Below, in pieces: positions 1-64,000 of a stretch of DNA of 64,000 bases. Within the stretch, counting starts at the first letter, position 1; the number at the start of each line of letters is the position of its first letter. The notes beneath the pieces were generated by a model. That model was not told the DNA's origin. It made no database searches and saw only the letters and a list, made by a program, of their open reading frames with translations. Origin of the DNA: an uncultured SAR86 cluster bacterium (GTDB lineage Bacteria; Pseudomonadota; Gammaproteobacteria; Magnimaribacterales; D2472); contig CACEZB010000004.1 of assembly GCA_902563835.1 (NCBI GenBank), positions 24,147-88,146 of the forward strand, read 5' to 3'. Both the position numbers and the translations under genes were made by a program.

Positions 1-2
1 TA

Positions 3-488
3 CCTTTAGCATTTATAGCAATGTTTTATATCCTTTTGACAGAGGAGGACGCATATCCTGGAACTGATTATAAAACATTTGATGTTCCGAAATTTCAGCT
101 TGAAAATCTAGAAAATACTAAATTAATTGATAATGATGAAATCAAAGGCAGCTTTATTCTGAATGTATGGGCTAGTTGGTGCATTACTTGTAGAGTTGAG
201 CACCCATTCTTAATGAATCTTAAAAATCAAGGAATTAAAATAATTGGATTAAATTATAAAGATGAAAGATCCGATGCTATTCAATGGTTGGATAAATATG
301 GGAACCCATATGAGATAACAGTTCATGATTTAAAGGGCTCTTTAGCACTCGATCTTGGTGTAACAGGCGCACCTGAAACATTTTTGGTTAGTAATGGAAA
401 AGTAGTGGCACATTACCAGGGAGAAGTTAATGATGCTATATGGAGCAATGTATTCTTACCAATCATTAAAGAAAAGGGAATGTTTTAA
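3..488 (+). CDS. ccmG: CcmG/DsbE thiol:disulfide oxidoreductase, 5' end cut by window
   Basis: Periplasmic thioredoxin-fold protein that reduces apocytochrome c or CcmH thiols before heme attachment. The track's ATG at 21 is probably internal: the frame stays open to base 3 and reads PLAFIAMFYILL, the end of an N-terminal membrane anchor, so the true start lies upstream of the window. The active site is WASWCITC, followed by RVEHP; the cis-proline region reads GVTGAPETFLV, as is typical for CcmG. It is followed one base later by ccmH, so it belongs to a ccm operon whose upstream members (ccmF and others) would lie outside. The family call is firm; only the N-terminus is missing. Confidence 0.93.
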   Translation, partial: PLAFIAMFYILLTEEDAYPGTDYKTFDVPKFQLENLENTKLIDNDEIKGSFILNVWASWCITCRVEHPFLMNLKNQGIKIIGLNYKDERSDAIQWLDKYGNPYEITVHDLKGSLALDLGVTGAPETFLVSNGKVVAHYQGEVNDAIWSNVFLPIIKEKGMF

Positions 489-489
489 A

Positions 490-861
490 ATGAAAATGTT
501 TCATATTTTTTTAATCTTAATTTCAGTAAATATTTCATCAGATTCTTTATATGGACTTGAAAATGAAGTAAATGAAACTAGATTTAATAATTTAATAAAA
601 GATATAAGATGTCCAAAGTGTACTTCAGGCTCATTATCAAGCTCTAATGCTCCGATATCAGAAGACTTAAAATTAAAAATTGTATCAATGATTCAGGAAG
701 GTAAAACTGATCAAGAAATAAAGGATTATGTTACATCGAGATTTGGAAAAGAATCATTGTATGAACCAGAATTTAATAATAGTACTTATATTTTATGGCT
801 TGCGCCATTTGTAGTTTTATTTCTCGCTTTATTCATTTTTATATTTAGAAAGAAAACGTAA
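490..861 (+). CDS. ccmH: Cytochrome c maturation protein CcmH
   Basis: Membrane-anchored thiol protein that passes reducing equivalents to apocytochrome c CXXCH motifs. The start chosen is the ATG at 490, giving a 123-residue protein with a signal sequence (MKMFHIFLILISVNISS); the track's start at 430 lies inside ccmG. The mature part has the family signature RCPKC followed by SNAPISEDL (usually LRCPVCQ...SNAPIA.DLR) and ends with one transmembrane helix (YILWLAPFVVLFLALFIFIF) and a basic tail. It corresponds to the short, CcmH-only form; the CcmI part that is fused in E. coli CcmH is probably the next gene. Confidence 0.93.
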   Translation: MKMFHIFLILISVNISSDSLYGLENEVNETRFNNLIKDIRCPKCTSGSLSSSNAPISEDLKLKIVSMIQEGKTDQEIKDYVTSRFGKESLYEPEFNNSTYILWLAPFVVLFLALFIFIFRKKT

Positions 862-1646
862 TGCTTCCATTCTATTTGTTAACTTTTTTTGCAGCTTTAC
901 CTATTCTTGCATATGTCCTAGCACAGAAGACCAATAATAAAGGATTGGTTATTGGTTTTACTACAATAGTTCTATCTTTATGTTTGGTAGTATTTGTTAG
1001 TAAATTTGCAATATTGGGAAGTCTTCAAAAACAAATATTAAATAATAAGATTTTTGACCAAATATATGTTGATTCAAAAATTTCAAGTGAGCATTTAAAA
1101 GAAATAGAAACTCTTCTTAATGAGGATGAATTAAAGAATTGGTTAGTTGGACTTACCACCGAAGCAATTAATTTAAATAAGCTAAATTCAGCTGAAAGTT
1201 TAATAACATTCTCTGAAAGGTTTTTTATAACAAACAACGAAAAATTAATATTTTATGGGTTGTATACAAATTTAAGAGATGCAAGATTCCCTGAATATAA
1301 GGATGTAGTCTTTTCAGTAGATATTAAATCTGACTTACCTTGCTCAATAAAAAGCGGCAATATAGATCTTTTTATAATGAACGGTCCTGACATACCAATA
1401 GCAAAGAAGGAAATCGATGATATTAAAGACATGATATTAACTAATCTAGATAGTGTGATTCCTGGATTTGATTTGGCATCGGCCCACCTTAACCAAGAAA
1501 CAATAGAATTCAATATTAAAATATCTTGTATTGATAATTCTGACTTTTTTTATGTTAAAAATCTCATAGTTTTAAATCAAACTAGTACTGCTAATAAATA
1601 TAAAATTAATTTAAATGAATGGTTAAAAACACCACAAGAGTTATAA
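861..1646 (+). CDS. CcmI-like membrane protein of the cytochrome c maturation operon
   Basis: The ATG overlaps the ccmH stop (TAATG), so the two are translationally coupled. The protein has two N-terminal membrane helices (about residues 4-20 and 29-50), the topology of CcmI, then roughly 200 mostly polar residues predicted to be periplasmic. In CcmI this region carries TPRs that chaperone apocytochrome c; the repeat signature is weak here, and the C-terminal part (with CSIK and ISCIDN) looks more like the beta-rich CcmI end domain. The role is inferred from position and topology. No recognisable catalytic motif is visible. Confidence 0.55.
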   Translation: MLPFYLLTFFAALPILAYVLAQKTNNKGLVIGFTTIVLSLCLVVFVSKFAILGSLQKQILNNKIFDQIYVDSKISSEHLKEIETLLNEDELKNWLVGLTTEAINLNKLNSAESLITFSERFFITNNEKLIFYGLYTNLRDARFPEYKDVVFSVDIKSDLPCSIKSGNIDLFIMNGPDIPIAKKEIDDIKDMILTNLDSVIPGFDLASAHLNQETIEFNIKISCIDNSDFFYVKNLIVLNQTSTANKYKINLNEWLKTPQEL

Positions 1647-1670
1647 TATATTTAGTAAATAACTCTTAAA

Positions 1671-3869
1671 ATGCAGCTAAAACACATAAAACTATCAGGT
1701 TTTAAAAGTTTCGTCGATCCAACGAAAATATCATTTCCTACTAATATGGTTGGAGTTGTCGGTCCGAATGGATGCGGAAAATCAAATGTTATAGATGCTG
1801 TGCGTTGGGTGCTTGGAGAACTTTCAGCAAAAAATCTTCGTGGTGAATCAATGGCAGATGTTATTTTTAATGGCTCTGAAAAAAGAAAACCCTCTGGACA
1901 ATGCAGCATTGAACTTCTTTTTGATAATTCTAGCGCCAAAATTGGTGGCGAGTATGCATCTTTTAATGAAGTTTCCATTAAAAGGGTTATGACAAGAGAC
2001 GCTCAATCAGATTATTTTATTAATAATACAAAATGCAGGAGAAAAGATGTCCAAGATATTTTTCTTGGTACTGGTTTAGGCCCAAGCTCTTATGCAATTA
2101 TCGAACAGGGAATGGTTAGCAAGCTTGTAAGTGCAAAACCAGATGAACTTAGAACCCATATTGAAGAAGCTGCTGGAGTATCCAAATATAGAGAAAGAAG
2201 AAGGGAAACAGAGTCAAGAATTAAACGCACAAAAGAAAATCTCTCAAGAGTAAAAGATATTCGTGATGAAATTGGAAGACTTATTAGAAGATTAGAAAAT
2301 CAAGCCAAAGCCGCAGATAAGTACAATCAACTTAAAAAAGATAAAACAAAATTAGAGCTTGATAAAGCTATATTATTTTCGATGGAAGCAAAAAATAATC
2401 GAGATAAATTACAGAAGAAATTGGATGCGCATAATCGTGACCTGAAAATTAAAAATGCTGAATCAGAAACAATCCAATCGCAAATAGATCAATTTAGAAC
2501 TGAAAATGAGTCCCTATTGAGTGAATATGAATTAGCGCAAAAGAATTTCTATGCAGTTGGTGCAGAAATTGCAAAAAGAGAAGCCAATTTACAAAATATT
2601 AATAAATCAGAATCAGAGACTAAATATAGTCTTCAAAAAGCAAAAGATAATTATGAAAAAGCCAAAGAAACTGAGAAAAATTTTGATGAATTAAGTCCTA
2701 GTGAGAAAGCTATGCATATTCTGGATAGTATCATCCTTACAATAGATAAATTCAATATTAATAATGAAAGTATTAGAGAAAAAGCTATGGAGCTTAAAAA
2801 TTTACTTACAGAAATTTTAGATATTGCATCAGCTCAATCTAAAACATTAACTGATGAATATCTTTCTCGTCAAAATGACTTAGAAGAACAAATCGAGGAA
2901 GCAGAAAAACTTAAGAGTTCTATCCAAGATGAAATGAAAGACTTTGTTAGTAAAAGCTCAGATGCAGAGTCAATTCTAGTCGCGCTGAGACAAAAACAAT
3001 CAAAATTTAATGATGAATTAAGAAATCTAGAAAATAAAAAATCTATCGCAGATTTAGACTCTAAATCTATTTCTGAAAAAATAACAAATATTCGTCTTGA
3101 ACTTAAAACATATGAAATAAATTTAGATAATTCAAATAAAAAAATTAAGGAAGCTGGTATAGATATTGATACTGTTAATTTTTCAGATTATGAAGATACG
3201 ACATTAGATGAAATCGAAGATAGCTTAACTGCTATAGAGACTAAAATAATTAGATTGGGTGCAATTAACTTAGCTGCACCAGAAGAAATCGCGGATGAAT
3301 CAAAAAGAAAAGAAGAATTAGATGAGCAATACAATGACCTTACAGAAGCATTAGATAAACTTAATGGCGCTATTAAGAAAATTGATAACGAAACAAAAAC
3401 AATATTCAAAGATAGTTTTGATGCTGTCAATTTAAAACTTAAAGAGATGTTCCCAAAGTTATTTGGGGGAGGTGTTGCTGAGCTCACCTTAACCGATGAT
3501 GATCCATTGCATGCTGGAGTAGTTTTAATGGCAAGACCTCCAGGAAAAAAGAATTCATCTATTTCACAATTATCTGGTGGAGAAAAAGCTTTAACGGCTT
3601 TAGCTTTAGTATTTGCTATTTTTGATCTTAATCCAGCACCATTTTGCTTATTAGATGAAGTAGATGCACCTTTAGACGACTTAAACACTCTTCGATTTAT
3701 AAATATGGTTGAAGAAATGTCAAAGTCGATACAATTTATTTTTATTACTCATAATAAAGTTTCTATGGAGCGAAGTGATTATTTAATGGGAGTTACAATG
3801 CAAGAGGCTGGTGTTTCAAGAATGGTATCCGTTGACGTCAATCAAGCACTCAAACTAGCTGAATCATAA
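1671..3869 (+). CDS. smc: Chromosome segregation SMC ATPase, short form lacking a hinge domain
   Basis: The N-terminal head has Walker A GPNGCGKSNVIDAVRWVLGE and the family element EEAAGVSKYRERR near residue 165. The C-terminal head has LGAINLAAPEEI (from about residue 528), the ABC signature LSGGEKALTALAL, Walker B CLLDEVDAPLDD and the switch His in FITHNK. These match bacterial SMC, not RecN or SbcC. The length is 732 aa, against about 1150-1190 for the family. Between the heads lie only two heptad-rich arms of about 175-180 residues each (165-340 and 345-525) meeting at DELSPSEK; the roughly 150-residue glycine-rich hinge that dimerises SMC is absent. The frame is uninterrupted, so this is not a visible frameshift. 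zipA starts on the next base. Confidence 0.9.
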   Translation: MQLKHIKLSGFKSFVDPTKISFPTNMVGVVGPNGCGKSNVIDAVRWVLGELSAKNLRGESMADVIFNGSEKRKPSGQCSIELLFDNSSAKIGGEYASFNEVSIKRVMTRDAQSDYFINNTKCRRKDVQDIFLGTGLGPSSYAIIEQGMVSKLVSAKPDELRTHIEEAAGVSKYRERRRETESRIKRTKENLSRVKDIRDEIGRLIRRLENQAKAADKYNQLKKDKTKLELDKAILFSMEAKNNRDKLQKKLDAHNRDLKIKNAESETIQSQIDQFRTENESLLSEYELAQKNFYAVGAEIAKREANLQNINKSESETKYSLQKAKDNYEKAKETEKNFDELSPSEKAMHILDSIILTIDKFNINNESIREKAMELKNLLTEILDIASAQSKTLTDEYLSRQNDLEEQIEEAEKLKSSIQDEMKDFVSKSSDAESILVALRQKQSKFNDELRNLENKKSIADLDSKSISEKITNIRLELKTYEINLDNSNKKIKEAGIDIDTVNFSDYEDTTLDEIEDSLTAIETKIIRLGAINLAAPEEIADESKRKEELDEQYNDLTEALDKLNGAIKKIDNETKTIFKDSFDAVNLKLKEMFPKLFGGGVAELTLTDDDPLHAGVVLMARPPGKKNSSISQLSGGEKALTALALVFAIFDLNPAPFCLLDEVDAPLDDLNTLRFINMVEEMSKSIQFIFITHNKVSMERSDYLMGVTMQEAGVSRMVSVDVNQALKLAES

Positions 3870-4478
3870 ATGACTACCAATTCAGAAATTTATTTAATTG
3901 GATTAGCAGTATTAACATTTTTAATAATAGTATTTTTGTATATAAGAAAAATTTCGAACTCAAGCAAACTTAAACTTAGGATTGAAGAACAGTCTGATGC
4001 TATTGAATCTCCTGAGGTAGATATCAATAATCAACAATCCTTTGAATATGAGAACAGTAAGGAAGAGCAAGAGTTAGCCATATTAAATTTAATTTCTGTA
4101 GACAGGTCTATGTATGATATAGAACAGATCTTTGGATTTCTTACTAACTATGGTGCAAAAATTAACAACAAATTTTTTTCTTTCAATAATAAAGATGGAA
4201 TGGAAAGATTTAGAGTTATAAATGCACTAAATCCTGGAACTTTTAAAAATGATACAAAGACCTTTGCAATTGCAATTGTTGCAGATCTTATGAAGGTAGA
4301 TGATCCATTAGATACAGTAAAACAAATGGTTGAATTTTCTATAAATTTTGCTGATAAATTTCATGCATCCCTTTGCGATGAAGAAAGGACTCCAATTACG
4401 AAACAGATGATTTCACATATGGAATCCAGGGCTCAAGATGTAGAAAGAATAAAACAACTTTCTAACCATAATGATTAA
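3870..4478 (+). CDS. zipA: Cell division protein ZipA
   Basis: Inner-membrane anchor for FtsZ at the division ring. It has an N-terminal membrane helix (IYLIGLAVLTFLIIVFLYI) with N-out topology, a short charged linker, and a C-terminal FtsZ-binding domain from about residue 68: EQIFGFLTNYGA, NALNPGTF, FAIAIVADL and a closing DEERTPIT that matches the family's DDQRSPLT element. At 202 aa it is much shorter than E. coli ZipA (328 aa), mostly because the Pro/Gln-rich linker is nearly gone, in line with genome streamlining. Its place directly after smc is the usual gammaproteobacterial order, in which ligA would normally follow. Confidence 0.88.
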   Translation: MTTNSEIYLIGLAVLTFLIIVFLYIRKISNSSKLKLRIEEQSDAIESPEVDINNQQSFEYENSKEEQELAILNLISVDRSMYDIEQIFGFLTNYGAKINNKFFSFNNKDGMERFRVINALNPGTFKNDTKTFAIAIVADLMKVDDPLDTVKQMVEFSINFADKFHASLCDEERTPITKQMISHMESRAQDVERIKQLSNHND

Positions 4479-4495
4479 TAAGGAATGTTAGTTGA

Positions 4496-5782
4496 ATGAA
4501 TGATCCATGGAAAATTATCAAAGAATTAGAAAGCGATAATAGCCGTTTATTTAAAGAGGGTGTTGTTGAAAATAATTTGAATAATATAGATTTTCAAGAA
4601 GGTCTTTCAATGTGTTTAGATCCACTTATAACCTTTGGAGTAAAACAAGTTCCAGAATCAGAAGAAGATGGAGATGGCTTGAAATGGAATGACTTCAAGA
4701 AAAATGTTTATCTATTAATTGAAAGAAAAAAAACAGGTCATGCAGCTAGAGATTTAATAATTGACTTAATGAGTTCTGCTAAAAAAGATCAATGGAATAA
4801 TTGGTATAGAAGAATATTAATAAAAGATCTAAGGTGCGGCGTGAGTGAGAAAACTGTCAATAATGTGGCAAAAAGGATGGATTTAGAATTTAAAGTTCCA
4901 ATTTTTTCATGCATGCTTGCCCATGATGGTGCAAAACATCCAAAAAAGATAAAAGGAGATTGTTTAGTTGAATATAAATATGACGGAGTTAGAGTAATCG
5001 CTATAGTTAAGAATGGAAAAGCAACCTTATACAGTCGTAATGGAAAGATATTTCACAATTTCCCCCATATCGAGAATGCTTTAAGTAAATCAGAATACAA
5101 TAATATTGTATTTGATGGAGAAGTTATGAGCGATGATTTCCAAGCTTTAATGAAACAAGTTTATAGAAAATCAGGAGCTCAAACAGATGATGCTTATCTT
5201 GCTCTTTTTGATATTCTTCCATTGAAAGAATTTAATGAAGGTAAAAGTAAACTTAGTTCAATTGAAAGAAAAGAGGAATTAAATAAATTATCAAAGAGTT
5301 TTGAAAATGCAATTAAATTAGTAGATTATGAAGTAATAAATTTTGATGAAAAGGATGGTCAGGATAAATTTGCAAGCATGAATAAAGAAGCTCTAGAAAA
5401 AGGTTTCGAAGGCTTGATGATCAAACCAAATGATAATTATTATGAATGCAAAAGAAGCCATGCATGGTTAAAAATCAAACCTTTTATTGAGGTTACTTTA
5501 AAAATTATAGATATTCAGGAGGGTACTGGAAAACATTCCGGTAAGCTGGGCGCATTTCATGTAGAAGGTGATGATGATGGAAAATTCTTTTCATTAAGCG
5601 TTGGAAGTGGTTTAACTGACGAGGAAAGAGAGAAATTTTGGGCATCAAAAGACAAATTAATAGGAAGACTTGTTGAAATTAGAGCAGATGCAATAACTCA
5701 AAGCATTGAAGGAGAACATTACAGCTTGAGATTCCCTAGATTCAAAAATTTTAGAGGTTTTAAAAAGGATGAAAAAATATAA
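4496..5782 (+). CDS. ATP-dependent DNA ligase, T4-phage type, in the ligA position
   Basis: Seals DNA nicks through a lysyl-AMP intermediate. The nucleotidyltransferase motif I is EYKYDGVR with the adenylated lysine at about residue 161; motif III is FDGEVMS, motif IV EGLMIKP and motif V AWLKIKP. An OB-fold follows (VTLKIIDIQEGTGKHSGKLG to the end). The N-terminal 140 residues (KKTGHAARDLI, ILIKDLRCGVS) recall T4 gp30 (LTGNAAIEELTG, MMRDLECGAS). There is no NAD-binding Ia domain, zinc finger, HhH or BRCT, so this is not LigA. ATG at 4496 with AGGA upstream. Gammaproteobacteria normally have NAD-dependent ligA after zipA, so this looks like replacement by a phage-type enzyme; whether ligA survives elsewhere cannot be seen here. 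Confidence 0.9.
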   Translation: MNDPWKIIKELESDNSRLFKEGVVENNLNNIDFQEGLSMCLDPLITFGVKQVPESEEDGDGLKWNDFKKNVYLLIERKKTGHAARDLIIDLMSSAKKDQWNNWYRRILIKDLRCGVSEKTVNNVAKRMDLEFKVPIFSCMLAHDGAKHPKKIKGDCLVEYKYDGVRVIAIVKNGKATLYSRNGKIFHNFPHIENALSKSEYNNIVFDGEVMSDDFQALMKQVYRKSGAQTDDAYLALFDILPLKEFNEGKSKLSSIERKEELNKLSKSFENAIKLVDYEVINFDEKDGQDKFASMNKEALEKGFEGLMIKPNDNYYECKRSHAWLKIKPFIEVTLKIIDIQEGTGKHSGKLGAFHVEGDDDGKFFSLSVGSGLTDEEREKFWASKDKLIGRLVEIRADAITQSIEGEHYSLRFPRFKNFRGFKKDEKI

Positions 5783-6380
5783 ATTTAATTATTTTTTATT
5801 TCTAATAGCAATTATTTTTATACAATCTTGTGCTACAAGACCGCCAGAAAATCCTGATAACATATGTTTAATTTTTAAAGAGAAAAAAAATTGGTATAAG
5901 GCAGCAATTAGAAGTGAGAAGCGCTGGAAAATACCACCATATGTCTTAATGTCCTTTGTGTATCAGGAATCAAGTTTTAAATCTGATGCAAGGCCAGAAA
6001 GAGAAAAAATATTAGGTTTTATTCCTTGGTTTAGACCTTCTTCTGCTGTTGGCTATTCCCAGGCTTTAAAAAATACTTGGGAGGATTATAAAGATGAGAC
6101 TGGCAATAGTAGAGCAAATAGGAAAGATTTTAATGATTCAGCTGATTTTATTGGTTGGTATGCAAGTAAAGGATACTATCAAGGTTTTGAAAAAACAGAC
6201 GCTAGATCTTTATATCTTGCCTATCATGAAGGGTATGGAGGCTTTGAAAAGAAAACCTACAGAAAAAAACAGTGGTTGATTAAAGTTGCTGACAGAGTAC
6301 AAGCCAAATCAACAAAATATCAAAAACAATATTGGGGATGCGCAAAAGAATTAAAAAGAAAAAGATTTTTATTTTTTTGA
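5769..6380 (+). CDS. Lipoprotein with lytic transglycosylase (SLT-like) domain
   Basis: Signal sequence with lipobox IQSC (Cys about 21), so probably anchored in the outer membrane. The domain has a lysozyme-like fold pattern: PPYVLMSFVYQESSF carries the presumed catalytic Glu, then SAVGYSQALKNTWEDYK (the GYSQ motif corresponds to G-x-x-Q in SLT enzymes) and YLAYHEGYGGF. It should cleave peptidoglycan glycan strands. It overlaps the ligase gene by 14 bases and its stop abuts the stop of the convergent M16 peptidase gene. The domain call is good; substrate details are inferred. Confidence 0.8.
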   Translation: MKKYKFNYFLFLIAIIFIQSCATRPPENPDNICLIFKEKKNWYKAAIRSEKRWKIPPYVLMSFVYQESSFKSDARPEREKILGFIPWFRPSSAVGYSQALKNTWEDYKDETGNSRANRKDFNDSADFIGWYASKGYYQGFEKTDARSLYLAYHEGYGGFEKKTYRKKQWLIKVADRVQAKSTKYQKQYWGCAKELKRKRFLFF

Positions 6381-9248
6381 CTAAATATTTCTTATATCAA
6401 AGTTCAGATTTTTAATTTCTTCAATATAACTTTCACCAGCAATTAATGATCTTTTTGATTCGTTGAATAAGTATTTTCTTGATACTTCAACAAGATCGTC
6501 AATAGTGCAGCCTTTTACTTTAGATCTAAAGGCTAATCTTTTTTCTTTATCTTTGTTTTCGAGCATACTTTTAAAATCACTTATTGCTTCGCCATAAGGT
6601 GACAGCGGCTTATCAATGCCAGATATCACACCTAGAATCCCTTCATCTAATTGATCTTGTGAAATATTTTTTATTGACCATTCCCTTGATTTTTTAAACT
6701 CATTAAAAGTTTCACTGCATCTAGGATCGCGATATGAGAAGAATTTAAAAATTTTATTATTTGAATCTTGTATTGCACCAGCACCATATGCGCCTCCTTT
6801 CTCTCTTATAGCTGGATGTAAATACCCCCATTTTAATACTTCTCCAAGTACAGTTAAGGTGGGCGCATCAGGATGAAATGAATCTACTGTAGCAAATGCT
6901 TCAGCACAATAACAAACCTGAGCACCTGTTATCCATCCAATAGAATTTTCTTGAATATCAAGATAATTTTGAGTTTCAACATTGTTATCAGAGCCATCAA
7001 ATTCAAATTTAATCCTAGTTTTTTCCTGCTCAATAGATGATGCTGTAAAGGTATAAATAGGCGACATTCCTATTTTATTTTTTATTGAAGATAGTAAATT
7101 AATATATTTTATTAGATTATCATTTTCATTAATATTTTTTGATAATTTATTTGTATTTGAAATAAAGTTTAAACCTGAGACCATATCATTTGTTGCAGCA
7201 AGGTTGTTTATTTGCGCTCCAGCATTGCTCATAGCAAGGATATGACCATTTTGAATTAGAGATTTTTCATTATCTGAGTCTATAAAATTTAGCAGATCTT
7301 TGATTCTATTTTCATTAGTAAAATCAGCTTCTAGAATAGTTTTGATTAATATATCCTGCATTTTGTTTTCATTCATTTCTAGTGATTTTGAAGTAATTTT
7401 TAAAGCTAATTTATTTTCATTGTTGCCATCACTTGGTAACAGTATAAAATTTGAATAAATACCACCAGTTATAGCTGATTGTATTTTTTGAACTTCCTCG
7501 TAATCCATATTACTGAAGCCTATATTGGTGAGTGTACTTGCAAATAATGAGGCAATTTTGAACTCTTCAGTTGAAAGGTTAGAACATGGATAAATTATTG
7601 AATGATATGTAATCCCATTTGTTCCAGTTTTATAAAAGTAATTATCTATATTTCCAGTCTTAGTTATAGTTGATTCTGCGTAATTTCTGATATGTGGAAT
7701 ATCTTCTTTTGTTACCTTTGGAAGCACTTCAGGGTCATCAATAGTTTCTTGTCTTTCTTTTAATTTTGATGAGAGGCTAATTATTTGTTGTTTATCCTTT
7801 TCTGATAATTTTTTTGATTTTTGGGTAATTTTGTTTTTAATCCTTTCTTCATTCTTATTATTGAACTCTGGATCAGGAATTAAAGCATAATTTACTCTAT
7901 GATTATTTTTAATAATCCTTTCTTCAATTATTTTCTCAATATAATTTTCTTCTTTTAATTTGTCCTTAATAATTGAAAATGATGAATCTAGATCTAAAAC
8001 TTTTAGCGGATCATCATTATGAATGCAAGCCGGCAGACAACTTAACATAATTTGAAGACCATAAGGCATCCCAGACCCAGTAATCTCTCTTTGTTTTATT
8101 TCTAATTGATGAAGGGAGGATTCAATAATATTTTTATCAATCCCTTTTTCTACAACATCTTTTAAACAATTCAATATTAAATCTTGGACCTCTTGTTGTT
8201 TATTAGATTCAACTCCCTCTAGGCCTGCTACAAAAACTAATTCTTTGTGATCAGCCTCAAGCCCAGTTAATGGAGAGAGTGATTTCCCAAGATTAGTTTT
8301 CTCAAGAGCTTTCTTAAGTGGCGATGCAGAATTATCTAATAATATATCAGTCATTAAAATTGACTCTAGCAATTCAACAGGGTTATGACTCTCGCCCAAA
8401 AGCCAGCTTAAGACCACATGATGATTGTTCTCATCATTTGGCATTGGATTATAAAATTCTTCAACAGTTTTGGGAGAAGTTATCCTATCTTCATTTTGAA
8501 CATTAATTGATTGATTGGATGGCTCAAAATTAGTTAATACATTTTCGTTTATAAAACTTTGTAGTTCATCAACATCAATATTTCCATATGAAAAGAAAGT
8601 AGCGTTTGAAGGATGGTAATGTTTTTGATGGAAGTTGACTAAATTTTCATGAGTAAGGTCAATAATATTTTCTGGGTTTCCACCGCTATTATGTTTATAT
8701 GTAGAAGATGGATATAAATGTTTTGATAATCCATGCCATAGTTGACTAGTTACAGTGCTCATAGCACCTTTCATCTCATTAAATACGACCCCTTTAACTT
8801 CTAATTCACTATTTATATTTTCTTGATCACTAAATTCAAGTCTATGACCCTCTTGATAGAAATCTAATTTATCTAGATTGGGGAAAAAGGATGAATCAAG
8901 ATATACACTTAGCAGGTTTTTAAAATCTTTATCATTAAGTGTAGCAAATGGATATGCAGTCCAATCGCTAGATGTAAATGCATTCATAAAAGTATTAAGT
9001 GATCTTCGTATCATCATAAAAAATGGGTCCCTAACAGGATATTTTTTAGATCCACAGAGTGCGGTATGTTCTAATATGTGTGCAACACCGGTAGAATCTT
9101 CAGGTATCGTCCTAAAAGCAACCATAAATACTTTTTCATCGCTATTAGAATCTAAATGAATATGCTTGCAATTAAATTCAGATTCAGTATATATTTGTGC
9201 ATTGAGGTCTAATAATTTTATAAATTTTTGGTCTTCTAAATTAAACAT
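6381..9248 (-). CDS. M16C zinc metallopeptidase, presequence protease (PreP)-like
   Basis: Large peptidasome that degrades short unfolded peptides inside a closed chamber. The inverted zincin motif HILEH is at residues 57-61 (GVAHILEHTALCGSKKYPVRDPF), with the distal Glu in VVFNEMKGAM. At 955 aa in one chain it matches the M16C (PreP/Cym1) family, which has two fused M16 halves; the C-terminal half keeps the GGAYGAGA element. There is no signal peptide, so it is probably cytoplasmic. It stands alone on the minus strand, with its start only nine bases from the divergent DUF4136 gene. Confidence 0.9.
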   Translation of the reverse strand: MFNLEDQKFIKLLDLNAQIYTESEFNCKHIHLDSNSDEKVFMVAFRTIPEDSTGVAHILEHTALCGSKKYPVRDPFFMMIRRSLNTFMNAFTSSDWTAYPFATLNDKDFKNLLSVYLDSSFFPNLDKLDFYQEGHRLEFSDQENINSELEVKGVVFNEMKGAMSTVTSQLWHGLSKHLYPSSTYKHNSGGNPENIIDLTHENLVNFHQKHYHPSNATFFSYGNIDVDELQSFINENVLTNFEPSNQSINVQNEDRITSPKTVEEFYNPMPNDENNHHVVLSWLLGESHNPVELLESILMTDILLDNSASPLKKALEKTNLGKSLSPLTGLEADHKELVFVAGLEGVESNKQQEVQDLILNCLKDVVEKGIDKNIIESSLHQLEIKQREITGSGMPYGLQIMLSCLPACIHNDDPLKVLDLDSSFSIIKDKLKEENYIEKIIEERIIKNNHRVNYALIPDPEFNNKNEERIKNKITQKSKKLSEKDKQQIISLSSKLKERQETIDDPEVLPKVTKEDIPHIRNYAESTITKTGNIDNYFYKTGTNGITYHSIIYPCSNLSTEEFKIASLFASTLTNIGFSNMDYEEVQKIQSAITGGIYSNFILLPSDGNNENKLALKITSKSLEMNENKMQDILIKTILEADFTNENRIKDLLNFIDSDNEKSLIQNGHILAMSNAGAQINNLAATNDMVSGLNFISNTNKLSKNINENDNLIKYINLLSSIKNKIGMSPIYTFTASSIEQEKTRIKFEFDGSDNNVETQNYLDIQENSIGWITGAQVCYCAEAFATVDSFHPDAPTLTVLGEVLKWGYLHPAIREKGGAYGAGAIQDSNNKIFKFFSYRDPRCSETFNEFKKSREWSIKNISQDQLDEGILGVISGIDKPLSPYGEAISDFKSMLENKDKEKRLAFRSKVKGCTIDDLVEVSRKYLFNESKRSLIAGESYIEEIKNLNFDIRNI

Positions 9249-9257
9249 ATAATATCT

Positions 9258-9791
9258 ATGAAAAATACAACAATTCTAACAAGCTTAATACTTCTAATTG
9301 GATGTTCAACCACTTATTCTAATCTTAAGATTGATTCAATTGAGACTTTTAATCTAGATAATTATAACGATTTTAATATAAAGATAAATGATTCAAGTAT
9401 TAGCGCAGATGTAAACCCCATTGTTCTTGAAAAATTCAAACAAAAATTAAAAAATGCAATTGAAGAGAAAGGATTGCAATATAAAAAAGATTCAAATTTA
9501 GTATTTGATATTAACTTTACTACAAAAGATGTAGTAGAGTCTGACAGGTTGGGCTATTATCCTCCAAATGCTACCTTTATTCATTCAAATTACTATAGGT
9601 ATAACTATGCTTTTAGAGATCATGTCTATACTTTTACTAATAACATTTTAAGAGTAAATTTAAAAGATATTGAACAGGATAAGACTGTTTGGACTGTTGT
9701 TACTGTATGGAGAGACGGTTCAAGCAGATCAATTTCATCAGAAGATGCTTCAAATGTTCTTGTTGATGAAATAATGATAAGTTTTTTATAA
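9258..9791 (+). CDS. DUF4136-like lipoprotein
   Basis: Short signal sequence with lipobox LIGC (Cys about 16) followed by STTYSNLKIDSIETFNLDNYNDFNIK, the typical opening of DUF4136 lipoproteins (D-x-x-x-x-F-x-x-x-x-T/F-x-W/I). The core reads LVFDINFTTKD and the end LRVNLKDIEQDKTVWTVVT and VLVDEIMISFL. The family is found in envelopes of many Gram-negatives and its function is unknown. It precedes another lipoprotein gene by eight bases and may share a transcript with it. Confidence 0.6.
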   Translation: MKNTTILTSLILLIGCSTTYSNLKIDSIETFNLDNYNDFNIKINDSSISADVNPIVLEKFKQKLKNAIEEKGLQYKKDSNLVFDINFTTKDVVESDRLGYYPPNATFIHSNYYRYNYAFRDHVYTFTNNILRVNLKDIEQDKTVWTVVTVWRDGSSRSISSEDASNVLVDEIMISFL

Positions 9792-9799
9792 ATTAAGTT

Positions 9800-11515
9800 G
9801 TGTTTAAAAAATTTGCAGCATTTTCCATAATATTTTTTTTATTATCATGCTCTGACAATCAAGCGCTAGATATTGATGTGCCTTCAACCTCTAAAGTTGA
9901 AAAATTAATAGAACATTCCAAAGAATTTGAACGACAGGTTATATCATTTAATACACCAGGAGGAAAGATTCATTTTGCAATTGGGTTCGGTATTGCAAAT
10001 TCAATAATGGTGGAAGGGGATGGAGGAAATATTATTATTGATGCCTCAGATAGTGTTTTTGAAGCTGAAAAAATTTATTCCTTATTTGCTAAACAAAACT
10101 CCAATCCTATAAAGGCAATTATATACACCCATAACCATGGCGATCATACCTTTGGAACTGCATATTATTTAAAGAATCAAAAAGAAAAACCACAAATAAT
10201 AGCGCATGAAGATACAGATTATTATGTTCAAAGGATAATGGGTATTTTGAACCCAATTATTACTCAAAGAAGTACAAGAATGTTTGGAACACTTCTTCCC
10301 AAAGAAGACTTTATTAATGTTGGCATTGGGGCGAGTTTAAATGTATCGAAATCTCCAACCGGATATATAAAACCTGATATAACTTTTCAAGATACTTTAA
10401 AGACAAATATTGCAGGAATAGAAATTGAACTCTACCACGCCCCAGGAGAAACAGATGATCAGCTATTTGTTTGGCTACCAAATCATAAATCTTTGATGCC
10501 AGGAGATAATATTTATAAAACATTTCCAAATTTATATACCATAAGAGGGACCACGCACAGAGATGTAATAGGTTGGATAAATAGTATCGATCATATGCAA
10601 TCATTTGAGCCAGAGTTTCTTTTTCCAAGTCATACGAAGCCGGTAGTTGGAAGAAATAAAATCAAGGAAGTGCTTATAGTTTATAGAGACGCTATTCAGT
10701 ATATTCATGACCAAACAATTAGACTAATGAATCAAGGGTACTATCCAGATCAAATTGTTGAGATGGTTGAGTTGCCTGAGGATATCTCAAACTCACCTTA
10801 TTTATATGAGTTTTATGGAACAGTAAGATGGTCTGTTAAAAGTATATTTAATGGATATCTTGGATGGTTCAATGGAAATCCTTCAGAATTAGATCCATTA
10901 TCTAGAGAGGAAAAAGCTAAAAGAGTTTCTAATTTAGCAGGTGGTAATGACAATTTATTAAGCCAATTAAAAGCAGCTGTTAAAGATGAAGATATGCAAT
11001 GGGCTCTCGAACTAAGTGATTATTTAATTGCTTTAGATTTTTTTAATGATGAAGTTAAAAATTTAAGACAACAAGCATTAATATATGAAGGTTCAAGATC
11101 ATCTAATCCTAATAAAAGAAATTATTTTTTGACATCGGCATTGGAACTTCAAAAGGGGTTTAATGGATTTCCTATTTCAGTAACCAATGAAGAGCTATTA
11201 GAAGAAATTTCAATAGATACATTTTTTGATGTCCTTTCTGTTAGATTTAATCCCAAGAAGCATAATAATGATATTTTTAGGGTATGTTTTAATTTCTCTT
11301 CTGGAGTAACAAAAAATATTACTTTAAGAAACAGCGTTGCAGTTATATCAAATTCTAAACAAATAGATTGCAATATTTCTATTCAAACTAAAGAGGAAGA
11401 GTTTAAGAAAATATTAATGGGTATTGGTAACCCAGTTGCTTCAATAGCTTCAGGAAATATTACTGTAGAAGGTGGTAATATTGCTTTTTTAGAATTTTTA
11501 ACTAAGTTTCAATAA
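9800..11515 (+). CDS. Alkylsulfatase (SdsA/BDS1-type metallo-beta-lactamase) lipoprotein
   Basis: Hydrolyses primary alkyl sulfates to alcohols and sulfate. The start is GTG at 9800; the N-terminus is a lipoprotein signal with LLSC (Cys17). The metal site HNHGDH begins at residue 111 in IIYTHNHGDHTFG; PGETDDQLFVWLP and FPSHTKPV give further ligands. The middle carries the alkylsulfatase dimerisation domain (GWFNGNPSELDPL, LAGGNDNLL, ALELSDYLIALD, RNYFLTSALELQ) and the C-terminal ~110 residues a SCP2-like lipid-binding domain. At 571 aa it is slightly shorter than SdsA1. Lipid anchoring suggests action on envelope-associated or environmental sulfate esters; the substrate is inferred. Confidence 0.88.
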   Translation: MFKKFAAFSIIFFLLSCSDNQALDIDVPSTSKVEKLIEHSKEFERQVISFNTPGGKIHFAIGFGIANSIMVEGDGGNIIIDASDSVFEAEKIYSLFAKQNSNPIKAIIYTHNHGDHTFGTAYYLKNQKEKPQIIAHEDTDYYVQRIMGILNPIITQRSTRMFGTLLPKEDFINVGIGASLNVSKSPTGYIKPDITFQDTLKTNIAGIEIELYHAPGETDDQLFVWLPNHKSLMPGDNIYKTFPNLYTIRGTTHRDVIGWINSIDHMQSFEPEFLFPSHTKPVVGRNKIKEVLIVYRDAIQYIHDQTIRLMNQGYYPDQIVEMVELPEDISNSPYLYEFYGTVRWSVKSIFNGYLGWFNGNPSELDPLSREEKAKRVSNLAGGNDNLLSQLKAAVKDEDMQWALELSDYLIALDFFNDEVKNLRQQALIYEGSRSSNPNKRNYFLTSALELQKGFNGFPISVTNEELLEEISIDTFFDVLSVRFNPKKHNNDIFRVCFNFSSGVTKNITLRNSVAVISNSKQIDCNISIQTKEEEFKKILMGIGNPVASIASGNITVEGGNIAFLEFLTKFQ

Positions 11516-11516
11516 A

Positions 11517-12737
11517 CTAAGAATTACCTGAAGGAATATCTTTATATGCTAATCCTTTATCAGCTCGAGGTTCTTGAGGAAGACCTAATACTCTTTCAGC
11601 AATAATATTTCTAAGAATTTCATCTGTACCACCTGCTATTCTCATACCTGGGGCTCCTAGCCAAGCCATTTGAAATTTTTTAATATCTGGATCATCAGTT
11701 TTAAGCATTCCTGCCATATCTAGTGAATCAATTCCAAAATTACCAATATCTTGAAGTTTACCAGCGCTAACAATTTTTGTAATAGAAGCCTCTGGTCCAG
11801 GTGTATCTCCTTTTGAAAGGGCAGACATAGTTCTTAGTTTAGTATTTTTTAAACCACTTTTTTCACAGTACCAATCAGCAATAGATGATCTAGCAGCTTT
11901 GTTATTTAATAAAGGTTCTCCTAGACTATCTTGAGTCTTAGCCCATCTAAAAGCATCCTCCACATCTACACCATCAGCATCTCCAACTGCTAGTCTTTCA
12001 TTCATTAGGGTAGTAATCGCAACCTTCCAGCCATCTCCAATTTCTCCAAGTCGTTGAGAGTCTGGTATTTCAACATCAGTAAAATAAACTTCATTAAAAC
12101 TTGAGCCACCAGTTATTTGTTTTATTGGTTTTACTTCGATACCAGGCGATTTCATATCAACAAAAAAGAAAGTAAGGCCTTTATGTTTTTCAAGTTCTGG
12201 ATCATGTCTAACTACTAAAATCCCATAATCTGAAAAGTGTGCACCCGATGTCCATACTTTTTGACCATTAATAATCCATTTATCACCATCTTGTACTGCT
12301 TTACTTCTTAATCCAGCAACATCGGATCCAGCAGACGGCTCAGAGAATAATTGACACCATATTTCTTTACCCTCTGCCATAGGAGGTAAATATCTTTCTT
12401 TTTGTTCTTCAGAAGCATATTGCATCATAACGGGTCCGCACATTCCTAATCCTATTTCAAAGATACCCTTAGGAACGTCAAATTTAGATTCTTCATTTGC
12501 CCAAATGATTCTTTCTATTGGTGAAGCACCTATACCTCCATATTCTTTTGGCCAATGCAGCATTGCCCAACCAGCATCATATTTTTTCTTTTGCCATAAT
12601 TTTGCTTCTTCAAGAACATCTTTATTTGCAAAAGACGGCTCTTTTGAAGCATTGTCTTTATGTTTAGCATTTTTTTCTAGCCATTCTCTGCAAGTTTTTC
12701 TAAATTTAGCTTGTTCTGGTGTATCGTTAAAATCCAT
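11517..12737 (-). CDS. Acyl-CoA dehydrogenase, large partner of a pair
   Basis: FAD enzyme introducing an alpha,beta double bond in an acyl-CoA. It shows WCQLFSEPSAGSDVAGL and WIINGQKVWTSGAHFSDYG (FAD and substrate-binding motifs) and the C-terminal AGGTDEILRNIIAERVLGLP. It has 406 aa with no signal. It lies ten bases downstream of a second, shorter acyl-CoA dehydrogenase gene on the same strand. Such tandem pairs are known as alpha2beta2 heterotetramers in steroid side-chain and related degradation, so the two products may act as one enzyme. The exact substrate cannot be read from the sequence. Confidence 0.88.
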   Translation of the reverse strand: MDFNDTPEQAKFRKTCREWLEKNAKHKDNASKEPSFANKDVLEEAKLWQKKKYDAGWAMLHWPKEYGGIGASPIERIIWANEESKFDVPKGIFEIGLGMCGPVMMQYASEEQKERYLPPMAEGKEIWCQLFSEPSAGSDVAGLRSKAVQDGDKWIINGQKVWTSGAHFSDYGILVVRHDPELEKHKGLTFFFVDMKSPGIEVKPIKQITGGSSFNEVYFTDVEIPDSQRLGEIGDGWKVAITTLMNERLAVGDADGVDVEDAFRWAKTQDSLGEPLLNNKAARSSIADWYCEKSGLKNTKLRTMSALSKGDTPGPEASITKIVSAGKLQDIGNFGIDSLDMAGMLKTDDPDIKKFQMAWLGAPGMRIAGGTDEILRNIIAERVLGLPQEPRADKGLAYKDIPSGNS

Positions 12738-12747
12738 ATTTATATTC

Positions 12748-13860
12748 CTAATTAATATTTGATTGTTCTAAACTAATCACTAACTTCTCTCTCCAATTAC
12801 TCAATGAACCTATATTTAATGATAAAAGCTTTGATCTTCTATAAAACATATGACAATCATATTCCCAAGTAAAACCATTTCCCCCATGTGTTTGAATATT
12901 TTCTTTTGAGCATAATTGGAAAGCTTTTGTAGCACTAACTCTTGCTGTGGCAGACGCTGAAGGTAAATCAGAAGCATTAGTCGATAATGCCCATGCAGCA
13001 TAATAACAGTTAGATTTGGCTAACGTTAAAGCTACATACATATCTGCAAGCTTATGCTTTATAGCCTGAAAAGATCCAATTGGTCTGCCAAAAGCATATC
13101 TTTCTTTTGCATAGTTAATCGCCATATCTAACGATGCTTGCGAACCACCAATTTGTTCATATGCAAATAAAACAGCTGCTTGGTTGATTAATAATTCGTA
13201 AAGATCCCAGCCACTTCCATCATCTCCTATAAGATCACATTTAGCATTTTCAAAAGCAATTGAAAAATGACCTCTACTTTCATCTATATTTTCTTGGTGT
13301 TCAACAGTTACCCCAGACGAGGACAAATCAACTAGTTGAAGAGAAATACCATTATTTGTTTTACATACTACTATTGTATGTGTTGCTATTTCCGCATCTG
13401 GGACTCCAATTTTTTTGCCATTTAGAGTTCCATTTTCAGATAAAGTTTCAATATTATCAGATGTAGGAGCTTGAAATGATTCAGTTATAGCTAGCGTACC
13501 TACGACTTCACCGCTAACAAGTTTAGGGAGAAGATCTTTTTTAATCTCATCACTTGCATAATTTATGATTGCTTCAGTGAATAAATATACTGAAGAAGAG
13601 AATGGAACAGGAGCAAGAAATCTACCTAGTTCTTCAGCAATAACACATAATTCAAGGTGACCTAAACCAAGCCCACCATAATCCTCTGGTACTCTTATGC
13701 CTGTCCAGCCCAAATCTACAATCTTTTTCCAAAGCTCTTTGTCGACTTTATTACTGTTTTCAAGAACAGATCTATTTCTAGAAAGTGTTTGTTCTTTATC
13801 GAGAAACTTTCTTGCTTCTTGCTGAAGAAACTTTTGATCATCTGAAAAGTCTAAATTCAT
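12748..13860 (-). CDS. Acyl-CoA dehydrogenase, smaller partner of a pair
   Basis: 370-residue acyl-CoA dehydrogenase fold: WTGIRVPEDYGGLGLGHLEL in the N-terminal helical domain, TLAITES in the beta domain, and AINYAKERYAFGRPIGSFQAIKHKLADM and QTHGGNGFTWEYDCHMFYRRSKLL in the C-terminal domain. The middle region (about residues 130-210) is more divergent than in its neighbour and lacks the WITNG/WTSGA string, as is common in the non-FAD-binding or half-site subunit of heterotetrameric dehydrogenases. It is the first gene of a two-gene minus-strand operon. Confidence 0.85.
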   Translation of the reverse strand: MNLDFSDDQKFLQQEARKFLDKEQTLSRNRSVLENSNKVDKELWKKIVDLGWTGIRVPEDYGGLGLGHLELCVIAEELGRFLAPVPFSSSVYLFTEAIINYASDEIKKDLLPKLVSGEVVGTLAITESFQAPTSDNIETLSENGTLNGKKIGVPDAEIATHTIVVCKTNNGISLQLVDLSSSGVTVEHQENIDESRGHFSIAFENAKCDLIGDDGSGWDLYELLINQAAVLFAYEQIGGSQASLDMAINYAKERYAFGRPIGSFQAIKHKLADMYVALTLAKSNCYYAAWALSTNASDLPSASATARVSATKAFQLCSKENIQTHGGNGFTWEYDCHMFYRRSKLLSLNIGSLSNWREKLVISLEQSNIN

Positions 13861-13930
13861 TAATACACTACTAAGTTAAGGTAAAATAGATAATTATTAT
13901 ATGCTAAAAAAAGTTTATTTTTAATTAGAT

Positions 13931-14572
13931 ATGGATAGAGATATAAAAGTTAATAAAAAACTACCCTCATATCTTGAGAGAGCGGGGAGTGGCGGGCTGC
14001 TTGTGGGCTTTATATATGTGGTTGCTTTTATGAGTATATTGTTATTAGGTATTTGGCAGACCTTTGAATCAGAGAACAATAAATCTACTTTAACAAGCAT
14101 TGATGAAAGAATTTCATTAATCGAAGAGCAAATTAATATAGTTGATGAGACTAACAATGACTCTATGACTGATATAACATCTTCAATTCAGTTTCTTGAT
14201 AAAGAAATTAGAAAATTATGGGATTTAAGTAATAAAAGAAATAAAGTAGATATTAAAAAATTGACTGAACAGCTTACCAATCTCGATAAATTATTTTCTA
14301 AACTACAAAAAGATGTTGAAGCAAATCAATTAAATCTAAACTCTATGAAAAAAAATATTGATTTAAATTTATCTAAAATTGATGAGTTAGGGCTCTCTGC
14401 AGAAGATTTACAGTCATTAAGACTTAGTCTCAGCAACATCAATACCCAATTAATGCTTCTAGACGATTCTGTGCAAGCATTAAATAATTATAAGAACCAA
14501 CTTAATCAAGTAATTTTAGAAATTCAAACTCAGGTATCTAGCATCCAAAATCAATCTATCGGTAACAATTAA
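13931..14572 (+). CDS. Membrane-anchored coiled-coil protein of unknown function
   Basis: I do not recognise this protein. It has a short basic cytoplasmic start (MDRDIKVNKKLPSYLERAGSGG), one membrane helix (LLVGFIYVVAFMSILLLGIW, about residues 23-43), then about 160 residues of continuous heptad-rich coiled coil predicted to be periplasmic, ending in a polar tail. The topology recalls envelope tethers or division and tape-measure proteins, but no catalytic or peptidoglycan-binding motif is visible. It stands as a single gene between the dehydrogenase pair, transcribed the other way, and two small membrane proteins. Confidence 0.7.
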   Translation: MDRDIKVNKKLPSYLERAGSGGLLVGFIYVVAFMSILLLGIWQTFESENNKSTLTSIDERISLIEEQINIVDETNNDSMTDITSSIQFLDKEIRKLWDLSNKRNKVDIKKLTEQLTNLDKLFSKLQKDVEANQLNLNSMKKNIDLNLSKIDELGLSAEDLQSLRLSLSNINTQLMLLDDSVQALNNYKNQLNQVILEIQTQVSSIQNQSIGNN

Positions 14573-14615
14573 CCATAAAATTGACAATCATAGTAAATAA
14601 TAGTTTTATAGGGTT

Positions 14616-14828
14616 ATGAATAAATTTGTTCTACAAGTTTTCTTATTTCTAGCTTTTATACCGCTTGCTATTTTAATAGGATATGGCGTTCTGGTAATAG
14701 CGCCAATTTTTTGTTGTTTTCTTGCAATTAATTCATATAAGTTTAACAATTATAGGGAAATGTATATTTGGATGGGCTTTGGAGTTTTATCCTTTTTACT
14801 TGCTTTATATATGTTGGGGGTTTTATGA
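14616..14828 (+). CDS. Small two- to three-helix membrane protein
   Basis: A 70-residue, almost entirely hydrophobic protein with helices at about residues 5-40 (a long region that may be two helices) and 49-69. It is not recognised. Its stop overlaps the start of the following DUF4345 gene in ATGA, so the two are probably translationally coupled, which supports the reading frame being real. ATG at 14616 follows a weak GGGTT. Confidence 0.6.
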   Translation: MNKFVLQVFLFLAFIPLAILIGYGVLVIAPIFCCFLAINSYKFNNYREMYIWMGFGVLSFLLALYMLGVL

Positions 14829-15223
14829 GATCATTAATTGCAAGATCAATACTTGTAATATTAGGCGGCACTATGGTCGCTATGGCACTAATCACAATTT
14901 TTTCTCCTGAAGTTGGTAATAGATTTTTGCCACCAGTTGAGTTAGGTAATGCTGCTTTATCTACAATGATTAGAACTTATGCAGGTTTTTGGTTGGGTTG
15001 CGGCTATCTTACAATTAGATTTGTATATTCATCTTCTAAAGTACAAATAGGAAGTGTTTTGTTATATATATTTGGATGTATGATTATAGGTAGATTAGCA
15101 AGCATATTTTACGATGGATATAATATTCATTCCTTGATAAGTTTGGGCTTAGGGATTTTATTATTCTTATCACTTTATACAGTTCATCAATTAAGAAAAA
15201 ATCAACTAGATTACAATCTTTAA
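14825..15223 (+). CDS. DUF4345 family membrane protein
   Basis: 132 residues starting MRSLIARSILVILGG; the track's longer start at 14768 would overlap the upstream gene by 61 bases, whereas ATG at 14825 gives a four-base ATGA overlap. Four hydrophobic helices, with the family's N-terminal helix, RTYAGFWLGCGYLTIRF in the middle and RLASIFYDG before the last helix, match DUF4345. The function of this family is unknown. A second member lies at 22336, so the genome keeps at least two. Confidence 0.7.
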   Translation: MRSLIARSILVILGGTMVAMALITIFSPEVGNRFLPPVELGNAALSTMIRTYAGFWLGCGYLTIRFVYSSSKVQIGSVLLYIFGCMIIGRLASIFYDGYNIHSLISLGLGILLFLSLYTVHQLRKNQLDYNL

Positions 15224-15236
15224 AACACAAAATATT

Positions 15237-15266
15237 TTTCACTAAAAGAACATAACTATATATAAT
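15237..15266 (+). promoter_or_regulatory. Candidate sigma-70 promoter for tRNA-Leu
   Basis: A perfect TATAAT at 15261-15266 lies eleven bases before the tRNA, with TTTCAC 18 bases upstream as a weak -35. Position relative to the mature tRNA end fits a short 5' leader. Confidence 0.45.
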
Positions 15267-15276
15267 GCATAGGCTT

Positions 15277-15361
15277 GGGGATGTGGTGGAACTGGTAGAC
15301 ACGCTTGGCTTAGAACCAAGTGCCGCAAGGCGTGGGGGTTCGACTCCCTCCATCCCTACCA
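15277..15361 (+). tRNA. tRNA-Leu (anticodon TAG)
   Basis: 85 nt including encoded CCA. The acceptor stem GGGGATG pairs with CATCCCT (one G-U). The anticodon arm CTTGG-CTTAGAA-CCAAG gives TAG, reading CUN codons. A long variable arm (TGCCGCAAGGCG) marks class II, and the T arm is GGGGGTTCGACTCCCTC. The track ORFs 15084-15362 (minus) and the first 17 codons of 15320-16003 are artefacts crossing this tRNA. Confidence 0.97.
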
Positions 15362-15370
15362 AATATTATT

Positions 15371-16003
15371 ATGAGCATGAATAAAGTTGCAATTTTTGGG
15401 AAAAAAGACTCAATAGCTAAGTATGATCTTACTGACAATAAACCAGTATGGGTCGGGGAATTACCTAAAGGACAAATACCATATGTAATTGCTCAATATG
15501 AGAATTATATTCTTGTCTTTAGTTGGGCTTGGTTTGGATCAAAAATGATTCATTGTTTTCGAGAAGATTCTGGTGACTCTTTATGGTCACATTACCAAGA
15601 AACATTGCACAGCTCGATGATCCCATTTCTCCCTCATACTTTTGAAAATCACATGTACTACTTAGCATCTTCAAAAGAGGTAGCAAAATTATCATGGGAG
15701 ACTGGAAAGATTGTTTTTAGAAAAAGATTTAAAAAATCAATTTTTAATCAATATGGGTTAGGAATAATATCTGATGAAGTAGTGTTAATATCAAAAAAAG
15801 ATGCATTAATTGTTAATAAAGAAACAGGTGATACAAAATCATATCCTGAACTTGCCAAGAAATTAAACTTAAAAGAAATAACTTCAGCATTAGGAAACGG
15901 AATCACATTTATGTCTTTAATATCTTTAACTCACCCTCAAGCTACAGATGGCGGAGTTTATGGCGGTGATGGTGGAGGTGGTGGCGGAGATGGCGGAGGA
16001 TAG
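15371..16003 (+). CDS. Propeller-like hypothetical protein with Gly/Asp-rich tail
   Basis: I do not recognise this gene. The start is set at ATG 15371 (MSMNKVAIFG) because the track's start lies inside tRNA-Leu. About 190 residues contain strand-turn repeats such as AKYDLTDNKPVWVGEL, HCFREDSGDSLWSHY and AKLSWETGKIVFRKRF, reminiscent of PQQ/quinoprotein-like beta-propeller blades (x-x-x-D-x-x-T-G-x-x-x-W). There is no signal peptide, so it is likely cytoplasmic. The last ~17 residues are GGVYGGDGGGGGGDGGG, a low-complexity, locally G-rich tail that is conspicuous in this AT-rich DNA. Confidence 0.65.
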   Translation: MSMNKVAIFGKKDSIAKYDLTDNKPVWVGELPKGQIPYVIAQYENYILVFSWAWFGSKMIHCFREDSGDSLWSHYQETLHSSMIPFLPHTFENHMYYLASSKEVAKLSWETGKIVFRKRFKKSIFNQYGLGIISDEVVLISKKDALIVNKETGDTKSYPELAKKLNLKEITSALGNGITFMSLISLTHPQATDGGVYGGDGGGGGGDGGG

Positions 16004-16031
16004 ATCTATATATAACTAAAAGGAATAAAAT

Positions 16032-16529
16032 ATGGAACCAGATTTTAGAGCATTACAAGTTTTGGCTGAAGTATCGCTTGGTATTGTTGGGTTTTCTGCA
16101 ATACTCATAGGACTCAGTAGATCAAAGAAAGGATTTAGCAAACCAGATAATTTTAGAATACAACTATTAACCTTTTCTGCATTTGGGGCAATGTTTTGTG
16201 CTCTTTTGCCATTTGCAATTTTTAACCAAAATAATATAGATTTAAGCTGGGCAATTGTAAATTGGACATTATGTTTATACTCAACAATAGGGCTTTTAAT
16301 TTTTCCAAGACGAGTTTTTGATTTAAGAAGAGAGGGATATAAGGACTTGTTTCCATTCAAGATTATCGCCTTACAAGTTGGAATATTAATAACTATATTC
16401 ATTTTGTCAGGATCTATGATCTTGGGTTTGATTGATCAGAAAAATAATTTTTATATATTCTGCTTAATGTTATTTATTGTTCAAAGCACTGTTGCATTTA
16501 TTAGAACGATGTTTGTGAGAGTTGAATAA
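16032..16529 (+). CDS. Four-helix membrane protein of unknown function
   Basis: 165 residues beginning MEPDFRALQVLAEVSLGIVGFSAILIGL, with hydrophobic segments at about 10-28, 43-62, 76-95, 111-134 and 138-157 separated by basic loops (SRSKKGF, FPRRVFDLRREG). It is not assigned to a named family. It lies 28 bases after the Gly/Asp-tail gene on the same strand and may share its transcript. No enzymatic motif is visible. Confidence 0.6.
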   Translation: MEPDFRALQVLAEVSLGIVGFSAILIGLSRSKKGFSKPDNFRIQLLTFSAFGAMFCALLPFAIFNQNNIDLSWAIVNWTLCLYSTIGLLIFPRRVFDLRREGYKDLFPFKIIALQVGILITIFILSGSMILGLIDQKNNFYIFCLMLFIVQSTVAFIRTMFVRVE

Positions 16530-16533
16530 TTTG

Positions 16534-16561
16534 TTTACAAAACCTTGATTATCTATATACT
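16534..16561 (+). promoter_or_regulatory. Candidate sigma-70 promoter of the TonB-receptor leader
   Basis: TTTACA (16534-16539, one mismatch to TTGACA), a 16-base spacer and TATACT (16556-16561, one mismatch to TATAAT) lie just after the upstream stop codon. Transcription would start near 16568, giving a leader of about 113 nt before the receptor ATG. It is the best promoter match in the gap. Confidence 0.55.
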
Positions 16562-16567
16562 CTTAAT

Positions 16568-16680
16568 TGTGAAAAATTTATTGATACATCGAAGCCGGGG
16601 TCAGTCAAGTTAGCTGGTTCTGTTCTTTGTTGAATTTGACCCAGCAGTTGCTGGGTTTTTTTGTTTTGGAGGATTAAATT
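16568..16680 (+). promoter_or_regulatory. Candidate attenuator/riboswitch-type leader of the TonB receptor gene
   Basis: The leader contains several mutually exclusive pairings. GTCAAGTT (16604-16611) pairs with AATTTGAC (16633-16640) as an 8-bp stem. GGGTCA (16598-16603) can instead pair with TGACCC (16637-16642), and GCTGG (16613-16617) is a copy of the terminator's 3' arm and can pair with CCAGC (16641-16645). The last two would disrupt the terminator. The intrinsic terminator ends 18 bases before the receptor ATG, leaving no room for a promoter downstream, so expression should require readthrough. It matches no riboswitch class I know (no B12 box, TPP or SAM core). Confidence 0.55.
16640..16662 (+). 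terminator. Intrinsic terminator in front of the TonB receptor start codon
   Basis: CCCAGC-AGTT-GCTGGG, a perfect 6-bp G/C-rich stem with a tetraloop, is followed by seven T. The Shine-Dalgarno GGAGG (16668-16672) and ATG (16681) follow directly. Confidence 0.8.
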
Positions 16681-19062
16681 ATGAACAAAATAAATTTATT
16701 TAAATGCTTCTTTCTTTTGATACCAATTTTGCTGGTTGCTCAAGAGCAGGAAGTTGAAGAGGTTATTGTTACTGCTAATAAAAAAGCTGAAACTGTTCAA
16801 GAAATACCAATGAATATTTCTGTGATTACCGAATCAGCATTAGAAGAAAGAGGAATAATGAACCCTGAAGATTATTTAAGATCTATCGCAGGTGTATCTA
16901 CACCAGGTGGCTCTAATTATTATACCTTTAGAGGATTAAATACTTCGACTTCACAGCGTTCCTCAGGAACCACTTCAACTTATATAGATGAAGTAAGTGG
17001 TTCATTAATGGGATTATTTGATGTTGAAAGAATAGAGGTTCTAAGAGGACCTCAAGGAACGTTATATGGTTCAAATGCTATTGGTGGAACTATTAGATAT
17101 ATTACAAATAAACCAGATTCAAGTGCATCTTATGGAAAGATAAGAGTTGGATATGGTAACAAAGTAAAAGCTGATGACCCTGAAACAAGTATTGAAATGA
17201 TGTATAACCTTCCTCTTTCTGATAGTTTAGCTGTTAGAGCTGTATATTCTCAGTTAGTTTCACCTGGAATATATAAAAATATTCAAACTGGTAATACAGT
17301 AGGTGAAGAGGATGACTCACAGCTTATGGTGACATTAGCTTTTGATGATGGTGGTAAGCTTACTGGAAGTTTAAGATATATGAATGTTAATAATAAAGCA
17401 TACGGTATATTAGAACCTGGTCAGAGCAAGCCTGGAAGTGCTGATGTTTATGTTTCAGACTGTCCGCAGGCTTCAAGTTGGTGGTATAACTGGGATGGAG
17501 ATCCTACTTGCGCACGTTTAAGTGCTATTTCTAATTTTGCAGCCACAGAGGCTGATTATCCTAATGGCAGCTCTGTTCTTACTAATTATGATCCAAGATT
17601 TGCACATGCATTGGCTGTGGATGAGAATGAGGATATTACTAAAGAAGTATTTATTGCAAATATTAAATATGATTTTGGTGTTTTTGATGCAAATTTGATT
17701 ATTTCTGATAAGACAACTAGTGAAGACGCTGTGACAGATTGGGCTAGAATTGATATGGATGATTATGTTCCGGCACCACTGATTGTAGATGGTGATGAAT
17801 ATTACCAAGAAACAACAGAGCTAAGATTAGTATCTAAGCCTGGAAAGTTTGAGTGGACGGTTGGATATTATAATTACAAGTTTAATGAAGAGCCAAACTC
17901 AATCTCACAAACTCAATATGCAATTGATGAGTATTGGTTAGATTATGTTACTTCAATAGCTGCAGGTGTTGATCCAGCTGTATATGATGCTACTGCTTAT
18001 TGTCCTCCATTTTGTGAGGGGCATTTAGGTTACCCGTATCTATATTATGCTTCATATACAGAATATAACGAGCAAGAAGAAACATCTTTATATGGGCAGT
18101 TTGACTATAACGTAAATGAAAAATTAACTCTTACATTTGGTATAAGAGATTATGAAATTAAAGATAAATCTAAATCATATCAATATGGTATTTTCTATAT
18201 GGATAGTAATGGATGCGATGGAAATGATCCTGCAGGAACAGATTGTTCAGAGTTATCTGGAAAAGAAGCAGATACAAGAATGAAATATGCAGCTAGCTAT
18301 AAAATTAATGATGATTTAACTTTATATGCTACAAAAGCGGCAGGGTACAGGCCTGGAGGCAACCAATCTCCTCTTCCTCCTTTTTGTAGTAGTGATGAAA
18401 CTGCACAGGAAACATGGGGGCCAAGATTTAATTCAGATGAAGCTGAGACAACAGAATTTGGTGTTAAATCGAGAGGTCAAAATTATACAGCGAATGTAAC
18501 ATATTTCGATGTAGCTTGGGATGGCATTATTATTTCTGTAACCCCTGGTTGCGGTTGGTCATATAACTTTAATGGCGGTAAAGCTGAAACTTCTGGTTGG
18601 GAAGTTGATTTTACTTATGCATTAAATGATGAAATTTCTCTTGATTTTGCTGGAAGCTCTATGACAGCAGAAACATCAATAGACATAGCTTCTTTGGGTG
18701 CTGCAGCTGGCGATAGATTGCCAAATACTGTTGAAACTCAATGGAATTTAGGACTTGTTTATGACACTACAATTATGTCATATCCATCATATGCGAGACT
18801 TGATATGAATTATTATGGCGATAGTTTTAATACTTTTGCAGAAAATCCAAATACAAGCTCTCCTGACTATACTAAGATTAATTTTAATTTAGGGTTAGAT
18901 ATAAACGAAAATTCAAAATTACAATTATCAATAGATAATTTAACCGATAAAAGAACTGAAGCATATATTTATGCTGTAGATGACACATCTTGGAGACCAA
19001 GAAACTGGATGCAGTGGATTCCTCCAAGAACTGTATCAGTAAAGTATAGCTATAGCTTTTAA
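16681..19062 (+). CDS. TonB-dependent outer membrane receptor
   Basis: 793-residue outer membrane transporter. It has a signal peptide (to about residue 21, VAQEQE), a TonB box EEVIVTA, a plug domain (QEIPMNISVITESALEERG, RGLNTSTSQ, VERIEVLRGPQGTLYGSNAIGGTIRYITNKP) and a 22-strand barrel ending in aromatic SVKYSYSF. Several loops carry paired cysteines (CPQASSWW...PTC, CPPFC, CDGNDPAGTDC), probably extracellular disulfides. The plug type is the one common for uptake of complex organic ligands in marine gammaproteobacteria. An excellent GGAGG lies nine bases before ATG. The upstream leader and the downstream P450 and MFS genes suggest a regulated uptake-degradation unit; the ligand is unknown. 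Confidence 0.93.
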   Translation: MNKINLFKCFFLLIPILLVAQEQEVEEVIVTANKKAETVQEIPMNISVITESALEERGIMNPEDYLRSIAGVSTPGGSNYYTFRGLNTSTSQRSSGTTSTYIDEVSGSLMGLFDVERIEVLRGPQGTLYGSNAIGGTIRYITNKPDSSASYGKIRVGYGNKVKADDPETSIEMMYNLPLSDSLAVRAVYSQLVSPGIYKNIQTGNTVGEEDDSQLMVTLAFDDGGKLTGSLRYMNVNNKAYGILEPGQSKPGSADVYVSDCPQASSWWYNWDGDPTCARLSAISNFAATEADYPNGSSVLTNYDPRFAHALAVDENEDITKEVFIANIKYDFGVFDANLIISDKTTSEDAVTDWARIDMDDYVPAPLIVDGDEYYQETTELRLVSKPGKFEWTVGYYNYKFNEEPNSISQTQYAIDEYWLDYVTSIAAGVDPAVYDATAYCPPFCEGHLGYPYLYYASYTEYNEQEETSLYGQFDYNVNEKLTLTFGIRDYEIKDKSKSYQYGIFYMDSNGCDGNDPAGTDCSELSGKEADTRMKYAASYKINDDLTLYATKAAGYRPGGNQSPLPPFCSSDETAQETWGPRFNSDEAETTEFGVKSRGQNYTANVTYFDVAWDGIIISVTPGCGWSYNFNGGKAETSGWEVDFTYALNDEISLDFAGSSMTAETSIDIASLGAAAGDRLPNTVETQWNLGLVYDTTIMSYPSYARLDMNYYGDSFNTFAENPNTSSPDYTKINFNLGLDINENSKLQLSIDNLTDKRTEAYIYAVDDTSWRPRNWMQWIPPRTVSVKYSYSF

Positions 19063-19068
19063 CCGATA

Positions 19069-19105
19069 AACCCCTTACAACAACTATGTTGCTAAGGGGT
19101 TTTAG
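19069..19105 (+). terminator. Intrinsic terminator after the TonB receptor gene
   Basis: AACCCCTTA and TAAGGGGTT form a 9-bp stem around a loop containing CAACAACTATGTTGC (itself able to pair CAAC/GTTG), followed by TTTT. It separates the receptor transcript from the P450 gene at 19152, which would then need readthrough or its own promoter. Confidence 0.85.
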
Positions 19106-19151
19106 TTTAAGATATATATTGCAAAAATAAACATAATTTTCCAACACATAT

Positions 19152-20510
19152 ATGTCAAAAGGATTTATCTTATCTGATGAAGTTCTCAATCATGAGATCA
19201 ACAATCCTGCGTATAAAGAAAAATATAACTTTAATCCTAATGATCAATTAAACGATTTAGATTTATTTACAAAAGGTCAGCCCTTTAGTCTTTATAAAGA
19301 TCTTAGAGAAAACGCTCCTGTTTTTTATCATGAACCTATGCCCACAGACCCAGAACCAGGGTACTGGGTTTTAACAAGATATGAAGATATAAAATATGTT
19401 TCAATGAATCCAAAAATATTTTCATCTCAATATGCAACTGGAAATTTATTAACGCTCGGAAGAGAAGATAATAGACACCCTAAATTATTTAAATCAACTA
19501 TAGATCATATGCTTAATCTCGATGGTGAAATGCATCTTGGCTTAAGAAAAGAACATATGCCTTTTTTTAAACCTGATTATATTAATGACCTGCGAAAAAA
19601 AGTATCATCAAAAGTTAGCTTATTATTAGATAATATTGCGCCTTTAGGAGAATGTAACTTAGTAAGTGAAGTCTCCCAACAATTGCCGATATTTACACTT
19701 TCAGAAATTTTAGGAATACCTGAAGAAGATAGACAAAAATTAGTATCTTGGATGGAGTTTTTAGAATTAGCTCAGTATTTCACTTATGAAATGATAAAAG
19801 AACAAAATGAAGGTAAAACAGACTCAACCCCTGATCCAGCAATGATAGATATGTTTAATGCAATGGTTGATGAGATGTTTGATTATGGAAGATTTATTTT
19901 AAATAGCAAAAGAGAAGATCCATCGGAAGACTTATTAAGTGCAATAGCAAATGCTGAAATAGAAGGTGAGAAGTTATCACAAGAATTTTTAGATGGATCT
20001 TGGTTGCTAATTATTTTTGCAGGAAATGATACGACAAGGAATACTTTGAGCGGAGGCATTAAACTTTTATATGACAATCAAACACAAAAAGAACTATTAA
20101 TAGATGATTTGGAACTTCTTCCTAATTTTGTAAATGAAACAGTTAGATGTGTTTCACCAGTAATTCATATGAGAAGAACAACTCTTGAAGAAACAGAAAT
20201 AAATGGACAAAAAATTGGACCTCATGAAAAAATAGCACTTTGGTATGGTGCAGCAAATAGAGATCCAGAAATTTTTGAAAATCCAGATGATTTTAATATT
20301 TTAAGAGAGAATGCAGATAAACATCTTGCATTTGGCTTTGGAAGGCATTCATGTATAGGTAAGCCAGTTGCATTAATGCAATTACAAGAATTTTATTCAC
20401 AATTTTTAACCAGATTCCCTGATTTTGAGATGAATGGTAAATGGAAAGTTGCTCCAAACAACTTTGTTCATGCTATACAAGAGATGCCAATTAAATTTTC
20501 TCCAAAATGA
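19152..20510 (+). CDS. Cytochrome P450 monooxygenase
   Basis: 452-residue soluble bacterial P450. The heme-binding loop is FGFGRHSCIG with the proximal ligand Cys about 401; the K-helix ExxR is ETVR; the I-helix oxygen-activation motif is AGNDTTRNT. There is no membrane anchor, so it needs a ferredoxin and reductase that are not in this window. The sequence resembles the CYP groups that hydroxylate steroids, terpenes or alkyl chains, but the substrate cannot be assigned. The MFS gene starts inside its stop (ATGA), so the two are co-translated. Confidence 0.92.
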   Translation: MSKGFILSDEVLNHEINNPAYKEKYNFNPNDQLNDLDLFTKGQPFSLYKDLRENAPVFYHEPMPTDPEPGYWVLTRYEDIKYVSMNPKIFSSQYATGNLLTLGREDNRHPKLFKSTIDHMLNLDGEMHLGLRKEHMPFFKPDYINDLRKKVSSKVSLLLDNIAPLGECNLVSEVSQQLPIFTLSEILGIPEEDRQKLVSWMEFLELAQYFTYEMIKEQNEGKTDSTPDPAMIDMFNAMVDEMFDYGRFILNSKREDPSEDLLSAIANAEIEGEKLSQEFLDGSWLLIIFAGNDTTRNTLSGGIKLLYDNQTQKELLIDDLELLPNFVNETVRCVSPVIHMRRTTLEETEINGQKIGPHEKIALWYGAANRDPEIFENPDDFNILRENADKHLAFGFGRHSCIGKPVALMQLQEFYSQFLTRFPDFEMNGKWKVAPNNFVHAIQEMPIKFSPK

Positions 20511-21781
20511 GAATCCCATATAGATTCAAAGTTATTTTTTTATCATTCATTGCTGTATTTATTTGCTATATAGATAGAGTAAATATTTCTGTAGCAATCA
20601 TACCCATGCAAGAACAATTTGGGTGGTCTGAATTACAAGTAGGAATAGTTTTAGGAACTTTCTATGTTGGATATATGATTAGCATGACTTTAGGTGGTTA
20701 TCTAGCAGATAAATATGGAGGCAAGAAAGTTCTTGGCTATGCATTAATAATTTGGTCATTATTTACAATTATCACTCCATTTTTTGCATACAGTGGATTA
20801 TGGTGGCTTATTTTTATAAGAATCTTATTAGGTTTAGGAGAAGGGGTAACCTTTCCGGCTTGGCATTCTATTTATGCCAGATGGATTCCATTTAATGAAA
20901 GAACAAGGGCAGTAGGTTTTACCAATAGCGGAATAGCAGCAGGTACAGTATTTGGATATGTTGTAGCAGCTATCATAATAGCGAATTATTCTTGGGAGTG
21001 GGTTTTTTATTCTTTTGGGCTAATGGGTATATTTTGGTACTTATTTTGGCAGAGAATTGTTACATCTTATCCAGAGGATAATAAAAATCTATCAAATAAT
21101 GAATTGCAATTAATAAAAGCTGAAGCACCCTCAAATTCAACACCTCCGTCAATACCATTTCTAAAATTAATTAAAAATTGGCCTTTCTTAGCAATAGCAG
21201 TTGCAACTTTTTGTAATAATTGGGCTTTATTCACATTTATTTCTTATTTGCCAAAATTTATCAATGCTCCAATTGCTGATGGTGGAATGGGTATTGATTT
21301 AGGATCTAGTGCATTTATTTATTCATTATTAATGCCAAGTCTTGTTGCGATGTTTTCACTTATTTTAGGTGGTTATATATCAGATAGTTTTATAAAAAAA
21401 GGATATAAGGTAATTAATGTTAGAAAAACTGTTAATTCAATTGGATTTTTTGGATCAGCTATTTTCTTATATTTAATTTCTCTGCAAGATACTTTATTCA
21501 ATGCAATTTTTTTATTATGCCTAATTCAACTCTGTACAGGTATTTGCGCAGGAGGATTTGGAGTAAATCATGCTGATTTAGGTCCAAAATATACAGGAAC
21601 TTTAGTTGGTATTTCTGGAAGCATAGGTATGATAGCAGCGATTTTCAGCCCAATGGTTGCAGGCTTGGTTCTCGAAGTTACTAGATCCTGGGATGTTATA
21701 TTTTATATTTGTTCTGGTATTTTATTATTTGGCGGCCTTTTTTATCTTAAATTTGGAAGCGCTGACAGACAATTTAGTTAA
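20507..21781 (+). CDS. MFS transporter, ACS (anion:cation symporter)-like
   Basis: 424 residues with 12 predicted helices. The N-half reads ICYIDRVNISVAIIPM, GYLADKYGGKKVLGYALI (the MFS loop 2-3 motif G-x-x-x-D-x-x-G-G-x-x) and RILLGLGEGVTFPAWHSIYARWIP, a pattern of the ACS/SLC17 family, which takes up organic anions with protons or sodium. It overlaps the P450 gene by four bases. It may import or export the P450 substrate or product. Its 3' end overlaps the convergent thioredoxin-like gene by eight bases. Confidence 0.88.
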   Translation: MRIPYRFKVIFLSFIAVFICYIDRVNISVAIIPMQEQFGWSELQVGIVLGTFYVGYMISMTLGGYLADKYGGKKVLGYALIIWSLFTIITPFFAYSGLWWLIFIRILLGLGEGVTFPAWHSIYARWIPFNERTRAVGFTNSGIAAGTVFGYVVAAIIIANYSWEWVFYSFGLMGIFWYLFWQRIVTSYPEDNKNLSNNELQLIKAEAPSNSTPPSIPFLKLIKNWPFLAIAVATFCNNWALFTFISYLPKFINAPIADGGMGIDLGSSAFIYSLLMPSLVAMFSLILGGYISDSFIKKGYKVINVRKTVNSIGFFGSAIFLYLISLQDTLFNAIFLLCLIQLCTGICAGGFGVNHADLGPKYTGTLVGISGSIGMIAAIFSPMVAGLVLEVTRSWDVIFYICSGILLFGGLFYLKFGSADRQFS

Positions 21782-22280
21782 TCGATTTCATCTCCTGAAA
21801 GAAGTTAAAAATCTCTTGGCTGGATCTATCTCTTGCCGTTCTCCATTCTGTTGTATTTGAATTATTTAAAAGGTTTTTATTTTTATCAAACACTAAAACT
21901 CTTGGAATTCCCTCGGCTGAAGGTATTCCATATTCTTCCATTAATTCCATATTAATTTCATATCTTTTAACGTCTATATATAAAATTTGAAAGTTTTTGT
22001 CTATGTAAGATTTAATTTTAGGTATATTCATGGTACCTGAAAAAATTCTACAATCTGGACACCAATTAGCCCCAAATATTAATATTGGTTGTTTATCAGA
22101 CTGAATTGTTGTATTTATAAATTTATTTAAATCATTAACAGAATAAACTTTTCCATCATACGGCAAAGGAAGAGGTGTGGTTAATATATCACTATCATCA
22201 AGCATTATTTCTCCGTTTAATGTTAGACAAAATAAAAAAATGTATGAAATCGTATAATATTTTATTAAACTTTTGTACAT
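21774..22280 (-). CDS. Exported thioredoxin-like protein
   Basis: 168 residues with an N-terminal hydrophobic segment (YYTISYIFLFCLTLNG) that looks like a signal sequence. The thioredoxin fold is visible as PILIFGANWCPDCRIFSGTMN, with the active site WCPDC, then ILYIDVKRYEINMEL, and the cis-Pro in GIPRVLVFD. The acidic CPDC is atypical (thioredoxin has CGPC, DsbA CPHC), so redox properties may differ. It is a single gene, convergent with the MFS gene. The partner is unknown. Confidence 0.75.
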   Translation of the reverse strand: MYKSLIKYYTISYIFLFCLTLNGEIMLDDSDILTTPLPLPYDGKVYSVNDLNKFINTTIQSDKQPILIFGANWCPDCRIFSGTMNIPKIKSYIDKNFQILYIDVKRYEINMELMEEYGIPSAEGIPRVLVFDKNKNLLNNSNTTEWRTARDRSSQEIFNFFQEMKSIN

Positions 22281-22335
22281 ATTAGATAAATAGATAATAT
22301 TACTATATTGTAATAAAAAAATTGGAGTATATAAG

Positions 22336-22749
22336 ATGATTTGGGTAATAAGACTATATTTACTAATAATGGCATTTATATATGCTTTGATTGGAGTATG
22401 GGCATTACTTGACCCATTATTGGGAGCGCTTGATCAAGGTTATCCTTCATTTTTGAATGCAGTTGGTTTATCAATAACATCTCCGTTAGGTTACTCAGAA
22501 ATTGCTGGTATATATGGAGGCTTGAATCTATGTATTGGTATTTTATGTTTAATTGGAATCTTTAAAAGAGATTTAGGAATTTTTGCAATTAAATTTATTA
22601 CATTTCTAGTTGGCTCTATTGCTCTAGGAAGAATACTCTTTTCTTTTCTTCCAACAACACCTAGTTTCTTTAATTCATATTTTGTCTTTGAGGTTTCGGC
22701 TTTGGTAATAGGTATATTTTTAATATATATGAGCAAGAAATTAGACTAA
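22336..22749 (+). CDS. DUF4345 family membrane protein
   Basis: 137 residues and four helices: MIWVIRLYLLIMAFIYALIGVWALLDP, then GYSEIAGIYGGLNLCIGILCLIGIF (the E-x-x-x-x-Y-G-G core of DUF4345), a central helix with GSIALGRILF and a last helix before KKLD. It is a second, divergent member of the family seen at 14825. The function is unknown. It overlaps the 3' end of the convergent exchanger gene by nine bases. The region just upstream (22281-22335) is AT-rich and could hold the divergent promoters. Confidence 0.7.
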   Translation: MIWVIRLYLLIMAFIYALIGVWALLDPLLGALDQGYPSFLNAVGLSITSPLGYSEIAGIYGGLNLCIGILCLIGIFKRDLGIFAIKFITFLVGSIALGRILFSFLPTTPSFFNSYFVFEVSALVIGIFLIYMSKKLD

Positions 22750-23694
22750 TTTACTTAAACTTAATAAATATCCAAAATAACCACTAACAAGCAATAAGCC
22801 CATAAAACGAATCATCAAAATATTTATATATTTTGATGAGGATAGGGCAACAAATAGAATAAAAATTATTGTAGCAACTATCATTATTAAATAATCACGT
22901 TCAAGTAAAAGCGATTCAAGTTGCACCATAGAAAAGAAACCAATAATTGGAACAACTAGTGTGATATTTAAAACATTTGAACCGATTACATTTCCAACAA
23001 CCATATCAGTTTTTTTCTTTAGCAAAGCGCTAATTGTTGCAGCCAATTCTGGCAAGCTTGTGCCAATTGCAATTATTGTTAAGCCAATAATTAATTCAGA
23101 AATATTTAGTAATATTGCAATATTCTCTGCATATATAACTGCGTATCTAGATCCAAAAATAAGTGCTAGTAAACCTGTAATTAAAAAAATACTTACAATA
23201 AGGTTGCTTTGAGATGATTCATTATCTATGTTGCTAAGGTTATCCAGAGATTTATATTTAAAAATTACATATAAAAAATATAAAAATACAATTAATAACA
23301 ATACACTTTCAATTGGTGATATTTGTAAATCTTGCAAGCAAAGACCAAGTACTAGCGCAGATATTAAAAAGGGTAAAAATTGAGCAAAAGGAGCATTCTT
23401 TGGCTTAAAAGATATTCCAATACAATAAACTCCAAATATCAAAGCAATATTAGAAATATTTGATCCAACCACAGTGCCCATTGCGATACTTTCACTTTGA
23501 TTTAAAACAGAAGAAATTCCAACAAAAATTTCTGGCGCAGATGTTCCGAGAGCTACAACGGTTAAACCAATGGTTAATTCATTTACTCCAAATTTTTTTG
23601 CTAACACAGAAGAACTGTCTACAAATTTATCAGCACCCCATATTAAGATAGCTAAAGAAAATCCTAAACCTATGAAATTTATAAGAAAATCCAT
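22741..23694 (-). CDS. Sodium/calcium exchanger family (CaCA, YrbG-like) protein
   Basis: 317 residues with ten to eleven helices in two inverted halves. The alpha-1 repeat is TIGLTVVALGTSAPEIFVGISS with AMGTVVGSNISNIALIFG, and alpha-2 is LTIIAIGTSLPELAATISALLKKKTDMVVGNVIGSNVLN. The acidic residues in GTSAPE and GTSLPE coordinate the transported cations in this superfamily. It should exchange Ca2+ for Na+ or H+ at the inner membrane. Gene order gives no further clue, since both neighbours run the other way. Confidence 0.9.
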   Translation of the reverse strand: MDFLINFIGLGFSLAILIWGADKFVDSSSVLAKKFGVNELTIGLTVVALGTSAPEIFVGISSVLNQSESIAMGTVVGSNISNIALIFGVYCIGISFKPKNAPFAQFLPFLISALVLGLCLQDLQISPIESVLLLIVFLYFLYVIFKYKSLDNLSNIDNESSQSNLIVSIFLITGLLALIFGSRYAVIYAENIAILLNISELIIGLTIIAIGTSLPELAATISALLKKKTDMVVGNVIGSNVLNITLVVPIIGFFSMVQLESLLLERDYLIMIVATIIFILFVALSSSKYINILMIRFMGLLLVSGYFGYLLSLSKLV

Positions 23695-23788
23695 GAAACA
23701 ATTTTACCTTAGTTATTTGTTAAATAGATTATGTTTCAACAATTTAAAATAATATAATTGATAATTAATTTTAAAGAAGAGGCAAATA

Positions 23789-24586
23789 ATGAAAATAGAT
23801 AACTTGTTCAATATTCAAGATAAAGTAGCCATTGTTACAGGTGGCTCAAGGGGAATTGGTGAGATGATTGCGGCAGGCTTTTTAGCAAATGGTGCTAAAG
23901 TCTACATTTCTGCAAGAAAAGCACCCGCCTTAGTTGATAAAGCAAAAGAGCTTTCAGATAAATATAATCAAGAATGCATTCCTATATCTTGTGATTTAAG
24001 TTCTATGAATGGGATAGAAGAATTCACTAATGAAATTCAAAACAAAGAAAAAGGAATAGATTTTTTAATTAATAATGCTGGAGCAGCATGGGGAGAGCCA
24101 TTGGAAAGTTTTTCTGAAGGTGGTTGGGATAAAGTAATGGATTTAAATGTTAAATCTTTATTCTTTTTGACTCAAAAATTTAAAAATCTACTTTTAAATA
24201 ACGCTTCAGTAGAAGATCCATCAAGAGTTATCAATATTGGCTCAATTGATGGGTTAAATGTCCCGTCTATGGAGACATATTCATATGGTGCATCAAAAGC
24301 AGCAGTTCATCATTTAACTAGAGTGTTAGCAGCAAAATTAGTAAAAGAAAATATTCTGGTCAATGCAATTGCTCCTGGCCCATATCCAAGTGCTATGTTA
24401 GGTTCAGCTGTAAATCATGACTATTCTGAAATTGCTAAAAGAAACCCGAGGAAAAGGGTAGGCACCCCAGAGGATATGGCAGGATTGGCTATATTTTTAT
24501 GTTCTAGGGCTGGAGCCTATACAGTTGGAGAAACCATAACTTCAGACGGAGGTATTGTTAAGACCGCTAGTCATAATTTGAGTTAG
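23789..24586 (+). CDS. Short-chain dehydrogenase/reductase (RhlG/FabG-like)
   Basis: 265-residue classical SDR. The cofactor site is VTGGSRGIGE with SARK after beta-2, which favours NADPH; NNAGA follows beta-4, the catalytic Ser is in INIGSIDG, and YSYGASKAA gives the Tyr-x-x-x-Lys pair. The end is TVGETITSDGGIV, usual for the FabG/RhlG group. AGAGG lies ten bases before ATG. It reduces a keto group or oxidises an alcohol; the substrate is unknown. Its stop is three bases from the stop of the convergent LysR gene. Confidence 0.9.
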   Translation: MKIDNLFNIQDKVAIVTGGSRGIGEMIAAGFLANGAKVYISARKAPALVDKAKELSDKYNQECIPISCDLSSMNGIEEFTNEIQNKEKGIDFLINNAGAAWGEPLESFSEGGWDKVMDLNVKSLFFLTQKFKNLLLNNASVEDPSRVINIGSIDGLNVPSMETYSYGASKAAVHHLTRVLAAKLVKENILVNAIAPGPYPSAMLGSAVNHDYSEIAKRNPRKRVGTPEDMAGLAIFLCSRAGAYTVGETITSDGGIVKTASHNLS

Positions 24587-24589
24587 TTA

Positions 24590-25492
24590 TTATTTTTGAG
24601 CTTCTTTGAACGCTTTTGTAATTAAATCTTTCATCCAGATATGACCCCCATCACCTTCATCGCTTTTATGCCATATCAAGAAATATTCCATAGATGGTAT
24701 TTCAATTGGGATTTCAACAAAAGATAAATTATTTCTTTTTGCAAAACTTCTAGTTGCCATTAATATTAAATCCGTTGACTTTATAATTGGAGGTGCAATT
24801 AAAAAATGCTGACATCTCAAAGCAACATTTCTTTTTAAACCAATTTTATCTAGCTCCATATCTATCATATGTTCTCCCATTTTTCTTCGAGAAACATGTA
24901 GATGCTTTTCATTGATAATATCTTCAATTGTTATATTTTTGATTTTTGAAATACTATGACCGTCTCTATGAATTGCTACAAAGTCGTCTTCAAAGACTTT
25001 TGATGAATTTATTTCATTTGAGATAGGTATTACCGGATCTACAACAAAGTCAAGATTGTTTGTTGAAAGAGCATGGACTTGATCAGCTCTTTTATAAGCA
25101 TAACTACCTAGAGAAATATTAGGCGCACTCCCATGGATTTCTTTCATTATAAAAGGTAGGACTCTACTCTCAGATATATCACCCAATGACAATTTAAAAT
25201 TTCTTTTTGATGAAGCAGGGTCGAAGGTATCAGGTTCATTTACGCTTTGTTGAATTAAAGTAAGTGCATTTTGAATATCTGAGATTATATTTTCTGTTTT
25301 TTGAGTAGGCACCATGCCGGAACCTGTTCTAACAAATAGATCATCATTAAATTTATCTCTTAATCTTGATAATGCATTACTTACTGCTGGCTGAGTAATA
25401 CCAACCACTTCGGCAGCTTTTGTTAGACTTCCTTCTGTATATATTGCATTTAATATTACAAATAGGTTTAGATCAAATGAGCTAATTTTCAT
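24590..25492 (-). CDS. LysR-family transcriptional regulator
   Basis: 300 residues. The winged helix-turn-helix is at the N-terminus (LFVILNAIYTEGSLTKAAEVVGITQPAVSNALSRLR, then FVRTGSGMVPT), followed by a dimerisation helix and a periplasmic-binding-like effector domain of about 200 residues. It is divergent from the acyl-CoA dehydrogenase gene at 25656 across 163 bases that contain two palindromes, the arrangement expected for LysR control of the neighbour and of itself. The effector is unknown; an acyl-CoA or related acid is a guess from the target. Confidence 0.9.
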   Translation of the reverse strand: MKISSFDLNLFVILNAIYTEGSLTKAAEVVGITQPAVSNALSRLRDKFNDDLFVRTGSGMVPTQKTENIISDIQNALTLIQQSVNEPDTFDPASSKRNFKLSLGDISESRVLPFIMKEIHGSAPNISLGSYAYKRADQVHALSTNNLDFVVDPVIPISNEINSSKVFEDDFVAIHRDGHSISKIKNITIEDIINEKHLHVSRRKMGEHMIDMELDKIGLKRNVALRCQHFLIAPPIIKSTDLILMATRSFAKRNNLSFVEIPIEIPSMEYFLIWHKSDEGDGGHIWMKDLITKAFKEAQK

Positions 25493-25554
25493 CTTAGAAA
25501 TTCCAAATAATCTAAAACAAACATTACCTTAATATGTTTATCTTCATATAGATT

Positions 25555-25569
25555 TGTATGTGACATACA
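25555..25569. promoter_or_regulatory. Palindrome, candidate LysR operator
   Basis: TGTATG-TGA-CATACA is a perfect 15-bp inverted repeat, 63 bases upstream of the LysR start and 86 upstream of the dehydrogenase ATG. Its size and dyad suit a LysR-type recognition site. Confidence 0.5.
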
Positions 25570-25595
25570 GCTATTATAGAAATAGAAACCATTAT

Positions 25596-25609
25596 TACTA
25601 TTCATAGTA
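25596..25609. promoter_or_regulatory. Second palindrome in the LysR/dehydrogenase gap
   Basis: TACTAT-TC-ATAGTA is a perfect inverted repeat lying just upstream of TATAAT (25612-25617), the likely -10 of the dehydrogenase gene, so it would cover the -35 region, where LysR activation sites usually sit. The half-site differs from the first palindrome. Confidence 0.4.
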
Positions 25610-25655
25610 TTTATAATAGTAACAAAATTTTTAATATAACGGGAGACTAAAGCAC

Positions 25656-26873
25656 ATGATGCCTGAACTGAGACCAGAAGCAATTGAATTAGTAGAAAAA
25701 GTTAAAACTTTCATTAAAGACGAAGTTAAACCACAAGAACATGTTTTTCATGAACAAATAGTAGAAGGAGAAGATCGTTGGAAGACTTATCCAAAAGTAA
25801 TTGATGAGCTAAAAGAAAAAGCAAGATCAGCTGGGCTTTGGAATTTATTTTTACCTGAAAGCGAATTCGGTGCTGGACTTACAAATTATGAATATGCACA
25901 TTTAGCAGAAGAAATGGGTAAATCTCATATAGCCTCTGAGGCTATGAATTGTAGCGCGCCTGATACTGGCAATATGGAAGTTATTGCTAGATATGGTAAT
26001 GAGCAACATCAAGAAGAATGGTTACAACCATTGTTGGATGGCAAAATTAGATCAGCCTTTGGGATGACAGAACCAGGTACGGCATCATCTGATGCTACCA
26101 ATATGCAAGCAACAGCAGTTCTTGATGGGGATGAATATGTTATTAATGGTGAGAAATGGTGGACATCAGGAGCAGGCGATCCTAGATGTAAGATTATTAT
26201 TTTTATGTGTGTTACTAATCCAGACAACCCAAAGCATCAAAGACATTCAATGATACTAGTACCAATGGAAACTGAGGGAGTCGAAATTCAAAAAATGATG
26301 CATGTATTTGGATATGATGATGCACCTCATGGACATGCTCATATGAAATTTAATAACGTTAGGGTACCTAAAGAGAATTTACTTTTAGGTGAAGGCAGAG
26401 GATTTGAAATAGCTCAAGGTAGACTAGGGCCTGGAAGGATACATCATTGTATGAGAGCTATAGGTGTTGGAGAAATTGCATTAGAGTTAATGTGCAGACG
26501 AGGCATTGACCCAACTAAAATTGCTTTTGGAAAAAATTTAGCAAATTTAGGCGCTAATTTTGATTACATTGCTGAATCAAGAATGGAGCTTAATGCTGCA
26601 AGACTTTTAACATTAGATGCTGCTATAAAGATGGATACTGTAGGTAATAAAATTGCAGCCAGTGAGATAGCCCAAATAAAGGTTTACGTTCCTAATGTTG
26701 TATTAAAAATAATAGATAGAGCAATTCAAATTCATGGAGGTGAGGGCGTTTCACAATTAACTCCACTAGCATCTATGTATGCGCATATGAGAACACTTAG
26801 ATTAGCTGATGGACCTGATGAAGTTCATAGAAGAGCGGTTGCTAGGTATGAGCTTGGCAAATATATGAGTTAG
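25656..26873 (+). CDS. Acyl-CoA dehydrogenase (ACAD10/11-like)
   Basis: 405 residues. [24 protein letters not shown] and [20 protein letters not shown] give the FAD and substrate motifs; the C-terminal part has [46 protein letters not shown], whose LADGPDEVH is characteristic of the ACAD11-type group, known for 4-hydroxy and long-chain acyl-CoAs. There is GGGAG about ten bases before the tandem ATGATG; the first ATG is used here. It is divergent from the LysR gene and five bases ahead of sbcB. Confidence 0.9.
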
Positions 26874-26878
26874 AGAAC

Positions 26879-28276
26879 TTGTCTAATAACTTAATTTTTT
26901 ACGACACAGAAACAACTGGAATTCATAAGGATTTTAGTCAGATAATTCAATGTGGTTCTATTCTTACAGATACTGTATTTAACGTTAAGGGAGAACAGAA
27001 TATTAATAGCAGACCATTACCATGGGTAATACCCCAGCCAATCGCTATGCTTACTAATAAAAAAATAAATTCTTTTACTTCTAACACATCTCATTATCAA
27101 ATGATGAAAGACATACAATATCAATGGAAAGAATGGTGTATTGAACGCCCATCTATATTTATTACTTATAACGGACATGCTTTCGATGAAGAATTAATTA
27201 GAAGGCAATTTTGGTGCAATCTTTTGGAGCCCTATATCACCAATACTAATCAAAATGGAAGATTAGATTTAATGTTAATGATTCACAACATAGCTTCTTT
27301 TTTTTCAGATGAAATATCAATTCCTTTATTTGAAGATGGTCCTGCTCTAAGTATAAAACTTGAACATTTAGCAGATAAACATGGCATAGACGTAAGTGAT
27401 GCTCATGATGCAATTTCAGATTGTCAATTTATGATTGGTTTATGTAAGGTGATAAAAGAGAAGATTCCAGATGTATTTGAATCTTTTTTAAATATATCTA
27501 CTAAAGAGGGTATTAAAAATCTTCTATACACTGGTGAGTTTCTTGCGTTGGGAGAAGTATATAGACGCCATCCTTTTAAATACCCAGTTGTTATTTGTGG
27601 TGCAGATAATTCTAGGCCTAATGAAATATGCTTTTTTGATTTAAGCTTTGATCCTGATGAAATCATTGATTTAGATTTCACTGAAATTAATAAAATGATT
27701 CAATCTGGATCAAGAGATTTGCCATTAAAAAAGTATAAAATTAACAAAACTATACCAATATGCTCTAGCAAGCTTCTTACAAAAAATAATCATTTTGATA
27801 TTACTCATGATGAACTGCAGAGGCGTGCTGATATTGTTAAAGCTAATAAAGATTTTTTTACAAAAGTTTCACAAGCAATGGAAGATAGAATTATGAATTT
27901 TCCAGAACCTAGCTATGTTGAAGGTACTATTTATTCTGGTGGATTTCCATCATATAGAGATCAAGATTTAATGAAAGAATTTCATCTTTCAGATGAGCCT
28001 GAACAATTAATTAAAATTTCAAGAAATTTTGAAGATGAACGCTTTCGTTTATTAGCTGAACGAATCATATGTAATGAATATCAAATAGATATTCCACAAG
28101 ATATAAAAGGTAGATATGACGACCTTATACATGAAAGAGTTCAAACAGAAGGTAAATGGGGCTCTGTTGATAAAGCTCTTCAAGAAATTGACAAGTTATT
28201 AGATGAAAAACATGATCAAGAAGATATCAATATTCTGAATGCAACGAAAGAAAAACTCTTATCTATGAAGAATTAA
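26879..28276 (+). CDS. sbcB: Exodeoxyribonuclease I
   Basis: Degrades single-stranded DNA 3'-5' in recombination and mismatch repair. The N-terminal DEDDh exonuclease motifs are FYDTETTG (start), FITYNGHAFDEEL (ExoII) and HDAISDCQFM (ExoIII). It is followed by the SH3-like and C-terminal helical domains that bind SSB in E. coli ExoI. At 465 aa it is close to the E. coli protein (475 aa). The start is TTG at 26879 (TTGTCTAATAAC), since the next in-frame ATG would remove the DTETTG motif; it lies five bases after the dehydrogenase gene. Confidence 0.92.
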   Translation: MSNNLIFYDTETTGIHKDFSQIIQCGSILTDTVFNVKGEQNINSRPLPWVIPQPIAMLTNKKINSFTSNTSHYQMMKDIQYQWKEWCIERPSIFITYNGHAFDEELIRRQFWCNLLEPYITNTNQNGRLDLMLMIHNIASFFSDEISIPLFEDGPALSIKLEHLADKHGIDVSDAHDAISDCQFMIGLCKVIKEKIPDVFESFLNISTKEGIKNLLYTGEFLALGEVYRRHPFKYPVVICGADNSRPNEICFFDLSFDPDEIIDLDFTEINKMIQSGSRDLPLKKYKINKTIPICSSKLLTKNNHFDITHDELQRRADIVKANKDFFTKVSQAMEDRIMNFPEPSYVEGTIYSGGFPSYRDQDLMKEFHLSDEPEQLIKISRNFEDERFRLLAERIICNEYQIDIPQDIKGRYDDLIHERVQTEGKWGSVDKALQEIDKLLDEKHDQEDINILNATKEKLLSMKN

Positions 28277-28278
28277 AA

Positions 28279-29025
28279 ATGAAGAAATTGAATATTTATT
28301 TTTATTTATTCTTATTTATTAGTTCTATAAATACCTCTAATATTAAAGCAGATGTATATTTAGAGAATTTTAGTTTAGTTGATGTTTTAAAAAATGGTAG
28401 AAGCTTAATGAGTCTTGATTATGGACTTCATTATTTAGAGCTTCAATCGAATGAGCAAAAGAAATTATTTATAGGTGTTCATGGGAGCAATAGCGAAGGG
28501 TATGAGTGGATATATCCTTATTTGACTATAGATTCATTGGCGACTTTGATGACTTTTTTTCGCTACAACGATAATTTTTGTCCAAATAGAGCTTATCAAA
28601 AACTTAATAATGAAATTAATTCAATATTAGATAAAAACAAGAATGTTGATCAAGTTATATTAATGGGTCATAGCTATGGAGCAATGATAGTTTCAATGTT
28701 CTCTGATAAGTGGACTAGTGAGACGCCTTTAATAATACATACAGTTGCAGGACCTTTAAATGGACCAGTATCATCAAATCTTAGATCCGGGCTTTTTAGA
28801 AATATATGTGATTATTATCCTCCTAATACGATCAGAGATAATGTAGTTTTTTATCAATGGAGAACAATCAAAGAATTAGATGGAGCATTTAATAATTTGG
28901 AATATGATCCTCAGATTATTGATTTAAAAGGTAGCTTAGTTACCAGACTGCCCGATACTTATAATGGAATGAGGTTAGGGCATAATTGGTCATTAAGTTG
29001 GGTAGCAGAGAAGATTGCAGAATAA
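28279..29025 (+). CDS. Exported alpha/beta-hydrolase-like protein
   Basis: 248 residues with a signal peptide (LNIYFYLFLFISSINTSNIKA). The fold shows KKLFIGVHGSNSEGYEW (oxyanion-side HG), VILMGHSYGAMIVSMFSDKW with the nucleophile elbow G-H-S-Y-G, and a C-terminal RLGHNWSLSW that could supply the catalytic His. It is likely a periplasmic or secreted esterase or lipase-like enzyme. It follows sbcB by two bases, so the genes are co-transcribed although functionally unrelated. The substrate is unknown. Confidence 0.72.
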   Translation: MKKLNIYFYLFLFISSINTSNIKADVYLENFSLVDVLKNGRSLMSLDYGLHYLELQSNEQKKLFIGVHGSNSEGYEWIYPYLTIDSLATLMTFFRYNDNFCPNRAYQKLNNEINSILDKNKNVDQVILMGHSYGAMIVSMFSDKWTSETPLIIHTVAGPLNGPVSSNLRSGLFRNICDYYPPNTIRDNVVFYQWRTIKELDGAFNNLEYDPQIIDLKGSLVTRLPDTYNGMRLGHNWSLSWVAEKIAE

Positions 29026-29029
29026 ATAA

Positions 29030-29106
29030 TGGTGGGCGAGGAGAGATTCGAACTCCCGACTTCCTGCGTGTCGAGCAGACACTCTAACCAACTGAGTTAC
29101 TCGCCC
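29030..29106 (-). tRNA. tRNA-Val (anticodon GAC), with C33
   Basis: 77 nt with encoded CCA. The acceptor GGGCGAG pairs with CTCGCCC; the D arm is ACTC/GAGT; the anticodon arm TCTGC-TCGACAC-GCAGG gives GAC; the T arm is GGGAG-TTCGAAT-CTCTC; the discriminator is A. These fit tRNA-Val. The base before the anticodon is C where U33 is almost invariant. Confidence 0.93.
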
Positions 29107-29174
29107 AAATTGAAAGTAATTTTACACAAAAAATCGTATTGGGCGACATTATATCCAGTATTTAATAATTATTT

Positions 29175-29615
29175 TTAGATTTTGGAAAGATAATCATCAA
29201 GCCTAGATTGATTCATTACAAATACCGATTTAAATTGTGTAGCTGCTGTCTTAATAGTATCTAAGTTTGATTTATCATTTCCAACCTGGATAACTCCAAC
29301 CATCGCCATCATCACATGAGGAGTGCACTGATAAACATAAACTCCTGGTATATTGAAATCAATTGTAATATCTCTGCTAAGGTCACCGTTCCAAGCTTGT
29401 GCATTATTTGGAATCATTGAGGAAATTGATGCTGAATTATGTGCAGCATCAATAGATTTAAAGGTAACACTATCTCCAGGATTAATTTTTAAAAAAGCAG
29501 GCTCAAAAACCATTACTCCCTCAGTCCCCTGATTAAGCATTTTTACAATATGATTTGCTGAATATAAATTAATTTGAAAGGACAATATTACAATTAAAAG
29601 TATTATTTTGTTCAT
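29175..29615 (-). CDS. Pseudoazurin-type blue copper protein
   Basis: 146 residues with a signal peptide ending near LYSA. The cupredoxin fold has type-1 copper ligands His in DAAHNSA, then Cys, His and Met in YVYQCTPHVMMAMVGVI. The N-terminal HIVKMLNQGTEGVMVFEPAFLKINPGDSVTFK is characteristic of pseudoazurin. It is a periplasmic one-electron carrier, in other bacteria donating to nitrite or nitrous oxide reductase or accepting from cytochrome c; no such reductase lies nearby. Single gene, next to tRNA-Val. Confidence 0.88.
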   Translation of the reverse strand: MNKIILLIVILSFQINLYSANHIVKMLNQGTEGVMVFEPAFLKINPGDSVTFKSIDAAHNSASISSMIPNNAQAWNGDLSRDITIDFNIPGVYVYQCTPHVMMAMVGVIQVGNDKSNLDTIKTAATQFKSVFVMNQSRLDDYLSKI

Positions 29616-29718
29616 CTAAACTCCAATGGAAAATTATTATGTTTTTAAATATTTTATGTTTTTAATTTATACTAAAAAGATATATTATTAGCATAATTTA
29701 TATATAAGGATTTATAGA

Positions 29719-30924
29719 ATGAAATCAATAAAAATCAATAACATTTTAATACTTAGCTTTATCATTATGCCGATGATCTTATTTAAGGTGCAGGCATCCC
29801 CTGGTGAATATTGGGATGAAGCGTTACCAGAAGATAAGGGTATTTCAAGTGACAAAGTAAATAAATTATTTGATTTATCTTTTGAAGACGATGCAACTCA
29901 ATCAGTCGTTTTAATAAAAGATGGTGTTTTAATTGCGGAACGTTATGCTGACGGGTATGACAAAGATTCGTTTGGCACATCTTGGTCAATGGCAAAAAGC
30001 TTTTATGCTGCATTAATTTTAATTTCAGTAGATAAAGGTGAAATAGGAAGCCTAGATGACAAAGTATCTAAATATCTAGATTATTTTAATGATGATCGTT
30101 CTGTAATAACTATAAGACAACTATTAAATATGTCTAGCGGTCTTGAATACCCTGAAACACAACATGAAATGATGTTTTTTCAACCAGATCATTTGGAGTA
30201 TTCGAAACAAGTAAAACTTGAAAAAGAACCTGATACTCTTTTTGAGTATAACAACGTTAATTCAATGCTTTTAGGAGATATTCTTTTACAAGCAACTGGC
30301 AAGAAGGCAGATGTTCTTTTAGAAGAAAGAATATTAGATAAACTTGAGGTAAAAAATAAAACTTTATGGAGGGACTCTAAACAAAATGTTCTTACATATT
30401 GTTGTATAGACATGACAGCTAGAGATTATGCAAGATTTGGACAATTATTTTCAAATAGCGGTGCCTGGAAAGATGAGCAGATCATTTCTAAAGAATTAGT
30501 AGATGAAACATTTCAATATGTTTGGGATACGCCCAATTGGTGGACAGATTATAAAAGAGGGTATTCTTTGCATTGGTGGGTTTCTAGGTATAGTGAAGAC
30601 TCTAAAATCTTTAATGCAAGTGGAAGATTCGGACAATATATTTTTGTAGATAGAGAAAATGATATTGTGTTTGTAAGGATTACAAAAAATACTCCAGCAG
30701 AGGGACCAATTCAAGATTGGTCTAGATTATCTTGGTTTACTTGGATCAATAATGTTGAATTTTTAATAGCCTTTTTTCAAACCCTTGAAAGTTGGGGGAT
30801 TGTTAAAATAGGTGCAGACAGCAATGTAAAATCACCTAGCACAAGGGAAGATGGTGCATCAAAAGAATTTTATAGAGATTATGAGTTAGTAATGGATGCT
30901 ATGGCTGATCTTAGTCGGAGTTAG
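29719..30924 (+). CDS. Exported serine hydrolase, class C beta-lactamase family
   Basis: 401 residues with a signal peptide (NILILSFIIMPMILFKVQA). The penicilloyl-serine transferase motifs are SMAK (Ser-x-x-Lys) in GTSWSMAKSFYAAL and YNN in LFEYNNVNSMLLG; the third motif (K/H-T/S-G) is plausibly the ASGRFGQYIF region. Such proteins are often esterases, amidases or 6-aminohexanoate-type hydrolases, not antibiotic resistance enzymes. AAGGA lies upstream of ATG. The 3' end overlaps the convergent 64-residue gene by 14 bases. Confidence 0.85.
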   Translation: MKSIKINNILILSFIIMPMILFKVQASPGEYWDEALPEDKGISSDKVNKLFDLSFEDDATQSVVLIKDGVLIAERYADGYDKDSFGTSWSMAKSFYAALILISVDKGEIGSLDDKVSKYLDYFNDDRSVITIRQLLNMSSGLEYPETQHEMMFFQPDHLEYSKQVKLEKEPDTLFEYNNVNSMLLGDILLQATGKKADVLLEERILDKLEVKNKTLWRDSKQNVLTYCCIDMTARDYARFGQLFSNSGAWKDEQIISKELVDETFQYVWDTPNWWTDYKRGYSLHWWVSRYSEDSKIFNASGRFGQYIFVDRENDIVFVRITKNTPAEGPIQDWSRLSWFTWINNVEFLIAFFQTLESWGIVKIGADSNVKSPSTREDGASKEFYRDYELVMDAMADLSRS

Positions 30925-31105
30925 TATTTAATTCGTTTACTTTTTTTAGATAACTAGCCATATCTTTTTTCCATTCTTCTAGATAATAACCATCATTACC
31001 ATGTTTATTTAGATACCTTAAAAAGACTCTACCAGATTCATCTTCAAACCCTGGTTCAAATGGCTCTCCAGTTAATTTATTTGGTCTTTTAAATTGATTA
31101 TCCAT
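30911..31105 (-). CDS. Small protein of unknown function coupled to the SLC13 permease
   Basis: The start is set at ATG 31105 (MDNQFKRPNKLTGEPFEPGFED), because the track's 89-residue version would overlap the permease by 76 bases; the chosen ATG overlaps the permease stop in TAATG, indicating translational coupling. The 64-residue soluble protein has two compact parts: a KLTGEPFEPGFEDESGRVFLRY segment and a helical tail LEEWKKDMASYLKKVNEL. I do not recognise it. Confidence 0.6.
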   Translation of the reverse strand: MDNQFKRPNKLTGEPFEPGFEDESGRVFLRYLNKHGNDGYYLEEWKKDMASYLKKVNELNTNSD

Positions 31106-32871
31106 TAGGTCCAAACAAACAATATCATAGGAATCGAAACTAAAATTATAAGAATATCCATAGGCAAGCCTAATCTCCAATAGTCTGTGAATTTATAGTT
31201 TCCTGGACCCATAACCACTGTATTACATTGATGCCCAATCGGTGTTAAGAATGCACAACTAGCTCCAACCGCAACCACCATTAAGAAAGGTTCAATTGCA
31301 TAGCCAAGCTCTAAAGCAATTCCTGTAGAGATTGGCGCCATTATTACTGCTGTTGCAGCATTGTTAATTATGTCAGTTGTAGCCATTGTTACTACTAAAA
31401 TAGTAAAAAGTATCCAAAATAAACTTACATTTGATGCGTATTCAGATATTGAACTTGCTATTACATCGCTAAGCCCTGTAGTCTGCAACGCTGTTCCAAT
31501 TGGAATCATTGCTGCTAGCATGACTATTATTGGCCAATCTATTTCTCTATAAAAATTACTGTCTATAATTTTTATTCTTGCAAAACCTAAAACACAAAGT
31601 AAAAAGGCAGCAGCAGCACTCAAATAATTAAATGAAACTAAAAAAATAGACAGAGAAAAGAAAATTAATCCTTTAAGAAGTCTACTTCTGCTTGGAATAG
31701 TTTGAAGCTCTCTTTGACGTAAAGGCATTAAACCTAAATGCTTTATTTTATTAGAAACATCTTCTTCATCCAGATCTCTAACTCCTAAAAGCAAAACATC
31801 ACCTGATTTAAATGTTTCTCTTGTTAATCTCGTTCTATACTTTGATCCTTTTCTCCATAAGCCTAATAAATTTAACTCTTCAAAAGCTAGTTTAAGAAAA
31901 AAGTCATACTTTCTTCCTATTAGTCTTGATCCTGGTGTAATCATTACTTCTATTTCCTCAAGATCATCTTCATCAAAAGAATGTAATTCTTTAGGTATAG
32001 AAAAACCAAAAACATCTAAAATATTACCAATATCATCTGGCGGGGTTTTAATAACTAATATTTGACCAGATTTTATTTGCATATTATTTTGTACTTTCTT
32101 AACCGAACCATTTTCAGAAACAATTCCTAGAATCTCTGTATCTTCACCAGCTTGTTTTTTAAATTTATACAAAGTCATACCAATTGCTGAGCTTCCATCA
32201 TTTACACATACTTCAAATAAATATCCTTTAAGATTAATTAAGTGCTCGGTCTTAGAGCCAGTATTTCTTAATAAGATGAATTTATTACCCAGAAGCGCGA
32301 TAAATAATATGCTTAATAAAGTAATTACTATTCCAACATATGAAAAGTCAAAAAAATTAAAGCCTGAAGAAGAGATAGTTGCCTTATACTCAGAAATAAT
32401 AATATTTGGAGGAGTTCCAATAGCAGTGTTCATTCCACCTAAAATACAAGCAAATGCTAATGGCATTAAAAATTTTGAAGCATGCCATTCCATTTTTTGA
32501 CAGATATTTAGAGTAATAGGCAACAAGATTGCTAATGCTCCAATATTATTAATAAACGAAGAAAGAATTGCAGCAATAAACAAAAGGCAAACTAAAAATT
32601 GAAATTCAGTAAACGTTCTTGTTCCAATTAATTTTCCTACCAAACCTGTCAGACCGGAATTTTTTAAACCTTGGCTAATTATCAATACAAGTGCAACTGT
32701 TACTACAGCAGGATGTGCAAATCCAGCAAATGCATCATTGGCAGGAATTATTTCAAGTACTACAAGTACAAATAAAGCACCAATAGCTAACGCGTCATAT
32801 CTAACCTTACCCCAAATGAATAAACCTAACAGGGCTATAAGTGTTGCAGATAATAAAACTTGATCGTTCAT
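31105..32871 (-). CDS. SLC13/DASS-family permease with TrkA-C domains
   Basis: 588 residues. The N-terminal transport half includes NIGALAILLPITLNI and the signature GTPPNIIISEY; the C-terminal half includes DIINNAATAVIMAPIS and FLTPIGHQCNTVVMGPGNYKFTDY. Between them lie two RCK-C (TrkA-C) regulatory domains (KGYLFEVCVNDGSSAIGMTL and EEIEVMITPGSRLIGRKYDFF). Members with this layout carry sulfate, dicarboxylates or other anions with sodium. It lies between an MscS gene upstream and a 64-residue gene downstream on the minus strand. The substrate is not determined. Confidence 0.88.
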   Translation of the reverse strand: MNDQVLLSATLIALLGLFIWGKVRYDALAIGALFVLVVLEIIPANDAFAGFAHPAVVTVALVLIISQGLKNSGLTGLVGKLIGTRTFTEFQFLVCLLFIAAILSSFINNIGALAILLPITLNICQKMEWHASKFLMPLAFACILGGMNTAIGTPPNIIISEYKATISSSGFNFFDFSYVGIVITLLSILFIALLGNKFILLRNTGSKTEHLINLKGYLFEVCVNDGSSAIGMTLYKFKKQAGEDTEILGIVSENGSVKKVQNNMQIKSGQILVIKTPPDDIGNILDVFGFSIPKELHSFDEDDLEEIEVMITPGSRLIGRKYDFFLKLAFEELNLLGLWRKGSKYRTRLTRETFKSGDVLLLGVRDLDEEDVSNKIKHLGLMPLRQRELQTIPSRSRLLKGLIFFSLSIFLVSFNYLSAAAAFLLCVLGFARIKIIDSNFYREIDWPIIVMLAAMIPIGTALQTTGLSDVIASSISEYASNVSLFWILFTILVVTMATTDIINNAATAVIMAPISTGIALELGYAIEPFLMVVAVGASCAFLTPIGHQCNTVVMGPGNYKFTDYWRLGLPMDILIILVSIPMILFVWT

Positions 32872-32882
32872 TGGCCATTAAT

Positions 32883-33968
32883 TTATTTAGGCATAGATTC
32901 AACATAAAGAGATGTAGAAGGATATGCAAATTCAGATTTATTTTCTTTAACTATTTTCATTATATTGAAAATTAATTTTTCTTTAACCTGATTGAATGCT
33001 GCAAAACCCATTGGATCCGCATATGCAACTATTAACATATCTATTGAACTACCTCCCAACTCGACAATTCTTACAACAGGATCTAGATCACCTTCTGTTG
33101 TAAAATCATTACTTGAAATGATATATTTTTTTACATCATTTCTTATGGATTCAAGCTGTTCTACGCTTGTTGAATAAATTAAATTAATTTTCCAATTAAT
33201 TCTTCTATTAATCATTTCACCATGGTTTATAACTTTTACATCTGAAAGATCCTTGTTTGGGATTACCATTGGAGCTGTATCAAATGTTCTTATAACAGTT
33301 GACCTAAAGCCTATACTTTCTACAATCCCATGTAATTGTCCGCTTACCTCAATTCTGTCACCTGGTTGAAATCTATGTTCACCAATAATAAGTATTCCAG
33401 ATATAAGATTTTTAAAGAAATCTTGTGCTCCTAATGCAACCGCAACTGAGAAAAGTCCTAATCCAGCAACTAGAGGCCCAATTTGAATACCAAAGATATC
33501 TAAAATTATTGCAATACCTATTACCCATACAATAAATTTAGAAGCACGCTCTAACCACATTTGCATTGATGCAGTTAACCATGAGCTTGTGGAAAGAGCT
33601 TCAAAGATTGGTTTTACACTATTTGCTAGAACACTAAAAATAGTAAAAATTACAAATGCTTTAACTATATTGGTTGCTATATCACCAATTACTCCTGACA
33701 AAGGAAGTATTAATGTGCATACATAAAGGGCTATTGTTATTGGCACTAAACCAATTGGCTTTTTTAGAGCATTTAAGATCTCATCATCAATTTTTGAATC
33801 TGTTTTATCAGCAAGTTTTGTAAACGCATTTAAGATTACAGAAATAATAAAACTTCTAAATAAAAATGCTATTAATATTACTATTAACGATAAGATGATA
33901 GAGCCAAGATCTATACCAAGAAAACCGCTATTCCAAACATCTATTACTAAATTGTTAAAATTTTCCAT
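32883..33968 (-). CDS. MscS-type mechanosensitive ion channel
   Basis: 361 residues, four to five helices then the MscS beta domain. The pore helix region is VAGLGLFSVAVALGAQDFFKNLISGILIIGEHRFQPGDRIEV, with the Gly/Ala-rich packing typical of TM3, followed by GIVESIGFRSTVIRTFDTAPMVIPN and a C-terminal alpha/beta domain. It releases solutes during osmotic downshock and lies in the inner membrane. It is eleven bases upstream of the SLC13 permease gene, suggesting one transcript. Confidence 0.92.
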   Translation of the reverse strand: MENFNNLVIDVWNSGFLGIDLGSIILSLIVILIAFLFRSFIISVILNAFTKLADKTDSKIDDEILNALKKPIGLVPITIALYVCTLILPLSGVIGDIATNIVKAFVIFTIFSVLANSVKPIFEALSTSSWLTASMQMWLERASKFIVWVIGIAIILDIFGIQIGPLVAGLGLFSVAVALGAQDFFKNLISGILIIGEHRFQPGDRIEVSGQLHGIVESIGFRSTVIRTFDTAPMVIPNKDLSDVKVINHGEMINRRINWKINLIYSTSVEQLESIRNDVKKYIISSNDFTTEGDLDPVVRIVELGGSSIDMLIVAYADPMGFAAFNQVKEKLIFNIMKIVKENKSEFAYPSTSLYVESMPK

Positions 33969-34027
33969 ATAAATATATTTAAAATCCTATTTTATGTTGA
34001 TTTTATACTTTTAACAAAAAGTACGAT

Positions 34028-34729
34028 TTATTTACTTATCCTATCTTTTATAAAATATGGCAAGTAAATCAAATAAAAGACAGCAATTGCTAAAGGAGTG
34101 GTGTATAGAATATGTAATGGTGGATCAGGGAACATATCCATCAACGAAGCTCCATCAGGTTTTGCAATCAAGTACCAGAAATTTGCTGGTTCACCTAATA
34201 AAATATTAATAGCATAAACAATAGGCAATAAAATAAATAAAGTAATTGCTGTTACTTTTAATATATCCTTGCCATATGGACGGTTTCCTAAACTAACAGT
34301 TGCATACATTATTCCAACAACTATCATTCCATGACCGATCATAAAGAATATGTAATCTAAATCATGATGGCTTATATCTGGCGTAAGAATTGCCATGGTT
34401 GCACCACCTAACCCCCAAAAGAAAGCGCATAGATATAATATTTTTGGACCACCTAATAAAAATATAATTAAAAATATTTCTGAAAGATCACACATATGCA
34501 GGGGGATTGTTTCTCTCCAATCATATGGATTGGCCAAAAGATATAAATCTTTATATGGCGAGATAATGACATGTAAAAAAATTATGGCAGCTATAATTTT
34601 ACTCATTGTAGATTTTTGATCTTCTGTTTTATTTTTATAAAATTTTGGCAATAAAACAGATACAACTATAACCGTAGCTATTGTTATAAGATGAACAGTC
34701 CCAAACATTGCAAATGGTGTGCCAAACAT
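34028..34729 (-). CDS. TIGR02206 (YwaF-like) integral membrane protein
   Basis: 233 residues with six to seven helices. The N-terminal FGTVHLITIATVIVVSVLLP, the conserved RETIPLHMCDLSEIFLIIFLLGG and AFFWGLGGATMAILTPD elements, and the late LLGEPANFWYLIAKPDGASLMD match the TIGR02206 family. The function is unknown. It lies 60 bases downstream of the MscS gene's divergent side on the same strand and 43 bases from the DsbD-like gene. Confidence 0.78.
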   Translation of the reverse strand: MFGTPFAMFGTVHLITIATVIVVSVLLPKFYKNKTEDQKSTMSKIIAAIIFLHVIISPYKDLYLLANPYDWRETIPLHMCDLSEIFLIIFLLGGPKILYLCAFFWGLGGATMAILTPDISHHDLDYIFFMIGHGMIVVGIMYATVSLGNRPYGKDILKVTAITLFILLPIVYAINILLGEPANFWYLIAKPDGASLMDMFPDPPLHILYTTPLAIAVFYLIYLPYFIKDRISK

Positions 34730-34772
34730 TACTCTTTACCTATCTGATTAATTTTTAAGATTATATTATTTT

Positions 34773-36752
34773 TTAGTTTAATTTTAAAATATCTAACAAC
34801 GTGCCTTCAGTTAATATTGCTGGCAATATTTTTGATTCTTGCATTCCAGGCTTCCAATATATATAAAGTGGAACCCCATTTCTATTATATTTTTCTAAGG
34901 TTCTTAAGATCTCATTATTTTTATTTGTCCAATCAGCTACAATATATTCAATATTATTTTCTTTGAGATATTGTTTTACCTTAGGCCTAGAAAGGGCAAT
35001 TTTGTCATTGGCTTGACATGTTATACACCAAGCAGCAGTAAAATTAATTAAATATGCTTGGTTATTTTTTTTAAAATTTTCTTCAATATTTGAATCCCAG
35101 ACACCATATTCAGAATATTGGTTTACAGAACCTAAATTAGTATCTCCTTTCTCACCAGATGTTATATATACTCCTTCAAAAGAAATTGTTGTAAGGATTA
35201 ATACCCAAATAAGAAGTTGTATTTTTTTATTTGTTATTTTTAATGTTAACCAGAATAGACTAGAAATAATAAGAATTGAAATTAATAAACTAATCACTAA
35301 ATTTGAATTTGTTTGCAGACTAAAAACCCATACAAGCCATAAAGTTGTAGCAAACATTGGAAAAGCAAAAAACTCTTTTAATGTAATCATCCATTTACCA
35401 GATTTTGGTAATAATTTAATTAGGCTTGGGTTGATAGATAAAATAAAGTAAGGCATTGCAAAACCTATTCCTAGTGATGCAAATATTGGCATTGTAATTG
35501 CAGACGGTTGAACTAATGCATATCCAAGGGCAGCCCCCATAAATGGAGCTGTGCATGGCGAGGCCACAATAACAGCAAGCACTCCTGTCAAAAAAGATCC
35601 GCTAACATTATTTGATCCAATGCCACCAAGTCTAGTTAAAGATGAGCCGATATTTACATCTGTTAATAAGATCATACCTATTAAGAACATTAATATGCTT
35701 AACATAGCAACTATTATTGGTGACTGTAGTTGAAAACCCCATCCAAGATAATTCCCTGTCTGTTTTAAAATTATAAGAGATAAACCAATTAGCAGGAATG
35801 ATATTAAAACACCTAAACAAAATGATAATGCATGTAATCTTATTTTTAATTTTGATTGATTCCCTAAAGAAACGAAACTTAAAATTTTTAAAGAAATTAT
35901 TGGAAATACACAGGGCATCAGATTCAATATCAGGCCGCCTAGAAATGCAAAAATAATTGCTTGTAAGAAAGTAATTGATAATGCTTGTAGTTTCTTATCA
36001 TTTACCTCAGCATTTATTAAAAATATTTCATCACCATTTACCGATAAAACTCCACTAATAGAACTTAGGTTTGATATCCCTTCAATAATAGGTACTTTTA
36101 GCAACCAATTATTTTCTTCTTTCGTAAGTATCTGTATTCCAGGATGATCTACAATATTTTGATTATCTATAAAAAATGTAATTAAATTAATTTGATTGTT
36201 ATAAGAAAATCTTAATTCAATGAACTGACTATCAATTTCAGCAAGAACAGGTAATGTTATAGAAGGGACTAAATCATTCCATGCTATCAATTCATTATCT
36301 ATTATAATTTCATCTATTGAGGTTTCTATTAATGCTTTTTCAGGTACACAAACATCATCACATATCAAAAAATCAATATTTAATTTTATTTTTGAATTTA
36401 AAGAATCCTTTTTAATATATTCAAATGGAAATATTACAAAATTCTTATAACCATAAGTCATCAATGGTTCGTATGGAATGAGTTCTGGTCTTGGCCATTT
36501 AATTTCACCAATTTTTATATTTTCATCAGTATCCCATTGAATTTTTATCGGTCCGCCTGAATCGCCAGGATTTTTCCAATAGGTATGCCAATTTTTTTGC
36601 ATATCCATTTTTATCCCAATTAGATTATTTTTATTTTCAGATTCTGGATAATTAAATTTAACTAATGAAACATTTGCATGACCAGTATTTACTGGTTCAG
36701 CTTCAATAAAAATGAATAATGTAAATAAGAAGAATATTTTTAGTAGCTTCAT
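34773..36752 (-). CDS. DsbD/ScsB-family protein-disulfide reductase
   Basis: 659 residues carrying electrons from the cytoplasm to periplasmic thiols. Signal peptide; a DsbD-alpha-like domain with the redox pair in FLICDDVCVPEKALIE (about residues 116-135); a central eight-helix CcdA-like domain with the paired cysteines NLMPCVFPI and VASPCTAPFMG; and a C-terminal thioredoxin domain with TAAWCITCQAND. The layout is that of ScsB/DsbD. It may reduce CcmG or the other WCxxC proteins encoded in this window. It is separated from hsp20 by a 66-base spacer with two hairpins. Confidence 0.9.
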   Translation of the reverse strand: MKLLKIFFLFTLFIFIEAEPVNTGHANVSLVKFNYPESENKNNLIGIKMDMQKNWHTYWKNPGDSGGPIKIQWDTDENIKIGEIKWPRPELIPYEPLMTYGYKNFVIFPFEYIKKDSLNSKIKLNIDFLICDDVCVPEKALIETSIDEIIIDNELIAWNDLVPSITLPVLAEIDSQFIELRFSYNNQINLITFFIDNQNIVDHPGIQILTKEENNWLLKVPIIEGISNLSSISGVLSVNGDEIFLINAEVNDKKLQALSITFLQAIIFAFLGGLILNLMPCVFPIISLKILSFVSLGNQSKLKIRLHALSFCLGVLISFLLIGLSLIILKQTGNYLGWGFQLQSPIIVAMLSILMFLIGMILLTDVNIGSSLTRLGGIGSNNVSGSFLTGVLAVIVASPCTAPFMGAALGYALVQPSAITMPIFASLGIGFAMPYFILSINPSLIKLLPKSGKWMITLKEFFAFPMFATTLWLVWVFSLQTNSNLVISLLISILIISSLFWLTLKITNKKIQLLIWVLILTTISFEGVYITSGEKGDTNLGSVNQYSEYGVWDSNIEENFKKNNQAYLINFTAAWCITCQANDKIALSRPKVKQYLKENNIEYIVADWTNKNNEILRTLEKYNRNGVPLYIYWKPGMQESKILPAILTEGTLLDILKLN

Positions 36753-36779
36753 TTCTTTATTATTTCTTTAATGCCATTA

Positions 36780-36815
36780 GGGGTGCATTATGCACCCCCA
36801 TTTCCACTTTGTGGA
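36780..36815. repeat. Two adjacent hairpins between hsp20 and the DsbD-like gene
   Basis: GGGGTGCAT-T-ATGCACCCC (36780-36798) and TCCAC-TTT-GTGGA (36803-36815) are perfect inverted repeats. On the minus strand they follow the hsp20 stop but lack a T-run, so they may act as weak or partial terminators or as 3'-end stabilisers between the two genes. Confidence 0.55.
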
Positions 36816-36818
36816 GTA

Positions 36819-37271
36819 TTATTTATTTGAGATTCTTTTTGGTGATTTAATCTCAATCATTCTAGGTTTTTTTTCATCAGGAATGATTTTTTCTAGATTT
36901 ACAGTTAATAACCCGTTTACTAGTTCTGCTCCTTGAACAACAACATCTTCAGATAATGTGAATTGTTGCTTAAAAGCTCTTTGAGCAATTCCTTGATATA
37001 CAACCTTATTTTCTCCATTTACTACCTCAGTTTTTGGTCCGTCGTAACTTACCGTTAAAACTCCATCGGCAAGCTCGATTTGAATATCATCTTTTGACAA
37101 ACCAGCAACTGCAATTTCAATAGCAAAAAAATTACCATCTTTACTTATGTTGTAAGGTGGATAGCTTGAAGAACGATCGTTAGATTCCGAAAGTCTTTGC
37201 AATCTATCAAATAAAGGTTCAAACCCTAATACGCGAGTGGTAAAAAATGGATCAGTAAAATTAAGTATCAT
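36819..37271 (-). CDS. Small heat-shock protein, Hsp20/IbpA family
   Basis: 150-residue alpha-crystallin chaperone that binds unfolding proteins. FFTTRVLGFEPLFDRLQRL is the N-terminal phenylalanine-rich arm; the crystallin core runs from about YPPYNISKDGNFFAIEIAVAGLSKDDIQIEL to AELVNGLLTVNLEKIIPDEKKP, with the conserved A-x-x-x-n-G-v-L as AELVNGLL. The C-terminal I-x-I/V anchor is MIEIKSP. The ROSE-like leader and a sigma-32-like promoter upstream (next entries) point to heat induction at two levels. Confidence 0.95.
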   Translation of the reverse strand: MILNFTDPFFTTRVLGFEPLFDRLQRLSESNDRSSSYPPYNISKDGNFFAIEIAVAGLSKDDIQIELADGVLTVSYDGPKTEVVNGENKVVYQGIAQRAFKQQFTLSEDVVVQGAELVNGLLTVNLEKIIPDEKKPRMIEIKSPKRISNK

Positions 37272-37361
37272 AATAGTCCTCCTTATAAGCGACTTTATTT
37301 ATGTGTATCTTTAAAAAAGCATACACTCGTTAATGCGAGAATCCGTTATGGCATTCTCATC
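37272..37361 (-). promoter_or_regulatory. ROSE-like RNA thermometer in the hsp20 leader
   Basis: On the minus strand the 5' leader holds three hairpins in series: GAGAAT...ATTCTC with inner CC/GG, CTCG-CATTAA-CGAG, and the start-proximal GTCGCTTATAAGGAGGAC (37276-37293). In the last one GTC pairs with GAC and UCGCU faces the Shine-Dalgarno AGGAG. UCGCU fits the ROSE consensus U(U/C)GCU, including a possible G-G mismatch inside the stem. Melting would free the ribosome site. Confidence 0.6.
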
Positions 37362-37368
37362 AATTAAT

Positions 37369-37395
37369 ATTTATAGGCAATTTTAGCTTTTTCAA
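37369..37395 (-). promoter_or_regulatory. Candidate heat-shock promoter of hsp20
   Basis: Minus strand TTGAAA, a 14-base spacer, then TATAAAT preceded by GCC. The -35 and short spacing fit sigma-32 (CTTGAAA...CCCCATNT) better than sigma-70. The predicted start would give the ~90-nt leader described above. Confidence 0.4.
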
Positions 37396-37451
37396 CCTTT
37401 ATTTTTTTTGTTAAATAAAATATGCTTATCTAAATAATTTTTATAATAAAA

Positions 37452-37853
37452 ATGATCAAAAATATAATAACTTTTACATTACTCATAATTTTAATCTCTT
37501 TCGATATCAATGCAGATGGCGATGAAGTAGTTATAGAAGAAGGGCAAAAATGGTCATTAGAAAAAAGAAGCAATAAATTATCTCCAACAAATAGTAAAGT
37601 CTTATATTTTTTTTCAACTGATGCATATAATACCTATCATGCCAGGATATTTTCAGACTTATATATAGTTGATGGAAGAAATTTAGTAAGACTGAATACT
37701 GGCGATAAGATAGAAGTCATTCAACCAAAACATCAATCAAGGGTATATGAAGTTAAACTACTATCTGGATATGAAAAGGATAGAAAGTATTTTGTGATAA
37801 AAGAAGATTTGTTAAATGATTATAAATTAGTTGAAAAAACAAATGAAATATAA
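37452..37853 (+). CDS. Exported protein of unknown function
   Basis: 133 residues with a clear signal peptide (NIITFTLLIILISFDINADG). The mature part has a strand-rich pattern (SKVLYFFSTDAYNTYHARIFSDLYIVDGRNLVRLNTGDKIEVIQ, then YEVKLLSGYEKDRKYFVIKED), which resembles an SH3-like barrel. It is not recognised. It overlaps the following lipoprotein gene, so both are likely co-translated envelope proteins. Confidence 0.65.
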   Translation: MIKNIITFTLLIILISFDINADGDEVVIEEGQKWSLEKRSNKLSPTNSKVLYFFSTDAYNTYHARIFSDLYIVDGRNLVRLNTGDKIEVIQPKHQSRVYEVKLLSGYEKDRKYFVIKEDLLNDYKLVEKTNEI

Positions 37854-38307
37854 AAAACAATACTATTACTTATGCATGTTATTTTTTATATTTTCATGCA
37901 CAAATATGTCATATCGACCTGATGTTGTAAGCAAATCTGATGCTCAAAAGCAACAATATGTAGTTTTAGGATCTATTTTACAGATAACAAAAGTTACCAT
38001 TGAAGGTGATAGAGAGACGGGTGCTGCTGCCGGGGCATTAATAGGAGCAGCAGCTGGAGAAAGTGTTACTGACTCTGAACCTGAATCGGATATTGCTGCA
38101 ATAGTTGGCGGGCTTGTAGGCTCAAAAGTTGGAGCAGAAGTTGGTTCGAATCTTACAAAAAAAGATGGAGTAGAATTATTAATTAAAACTGACAGTGGAA
38201 AGCTGATCTCTATAATTCAAGAAATTAGTAAATATAATTTTGAAATAAATCAAAAAGTACAAATTATTAAAAGAAATGGAAAATCAAGAGTTCTCCCTTT
38301 TGATTGA
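37843..38307 (+). CDS. SlyB-like glycine-zipper outer membrane lipoprotein
   Basis: Signal with lipobox FSC (YYYLCMLFFIFSC). A glycine-zipper hairpin follows: GAAAGALIGAAAGESV and IAAIVGGLVGSKVGAEVGS, as in SlyB/Pcp lipoproteins, then a small beta domain with VELLIKTDSGKLISIIQE. SlyB-type proteins guard outer-membrane integrity. I use ATG 37843 (MKYKKQYY); ATG 37831 would add four residues and increase the overlap with the previous gene to 23 bases. Its stop overlaps recX (TGATG). Confidence 0.75.
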   Translation: MKYKKQYYYLCMLFFIFSCTNMSYRPDVVSKSDAQKQQYVVLGSILQITKVTIEGDRETGAAAGALIGAAAGESVTDSEPESDIAAIVGGLVGSKVGAEVGSNLTKKDGVELLIKTDSGKLISIIQEISKYNFEINQKVQIIKRNGKSRVLPFD

Positions 38308-38747
38308 TGAGCTCTGAATTATCATCTTTAATTTATAATAAAGCATTAGACATTCTTTCAAGAAGAGAGCACTCTGCACATGAGCTAAAATTAAAACTAC
38401 ATAAAAAATATGAAGCAATTTCTGAAATTGAAGAAGTTATTACCAAATTAGAAAGCAATAATTTATTAAATGATTTTAGGTTTGCTGAAACATATGCTCG
38501 TATTAGGAAGAGAAAAGGTTTTGGCCCAAATAAAATTCATTATGAGCTTACAAATAAAGGTATTAAGGAATCCATTTCAAATGAAATAATTTCAGCTGAA
38601 GATGGATGGGCGCATGCCGCATTACAAGCATTTAGAAAAAAATACAGAGATGGAATTTCTGAAGATACAAAAGAAAGATTAAAACAAAAAAACTTTCTTC
38701 ATAATCGAGGTTTTAGTTTTAAAGAAATTGAATCAGTTTTTAGTTAG
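38307..38747 (+). CDS. recX: RecA regulator RecX
   Basis: 146-residue three-helix-bundle repeat protein: ALDILSRREHSAHELKLKLHKKY (typical opening L..R..S..EL...L), ITKLESNNLLNDFRFAETYARIRKRKGFGPNKIHYELTNKGI and the end KNFLHNRGFSFKEIESVF. RecX caps and destabilises RecA filaments. ATG 38307 overlaps the preceding stop in TGATG; the track uses an upstream TTG. recA is not adjacent, unlike in many relatives. It is followed 21 bases later by dnaX. Confidence 0.88.
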   Translation: MSSELSSLIYNKALDILSRREHSAHELKLKLHKKYEAISEIEEVITKLESNNLLNDFRFAETYARIRKRKGFGPNKIHYELTNKGIKESISNEIISAEDGWAHAALQAFRKKYRDGISEDTKERLKQKNFLHNRGFSFKEIESVFS

Positions 38748-38768
38748 GACATGTTATGATTTATTGCT

Positions 38769-40337
38769 ATGTCTTATGAGGTTTTAGCAAGAAAATATAG
38801 ACCAACAAACTTTGAGGAAGTTGTTGGACAAGAGCATATTGTCAAAGCTTTAACTAATGGTATCGAGCAACAAAGAATTCACCAAGCATTTATTTTTTCA
38901 GGAACCAGGGGGGTTGGAAAAACAACTCTTGCAAGAATTCTAGCTAAATGTCTAAATTGTGAAAAAAAAGATATCCCCGTTACTATTCCTTGTGATAAAT
39001 GTTCAAATTGCGAAGAAATAAAATCTGGAAGAAATATAGATTTTCTTGAAATTGATGCTGCCTCAAATACACAGGTAGATAAGATTAGGGATCTTATTGA
39101 GACTGTTGAATATAAGCCAGCTAAAGGAAGGTATAAGGTATATTTAATAGATGAAGTTCACATGCTATCAACTCAGAGTTTTAATGCTCTTTTAAAAACC
39201 CTTGAAGAACCTCCACCTCATGTAATATTTATTTTTGCAACCACAAATCCAGAAAAGATTCCTAAAACAGTTCAATCTAGGTGTTTGCAACTAAATTTAA
39301 AGACAGTTAATGAAAAACTATTATCTAAACATATTCAAAAAATATTAAAAAAAGAAAAAATAAATTTTGATGATGAAAGTACTTTTATGATCTCTAGTTC
39401 TGCAAAAGGCTCAGTAAGAGATGCTCTTACCTTTTTAGATCAAGCACTTGCTCATGGAAAAGGAGAGCTCAAACAAGATGATGTTAAGAAGCTTTTAGGA
39501 ACAATAGATGACTCACTATTAATTGACCTTATTGATGGGGTTGTAGATGGAGACGGCAAAAAAGTCTTTAATACTTTGTATGAAATTGAGCAATTATCTC
39601 CTGAATACGATTCAATTTTAAAAGATATAATAGCGATGCTTCACCAGATATCATTAGAACAAGTTTTAGAGAATTCCAATATTGATCATATTAAAGAGAT
39701 GGCTACAAAGGTTGATAATGAGTTTTGTCAATTATTGTATGAAATAGCTATGAATGCTTATTCTAAATTTAATGTTCATCCCAATCCAAAAGAGGCATTA
39801 GAGATATGTCTTCTAAGAATGTTAACTTTTAATCCATTGAATAAATTATCTGAGAATTCATCAAACAAGCCTATAAAAGAAAAAAAAAATTTAAAAACAA
39901 ATAACTTAAAAGAAAAAAAATCAGATAAAACTAAATTACACTCATCAGACAAACCAATCGCCTCTAATGAAGATTGGATTAATTTTTTTAATACAAAAAA
40001 AATGAGCCCATTTGCTAGAAATTATTTCGGAAACATGTCTTTTAAAGATTTTGATGATGGTTCTATGACTTTATTAGTTAATTCTGAGTCTAGTGAAATA
40101 CCTGAAAATATTCTCTCAGAATTTAAAGCTATTTTAAAAGAATTATTTTCAAAAGAAGTTGAAGTTAATTTTGAAGTTGGTACTGTAATAGATTCACCAC
40201 TTGCAGTTAATGATGCTGAAAATACAAAGAAATATAATAAAGCAAAATCAAGTATTAAAGATGATAAAGATATTAAAAATTTTATGAAAAAATTTAACGG
40301 AAAAATTAAAGAAGATACTATTAAACCTATCAAGTAA
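38769..40337 (+). CDS. dnaX: DNA polymerase III subunits gamma/tau
   Basis: Clamp-loader ATPase. Walker A is GTRGVGKTTLARIL, the zinc ligands are in CLNCEKKDIPVTIPCDKCSNC, Walker B is VYLIDEVHML and the sensor is TTNPEKIP. Domain III ends near residue 360; a lysine-rich linker follows, then a domain V-like alpha-binding part (ASNEDWINFFNTKKMSPFARNYFGN). At 522 aa the full product corresponds to a compact tau. The linker contains a run of ten A where a shift to either other frame meets a stop within a few codons (separate entry), so a gamma-type short form is possible. recR follows after one base. Confidence 0.95.
   Translation: MSYEVLARKYRPTNFEEVVGQEHIVKALTNGIEQQRIHQAFIFSGTRGVGKTTLARILAKCLNCEKKDIPVTIPCDKCSNCEEIKSGRNIDFLEIDAASNTQVDKIRDLIETVEYKPAKGRYKVYLIDEVHMLSTQSFNALLKTLEEPPPHVIFIFATTNPEKIPKTVQSRCLQLNLKTVNEKLLSKHIQKILKKEKINFDDESTFMISSSAKGSVRDALTFLDQALAHGKGELKQDDVKKLLGTIDDSLLIDLIDGVVDGDGKKVFNTLYEIEQLSPEYDSILKDIIAMLHQISLEQVLENSNIDHIKEMATKVDNEFCQLLYEIAMNAYSKFNVHPNPKEALEICLLRMLTFNPLNKLSENSSNKPIKEKKNLKTNNLKEKKSDKTKLHSSDKPIASNEDWINFFNTKKMSPFARNYFGNMSFKDFDDGSMTLLVNSESSEIPENILSEFKAILKELFSKEVEVNFEVGTVIDSPLAVNDAENTKKYNKAKSSIKDDKDIKNFMKKFNGKIKEDTIKPIK
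39880..39904 (+). other. A10 slippery run in dnaX, possible gamma-form frameshift site
   Basis: Ten consecutive A (39880-39889) lie at the start of the linker. A -1 shift (or one extra A by polymerase slippage) reads TTT AAA AAC AAA TAA, stopping at 39902-39904; a +1 shift stops at TAA 39892-39894. Either gives a product of about 375 residues keeping domains I-III, the size of a gamma subunit. Confidence 0.4.
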
Positions 40338-40338
40338 G

Positions 40339-40935
40339 ATGAAGCAAGATTTAGTCACAGAACTTATAAATGCATTAACAATTTTACCTGGAGTAGGTAA
40401 AAAGTCTGCTCAAAGAATGGCCTTATATCTTTTGGATAGAAATAAAGATGGCGCAAGCATTCTTGCGAGCACCCTTAAAGAGGCAATTGATAATATTCAG
40501 CGATGCTCTTCTTGTCGAATGCTCACTTCAAATAGTCTTTGTAATATTTGTTCAGATAACTCAAGAGATAATAAAAGTATTTGTGTGGTAGAAAGCCCAT
40601 CAGATGTCCTTGCAATCGAATCAACGGGTGGTTATAAAGGACGTTATTTTGTATTACTTGGAAGGCTTTCTCCAATTGATGGTGTCGGACCAGATGAACT
40701 GGGTATTAACGATTTAATTCAAATAATTGATCAAGATGAAGTAAAAGAAATAATTCTAGCTACCAGCAGCACAGTAGAAGGCGATGCTACAGCGATATAT
40801 ATAAAGGATCATGTAAAGAAAGCTAAAGTTTCTAGAATATCTTATGGAATTCCAATAGGAGGGGAGTTAGAGTATGTTGATGGAACAACAATTGCTCGGG
40901 CTATAGAGGGAAGGGTAGAGATAAATGTCGATTAA
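40339..40935 (+). CDS. recR: Recombination mediator RecR
   Basis: 198-residue RecFOR component that helps load RecA at gaps. It has the N-terminal HhH ([20 protein letters not shown]), a four-Cys zinc finger ([16 protein letters not shown]), a Toprim domain ([27 protein letters not shown] and [17 protein letters not shown]) and the closing [28 protein letters not shown]. It directly follows dnaX; ybaB/EbfC, which usually lies between them, is missing here. It overlaps dcd by 11 bases. Confidence 0.96.
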
Positions 40936-41494
40936 ATCTGATAAATGGATAAAGTTAATGTCTACTAATCATGAAATGATTCAACCTTTTTCTGAGGATC
41001 AGATAAGAACGGATGAGAATGGAAATAAGCTAATTTCTTATGGGGTGTCTAGTTACGGGTATGATGTTAGATGTTCAAATGAATTTAAAGTTTTTACAAA
41101 TATACATTCTGCAATTGTAGACCCGAAGTCTTTTGATGAAAAAAGTTTTGTAGACATAACTTCAGATGTTTGTGTTATTCCTCCAAATTCATTTGCTTTA
41201 GCAAGAACAGTTGAGTATTTTAAAATACCTAGAAATGTTCTTACCATATGTTTAGGTAAATCTACTTATGCAAGATGCGGAATTATCGTAAATGTTACTC
41301 CGCTTGAGCCAGAGTGGGAGGGCCATGTAACACTTGAGTTTTCGAATACAACAAATTTACCAGCAAAAATTTATGCTGGAGAGGGGGTTGCCCAAATGTT
41401 GTTTTTTGAGTCAGATGAAGAATGTGACGTAAGTTATAAAGATAGGGGTGGAAAATACCAAGGTCAAACAGGCGTCACACTACCCAAGGCTTAA
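40925..41494 (+). CDS. dcd: dCTP deaminase
   Basis: 189-residue trimeric enzyme converting dCTP to dUTP for thymidylate synthesis. Active-site elements are [34 protein letters not shown], with Ser and Arg in KSTYAR and the catalytic Glu in [11 protein letters not shown], and [12 protein letters not shown] near the N-terminus. The C-terminal [19 protein letters not shown] closes the nucleotide site. It overlaps recR and, at the 3' end, the convergent DUF3108 gene by 15 bases. Confidence 0.96.
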
Positions 41495-42163
41495 AATTTC
41501 TTGTAATTCTAATTTGTTAGTCGCTTCTGGACTTTTGTCTAGTATTTTAATAAACATATACTCCAATTCTTCTGCTAAATAATACTGAACCTTTCTTCTG
41601 CTCCCATCTCTAACACGCTCTACAACATGACAAGTTAATATTGAGTCATTAAACATACAATCTTGGACACTCTTAACTTTAAAAAAATATTTTTTTGAAC
41701 CACCTTGTTGCATATCTATGATATTTAATGAAAATTTCTTAGTACCTTTTTTAACAAATGTTCTAATCATAATTTGGGCATTAAGAGGATCGAGAATTAT
41801 TTTATTAAGATTGATACTCTCTTTCCATTTTTTTTCACCTGATGATTCAATAATATTATTTGCATAGTCAAAATTTATTGATTGATCTCTATTAAGAAAT
41901 TTAGGTTTAATTTTTATATTATATTTGTTTGAATAAACCTTATCGTTAGATATTTGAAATTCTGAAGAGAAATTCATGCTAGCTATTAAATTTGATGCAT
42001 TAAATGTCATTTCATAGGCATCATTATTTTTTTTGAATTCTCGAACTCCAGTTATTTTTATTTCATCAGATTCAAATTTATATTTTGCTGAATAAAAAGG
42101 TATATCATTTGAGCTGATATTGATTGTAAATATCAATGCAAATAGTATTTTTTTATATTTCAT
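41480..42163 (-). CDS. DUF3108 family exported protein
   Basis: 227 residues, signal peptide ([14 protein letters not shown]), then [48 protein letters not shown], the beta-rich start of DUF3108 (x-x-Y-x-x-x-x-x-G...), with [12 protein letters not shown] and [11 protein letters not shown] as further family elements. Function unknown; the family is often encoded next to purN in gammaproteobacteria, as here (11-base overlap with purN). Confidence 0.72.
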
Positions 42164-42803
42164 AATTCTTAACTAAAATATCATTAGTAATATTATCAAT
42201 TTCTTTATAACTTACTTTATTATTCTTTAGAGTAATATTTTCATTACAGATTAAACCAATTATTTCGGGTAACAACATGTGTTCAATTTTATGAATTCTT
42301 TCTATGAGTTCATCAAGATTTTGATCTCCTTTAACTTTAATTATACCTTGTGCAATTAATGGTCCTGCATCTAACTTAGCAGAGACATAATGGATTGAGA
42401 TACCATGTATTTTATCCTTATTTATGATTACATTTTTATGAGTATTTAATCCAGGATATAGAGGAAGAAGTGAAGGATGAAGGTTTATTATTTTGCCGTT
42501 ATATTTCTCAGTAATTTTTTTTCCAAGCACCCTCATAAAACCAGCCAATACTATTAAATCAATATCTAATTTAGCCAAATACTCATCTACAGCTGCATCA
42601 AAATTATCTCTATTTAAATAATCTCCATGCTTTATTACTTTTGTTCTTAAATTATATTTTTCTGATCTTTTTAGACCATATGCATCTGGGTTGTTTGAAA
42701 TAACACACACAATTTTTCCATTTATACTATTTGAATTACATGCATTTATAATAGCTTCTAAATTACTACCACTACCAGATATTAGTACTGCTATTCTTTT
42801 CAT
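42153..42803 (-). CDS. purN: Phosphoribosylglycinamide formyltransferase
   Basis: 216-residue folate enzyme of purine synthesis, adding the first formyl group to GAR. The N-terminal IAVLISGSGSNLEAII binds the ribose phosphate; the catalytic trio lies in IINLHPSLLPLYPGLNTHKNVI (Asn and His) and VSAKLDAGPLIAQG (Asp). It follows purM by six bases, the usual purMN operon order. Confidence 0.96.
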   Translation of the reverse strand: MKRIAVLISGSGSNLEAIINACNSNSINGKIVCVISNNPDAYGLKRSEKYNLRTKVIKHGDYLNRDNFDAAVDEYLAKLDIDLIVLAGFMRVLGKKITEKYNGKIINLHPSLLPLYPGLNTHKNVIINKDKIHGISIHYVSAKLDAGPLIAQGIIKVKGDQNLDELIERIHKIEHMLLPEIIGLICNENITLKNNKVSYKEIDNITNDILVKNYEI

Positions 42804-42809
42804 TAGTTA

Positions 42810-43841
42810 TTATGTATATATTACTGATTGCTCTTGATTTTTTTCTTTCACAGATCCAATCACATAATTTTTTAAATTCATTTCAGATATCTTATTTGAT
42901 ATATCTTTTACATCTTTTTTATCAACTATAAGAACCATACCAATGCCACAGTTAAATATTCTAAACATATCCTTATTTGATATATCACCTTCTTTTTTTA
43001 ACCATTTAAATACTTTTGGCATATCCCATGAATCAGTTTTAATCTCAACGCATAAATTTTTTGAGATCGACCTTGGTAGATTTTCTGTTAACCCGCCGCC
43101 AGTTATATGCGAGATAGAGTTAATTTTAAAATTATTAATTAAATTCATTACCAATTTAGGATATAGAATTGTTGGCTTTAAAACTTTTTCTTTTATAGCA
43201 TTTATTTCTTCTTCTTTAGCTTTTGAATTGTTAATTATTTTCCTTATCAGGGAAAAACCATTTGAGTGTGGTCCGCTTGATTCTATGCCAATTAAAATAT
43301 CTCCCGATTTAGTATTCTCATTATTTATTATTTTTTTCTCATCAACACAACCAACAGCAAAACCAGCTAGGTCAAAATTATTATCAATGTAATGCCCAGG
43401 CATTTCAGCTGTCTCGCCTCCCAACAATGCACAACCAGAATCATTGCAAGCATTAGCAATACTCTTAATGACAACAGAAGCTTCTTTAATATTTAGCTTT
43501 GAAGAAGCATAATAATCTAAAAAGAATAAAGGCTTTGCACCACAAACTATTAAGTCATTTACGCACATCGCAACAAGATCTTGGCCAATACCGCTTAAGT
43601 CATTAAAATCTTGAGCTAATGATACTTTTGTGCCCACACCATCTGTGCAAGCAACCAAAACCGGGTCTTCGTATTCTTTTTTGAGCCTATACATCCCAGC
43701 AAAACCGCCAATATTTTCAAGCACATTACTATTATGGGTTTTGGAGACGTCTTTTTTTATTTTTTCAACTAGTTCATTACCAGCATTTATATCAACACCA
43801 GCTAATTTATATGGATCATTTTCTATAATTTCTTTTGTCAT
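42810..43841 (-). CDS. purM: Phosphoribosylformylglycinamidine cyclo-ligase (AIR synthase)
   Basis: 343 residues. YKLAGVDINAGNELVEKIK opens the protein; ACTDGVGTKVSLAQ, GIGQDLVAMCVNDLIVCGAKPLFFLDYYA and ALLGGETAEMPGHY are PurM motifs for ATP and FGAM binding; HITGGGLTENLPR lies in the C-domain. It makes aminoimidazole ribonucleotide in purine synthesis. Its start is only 26 bases from the GTG chosen for the divergent DUF2066 gene, so promoters must overlap the coding ends. Confidence 0.97.
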   Translation of the reverse strand: MTKEIIENDPYKLAGVDINAGNELVEKIKKDVSKTHNSNVLENIGGFAGMYRLKKEYEDPVLVACTDGVGTKVSLAQDFNDLSGIGQDLVAMCVNDLIVCGAKPLFFLDYYASSKLNIKEASVVIKSIANACNDSGCALLGGETAEMPGHYIDNNFDLAGFAVGCVDEKKIINNENTKSGDILIGIESSGPHSNGFSLIRKIINNSKAKEEEINAIKEKVLKPTILYPKLVMNLINNFKINSISHITGGGLTENLPRSISKNLCVEIKTDSWDMPKVFKWLKKEGDISNKDMFRIFNCGIGMVLIVDKKDVKDISNKISEMNLKNYVIGSVKEKNQEQSVIYT

Positions 43842-43867
43842 TTAAAATACCTATTGTGAGTAGCGTA

Positions 43868-44887
43868 GTGAAATTTATAAAACATATCATATTTTGCCTT
43901 ATTATCTTTTCTAATACATGCTTTGGAAAGGAGTTTAATGAACTTTTTGTTATTTATGAACCAATTGAAAGCGCCTCTCAGATAGAAAAATCAATCAATA
44001 ATTCATTTAATTCAATGATTTATAGATTAAGTGGCAATTCATCACCATCAAATGTATGGAAAATTATTAATGCAGGCAATGCTAGAAAAGATTTCATCAA
44101 AAGTTATGCAATTAAATATATTAATGATGAAAGCTATCTTCAAGTTTATTTCGAAAAAGATCTTTTAATAGAAAAGTTTAACGAATTATCAATACCGGTA
44201 ATTGGAAATTCAAGACCGTCAATACTATTCCTAATTAAAATAAATTCTGGATCAAAAACACCTTATTTTTTAAGCGGTTCTGAAATAAATTCAACTCTTG
44301 ATAGTCTTGTAGTAAATTTGTTAAGAGAAATTTCAAATTCAAGAGGAATTTTTTTAGAACTTCCAGAATTTGATCTTATAAATAAAAATGAATTAATTAG
44401 TCATGAAAGATTAATAAATCCAAATAATTTTATAGCCTCACAATATAAATCAGACGAAATAATTGAGATAGAAATTATCAATACAGGTTTAAATAGCTGG
44501 ATGGTGGAAGGCGATATTAATTTAATTCATGCCGGTGATAATTTTGAAAATAAGTTTATTAATGAATTCAATCAATTTTTAAATTTTAAAGTAGATAATA
44601 TTCTTAAAAATTATTTAATAGATACTAGAAAGAATAATTTAGTTACTATTTCTATAGCGAATATCAATAATTTTGAAAATTATAAAAAATTGAGAAACAT
44701 TATTGATAACCTGGTTGGAATAAAAGAAATAGATATAAATAAATTTGAAATCAATAATATAACTTATCAAGCAGAAGTTTATGGTGATCTTAATGATGTT
44801 GTAAATGAATTATCTTCTAATAGCTTTATTGAAATAAGTAATATTTTTATTGATACTAATAGTCTAGAACTCATATTTGAAGAATGA
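43868..44887 (+). CDS. DUF2066 family exported protein
   Basis: The track's TTG at 43835 would lie inside purM; GTG 43868 starts a good signal peptide (VKFIKHIIFCLIIFSNTCFG), with GTG 43856 as the alternative. The mature protein begins FNELFVIYEPIESASQIEKSINNSFNSMIYRLSGN, the DUF2066 opening, and ends with a second alpha/beta part around NLVTISIANINNFENYKKLRN. Function unknown; the order DUF2066, PgsA-like, hda is typical for gammaproteobacteria. It overlaps the next gene by four bases. Confidence 0.72.
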   Translation: MKFIKHIIFCLIIFSNTCFGKEFNELFVIYEPIESASQIEKSINNSFNSMIYRLSGNSSPSNVWKIINAGNARKDFIKSYAIKYINDESYLQVYFEKDLLIEKFNELSIPVIGNSRPSILFLIKINSGSKTPYFLSGSEINSTLDSLVVNLLREISNSRGIFLELPEFDLINKNELISHERLINPNNFIASQYKSDEIIEIEIINTGLNSWMVEGDINLIHAGDNFENKFINEFNQFLNFKVDNILKNYLIDTRKNNLVTISIANINNFENYKKLRNIIDNLVGIKEIDINKFEINNITYQAEVYGDLNDVVNELSSNSFIEISNIFIDTNSLELIFEE

Positions 44888-45435
44888 CCAAATATTTTAT
44901 CTTTATTCCTAATTTACTTTCTATCATTCGTATAGCTCTGGTTTACCCAATTCTTAATAATATTTTTTTGGGAAATTATCAAATAAGTATTTTATTTTTT
45001 ATTATTGCATCTATCACCGATGCTTTAGATGGCTTTTTAGCTAGAACAATGAATTGGCAAACAAGGTTAGGAACTATTTTAGACCCTGTTGCAGATAAGT
45101 TGCTCTTATCAGGCACGATATTTATTTTTTGGCTTAATGAATTAATACCCTTTTATATATTTATAATTTTTATTTCTAGAGATATTGCCATTTTACTTGG
45201 CGCAGCAATCCAGATGTCCTTAATAGATACTGAAACTCCTTTACCAAATTTCCTTGGCAAATTGACCACGGGATTGCAAATAGCATATATATCGATAATT
45301 TTTATAAAAGAAATTATTAATTTCGATATATCAACATATTTATTAGATGTATTTATAATCATAGTGACTTTATTGAGCCTAATTGTTTATGCTTACAATT
45401 GGCTTAAGGATCTAAGGATTTATCATAATGAGTAA
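44884..45435 (+). CDS. CDP-alcohol phosphatidyltransferase family protein (PgsA-like)
   Basis: 183 residues, six helices. The CDP-binding signature D-x-x-D-G-x-x-A-R-x8-G-x-x-x-D-x-x-x-D is present as TDALDGFLARTMNWQTRLGTILDPVADK. It transfers a phosphatidyl group to an alcohol such as glycerol 3-phosphate. This hda-linked copy in gammaproteobacteria is often separate from the main pgsA, so the acceptor is uncertain. It overlaps hda by eight bases. Confidence 0.88.
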   Translation: MTKYFIFIPNLLSIIRIALVYPILNNIFLGNYQISILFFIIASITDALDGFLARTMNWQTRLGTILDPVADKLLLSGTIFIFWLNELIPFYIFIIFISRDIAILLGAAIQMSLIDTETPLPNFLGKLTTGLQIAYISIIFIKEIINFDISTYLLDVFIIIVTLLSLIVYAYNWLKDLRIYHNE

Positions 45436-46114
45436 TCCTAAACAGCTTACTTTTCCATGGAACAAAAGCAATAAATCAAATTTCAATAATTTTTATTTCG
45501 AAAGTTCTAACATTGAAGCTAAAGATGCTTTGCTTGCATCTGGAGATATTTTTTTATACGGTTTGGAAAAGACCGGAAAGACTTATTTACTCCAATCACT
45601 TTGTAATCATTATTTTGATGAGGGCAAAACTTCATTACTAATCCCTTTAAAAGAAGTAAAAGATCTTGGTAGTCAAATCACAGAATCCTTAGAAAACCTT
45701 GATTTAATTTGTATAGATGATGTTGATTTAATTGCGGGTGATAATTCTTGGGAGATAGCAATGTTTAATTTAATAAATAATTGTTTATTAACTAATTGTA
45801 GACTTGTTTTTTGTTCATCATTTAATCCATCTAATATTAATTTTGAGTTAAAGGATTTGATGTCTAGAATTAAAAAAATTAATCATATTGAGCTTTTTCC
45901 AGTTAATACAAATAATATATCTAAAGCAATTAAATTTATCGCAAATTCAAGATCTATAAATTTAGGTGAAAGGGAGATAAATTACTTAATTACATATTCT
46001 GAAAGAAGCATTTCGAATTTAATTAATATCATGGAAAAACTTGATGATTTATCTATGGAATTAAAAAGAAAGATAAGTGTTCCGTTAATAAAAGAAGTTA
46101 TTCGGGCTGAATAA
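45428..46114 (+). CDS. hda: DnaA regulatory inactivator Hda
   Basis: 228-residue AAA+ protein related to DnaA domain III, which stimulates DnaA-ATP hydrolysis at the sliding clamp. The N-terminal clamp-binding motif QLTFPW corresponds to E. coli QLSLPL; FNNFYFESSNIEA and LYGLEKTGKTYLLQSL (Walker A, GLEKTGKT) and LICIDDVDLIAGD (Walker B) follow. The arginine finger region is SRIKKINHIEL. Its 3' end overlaps the convergent sppA by 17 bases. Confidence 0.92.
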   Translation: MSNPKQLTFPWNKSNKSNFNNFYFESSNIEAKDALLASGDIFLYGLEKTGKTYLLQSLCNHYFDEGKTSLLIPLKEVKDLGSQITESLENLDLICIDDVDLIAGDNSWEIAMFNLINNCLLTNCRLVFCSSFNPSNINFELKDLMSRIKKINHIELFPVNTNNISKAIKFIANSRSINLGEREINYLITYSERSISNLINIMEKLDDLSMELKRKISVPLIKEVIRAE

Positions 46115-47933
46115 AATCACATTCAAAACAGTAAGCAGCAATATTTATATTTTTTTCGTTATCAATAAATTGATACTGTGAATCAAATAAACTTAAAAGT
46201 TGTTTTGTTCTCTTGCCTATATTAATTTTGATATCAAAATTATCTAATATTTCTGAGATAAAAATATCAATAGGATCTAATTCTTTTTTATAGGTAACAA
46301 TTCTATATTCATTTATATTAGCTAATTTTGCTGCAGATTCAATAGCATCATTTAAATCACCAATTTCATCTACTAGGCCAAGTTGTTGTGCTTTTTCTCC
46401 AGACCATATCCTTCCAGCAGCTATAGCAAGAACTTCTTTGTATGGCATATCTCTGTTTTGAGCTACTTTTGATACAAATTCATCATATGTATGATCTACA
46501 TCAGCTTGTATTGCTTGAGAGACATAATTTGGCATTGGAAGTCTAGGATCCCATTCGCCTGCTTTTGTTGAAGCAATACCATCAACACTAACTCCTGCCC
46601 AATCATAAATTCCATCTATCGTAGTAATTATTCCATACACACCAATAGAACCAGTAAGAGTCTCAGGTTTTGCCCAAATTTCATCAGAAAGTGTTGTAAC
46701 CCAAACGCCGCCTGATGCAGCAATATCTCCCATTGATGAAACAATAGGTCTACCAGTTTCTTTAAATTCATTCAAAGAATTAGTTATTAATTCACTAGAC
46801 CAAACATCACCACCTGGACTGTTTACTCTTAAAACTAATGCTTTTACTGATTTATCTTTAATAGCCTTTTGGATATTTTCAACAATAGTATCTGCGCCAG
46901 CTATATTATAGGCAGCTTCGCCAGTTGTAATGGTTCCTTCCACATTAACTACAGCAATCTTATTTTTTGAATTATCTTTTTTCTCTTCTATCGTTGATAA
47001 ATATTCATATATGGAGACTGAATCTGGGAAATGATTTTTATCATTCTTTTTATTTGGTAATTCTTGAAACATCCAGTGCCTTAGCTCTTCTCTGGTTACA
47101 ATTCTATCTACTAAATTGAGATCTAAAGCAATCTCAGAAATTCGAGGGTTATCAATTGACAATTCCCATAGAGAATCTCCATACTTCTGCATAGTTCCTT
47201 TCGGAATACCTCTGCCAGCCTCCATCATATTTGTCATTTTTTGCCAAAGAGGATCAGCAAATTCTCTCCAAGAAAGCTTATCTTCTTCAGACATAGAGTT
47301 TCTAGTGTATGGCTCAGGCCCCGTTTTAAAGTCCCCGGCAATAAAAACATGGTAATTTAATTTAATATTTTCATATAAATCTTTTATGTATTCTCTTTTT
47401 CTTGATAATCCAAATGCTCCTACTCCTCCATAATTATTTAGAAAAACTTGATTTGCTTGAGAGCTAATTAGGTATGAATTATTTTCAAATATTTCAGCAT
47501 AAGCAATTACTTGTTTTCCATTATCTCTTATATTTTTTACAGCATTTGCAATTTCAAATGCTGAAGCATAATACATGCCTAATTCTGATACGTTTAAATA
47601 AACAGCTGATAAAGATTCATCAGTAGCAGCTTTTTCAAGAACTTTTAAAAGATCAGCAAGCTCATGTTGTTGAGTTGACATATTCGCTAGGATATCTTCA
47701 ATAGTAGGCGAAGAGGTGGTTTTAGTATCAACCACAACACCTACTGGCTTAAACCATAAAACTTTGTTTTCAGTATTAACTTTTTCCTCACTAGAGAATA
47801 TTGTTCCAATAGCAGCAATCATTGAGAATGTTATCAATATTAAAACCAGAATAGTTGCAGAATTTAAGAATATCTTCCTAGTTAAAGTTAAAAATTTATC
47901 AGCTTTAGACCATATAGATTGAGTTTTAGACAT
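46098..47933 (-). CDS. sppA: Signal peptide peptidase SppA, 67K type
   Basis: 611-residue inner-membrane serine protease with one N-terminal helix (FLNSATILVLILITFSMIAAIG) and two tandem ClpP-like domains, the long gammaproteobacterial form. The Lys general base is expected in the first domain (FIAGDFKTGPEPYTR), and the nucleophile Ser in PETLTGSIGVYGI of the second; MGDIAASGGVW is also conserved. It degrades cleaved signal peptides. It stands between DUF2069 and hda, a common arrangement in relatives with wrbA-DUF2069. Confidence 0.93.
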   Translation of the reverse strand: MSKTQSIWSKADKFLTLTRKIFLNSATILVLILITFSMIAAIGTIFSSEEKVNTENKVLWFKPVGVVVDTKTTSSPTIEDILANMSTQQHELADLLKVLEKAATDESLSAVYLNVSELGMYYASAFEIANAVKNIRDNGKQVIAYAEIFENNSYLISSQANQVFLNNYGGVGAFGLSRKREYIKDLYENIKLNYHVFIAGDFKTGPEPYTRNSMSEEDKLSWREFADPLWQKMTNMMEAGRGIPKGTMQKYGDSLWELSIDNPRISEIALDLNLVDRIVTREELRHWMFQELPNKKNDKNHFPDSVSIYEYLSTIEEKKDNSKNKIAVVNVEGTITTGEAAYNIAGADTIVENIQKAIKDKSVKALVLRVNSPGGDVWSSELITNSLNEFKETGRPIVSSMGDIAASGGVWVTTLSDEIWAKPETLTGSIGVYGIITTIDGIYDWAGVSVDGIASTKAGEWDPRLPMPNYVSQAIQADVDHTYDEFVSKVAQNRDMPYKEVLAIAAGRIWSGEKAQQLGLVDEIGDLNDAIESAAKLANINEYRIVTYKKELDPIDIFISEILDNFDIKINIGKRTKQLLSLFDSQYQFIDNEKNINIAAYCFECDFIQPE

Positions 47934-47975
47934 TATTCCTCCAAAAAAGACTTTGATGATATGTTAATAAGTTAA

Positions 47976-48308
47976 TCATGTAAATTTTTTAATTGTTTTA
48001 GGCCCAAACATAATATGAATAAATAGGGCACAGATAAACATCAATTCTAAAATATCTATCCAAAATGAGTTAGTGCCAAAAACTTTTAAAGATGAAAAAA
48101 GAAAGTATATTAATATAAAGAAACAAAACCACTGATACGCTCTTATCATTAACTTATTTATATAAAAATAGAATATCAACAGCGGACTTATCCATAACAA
48201 GAATAAATAAATATCTATTCTCTCTTGAACAACATTTAAAAATTTAATTATAAATAATAATAAAAATAAAATATGAGTAGTAATTTTGTATTGCTTTAAA
48301 TTAAGCAT
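47976..48308 (-). CDS. DUF2069 family membrane protein
   Basis: 110 residues, four helices, with the conserved LLFIIKFLNV, a central WISPLLIFYFYINKLMIRAYQWFCFFILIYF (x-x-x-R-x-Y-x-W) and a C-terminal LELMFICALFIHIMFGPKTIK. The family is gammaproteobacterial, of unknown function, and usually lies downstream of wrbA, which it overlaps here by eight bases. Confidence 0.8.
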   Translation of the reverse strand: MLNLKQYKITTHILFLLLFIIKFLNVVQERIDIYLFLLWISPLLIFYFYINKLMIRAYQWFCFFILIYFLFSSLKVFGTNSFWIDILELMFICALFIHIMFGPKTIKKFT

Positions 48309-48897
48309 TTATTTTTTTAATTAATTGAGCCAATCTGGCACCTGAATTTTTTGCAATTTCGTATTCATCTTTTGTTAGTTCATTTGATGAATTGAAATTC
48401 TCAACATGGGATGGCCCGTAAGGGGTGCCACCTGACTTTGTTTTGTTAAGGTTAGTAAATGAATAGGGTGTTCCACTAATAATCATCCCATGGTGGAGCA
48501 TAAAAGTTATTAGATTAAAAATAGTCACCTCTTGGCCTCCATGCATTGACCCTGTTGAGGTAAATGCAATTCCAGGTTTATTTTCTAAAGCATTTGTTGC
48601 CCAAAGGTCACCTGTTGTATCAAGAAAATATTTAAGTGGAGCAGCCATTGATCCAAATCTTGTTGGAGATCCAAGAGCAAGACCGCTGCAGTTAATCAAA
48701 TCTTCTTTAGTGCAATATATTTCACCTGAATTAGGCACATCTGGATCAGACTTTTCAACGCTTGGAGATACTTTTGGAACAGTCCTAATTTTAATATCCA
48801 TACTTTCATTTTCTGCACCATCAGCTATTGCATGTGCAAGATTTTTAACTGAACCCGATGCAGAGTAAAATAGCACTAATAAAAAATTCTTTTCCAT
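48301..48897 (-). CDS. wrbA: NAD(P)H:quinone oxidoreductase WrbA
   Basis: 198-residue flavodoxin-fold FMN enzyme that reduces quinones by two electrons. FYSASGSVKNLAHAIADGAE binds the FMN phosphate; LALGSPTRFGSMAAPLKYFLD and AFTSTGSMHGGQEVTIFNLITFMLHHGMIISG are WrbA signatures. The start used is ATG 48897 (MEKNFLLVLFYS); the track's start adds 19 residues with no match and would overlap the divergent promoter region. Confidence 0.93.
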   Translation of the reverse strand: MEKNFLLVLFYSASGSVKNLAHAIADGAENESMDIKIRTVPKVSPSVEKSDPDVPNSGEIYCTKEDLINCSGLALGSPTRFGSMAAPLKYFLDTTGDLWATNALENKPGIAFTSTGSMHGGQEVTIFNLITFMLHHGMIISGTPYSFTNLNKTKSGGTPYGPSHVENFNSSNELTKDEYEIAKNSGARLAQLIKKINA

Positions 48898-48933
48898 ATT
48901 TACTTTTAAATTATTAATTATATTATGTACGCG

Positions 48934-49386
48934 ATGAAGATTAAGATTATACAACTTTTCTGTTTATTCATTCTCTTAAGTTGTCAGAATAATAATATAA
49001 AAGTATTTAATGGTTCTGATACTAGTTTAACTAAACTTAATGGTAATTGGATTGTAGTTAACTATTGGGCTGACTGGTGCGCACCCTGTATCAAAGAAAT
49101 ACCAGAATTAAATGAATTTGCAAAAGAAAACGAGGATTTATTTGTATATACCTTTAATTTCGATCATTTAGAAATTGAAGATTTAGCGCCTCTTGCAAAA
49201 AAATTTAAGATTTCAGTTCCATCATTAGTAACACATCCTCGAGAAATCTGGGGTATTCAAACCCCTCCAGCAGTTCCAGCCACTTTTTTCATAAACCCTA
49301 ATGGAGAACTGGTGCTATCTTTGTTTAGACCTCAGACAAAGGATAAATTGAATGAAATAATTATCGATTTAAAGAAGGCTTTTTAA
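48934..49386 (+). CDS. TlpA/thioredoxin-family lipoprotein
   Basis: Starts at ATG 48934 (MKIKIIQLFCLFILLSC), giving a lipoprotein signal with LLSC; the track's start adds MYA. The thioredoxin domain has WIVVNYWADWCAPCIKEIPELNEF with the active site WCAPC, and the cis-Pro in PPAVPATFFINPNG. It would be a membrane-attached periplasmic thiol reductant or oxidant. It is divergent from wrbA and overlaps the M23 peptidase gene by 18 bases at its 3' end. Confidence 0.82.
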   Translation: MKIKIIQLFCLFILLSCQNNNIKVFNGSDTSLTKLNGNWIVVNYWADWCAPCIKEIPELNEFAKENEDLFVYTFNFDHLEIEDLAPLAKKFKISVPSLVTHPREIWGIQTPPAVPATFFINPNGELVLSLFRPQTKDKLNEIIIDLKKAF

Positions 49387-50154
49387 AAAATCTTCTTGAA
49401 TTATTAGCTCTGGATTTATTTTTACTTTATTTAAATATACTGTCCAATGAAGGTGTGGGCCAGTCACTCTTCCTGTTGAACCAACCTCACCAATTTTTTG
49501 ACCTTGCTCAACAAATTGATTTTTAATTACATTGACTTTTGATAGGTGACTGTATGAAGTTAATAACCCATATCCATGATCAATAATGATGAAATTTCCT
49601 GAATAAAAAAAATCACCTATTAAAATAATTTTTCCTTTAGCAGGAGCGACTATTTTGGTACCAGAGAGCGCAGCAATATCTAAGGCTAAATGAGGAGATC
49701 TGGGTAAGTCATTTATAAATCTGCGTTTACCATATCTGCTAGAGATAATTCCTTCCACAGGCTGTATAAAATTAAACTTAGGTTTATATACTGTGGTATA
49801 CGAATTTAAAGTATTTTTTATAATTTGAGATTCTTTGTATGCTCGTTGAGAATCTTCTTCACTTAAACTGACCATAGAAGTATTTTCAATTTTTATCCTA
49901 GATTCACCAAAATCTTTATTATTTACATAAATACTTTCATTATTTATTAATATTGATTTTCCTTGTTTATCAAATGGCAATGGAATTAATTCATAAATAT
50001 CACCCATAATGTTAACTGTAAGATTATTAGTAGTTTTATTTTTATTATTAAGCTTAATAGCAATAATTTCCCCAGGATCTCCTGAGAAAGAGGCATCCAT
50101 ATTATTTATTAGAAATGTTAACGAAAGAATTATTAAAAAATGAAATTTAGTCAT
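49369..50154 (-). CDS. M23 family metallopeptidase
   Basis: 261 residues, signal peptide (FLIILSLTFLINNMDA). The C-terminal LytM domain has the zinc ligands H-x-x-x-D as PHLALDIAAL and H-x-H as GPHLHWTVYL, both intact, with IIDHGYGLLTSYSHLSKV between, so it should be an active peptidoglycan endopeptidase. The N-terminal half (FSGDPGEIIAIKLNNKN) is a beta domain found in similar envelope M23 enzymes. It overlaps xseA by eight bases. Confidence 0.9.
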   Translation of the reverse strand: MTKFHFLIILSLTFLINNMDASFSGDPGEIIAIKLNNKNKTTNNLTVNIMGDIYELIPLPFDKQGKSILINNESIYVNNKDFGESRIKIENTSMVSLSEEDSQRAYKESQIIKNTLNSYTTVYKPKFNFIQPVEGIISSRYGKRRFINDLPRSPHLALDIAALSGTKIVAPAKGKIILIGDFFYSGNFIIIDHGYGLLTSYSHLSKVNVIKNQFVEQGQKIGEVGSTGRVTGPHLHWTVYLNKVKINPELIIQEDFLKSLL

Positions 50155-51508
50155 TGTTTAAAACTTCAATATCCATCAAACCATCGCTTAATCTTGCTTT
50201 TAGCTTTTCTCCCTTAGCAACTTTTTTTGTAGATTTAATTGCTTCACCTTTTTTGTTCATTACAATTGCATAACCTCTATCTAAAATTGATAGAGGATTA
50301 AGTATTTCTATATTTTTATATAACTTCGCTAATAGGTTGATATTAAATTGGATCTTTTGACTAATTCCTCTATTAAGATTATTAAATAATGAATTAACCT
50401 TATCATGCATTAAATCCAATTTTGATATGGGGTTATTGTTATTCAGATTATCTGACAATCTTTCAAGTTTATTTTTATTATTAGATATTAATAATTTTTT
50501 TTGTTGCCTTATTTTTAAATCTAAATTATCAAGATGTTGTGATTTTTCTCTTAGCAAAGTTAAAGGATCTTTTAATTTAGACTTATTTAAATTAATTAAC
50601 TGATTAAGATTCTCAAGATAGTTGTAAATATTTTTCCTTAGCTCGTCTTTATATTTTAGAATTTCATCTTTTAACTTAAAATTAAATTCAGTTACTAGCT
50701 CAGCTGATGCAGTTGGTGTTGGGACTCTTATGTCTGAAACAAAATCACAAATAGTGAAGTCTATTTCATGACCGACACCTGATATTGTTGGAATGGGGAA
50801 TGAGAATATCTCTCTCGCTAATTCTTCATTATTAAAACACCACAAATCCTCAATAGACCCACCACCTCTTGAAAGTATTACTACATCTATTTTATTTTCA
50901 GGATTCTCTCTATTGAAGCTAATAATTCTATTTAAAGCATTTATTATAGATATATGTGCTTCATCTCCTTGAACAGTAGCTTCACTTAATGATATTTCCA
51001 AGGTAGGAGCTCTTCTATTAATAGTAGAAATGATATCTTGGAATGCCGCAGTACTAGAAGAAGTGATAATTCCAATATGTTTTGGTGATGAGGGCAGCTG
51101 CTTCTTTTTATCTAAATTAAATAATCCTTCTTGTTCAAGCTTATTTTTTAGAACTTCAAATTTTTGCATTAGATTTCCAGCTCCTGCTGGCTCAATTGTT
51201 TTAACAATTAATTGGTAATCGCCTCTTGGAGCATAAATGCTGACCTGACCCCTAAGAACACATTGATCGCCATCTTTAGGAGAGAAATTTAACTTAATAT
51301 TTTGATTCTTAAACATTGCACATCTAATTGCGCCATCTGCATCCTTTAGAGTGAAATACATATGTCCAGAACTTGGTTTTGCTAAGTTTGAAATTTCGCC
51401 AACAACAGATACATTACTGAAGTTATTCTCTAATAAATATTTAGCAGATTTGTTTAACTCACCTACTGAGATAATTTCATCATTCTGAATTACAATATTA
51501 TCAGCCAT
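50147..51508 (-). CDS. xseA: Exodeoxyribonuclease VII large subunit
   Basis: 453 residues. N-terminal OB fold NVSVVGEISNLAKPSSGHMYFTLKDADGAIRCAMFK; catalytic core with IGIITSSSTAAFQDIISTINRRAP, VVILSRGGGSIEDLWCFNNE and SGVGHEIDFTICDFVSDIRVPTPTASAE; then a long coiled coil and a C-terminal segment ILDRGYAIVMNKKGEAI that contacts XseB. XseB is not in this window. It degrades single-stranded DNA from both ends. Confidence 0.96.
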   Translation of the reverse strand: MADNIVIQNDEIISVGELNKSAKYLLENNFSNVSVVGEISNLAKPSSGHMYFTLKDADGAIRCAMFKNQNIKLNFSPKDGDQCVLRGQVSIYAPRGDYQLIVKTIEPAGAGNLMQKFEVLKNKLEQEGLFNLDKKKQLPSSPKHIGIITSSSTAAFQDIISTINRRAPTLEISLSEATVQGDEAHISIINALNRIISFNRENPENKIDVVILSRGGGSIEDLWCFNNEELAREIFSFPIPTISGVGHEIDFTICDFVSDIRVPTPTASAELVTEFNFKLKDEILKYKDELRKNIYNYLENLNQLINLNKSKLKDPLTLLREKSQHLDNLDLKIRQQKKLLISNNKNKLERLSDNLNNNNPISKLDLMHDKVNSLFNNLNRGISQKIQFNINLLAKLYKNIEILNPLSILDRGYAIVMNKKGEAIKSTKKVAKGEKLKARLSDGLMDIEVLNND

Positions 51509-51525
51509 ATTTAAAGTATAACTTT

Positions 51526-52410
51526 ATGAAATATAATTTACAGCGAACAAATTATTTCCTTATTTTATCCTTTGGCGCAATGTTGATAGGTTTTGCACCA
51601 ATTTTTGTAAAGTTAAGCTCTTTATCTTCTACCGCAATAACTTTTTATAGAATGTTTTTAGCAATTCCATTCTTATTTATGCTCAACTATAAGCTTAATA
51701 AAAAATTTTTATTTAATGTAAAAAATAAGAAAACAATTATATATGCTGCATTTGCTGCGTTAGCATTTACAGTGGATTTAACTTTGTGGCATTTTAGTAT
51801 GGACATAACTTCAATTTCTAATGCCACAATAATAGTGAATTCTGCTCCAATTTTTGTTGCCATACTTTCTTTTATTTTTTTTAAAGAAAGATTATCTAAA
51901 GAATTTCTTATTTCATTCTTAATAACTTATATCGGTATTATAGGATTAATCTATTATTCAAATAATTATATTAACGGAAAAGTTTTAGGAGATATCTTGT
52001 GTCTAATAGCTGCTTTATTTTATGGTGTTTATTTACTTGTTATATCAAAGCTAGGCGATGAGGATTCTTTAAACATTATTTTTTATACAACTTTATTCTG
52101 TTGTATGTTTTCTATAGTTCCAATGCTTATAGAGAGAGGAGAGATGGTGCCTACATCTGCTTTTGATTGGATAAATTTATTATTGATGGCTGTTCTTTGT
52201 CAATTTGGAGGCCAATACTTTATAACACATGGAATTGGAAAAATTTCAGCATCTGATGGATCAATTGGGCTTTTAATGCAACCCTTAACGGCAACGATTC
52301 TTGCTACAATTATTTTTTCAGAAATTTTAAATTTTATACAAATAATATTTGTTCTTGTTACGCTCTTTGGTATTTATCTTGCAAGAATAAATATTGTAAA
52401 AGTTAATTAA
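51526..52410 (+). CDS. EamA/DMT-family transporter
   Basis: 294 residues, ten helices in two EamA repeats: FLILSFGAMLIGFAPIFVKLSS...AITFYRMFLAIP and GDILCLIAALFYGVYLLVISKL. The first repeat ends with ATIIVNSAPIFVAILSFIFFKERLS, the second with QPLTATILATIIFSEILN, the paired P-x-x-x-x-x-x-x-x-x-x-E family pattern. It probably exports amino acids or other small metabolites; substrate unknown. Divergent from xseA, with a 17-base gap. Confidence 0.88.
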   Translation: MKYNLQRTNYFLILSFGAMLIGFAPIFVKLSSLSSTAITFYRMFLAIPFLFMLNYKLNKKFLFNVKNKKTIIYAAFAALAFTVDLTLWHFSMDITSISNATIIVNSAPIFVAILSFIFFKERLSKEFLISFLITYIGIIGLIYYSNNYINGKVLGDILCLIAALFYGVYLLVISKLGDEDSLNIIFYTTLFCCMFSIVPMLIERGEMVPTSAFDWINLLLMAVLCQFGGQYFITHGIGKISASDGSIGLLMQPLTATILATIIFSEILNFIQIIFVLVTLFGIYLARINIVKVN

Positions 52411-52501
52411 CTTTTGATAAACATTTATTCGCATTAGATTCTTATTATAGACTTTGGTCTAAAGCTTTATATAATAAACGAAATCTTAGGATTGAAATTT
52501 T

Positions 52502-52578
52502 GGGTGATTAGCTCAGTTTGGTAGAGCATCTCGTTTACACCGAGAGGGTCGGCAGTTCGAACCTGTCATCACCCACCA
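52502..52578 (+). tRNA. tRNA-Val (anticodon TAC)
   Basis: 77 nt including CCA. Acceptor GGGTGAT pairs with ATCACCC; anticodon arm TCTCG-TTTACAC-CGAGA gives TAC with normal U33; T arm CGGCA-GTTCGAAC-CTGTC. TATAAT at 52470-52475 is a likely -10. It probably shares a transcript with tRNA-Asp 49 bases downstream. Confidence 0.97.
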
Positions 52579-52627
52579 TTTATAGTTGCAGTTTTATATA
52601 GAATATATATTATGCAAGCTTAAATGT

Positions 52628-52702
52628 GGTCCGGTAGTTAAACGGTTATAATTCCGCCCTGTCACGGCGGCGTTCGGGGTTCGATTCCCCGTCGGACCGC
52701 CA
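52628..52702 (+). tRNA. tRNA-Asp (anticodon GTC)
   Basis: 75 nt including CCA. Acceptor GGTCCGG pairs with TCGGACC (one G-U); anticodon arm CCGCC-CTGTCAC-GGCGG gives GTC; T arm GGGG-TTCGATT-CCCC; discriminator G. The D loop is short (AAACGGTTA). Confidence 0.95.
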
Positions 52703-52711
52703 CGTTTAGAC

Positions 52712-53119
52712 ATGAATACACTAATTATCAGTTTATTAATATTATGTTATTCCTTAATATTGGGGATAATTTTTGCTCAAGTCTTGATAACAGCGCCAGT
52801 TGTTTTTAAGGTTCTTGATGACCAAAATGCATCTAAATTTCTGAGAAAGATCTTTCCTAGATATTACTTTTTATTATTATTAATTTCTCTTTTAGCATTA
52901 TTAATATCTTATTTGTTTTTTAAGACATTTGATTTATATATATCTGTTGTAGCGGTCTTTTTTTCTTTTTTAGGCTATGTAATTATACCAATAACAAATA
53001 GTGCACGTGATAGGGGCTGGGATAGTATATTTAAATGGTTACATAACCTTAGTGTTTTTAATACTATTGTCATTATGGGTATAGCAATAATACAGATTTT
53101 TAGAGCAACCACTTTTTAA
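52712..53119 (+). CDS. DUF4149 family membrane protein
   Basis: 135 residues, four helices: LIISLLILCYSLILGIIFAQVLITAPVVFKVLDDQNASKFLRKIFPRYYF, the DUF4149 opening with its P-x-x-F and R-x-x-F-P-x-Y core, then a long hydrophobic pair and a final helix after SARDRGWDSIFKWLHNLSVFN. Function unknown. It follows tRNA-Asp by nine bases and gpsA starts nine bases after its stop. Confidence 0.78.
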   Translation: MNTLIISLLILCYSLILGIIFAQVLITAPVVFKVLDDQNASKFLRKIFPRYYFLLLLISLLALLISYLFFKTFDLYISVVAVFFSFLGYVIIPITNSARDRGWDSIFKWLHNLSVFNTIVIMGIAIIQIFRATTF

Positions 53120-53128
53120 ATTAATAAT

Positions 53129-54139
53129 ATGAAAACTTTTAAAAAAGTTGCTGTTCTTGGGGGAGGAAGTTTCGGAACTGTCTTGGCAAACTTGGCTGCC
53201 TCAAATGGTTATAAAGTTTCTTTATGGGTAAGAGATGCTGAACAAGCATTAAGAATTAACTCCGAGGGAGCAAATACCTCATATCATCCAGAATTAAAAC
53301 TTTCTGATAATATACAAGCAACTGATGATCTAAATGAAGTAATGAGAAGTGCTTCGACTATTTTTATTGCAACCCCAAGTATTATTTTTGAACAGATTAT
53401 GCATCGTATTTCTGAATTAATAGATGACAAAGCTTATGTAATATCGTGTACAAAAGGAATATTAGGGAATCCATTTAGATCTATGACTGACGTTATTCAG
53501 AGCAAAATTAAGAATGATGTCGGTGTGCTAAGCGGGCCAAATTTAGCAAAGGAAATTGCACAGAATAAAATTGCCGGTACTGTAATAGCGTCTAATAATG
53601 ACGACCTAATAAAATTAGTTAAAGATATTTTATCTTCCAAAACATTTAAAATCTTTTCTAGCAATGACATACAGGGCGTTGAACTGGGAGGGGCTTTAAA
53701 AAATATCTATGCAATTATTTGTGGATTGGCTGATTCTCTCAAGGTCGGAGAAAATGCTTTGGGTTTGATTCTAACAAGAAGCATGGCTGAAATGAGCAGA
53801 TTTGCAGTAGCAAAGGGAGCTAATCCAGTAACATTCCTTGGGCTTTCAGGAATGGGTGATTTGGTAGCTACTTGCACATCAACTTTATCCAGAAATTATC
53901 AGCTAGGGTATAATTTGGGCACAGGAATGGGTTTAGATGATGCAAAAGATAATGTTGGTCAGGTTGCAGAAGGCATTAGAACGCTTGAGGTAATAAGAAA
54001 TGAATCTATAAGCTTAGATTTAAAGATGCCACTCATTGAGTCTTTATATAATATAATATATAAAAACTCATCCCCAGATTCATTAATTACTGATTTAATT
54101 AATAATCCTCATGAAGTTGATGTAGAATTTAAATTATGA
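53129..54139 (+). CDS. gpsA: Glycerol-3-phosphate dehydrogenase [NAD(P)+]
   Basis: 336-residue enzyme making sn-glycerol 3-phosphate for phospholipids. VAVLGGGSFGTVLANLAA is the dinucleotide loop (G-G-G-S-F-G); SGPNLAKEIAQ, the catalytic Lys region ELGGALKNIYAIICGLADSL, and LSGMGDLVATCTSTLSRNYQLG are GpsA motifs. ATG 53129 follows the DUF4149 stop. It overlaps the DUF4389 gene by four bases (ATGA). Confidence 0.97.
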   Translation: MKTFKKVAVLGGGSFGTVLANLAASNGYKVSLWVRDAEQALRINSEGANTSYHPELKLSDNIQATDDLNEVMRSASTIFIATPSIIFEQIMHRISELIDDKAYVISCTKGILGNPFRSMTDVIQSKIKNDVGVLSGPNLAKEIAQNKIAGTVIASNNDDLIKLVKDILSSKTFKIFSSNDIQGVELGGALKNIYAIICGLADSLKVGENALGLILTRSMAEMSRFAVAKGANPVTFLGLSGMGDLVATCTSTLSRNYQLGYNLGTGMGLDDAKDNVGQVAEGIRTLEVIRNESISLDLKMPLIESLYNIIYKNSSPDSLITDLINNPHEVDVEFKL

Positions 54140-54480
54140 ATAATATAGATATAGATAAAGAAGAAATCTTAAAAACAAGCAAATGGATAAGATTCATTTT
54201 TATGGTTGTATATGCGTTTGTTATTAATTTCGCTCTTACAATAAGCATTGGCTTAGCATTCATACAATTCCTATTTGTTTTATTTACATCAAAGGTGAAT
54301 GAATCTATAGCAAGTATTAATTCTCACATTATAGATTTTTTTAATGATTCTATTGCCTTTCTTTTATTTCAGACTGAAGAAAAACCTTTCCCTTTCAAAA
54401 GCACTAATAAAGATGAAGTGGTTATTGAGGTTGATTCAGATGATGTGTCTGAAGAAGATATTCAGGAATCCAAAGATTAA
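54136..54480 (+). CDS. DUF4389 family membrane protein
   Basis: 114 residues with two helices (WIRFIFMVVYAFVINFALTISIGLAFIQFLFVLFT) followed by LNSHIIDFFNDSIAFLLFQTEEKPFPFKS-like text, the family's characteristic F-x-x-x-x-x-x-Y/F-L-x-x-x-T-x-x-x-P-F-P-F. The tail is acidic (EVDSDDVSEEDIQESKD). Function unknown; coupled to gpsA by an ATGA overlap and convergent with folD. Confidence 0.78.
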   Translation: MNNIDIDKEEILKTSKWIRFIFMVVYAFVINFALTISIGLAFIQFLFVLFTSKVNESIASINSHIIDFFNDSIAFLLFQTEEKPFPFKSTNKDEVVIEVDSDDVSEEDIQESKD

Positions 54481-54484
54481 TCTG

Positions 54485-55318
54485 TTATTGCTTTTCAGCT
54501 GATTGCAATGTCTGAAGAATTAAAGTATTTATAGTCATTGGTCCTACACCACCAGGAACTGGGGTATAAGCAGAAGCTATATCCTCGATACCATCTAAGT
54601 CTATATCACCACATTTTTCAGGATGATAACCAGCATCAATCACAATAGCATCTTTTTTTATCCAGTCTGATTTTATAAATTTAGGGATTCCAACAGCTCC
54701 AACTATAAGATCTGCATTTTTTATAATAGCTTCTATATTTTTAGTTCTTGAATGACAAATTGTAACTGTTGCATGTAAATTAAGCAGCATCATTGCCATG
54801 GGCTTTCCAAGAATAGGGCTTCTTCCAACCACAACAGCATTTAGGCCTTTAACATCAAGTTTGTAATGTTCAATTAATCTTATAATTCCAGCAGGGGTGC
54901 ATGATCCATAAGCATCAATTCCCATGCTCATATTTCCAAATCCCAAACAAGTAACGCCATCTACATCTTTTTTTATATCAATCGCATCAAAGCATAATCT
55001 TTCATCTATTTGAGATGGAACAGGGTGTTGTAGCAAAATTCCATGAACGTTTTTATCATTATTTAGTTTATGAATAGCAGTAAGCAATTCATCAGTAGTT
55101 GTACTTTCAGGAAGCTCTACAGCAATAGATTCCATACCTACTCTAGTGCAAGTATTCCTTTTCATTTTTACATAAGTTTCTGATGCAGGGTCATTACCAA
55201 CAAGAATAGTTGCTAAAGTTGGTTTTACTCCATTTTTTACTAGATCATTAACTCTATTTTTTATTGCATCTTCAGAAATAGCTGATAATTCTTTTCCATC
55301 TAATTTAATTGCTGTCAT
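54485..55318 (-). CDS. folD: Methylenetetrahydrofolate dehydrogenase/cyclohydrolase
   Basis: 277-residue bifunctional enzyme interconverting methylene- and formyl-THF. [30 protein letters not shown] carries the active-site Lys (YVKMK); [48 protein letters not shown] (NADP loop) and [15 protein letters not shown] are FolD signatures. It supplies formyl-THF for purN among others. Single gene, convergent with the gpsA transcript. Confidence 0.97.
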
Positions 55319-55397
55319 GTTAATATTATCTCATTAATTAATATTTATGCCCATGAAGATTGCTTATTTATTCTATTAACTTTAACATTTGCATTCT

Positions 55398-55474
55398 CGG
55401 GGTATAGCGCAGTCTGGTAGCGCACTCGCTTTGGGAGCGAGTGGTCGTAAGTTCGAATCTTACTACCCCGACCA
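55398..55474 (+). tRNA. tRNA-Pro (anticodon TGG)
   Basis: 77 nt including CCA. Acceptor CGGGGTA pairs with TACCCCG; anticodon arm CTCGC-TTTGGGA-GCGAG gives TGG; T arm GTAAG-TTCGAAT-CTTAC; discriminator A. tRNA-Arg starts two bases later. The antisense track ORF 55368-55553 is an artefact of this pair. Confidence 0.97.
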
Positions 55475-55475
55475 A

Positions 55476-55552
<77 letters not shown>

Positions 55553-55576
55553 TTTCAAGATATAATTATATTTACT

Positions 55577-56509
55577 ATGTTTGAAGTCGCTGCCTTATAT
55601 AAATTTTCAAAGATTTTGGATCCATTCAAAACTCATAACTTTATTCGTTCTAAATTAAAAGATTTATCTGTATATGGGACTATATTAGTTGGTAGTGAAG
55701 GGCTTAACGGAACTATTTCTGCAGCAAATAAAAAGAATTTATCTGATGCTATAAGTTTTTTAAAACAAATAAATGGCTTAGATGATTTGGATATAAAGTA
55801 TTCCAGTTCTAATAAAAACCCATTTGTTAGGCTTAAAGTTAAATTAAAAAAAGAAATTGTCACAATTGGAGATGAGTCTATAGATCCCACGATTGAGGTT
55901 GGAGAATATTTAAATCCTAATGAATGGAACAAGCTTCTAGAAGATGATGAAATAATTCTTATAGATACAAGGAATAATTATGAATATTCTATAGGCACAT
56001 TTAAAAAATCAATAAATCCAAATACAACTAAATTTAGAGAATTCCCCAAATGGCTCGAAAAACAGGAATTTTCAAATAGCGATAAAAAGAATAAAAAAGT
56101 AGCAATGTTTTGCACCGGGGGCATTAGATGTGAAAAGGCATCATCACTTATGAAAAAAAATGGTTTTAAAAACGTTTATCACCTTAAAGGTGGTATTTTA
56201 AAATATTTTGAATCTATGCCAGAAGAAAAAACTATGTGGCAGGGAGAGTGTTTCGTATTTGATGACAGAGTTTCTGTAAAACATGATTTGTCAGTTGGTA
56301 CATATGATATGTGTCATGGATGCAGAATGCCAATTACATCAAATGATAAGGCTTCAAAAAATTATATTAGAGGGGTTGCTTGTCCAAACTGTTTTGATAA
56401 AACAACAGAAGAACAAAAATCAAGATATATGAGCAGACAAAAGCAGGTTGACCTTGCAAAGGTACGTAATCAAAAACATATTGGACCTAAAGAAGAAATA
56501 TTTAATTAA
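55577..56509 (+). CDS. trhO: tRNA uridine(34) hydroxylase TrhO (YceA), rhodanese family
   Basis: 310 residues. N-terminal acylphosphatase-like part (FEVAALYKFSKILDPF, GTILVGSEGLNGTISA) and a rhodanese domain with IDTRNNYEYSIGTFKKSINP and the catalytic Cys in MFCTGGIRCEKASSLM; the C-terminal part has paired cysteines (CHGCRMPI, CPNCF). TrhO makes 5-hydroxyuridine at wobble U34 of certain tRNAs, and here it fittingly follows a tRNA pair by 24 bases. The GST-like gene comes next. Confidence 0.93.
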   Translation: MFEVAALYKFSKILDPFKTHNFIRSKLKDLSVYGTILVGSEGLNGTISAANKKNLSDAISFLKQINGLDDLDIKYSSSNKNPFVRLKVKLKKEIVTIGDESIDPTIEVGEYLNPNEWNKLLEDDEIILIDTRNNYEYSIGTFKKSINPNTTKFREFPKWLEKQEFSNSDKKNKKVAMFCTGGIRCEKASSLMKKNGFKNVYHLKGGILKYFESMPEEKTMWQGECFVFDDRVSVKHDLSVGTYDMCHGCRMPITSNDKASKNYIRGVACPNCFDKTTEEQKSRYMSRQKQVDLAKVRNQKHIGPKEEIFN

Positions 56510-56514
56510 GATTT

Positions 56515-57162
56515 ATGAAAATACCAATACTATATTCATTTAAAAGATGTCCATATGCAATGCGAGCAAGGATGGCATTACAAATGGCAAATATTAAATG
56601 TGAAATTAGGGAAATAAAGCTAAATAACAAACCCCATCATATGCTAGCAGCCTCTTCAAAAGGAACAGTGCCTGTTTTAATTCTTGAAGATAAGGTGATT
56701 GATGAAAGCAACGATATTATTAATTGGGTTATGAATATAACAAATATATTTGAAAACAATCTCAATGAAGAGCAAATTGATCTTACTGAACATTTCATTA
56801 AAGTATTTGATGAAAGATTTAAATTTCATCTAGATAGATATAAATATTCAAATAGATATGTAGATTCTGATGCAGAATTCCATCGTTCTGAATGTTATAA
56901 AATTCTTCTTTACCTAGAAGATATCATATCTGATGATAATTGGATTTTTGGTTCTAAATTAGGGAAGCTTGATATCTCTATCTTGCCATTTATTAGACAG
57001 TTCAGAATTGCTAATATTGAATGGTTCGATTCTCAGTTAGAAATTATAAAAGTTCAAAAACTTCTAAATAATTTTTTAGATTCTAAATTGTATAAAAAAA
57101 TTATGCATAATTATGATGAGTGGGATATTGGCTCAAAGCCTGCTTATTTCCCCTTTAACTAA
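56515..57162 (+). CDS. Glutathione S-transferase/glutaredoxin-2-like protein
   Basis: 215 residues. N-terminal thioredoxin fold with SFKRCPYAMRARMAL, a CPYA glutaredoxin-like site, and the cis-Pro and glutathione motif in GTVPVLILEDKVIDESNDIINWV; the C-terminal half is helical as in GSTs (LGKLDISILPFIRQFRI). The CPYA site suggests a glutathione-dependent oxidoreductase instead of a classical transferase. It lies five bases after trhO. Confidence 0.8.
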   Translation: MKIPILYSFKRCPYAMRARMALQMANIKCEIREIKLNNKPHHMLAASSKGTVPVLILEDKVIDESNDIINWVMNITNIFENNLNEEQIDLTEHFIKVFDERFKFHLDRYKYSNRYVDSDAEFHRSECYKILLYLEDIISDDNWIFGSKLGKLDISILPFIRQFRIANIEWFDSQLEIIKVQKLLNNFLDSKLYKKIMHNYDEWDIGSKPAYFPFN

Positions 57163-57173
57163 TCAGACAATCT

Positions 57174-57644
57174 TTACCACAAATGAACAATCACATCTTT
57201 ATTATCAACAATTATTGCCTTACTTTTATTGCAATACTTTACAGACTTTAGATCTGAAAAAGTTTCATATTCAATACATTTTTTTAATACAAACATGACC
57301 AGATTCTTTAATGCGGTTTTAAGTCTATTGAGCTGCCCATTGTCTAAATAAGGATTTTCATTAATTTCGTCTCCTATTGATATAAATTTATCATTTAGTT
57401 TACCAAAACTATTATCTTCTTTATCGCTCCATATTGGACCTACTTTTTGCAATTCATATTCCCATACTTTATCGTAAACCATCCATAAATGCTTATATCT
57501 TGCATTCCATAAAGTAACAGCATTAACATTATTAGATTTTCTTTTCTTTTTGTAATTAGCATCCTGAATTGTCATTCTAGACCAATAAACTGGATTACCA
57601 ATTCGCTTTGCTCCAGCCCCAGGCACATATGGGAATCTTGCCAT
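57174..57644 (-). CDS. Hypothetical soluble protein
   Basis: 156 residues with no signal or membrane segment; not recognised. The start MARFPYVPGAGAKRIGNPVYWSRMTIQD is unusual, with a Pro/Gly-rich first 20 residues, followed by a helical body rich in Tyr, Trp and Lys (NARYKHLWMVYDKVWEYEL, LNRLKTALKNLVMFVLKKCIEYETF). The DNA composition resembles the neighbours, so recent transfer is not indicated. It is downstream of the glutamate dehydrogenase gene on the same strand, 34 bases away. Confidence 0.6.
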   Translation of the reverse strand: MARFPYVPGAGAKRIGNPVYWSRMTIQDANYKKKRKSNNVNAVTLWNARYKHLWMVYDKVWEYELQKVGPIWSDKEDNSFGKLNDKFISIGDEINENPYLDNGQLNRLKTALKNLVMFVLKKCIEYETFSDLKSVKYCNKSKAIIVDNKDVIVHLW

Positions 57645-57678
57645 TATAAATTAACCCCCATCACAATAAATTAATAAT

Positions 57679-59079
57679 TTACAAGCCAATAAAATCATAA
57701 GAAAGTGCTATTTTTTCTATAGCAGTTTTAAATGCTGCGGTTCTAAAATCAGGAATTCTTTTATTCTCTAAAAATACTTTTTTTACACTTTGAAATCCAT
57801 CAATCATCATGTCATCTAATCCAGATCTAACTAAATCTATTTCTTCGATACCATTAGCAAAGTTATCTTTATATTTTTTTGGCATCGTCTTACCCGTCAT
57901 ATCTTCAATCGCTTCTATTAGACTATTTAATTGAAGTTGATTCCTTCTTTTTTCCAATCTTCCAAATCTTATATGCCTTATATTCTTTACCCATTCAAAA
58001 TAACTAACAGCAACACCACCACCATTTGCAAGAATGTCTGGGATGATAAATTTTTTATTTTTGTTCAATATTTGATTTCCCTTATAACTAATTGGGCCAT
58101 TTGCAGCTTCAACTATTAAATTTGCTGATATATCTGCTGCATTTTTTTCAGTTATGACATTTTCTCTAGCAGCGGGAACCAAAATATCACATTTTCTTTT
58201 AATTAATAAAGATGAGTCTTTCAAAAAGTCAGCTTTTGGATAATTTTTAAAAGACTTATGCTTAACAAAATATTTTTTTGCATGTTCAACATTTATACCA
58301 TCTTTGTTGTATATACCGCCGTTATGTTCAGCAATGGCAATTAACTTTACACCATCATCTTCTGTTAGGAATTTTGAAGCATGATATCCAACATTTCCAA
58401 AGCCTTGCAAAATAAAAGATTTTGTTGAAAGGTCTTCATCAAGTTTTACTTTTTTAAGAAGATCAGGATTTCTAAAGAACTCTCTTATTATAAATTGTAC
58501 GCCTCTACCTGTAGCTTCCTCTCTTCCTACAAGACCGTTCTTATTCTCGGGCTTTCCTGTAACACATGCTGCACCATTAATATCTGCGGGATGTATTTTT
58601 CTATATTCATCAGCAATCCATGCCATTTCTTTTGAAGATGTTCCAATATCAGGTGCTGGAACATTCATGGATGGACTTATTAAGTCTCTTTTAATCAATT
58701 CTTGTGCAAATCTTCTGGTAATTTTTTCTAATTCTCTTTTATCCCACATAGAGGGATCAATTTTAAGACCACCTTTTGAACCCCCATAAGGAACATTAAT
58801 AATTGCGCATTTGTAAGACATTAAAGCTGCTAGAGCTTCAACTTCTTCTGCATTGGTAGCCATATCAAACCTAATTCCGCCTTTTGTAGGCTCCATATGC
58901 TCGGAGTGAACAGAGCGCCAGCCTTCAAATGTAAATATTTTTCCTCTCAGCCTAACCCCGAATCGAACAGTATAAGTAGAATTACACGTAATTATTTTAT
59001 TCGCCAAGCCAGCAGATAAATTTGTGAACTTAAGCGCCTTATCCACGTATTTAGTTGTATCTAATAGAAATTTATTCAT
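57679..59079 (-). CDS. Glu/Leu/Phe/Val-type glutamate dehydrogenase
   Basis: 466 residues. Substrate motifs are HMEPTKGGIRFD, MSYKCAIINVPYGGSKGGLKID (catalytic Lys region) and VPAPDIGTSSKEMAW; the NAD(P) domain has FILQGFGNVGYHASKFL and VEAANGPIS, with ILANGGGVAVSYFEW at the end. It interconverts glutamate and 2-oxoglutarate plus ammonia. The start used is ATG 59079, preceded by GGGAG; the track's start adds eight residues across that ribosome site. Glutamate is the best substrate guess. Confidence 0.92.
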   Translation of the reverse strand: MNKFLLDTTKYVDKALKFTNLSAGLANKIITCNSTYTVRFGVRLRGKIFTFEGWRSVHSEHMEPTKGGIRFDMATNAEEVEALAALMSYKCAIINVPYGGSKGGLKIDPSMWDKRELEKITRRFAQELIKRDLISPSMNVPAPDIGTSSKEMAWIADEYRKIHPADINGAACVTGKPENKNGLVGREEATGRGVQFIIREFFRNPDLLKKVKLDEDLSTKSFILQGFGNVGYHASKFLTEDDGVKLIAIAEHNGGIYNKDGINVEHAKKYFVKHKSFKNYPKADFLKDSSLLIKRKCDILVPAARENVITEKNAADISANLIVEAANGPISYKGNQILNKNKKFIIPDILANGGGVAVSYFEWVKNIRHIRFGRLEKRRNQLQLNSLIEAIEDMTGKTMPKKYKDNFANGIEEIDLVRSGLDDMMIDGFQSVKKVFLENKRIPDFRTAAFKTAIEKIALSYDFIGL

Positions 59080-59149
59080 TATCTCCCACCTATAATAATT
59101 CATAATATATCAGTATTAATAAAAAAATAGATAATAATATTTTTTAAAC

Positions 59150-59155
59150 TATAAT
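59150..59155 (+). promoter_or_regulatory. Candidate -10 box for tRNA-His
   Basis: A perfect TATAAT lies 12 bases before the tRNA 5' end. The -35 is AT-rich and not clear. The same promoter could feed trigger factor, whose ATG is 17 bases after the tRNA. Confidence 0.4.
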
Positions 59156-59167
59156 AGCGAGTCTTGT

Positions 59168-59245
59168 GGCGGGCGTAGCTCAGTTGGTTAGAGCGCTGGA
59201 TTGTGGCTCCGGAGGCCGTGGGTTCGAACCCCATCGCTCGCCCCA
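59168..59245 (+). tRNA. tRNA-His (anticodon GTG)
   Basis: 78 nt with encoded G-1 and CCA. Acceptor GCGGGCG pairs with CGCTCGC (one G-U), and G-1 faces discriminator C73, the histidine identity pair. Anticodon arm CTGGA-TTGTGGC-TCCGG gives GTG; T arm GTGGG-TTCGAAC-CCCAT. Confidence 0.97.
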
Positions 59246-59262
59246 TTTACAAGGTAAATAAA

Positions 59263-60558
59263 ATGAAAGTAAACATAAAAAAATTAAAAGATTTAGAAAG
59301 GAAGATAACAATTTCTATTCCTGTTGAGGATTATGCTTCTAAATTTAGTTCTAAATTAAAAAATGTTAAAACTAAGGCAAAAGTTGATGGTTTTAGAAAG
59401 GGGAATGTTCCAAATGATGTGCTTGAGCAAAGATATGGACAATCTATTCATGCAGAAGTAATCAATGAGCTTATTCAAGAATCATACCCAAAAGCAATTT
59501 CAGAAAATAATGTGAGACCAGCTTCATCACCTCAAGTTACAATCGATACAGAAGATCCTAAAAAACCAATTACTTATTCTGCGACCATTGAAGTATTTCC
59601 AGAAATTAAACCTAAGTTCTCTAGATGGAGCAGTTATGAAGAATATAGTATTGATATAGAAGAAAGTGATATCGATCTTGCTATTAATGATATTAAAAAA
59701 AGGTATGGTGATTGGAACGATGTATCAAGAAAGGCTCAAACAGATGACCAAGTTATTATAGATTTTCTAGGAAAAATAGACGGAGAAGAATTCGAAGGAA
59801 ATTCTTCAAAAGATTTTAAACTTATATTAGGTAGCAAATCTATGATTCCAGGTTTTGAAGATGGAATTATTGGTAAAAAGGCCTCTAAATTCAATATTAA
59901 CTGTAAATTTCCAGATGATTATTTTAAGAAAGATTTAGCAGGAGTAGATGTAGAGTTTGAGGTAGACCTTAAAAATGTACAAGAAATTACAGAAGCAAAA
60001 ATAGATCAAGAATTATTCACTAAACTTCAAATGGAAATTAAAGATAAGTCTGAATTCAGAGATGAAATTATTAAAAGAATGAGAAATGAGGTATCAATTC
60101 AAGAAAAAGAATTAACTAAGGAGTCTATGTATGAAACTTTGCTAAAAACAAATTCATTTAAGGCGCCAAATTCAACAATTAAAGAACAAGCAGACTTAAT
60201 GCGAAAAGATGCATTAATGAGAATTGGACATACCGAGGAAAATGCAAGCGATGATTTATTTCCTATTGATACTTTTCAGGATAGAGCTGATAAAAGAGTA
60301 AGACTTGATCTATTATTTGCAGAATTGATAAAGCATTTTGAAATCACTGTAGATAAAGGTCAAATCGATAATTTTATTGAAGAAGAATCAAAAAGATATA
60401 AAGATCCAGATCAATATAAGAAATGGATTGAAGGACAGCCGCAGCAATTGGAGCAGTTTAGAATGATAGTTTTAGAGGAACAATTGGTTGAAAAATTAAA
60501 AAATGCACTTAAATCAAAGAAGAAAGTGATAAAATTTTCAGAATTAGCTAATAAGTAG
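59263..60558 (+). CDS. tig: Trigger factor
   Basis: 431-residue ribosome-bound chaperone. The start used is ATG 59263 ([14 protein letters not shown]); the track's first 20 residues translate tRNA-His. The ribosome-docking loop reads [17 protein letters not shown] (usually GFRPGKVP). The FKBP-type PPIase part is [43 protein letters not shown], and the C-terminal half is helical. It heads the usual tig-clpP-clpX-lon order and is co-transcribed with clpP (8-base gap). Confidence 0.96.
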
Positions 60559-60566
60559 GAATAATT

Positions 60567-61166
60567 ATGACAGATATTCATTCAGCCTTGATACCAATGG
60601 TTATAGAACAAACCCCTAGAGGTGAGAGGTCATTTGATATTTATTCGAGATTACTTAAAGAGAGAGTTATTTTTCTTTCTGGTGCAATTGATGACTATAT
60701 TTCTAATTTAGTGGTTGCACAATTACTATTCTTAGAATCTGAGAATCCAGAAAAAGATATTTCTATATATATTAATTCACCTGGTGGAAGTATTTCAGCG
60801 GGACTGGCAATTTATGACACTATGCAATTTATTACTCCATCTATTTCAACTATGTGTATTGGCCAAGCTGCCAGCATGGGTGCATTATTATTAGCTGGTG
60901 GAGATAAGAAGAAAAGATTTGCTCTTCCTAATTCTAGGATTATGATACATCAGCCTCTTGGTGGATTCCAAGGTCAAGCATCTGATTTTGAAATACATGC
61001 AAAAGAAATTATTCATATGAAAAAAATAGTCAATGAAATTCTTGCAAAACATACCGGCCAATCAATTAAAAAAATTGAAAAAGATACTGATAGAGATAAT
61101 TTCTTAGATGCAAATGCTGCTAAATCATATGGGATTGTAGATAGTATTTTGGAAGAGAGGAGCTAA
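60567..61166 (+). CDS. clpP: ATP-dependent Clp protease proteolytic subunit
   Basis: 199-residue serine protease forming the tetradecameric chamber. [19 protein letters not shown]; catalytic Ser in [16 protein letters not shown]; catalytic His in [17 protein letters not shown]; the Asp lies in [22 protein letters not shown]. The N-terminal loop ([31 protein letters not shown]) is typical for the main ClpP. It is two bases ahead of clpX. Confidence 0.97.
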
Positions 61167-61168
61167 AC

Positions 61169-62425
61169 ATGAACAAAGAACCATCGACAGATAAATTAAA
61201 TTGTTCATTTTGCGGTAAGGTTCAGGATGAAGTTAAAAAATTAATAGCAGGCCCAAGTGTATATATTTGTAATGAATGTGTCGATTTGTGTAATGATATT
61301 ATTGAAGAAGAAATTAAAAGTGATGATGATGCTCCCTATGATCATCTTCTATCTCCATTAGAGATTTATAGTAATCTTGATGATTACGTTATTGGCCAAG
61401 AAAAAGCTAAAAAAGTTCTTTCAGTTGCAGTCTATAATCATTACAAGAGACTAAAGAAAGTTAAGTCTAATAATGATGTTGAATTACAAAAGAGCAATGT
61501 TTTACTTTTAGGGCCAACAGGGAGTGGTAAAACTTTATTAGCCCAAACTTTAGCCAAGGTATTAAATGTCCCATTTACGATTGCTGATGCAACAACATTA
61601 ACAGAAGCTGGTTATGTTGGTGAAGATGTTGAAAATATAATACAAAAACTTCTTCAAAACGCAGATTATGATCCAGAAAAAGCTGAGCTAGGAATTGTAT
61701 ATATAGATGAAATAGACAAAATTGCAAGAAAATCAGATAACCCGTCCATCACAAGAGATGTTTCAGGCGAGGGTGTTCAGCAGGCATTGTTAAAGTTAAT
61801 TGAAGGAACTATTGCATCTATTCCTCCACAAGGAGGAAGAAAGCATCCTCAACAGGAATTTATACAAATAGACACATCGAATATATTATTTATATGCGGT
61901 GGTGCATTTTCAGGTCTTGATAAGGTAATTGATCAAAGAACAAACAAAGTAGGTATTGGGTTTAGTGCAGACGTAGATGCAAAATCTAATGTCAAACTTA
62001 TAAATAAGAATATTGAGGATTTGGAGCCTGAAGATCTTGTTAAATATGGATTAATACCTGAATTTGTAGGACGCTTACCAGTAATTTCAAATCTTCATGA
62101 ATTAGATGAAGAGGCTTTAGTAAGAATATTAAAAGAACCTAAAAATGCTTTGGTAAATCAGTATAAGCATTTATTTGATATCGATAATGTTGAATTATCT
62201 TTTAGGGATGAAGCTTTAAAAGAAATCGCTAAGCAAGCTATTAAAAGAAAGACTGGAGCTAGAGGATTAAGGTCTATTATGGAAGAGTTGCTAATGGAAA
62301 CAATGTTCGGTTTACCAAACGATGATTTAGAAAAAGTTATCATTGATGAAAAAACTGTTAAGTCCAAAACTGACCCAATAAAACTTCTAAAGACAAAATC
62401 TAAAAAAACATCTTCTGGCAATTGA
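61169..62425 (+). CDS. clpX: ATP-dependent Clp protease ATP-binding subunit ClpX
   Basis: 418-residue AAA+ unfoldase. N-terminal C4 zinc finger ([10 protein letters not shown]...[10 protein letters not shown]); Walker [19 protein letters not shown]; pore loop [10 protein letters not shown]; Walker [12 protein letters not shown]; the ClpP-docking IGF tripeptide is in [11 protein letters not shown]; sensor II in [13 protein letters not shown]. Start ATG 61169 follows GAGAGGAGC. It delivers tagged proteins to ClpP. Confidence 0.97.
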
Positions 62426-62448
62426 TATTTACATAAATAGCCCTATAT
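62422..62448 (+). promoter_or_regulatory. Candidate sigma-32-like promoter of lon
   Basis: TTGATA, a 13-base spacer and CCCTATAT resemble a sigma-32 promoter (CTTGAAA...CCCCATNT). The box overlaps the clpX stop, and a start about seven bases on would place the lon ATG at or near the mRNA 5' end. No Shine-Dalgarno is visible before that ATG. Confidence 0.3.
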
Positions 62449-62455
62449 TAAATTA

Positions 62456-64000
62456 ATGAGCGAAGTTAAATCTGATTTACCATTAATTCCACTAAGAGAT
62501 GTTGTTGTTTTCCCTGGAATAGTAACCACTTTATTTGTTGGAAGACCTAAGTCTATTGAAGCATTAAATGTTGCTATGTCTTCAAATAAAAAACTTGTTC
62601 TTGTTAGCCAAAAAGATGCGTCATTAGAAGAACCAAAAATTTCAGATATTTACAAATTTGCATCTATTAGCAATTTACTTCAACTAATTAAACTTCCTGA
62701 TGGGACAATGAAAGTTCTTGTCGAAGGTTATAAGAGATGCTCAATAGAAAAAGTAATAGAAAAAGATTCATATACTATAGCAAGAGTAATTGAAGAAATT
62801 GATTCTCCTTTAAAGGGTAGAGAATCTGCAAATTTAGTTAGATTAATTAAAGCTAAATTTGAGGATTATATTAGTATTACTAAAAGAATACCCCCAGAAA
62901 TTGTTTCAACTGTAGACTCATTAGACGATCTATCTAGATTAATCGATACTATTACAGGACATTTACCAATTGAAAATTCTAAAAAACAAGAAGTATTAGA
63001 AACATTTGAATTAAAAGATAGAGCTGAGAAGGTTTTAACCTTTATTGAATCTCAACTTGATGTTGTAGATGTTGAGAAAAAAGTTCGAGATCGAGTTAAG
63101 AAACAAATGGAAAAGTCGCAACGAGAATATTATCTAAATGAACAAATTAAAGCTGCGCAAAAAGAATTAGGTGAAATAGGTGAAGAAGGTGATGAGTTAG
63201 AGAATTTAGAGAAAAAGATTCATGAAGTTGGCATGACTAAAGAGGCTCTAAAGAAGGCTAAAACAGAATTAGCAAAATTTAAACATATGGCACCATCATC
63301 AGCAGAAGCTTCCGTTGTTAGAACATATCTAGATTGTTTGGTTGATGTCCCATGGAAAAAGAAATCAAAAATAAGATCAGATATTAAAGAATCAATGGAG
63401 ATTCTCGAAGAAGATCATTATGGACTTGAGGAAGTTAAAGAAAGAATCGTTGAATATTTAGCAGTACAAAAAAGAGTTAAATCAATGAAAGCTCCTGTAC
63501 TTTGTTTAGTTGGGCCTCCAGGTGTTGGAAAAACATCTCTTGGAGAATCAATTGCTAGAGCAACTAATAGAAAATTTGTAAGAATGTCTCTTGGCGGTGT
63601 TAGAGATGAATCAGAAATTAGAGGACATAGAAGAACATATATAGGATCTATGCCAGGAAGAATTATTCAAAAATTAAGCAAGGTTGGAGTAAAAAACCCA
63701 TTATTTTTACTTGATGAAATTGATAAAATTGGCATGGATCATAGGGGGGACCCTTCGTCAGCTTTACTAGAGGTTCTTGATCCAGAGCAGAATAATACAT
63801 TTAGCGATCACTATCTTGAGGTTGATTATGATCTATCTGAAGTAATGTTTGTTTGTACAGCTAATAGCCTTAATATTCCAACTCCATTGTTGGATAGAAT
63901 GGAGATTATTAGAATTCCTGGATATATTGAAGATGAAAAAATTAATATAGCCAACAAATATTTACTCCCAAAGCAAATGAAAAGAAATGGACTTAAAGAC
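62456..64000 (+). CDS. lon: Lon protease, 3' end cut by window
   Basis: 515 codons are present, open to the last base; the full protein should be near 800 aa. It is absent from the track because no stop occurs in the window. The N-terminal substrate domain begins LPLIPLRDVVVFPGIVTTLFVGRPKSI; the helical part includes REYYLNEQIKAAQKELGE; the AAA+ domain has Walker A LVGPPGVGKTSLGESIARAT, SLGGVRDESEIRGHRRTYIGSMPGRI and Walker B LFLLDEIDKIG. The serine-lysine protease domain lies beyond the window. It closes the tig-clpP-clpX-lon block. Confidence 0.96.
   Translation, partial: MSEVKSDLPLIPLRDVVVFPGIVTTLFVGRPKSIEALNVAMSSNKKLVLVSQKDASLEEPKISDIYKFASISNLLQLIKLPDGTMKVLVEGYKRCSIEKVIEKDSYTIARVIEEIDSPLKGRESANLVRLIKAKFEDYISITKRIPPEIVSTVDSLDDLSRLIDTITGHLPIENSKKQEVLETFELKDRAEKVLTFIESQLDVVDVEKKVRDRVKKQMEKSQREYYLNEQIKAAQKELGEIGEEGDELENLEKKIHEVGMTKEALKKAKTELAKFKHMAPSSAEASVVRTYLDCLVDVPWKKKSKIRSDIKESMEILEEDHYGLEEVKERIVEYLAVQKRVKSMKAPVLCLVGPPGVGKTSLGESIARATNRKFVRMSLGGVRDESEIRGHRRTYIGSMPGRIIQKLSKVGVKNPLFLLDEIDKIGMDHRGDPSSALLEVLDPEQNNTFSDHYLEVDYDLSEVMFVCTANSLNIPTPLLDRMEIIRIPGYIEDEKINIANKYLLPKQMKRNGLKD

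Follow-up and report, generated by a model that had tools for sequence, protein, structure and literature searches.

The TonB-dependent receptor gene examined here very probably stands behind a ribosome-mediated attenuator of the trpL type, apparently leaderless and reading an arginine codon, at a locus where a biosynthetic operon appears to have been replaced by the receptor gene. The window, by which we mean the whole stretch of DNA that was analysed, comprises 64,000 nt from an uncultured SAR86 cluster bacterium (GCA_902563835.1, contig CACEZB010000004.1, positions 24,147 to 88,146, forward), whose source genome is 73% complete. Its receptor is 99% identical to the receptor of SAR86 single-cell genome AG-365-D17 and about 86% identical to that of SAR86A. 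Gene names used here are family-model assignments, and the features of the locus are as follows.

15277..15361, + strand: tRNA-Leu (anticodon TAG), found by ARAGORN; left syntenic landmark of both the arginine-operon and the receptor version of the locus
16534..16539, + strand: -35 element TTTACA, from the sequence scan
16556..16561, + strand: -10 element TATACT, 7 nt upstream of the leader start codon
16569..16613, + strand: leader ORF with GTG start, 14 codons, MKNLLIHRSRGQSS and stop; frame kept in homologues
16583..16594, + strand: 5' arm of the 1:2 (anti-antiterminator) stem, pairing with about 16625-16635
16590..16592, + strand: arginine codon CGA (codon 8), read from the sequence
16596..16598, + strand: putative control codon CGG (codon 10), present in 50/50 leaders and the rarest sense codon of the window
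16613..16625, + strand: region 2 (GCUGGUUCUG...), 5' arm of the predicted antiterminator, starting at the final base of the leader stop
16632..16645, + strand: region 3, 3' arm of the predicted antiterminator, whose GACCCAGC (16638-16645) doubles as the 5' arm of the terminator
16638..16662, + strand: intrinsic terminator, regions 3:4, with seven T, from terminator scan and folding
16668..16672, + strand: GGAGG, likely ribosome-binding site of the receptor gene, from the sequence
16681..19062, + strand: TonB-dependent receptor, 793 aa, the presumed regulated gene (plug PF07715, barrel PF00593)
19152..20510, + strand: cytochrome P450, from a gene-family match
20507..21781, + strand: MFS transporter, whose orthologue lies directly after argH in relative G044; right landmark of the swapped segment

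The two promoter elements are separated by a spacer of 16 nt, the terminator stem GACCCAGC-AGTT-GCTGGGTT occupies 16638-16657 with its seven T at 16656-16662, and 18 bases (16663-16680) lie between the T run and the receptor ATG at 16681, an arrangement that the first-pass annotation had described and that we confirm. Scanning the region yields three terminator-like sites, compared to 0.2 expected in shuffles. The further proposal of that annotation, an attenuator through which the receptor is expressed by readthrough only, is supported by the homologues: in 49 genomes the same promoter-terminator-ATG layout is found, with the leader before one of two unrelated genes, and the end of the terminator falls 14-37 nt before the ATG in every leader. 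The P450 gene is probably cotranscribed with the receptor.

A BLASTN search of the leader against 100 relatives returned clear matches in the same family, and their alignment was built into a covariance model, which gives one strong match each in 50 of the 107 genomes of this SAR86 family (E below 1e-5). At the order level (203 genomes), the best match outside the family reached an E value of 9.6e-4 and no credible leader was found; this match (L071) reads as the terminator at another gene's end and was rejected, and ten of the weak model matches (E from 9.6e-4 to 0.011) proved, when fetched, to be ordinary terminators ending other genes. Under strict filters, the class-level search of 369 genomes matched only two, both from the window's own genus. 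The hairpin ACCCAGC-N4-GCTGGGT recurs after other genes of the family (L072, L073, L077, L078 and similar), one of them an ORF that by eye resembles proteorhodopsin, and it seems to be a common terminator in this clade.

What the first-pass annotation missed is the leader ORF (16569-16613, ending in TAG) and its arginine codons. Across 47 homologous leaders that could be parsed (39 distinct ORFs), this frame holds no in-frame stop in 544 codons, compared to 70/505 and 49/505 in the other two frames of the same leaders (together 119/1010), counts that ignore the relatedness of the sequences. The ORFs begin with ATG or GTG, end at region 2 in TAG or TAA, and are 14 codons long in 36 of the 39 distinct cases; L028 has 10 codons, or 13 if begun at an upstream in-frame GTG, and in L026 the register changes by one base somewhere from CGG to region 2, so that the ORF ends at a new TAA in frame. 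Three leaders outside the automatically parsed set (L023, L024 and L063), read with an earlier script or by hand, fit the same pattern. CGG stands four codons from the stop in 45/47 parsed leaders and three codons from it in the other two.

The codon itself is used only 3 times among the 18,884 codons of the window, with AGA used 445 times. In the receptor class, the residue before the control arginine varies (I, N, K, S, E, R) and the codon CGG is constant. AGA directly precedes CGG in 24 of the 29 nonreceptor leaders and the order is CGG AGA in three more, so that tandem arginine is found in 27/29 nonreceptor leaders versus 2/21 receptor leaders, a comparison between related sequences for which Fisher's P is nominal. 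Since only two receptor leaders keep the tandem, arginine sensitivity may be reduced in this class. The constancy of CGG need not be purely a codon effect, because CGG is also able to pair with CUG of region 2; yet CAG, which would pair better, is seen in no leader. In the near-complete relative G016, 33 tRNA genes were found, with arginine anticodons TCT, TCG and ACG and none with CCG, and because of this CGG would be read via wobble of tRNA-Arg(UCG). No Shine-Dalgarno or other ribosome-binding site is seen in the sequence before the leader ORF. The transcript is apparently leaderless or near-leaderless, as in almost every leader 6-9 nt separate the -10 hexamer from the start codon, a distance at which a sigma-70 start would be expected, and we assume leaderless mRNA translation.

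With respect to the alternative pairings, all those described in the first-pass annotation can form in the window, and their conservation is unequal: across the 50 homologues only GCTGG (region 2) with CCAGC (region 3) is general, and the pairings of GGGTCA and of GTCAAGTT with AATTTGAC are restricted to the window sequence and two near-identical relatives. Among the outcomes that the annotation had named as refuting its proposal were a lack of conserved alternative pairings in homologues and an Rfam match to a plain sRNA terminator; the GCTGG pairing is conserved, and no such Rfam match was found. The free energy of the window antiterminator is matched by about 0.1% of dinucleotide shuffles and its pairing probability by 12%, and the free energy of the 2:3 segment lies below the shuffle mean in 47/47 leaders. 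The fold of the whole leader is by itself unexceptional (z = −1.48), and the case therefore rests on comparison. RNAalifold on a MAFFT alignment recovers the terminator and three further pairs only, with almost no covariation, owing to misalignment of the spacer that precedes region 3; we examined the outer 1:2 stem instead by swapping arms between leaders, where own arms pair better than swapped ones (permutation P = 5e-5, with one leader per peptide and relatedness not removed).

Folding of the 47 leaders in defined ribosome states, with a footprint assumed to end 12 nt past the first base of the A-site codon, gives mutually exclusive outcomes, the antiterminator being freed with the ribosome at CGG and masked with the ribosome at the stop. 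With the ribosome at CGG and before region 4 exists, the mean 2:3 pairing probability is 0.99 (0.997 in receptor leaders and 0.990 in nonreceptor leaders, with a minimum of 0.747 in the latter). With the ribosome at the stop, it is 0.003 and that of the terminator is 1.0. Once region 4 is present, equilibrium favors the terminator on average even with the ribosome at CGG (P of about 0.8), and for this reason the modeled switch must be kinetic, as for trp.

Like the trp, his, and leu attenuators, the leader thus combines a short ORF carrying pathway codons, an intrinsic terminator, and a predicted exclusive antiterminator, from which we infer the following course. Transcription would begin with the leader start codon or immediately ahead of it, and a ribosome would translate 14 codons including CGG (in the window, CGA and CGG). 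With ample arginyl-tRNA, it would reach UAG and cover region 2, the 3:4 terminator would form, and transcription would stop before the receptor. When arginyl-tRNA is short, the ribosome would stall at CGG, which 12 nt separate from the stop, and region 2, left uncovered, could pair with region 3 ahead of the synthesis of region 4; this would block the terminator and allow the receptor to be transcribed, probably together with the P450 and MFS genes. If no ribosome is present, 1:2 pairing would tend to hold region 2 and favor termination. The ancestral target would be an arginine biosynthetic operon, lost in the window lineage, with the receptor now behind the same element.

The leader precedes N-acetylornithine carbamoyltransferase (argF′) in 28 genomes and a TonB-dependent receptor in 21, including that of the window; the gene behind L014, for example, is argF′ by NF003384 (518.8 bits, cut-off 288). 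Among the 107 family genomes, argF′ is present in 47, of which 19 belong to genus g9 and the other 28 all carry the leader. The full operon order, argF′-argG-argB/A-argC-argH, was read in G044, G005, and G141, and for the other genomes we rely on whether and where argF′, argG, argC, or argH occurs. The tRNA-Leu adjoins the leader in most homologous loci, and in G044 the order runs tRNA-Leu, leader, argF′, argG, argB/A, argC, argH, MFS, a thioredoxin-like gene, a 130-aa gene, and an exchanger. Left and right, the flanks of the window match those of G044 (43-63% identity); the receptor and P450 stand where G044 has the arginine genes, and two extra ORFs lie between tRNA and leader. The MFS gene is an older neighbor of the locus and not a partner that arrived with the receptor. 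The two ORFs (window 15320-16529) encode 227 aa (weakly PQQ/BamB-like) and 165 aa (no family), and in several relatives a BamB-like gene sits between receptor and P450 instead.

In the 21 receptor-plus-leader genomes, no match to argF′ was found, nor did any match to argG, argH, or argC pass the cut-off; those at least 90% complete include G002, G008, G012, G016, and G030. Because these arginine genes are absent, the receptor lineage would be auxotrophic for arginine. Within the genus, G005, G027, and G029 keep argF′ with the leader and have no receptor, and ten members have neither the argF′-leader nor the receptor-leader arrangement. G014 carries an isolated argC-like gene (L175, 5580-6473) with no other arginine genes nearby and is without argF′, argG, and argH. 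The arginine-operon arrangement is found in six genera and the receptor arrangement in one, which suggests that the former is ancestral. An ArgR-controlled regulon would need an ArgR encoded in the genome, and none of the 107 family genomes has one above the Pfam cut-off, in a search whose positive control worked.

Several loci show other arrangements. In G141 (L135, 1330-9823), tRNA-Leu is followed by a receptor that lacks a leader of its own and then by the leader with the full arginine operon. In G037 (L172, 2275-6220), tRNA-Leu, receptor, and MFS are found with neither leader nor arginine genes. G129 (L171, about 3420-3620, minus strand) has an intact-looking leader directly before an MFS gene that lacks its 5′ end, and the arginine operon is absent. 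In genus g9 (L081-L098), argF′ stands without the window-type leader, and a different ORF lies 35-41 nt upstream. In L086, L087, L088, L091, L093, L094, and L098 this ORF has about 37-42 codons and its peptide ends in KRRRRSI or similar (AGA AGA CGT AGA TCT ATC stop), and in L081-L083, L085, L089, L090, and L095 the ORF is by eye the 3′ end of a panD-like gene, with PTQRIRSL/V or PTQRLRSL. This upstream ORF is possibly a second, translation-coupled arginine leader.

The first-pass annotation had raised the possibility of a new riboswitch or a protein-controlled switch. A metabolite riboswitch would take the conserved CGGG...UAGCUGG nucleotides as an aptamer and the ORF as incidental, and in its favor there is covariation in the stem preceding region 3, and several nucleotides hardly vary. 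However, the positions that do not vary belong to a codon, to the stop region, and to the terminator, and the frame is kept in all leaders while the stop itself varies between TAG and TAA; moreover, the three leaders with CGG AGA instead of AGA CGG keep the two arginines and not the nucleotides. No aptamer is conserved among the homologues, which share a reading frame and an arginine codon instead, and no Rfam riboswitch, T-box, or leader family matches the leader at gathering score, so that we consider this reading very unlikely. Equally improbable, in our view, is a SpeFL-like sensor in which the nascent peptide stalls the ribosome by binding arginine or ornithine within the exit tunnel. Tandem arginine with an upstream Q/H does recur, as in the SpeFL core HIRRT (PMC6386406), but the peptide residues vary widely where the codon CGG does not, and the Q/H codons coincide with a base-paired arm. 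Both the peptides and the downstream genes differ from the HIRRTxHIMM core and the ornithine decarboxylase of SpeFL/orf34.

Slightly less probable again is that the promoter and terminator belong to an independent small RNA gene and that the downstream genes are transcribed otherwise. The terminated leader would measure about 95 nt and shows a weak PrrF-like match; this match (22.6 bits, gathering score 90), like that to STnc480 on the other strand, was rejected as a terminator resemblance. Such a gene would leave the alternative 2:3 pairing and the ORF without a role, and the terminator lies just before the ATG of two unrelated genes in every case. That the leader is a vestige left behind by the lost arginine operon and now does nothing at the receptor appears similarly far-fetched: 19/21 receptor leaders are without tandem arginine and the G129 leader precedes a truncated MFS gene, but all 21 receptor leaders retain CGG, the frame, the position of the stop, the antiterminator, and the terminator despite diverged neighboring codons.

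SAR86 bacteria are abundant and largely uncultured, and they carry many TonB-dependent receptors with substrates not known. With codons that reveal its signal, a regulator such as this would give a direct clue to one of these receptors, and the leader further suggests possible control of arginine genes in a lineage without detectable ArgR. The locus would also capture the replacement of a biosynthetic operon by a receptor gene with the regulator retained. More tentatively, and to our mind at somewhat less than an even chance, the attenuator was kept as the operon was swapped so that auxotrophic SAR86 induce the receptor on arginine shortage and import arginine or an organic-nitrogen source through it, under an arginine-specific, leaderless, intrinsic-terminator attenuator of a kind undescribed in the literature searched. 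Compared with solved structures, the receptor matched in its plug region only, to varied receptors, which is uninformative for substrate, and the neighboring P450 and MFS genes do not by themselves suggest arginine.

In the open-access literature searched, we found no attenuator that couples arginine codons to an intrinsic terminator, and the known systems each share part of the design. Arginine is sensed by the consecutive AGG CGG codons of the Salmonella orf34/speFL leader of speF (PMC6386406), which likewise has two adjacent arginine codons but controls a decarboxylase by way of Rho, RNase G, and translation, with no intrinsic-terminator switch. The rare arginine codons of the Staphylococcus aureus leader peptide rbfL also sense arginine (PMC13009471), whereas there pausing blocks a ribosome-binding site, control is translational, and the effect is repression. 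The uORFC-8-2 motif of cysS in Rhodobacterales (PMC8632094) is, like the present case, a ribosome-mediated attenuator predicted by comparison, and it too has tandem control codons, there for cysteine and before a tRNA-synthetase gene. In Sinorhizobium meliloti, the attenuator RNA begins at its 5′ end with the leaderless ORF of a 14-aa leader peptide (trpL/rnTrpL; PMC7298713), with Trp codons and trpE(G) downstream. Escherichia coli trpL (PMC1183508) is alike in layout: its peptide likewise has 14 residues, its tandem control codons fall near codons 10-11, its stop codon lies at region 2, and 2:3 pairing competes with 3:4 pairing. The SAR86 element differs from it in its arginine control codons, in having no visible ribosome-binding site, and in preceding a receptor as well as a biosynthetic operon.
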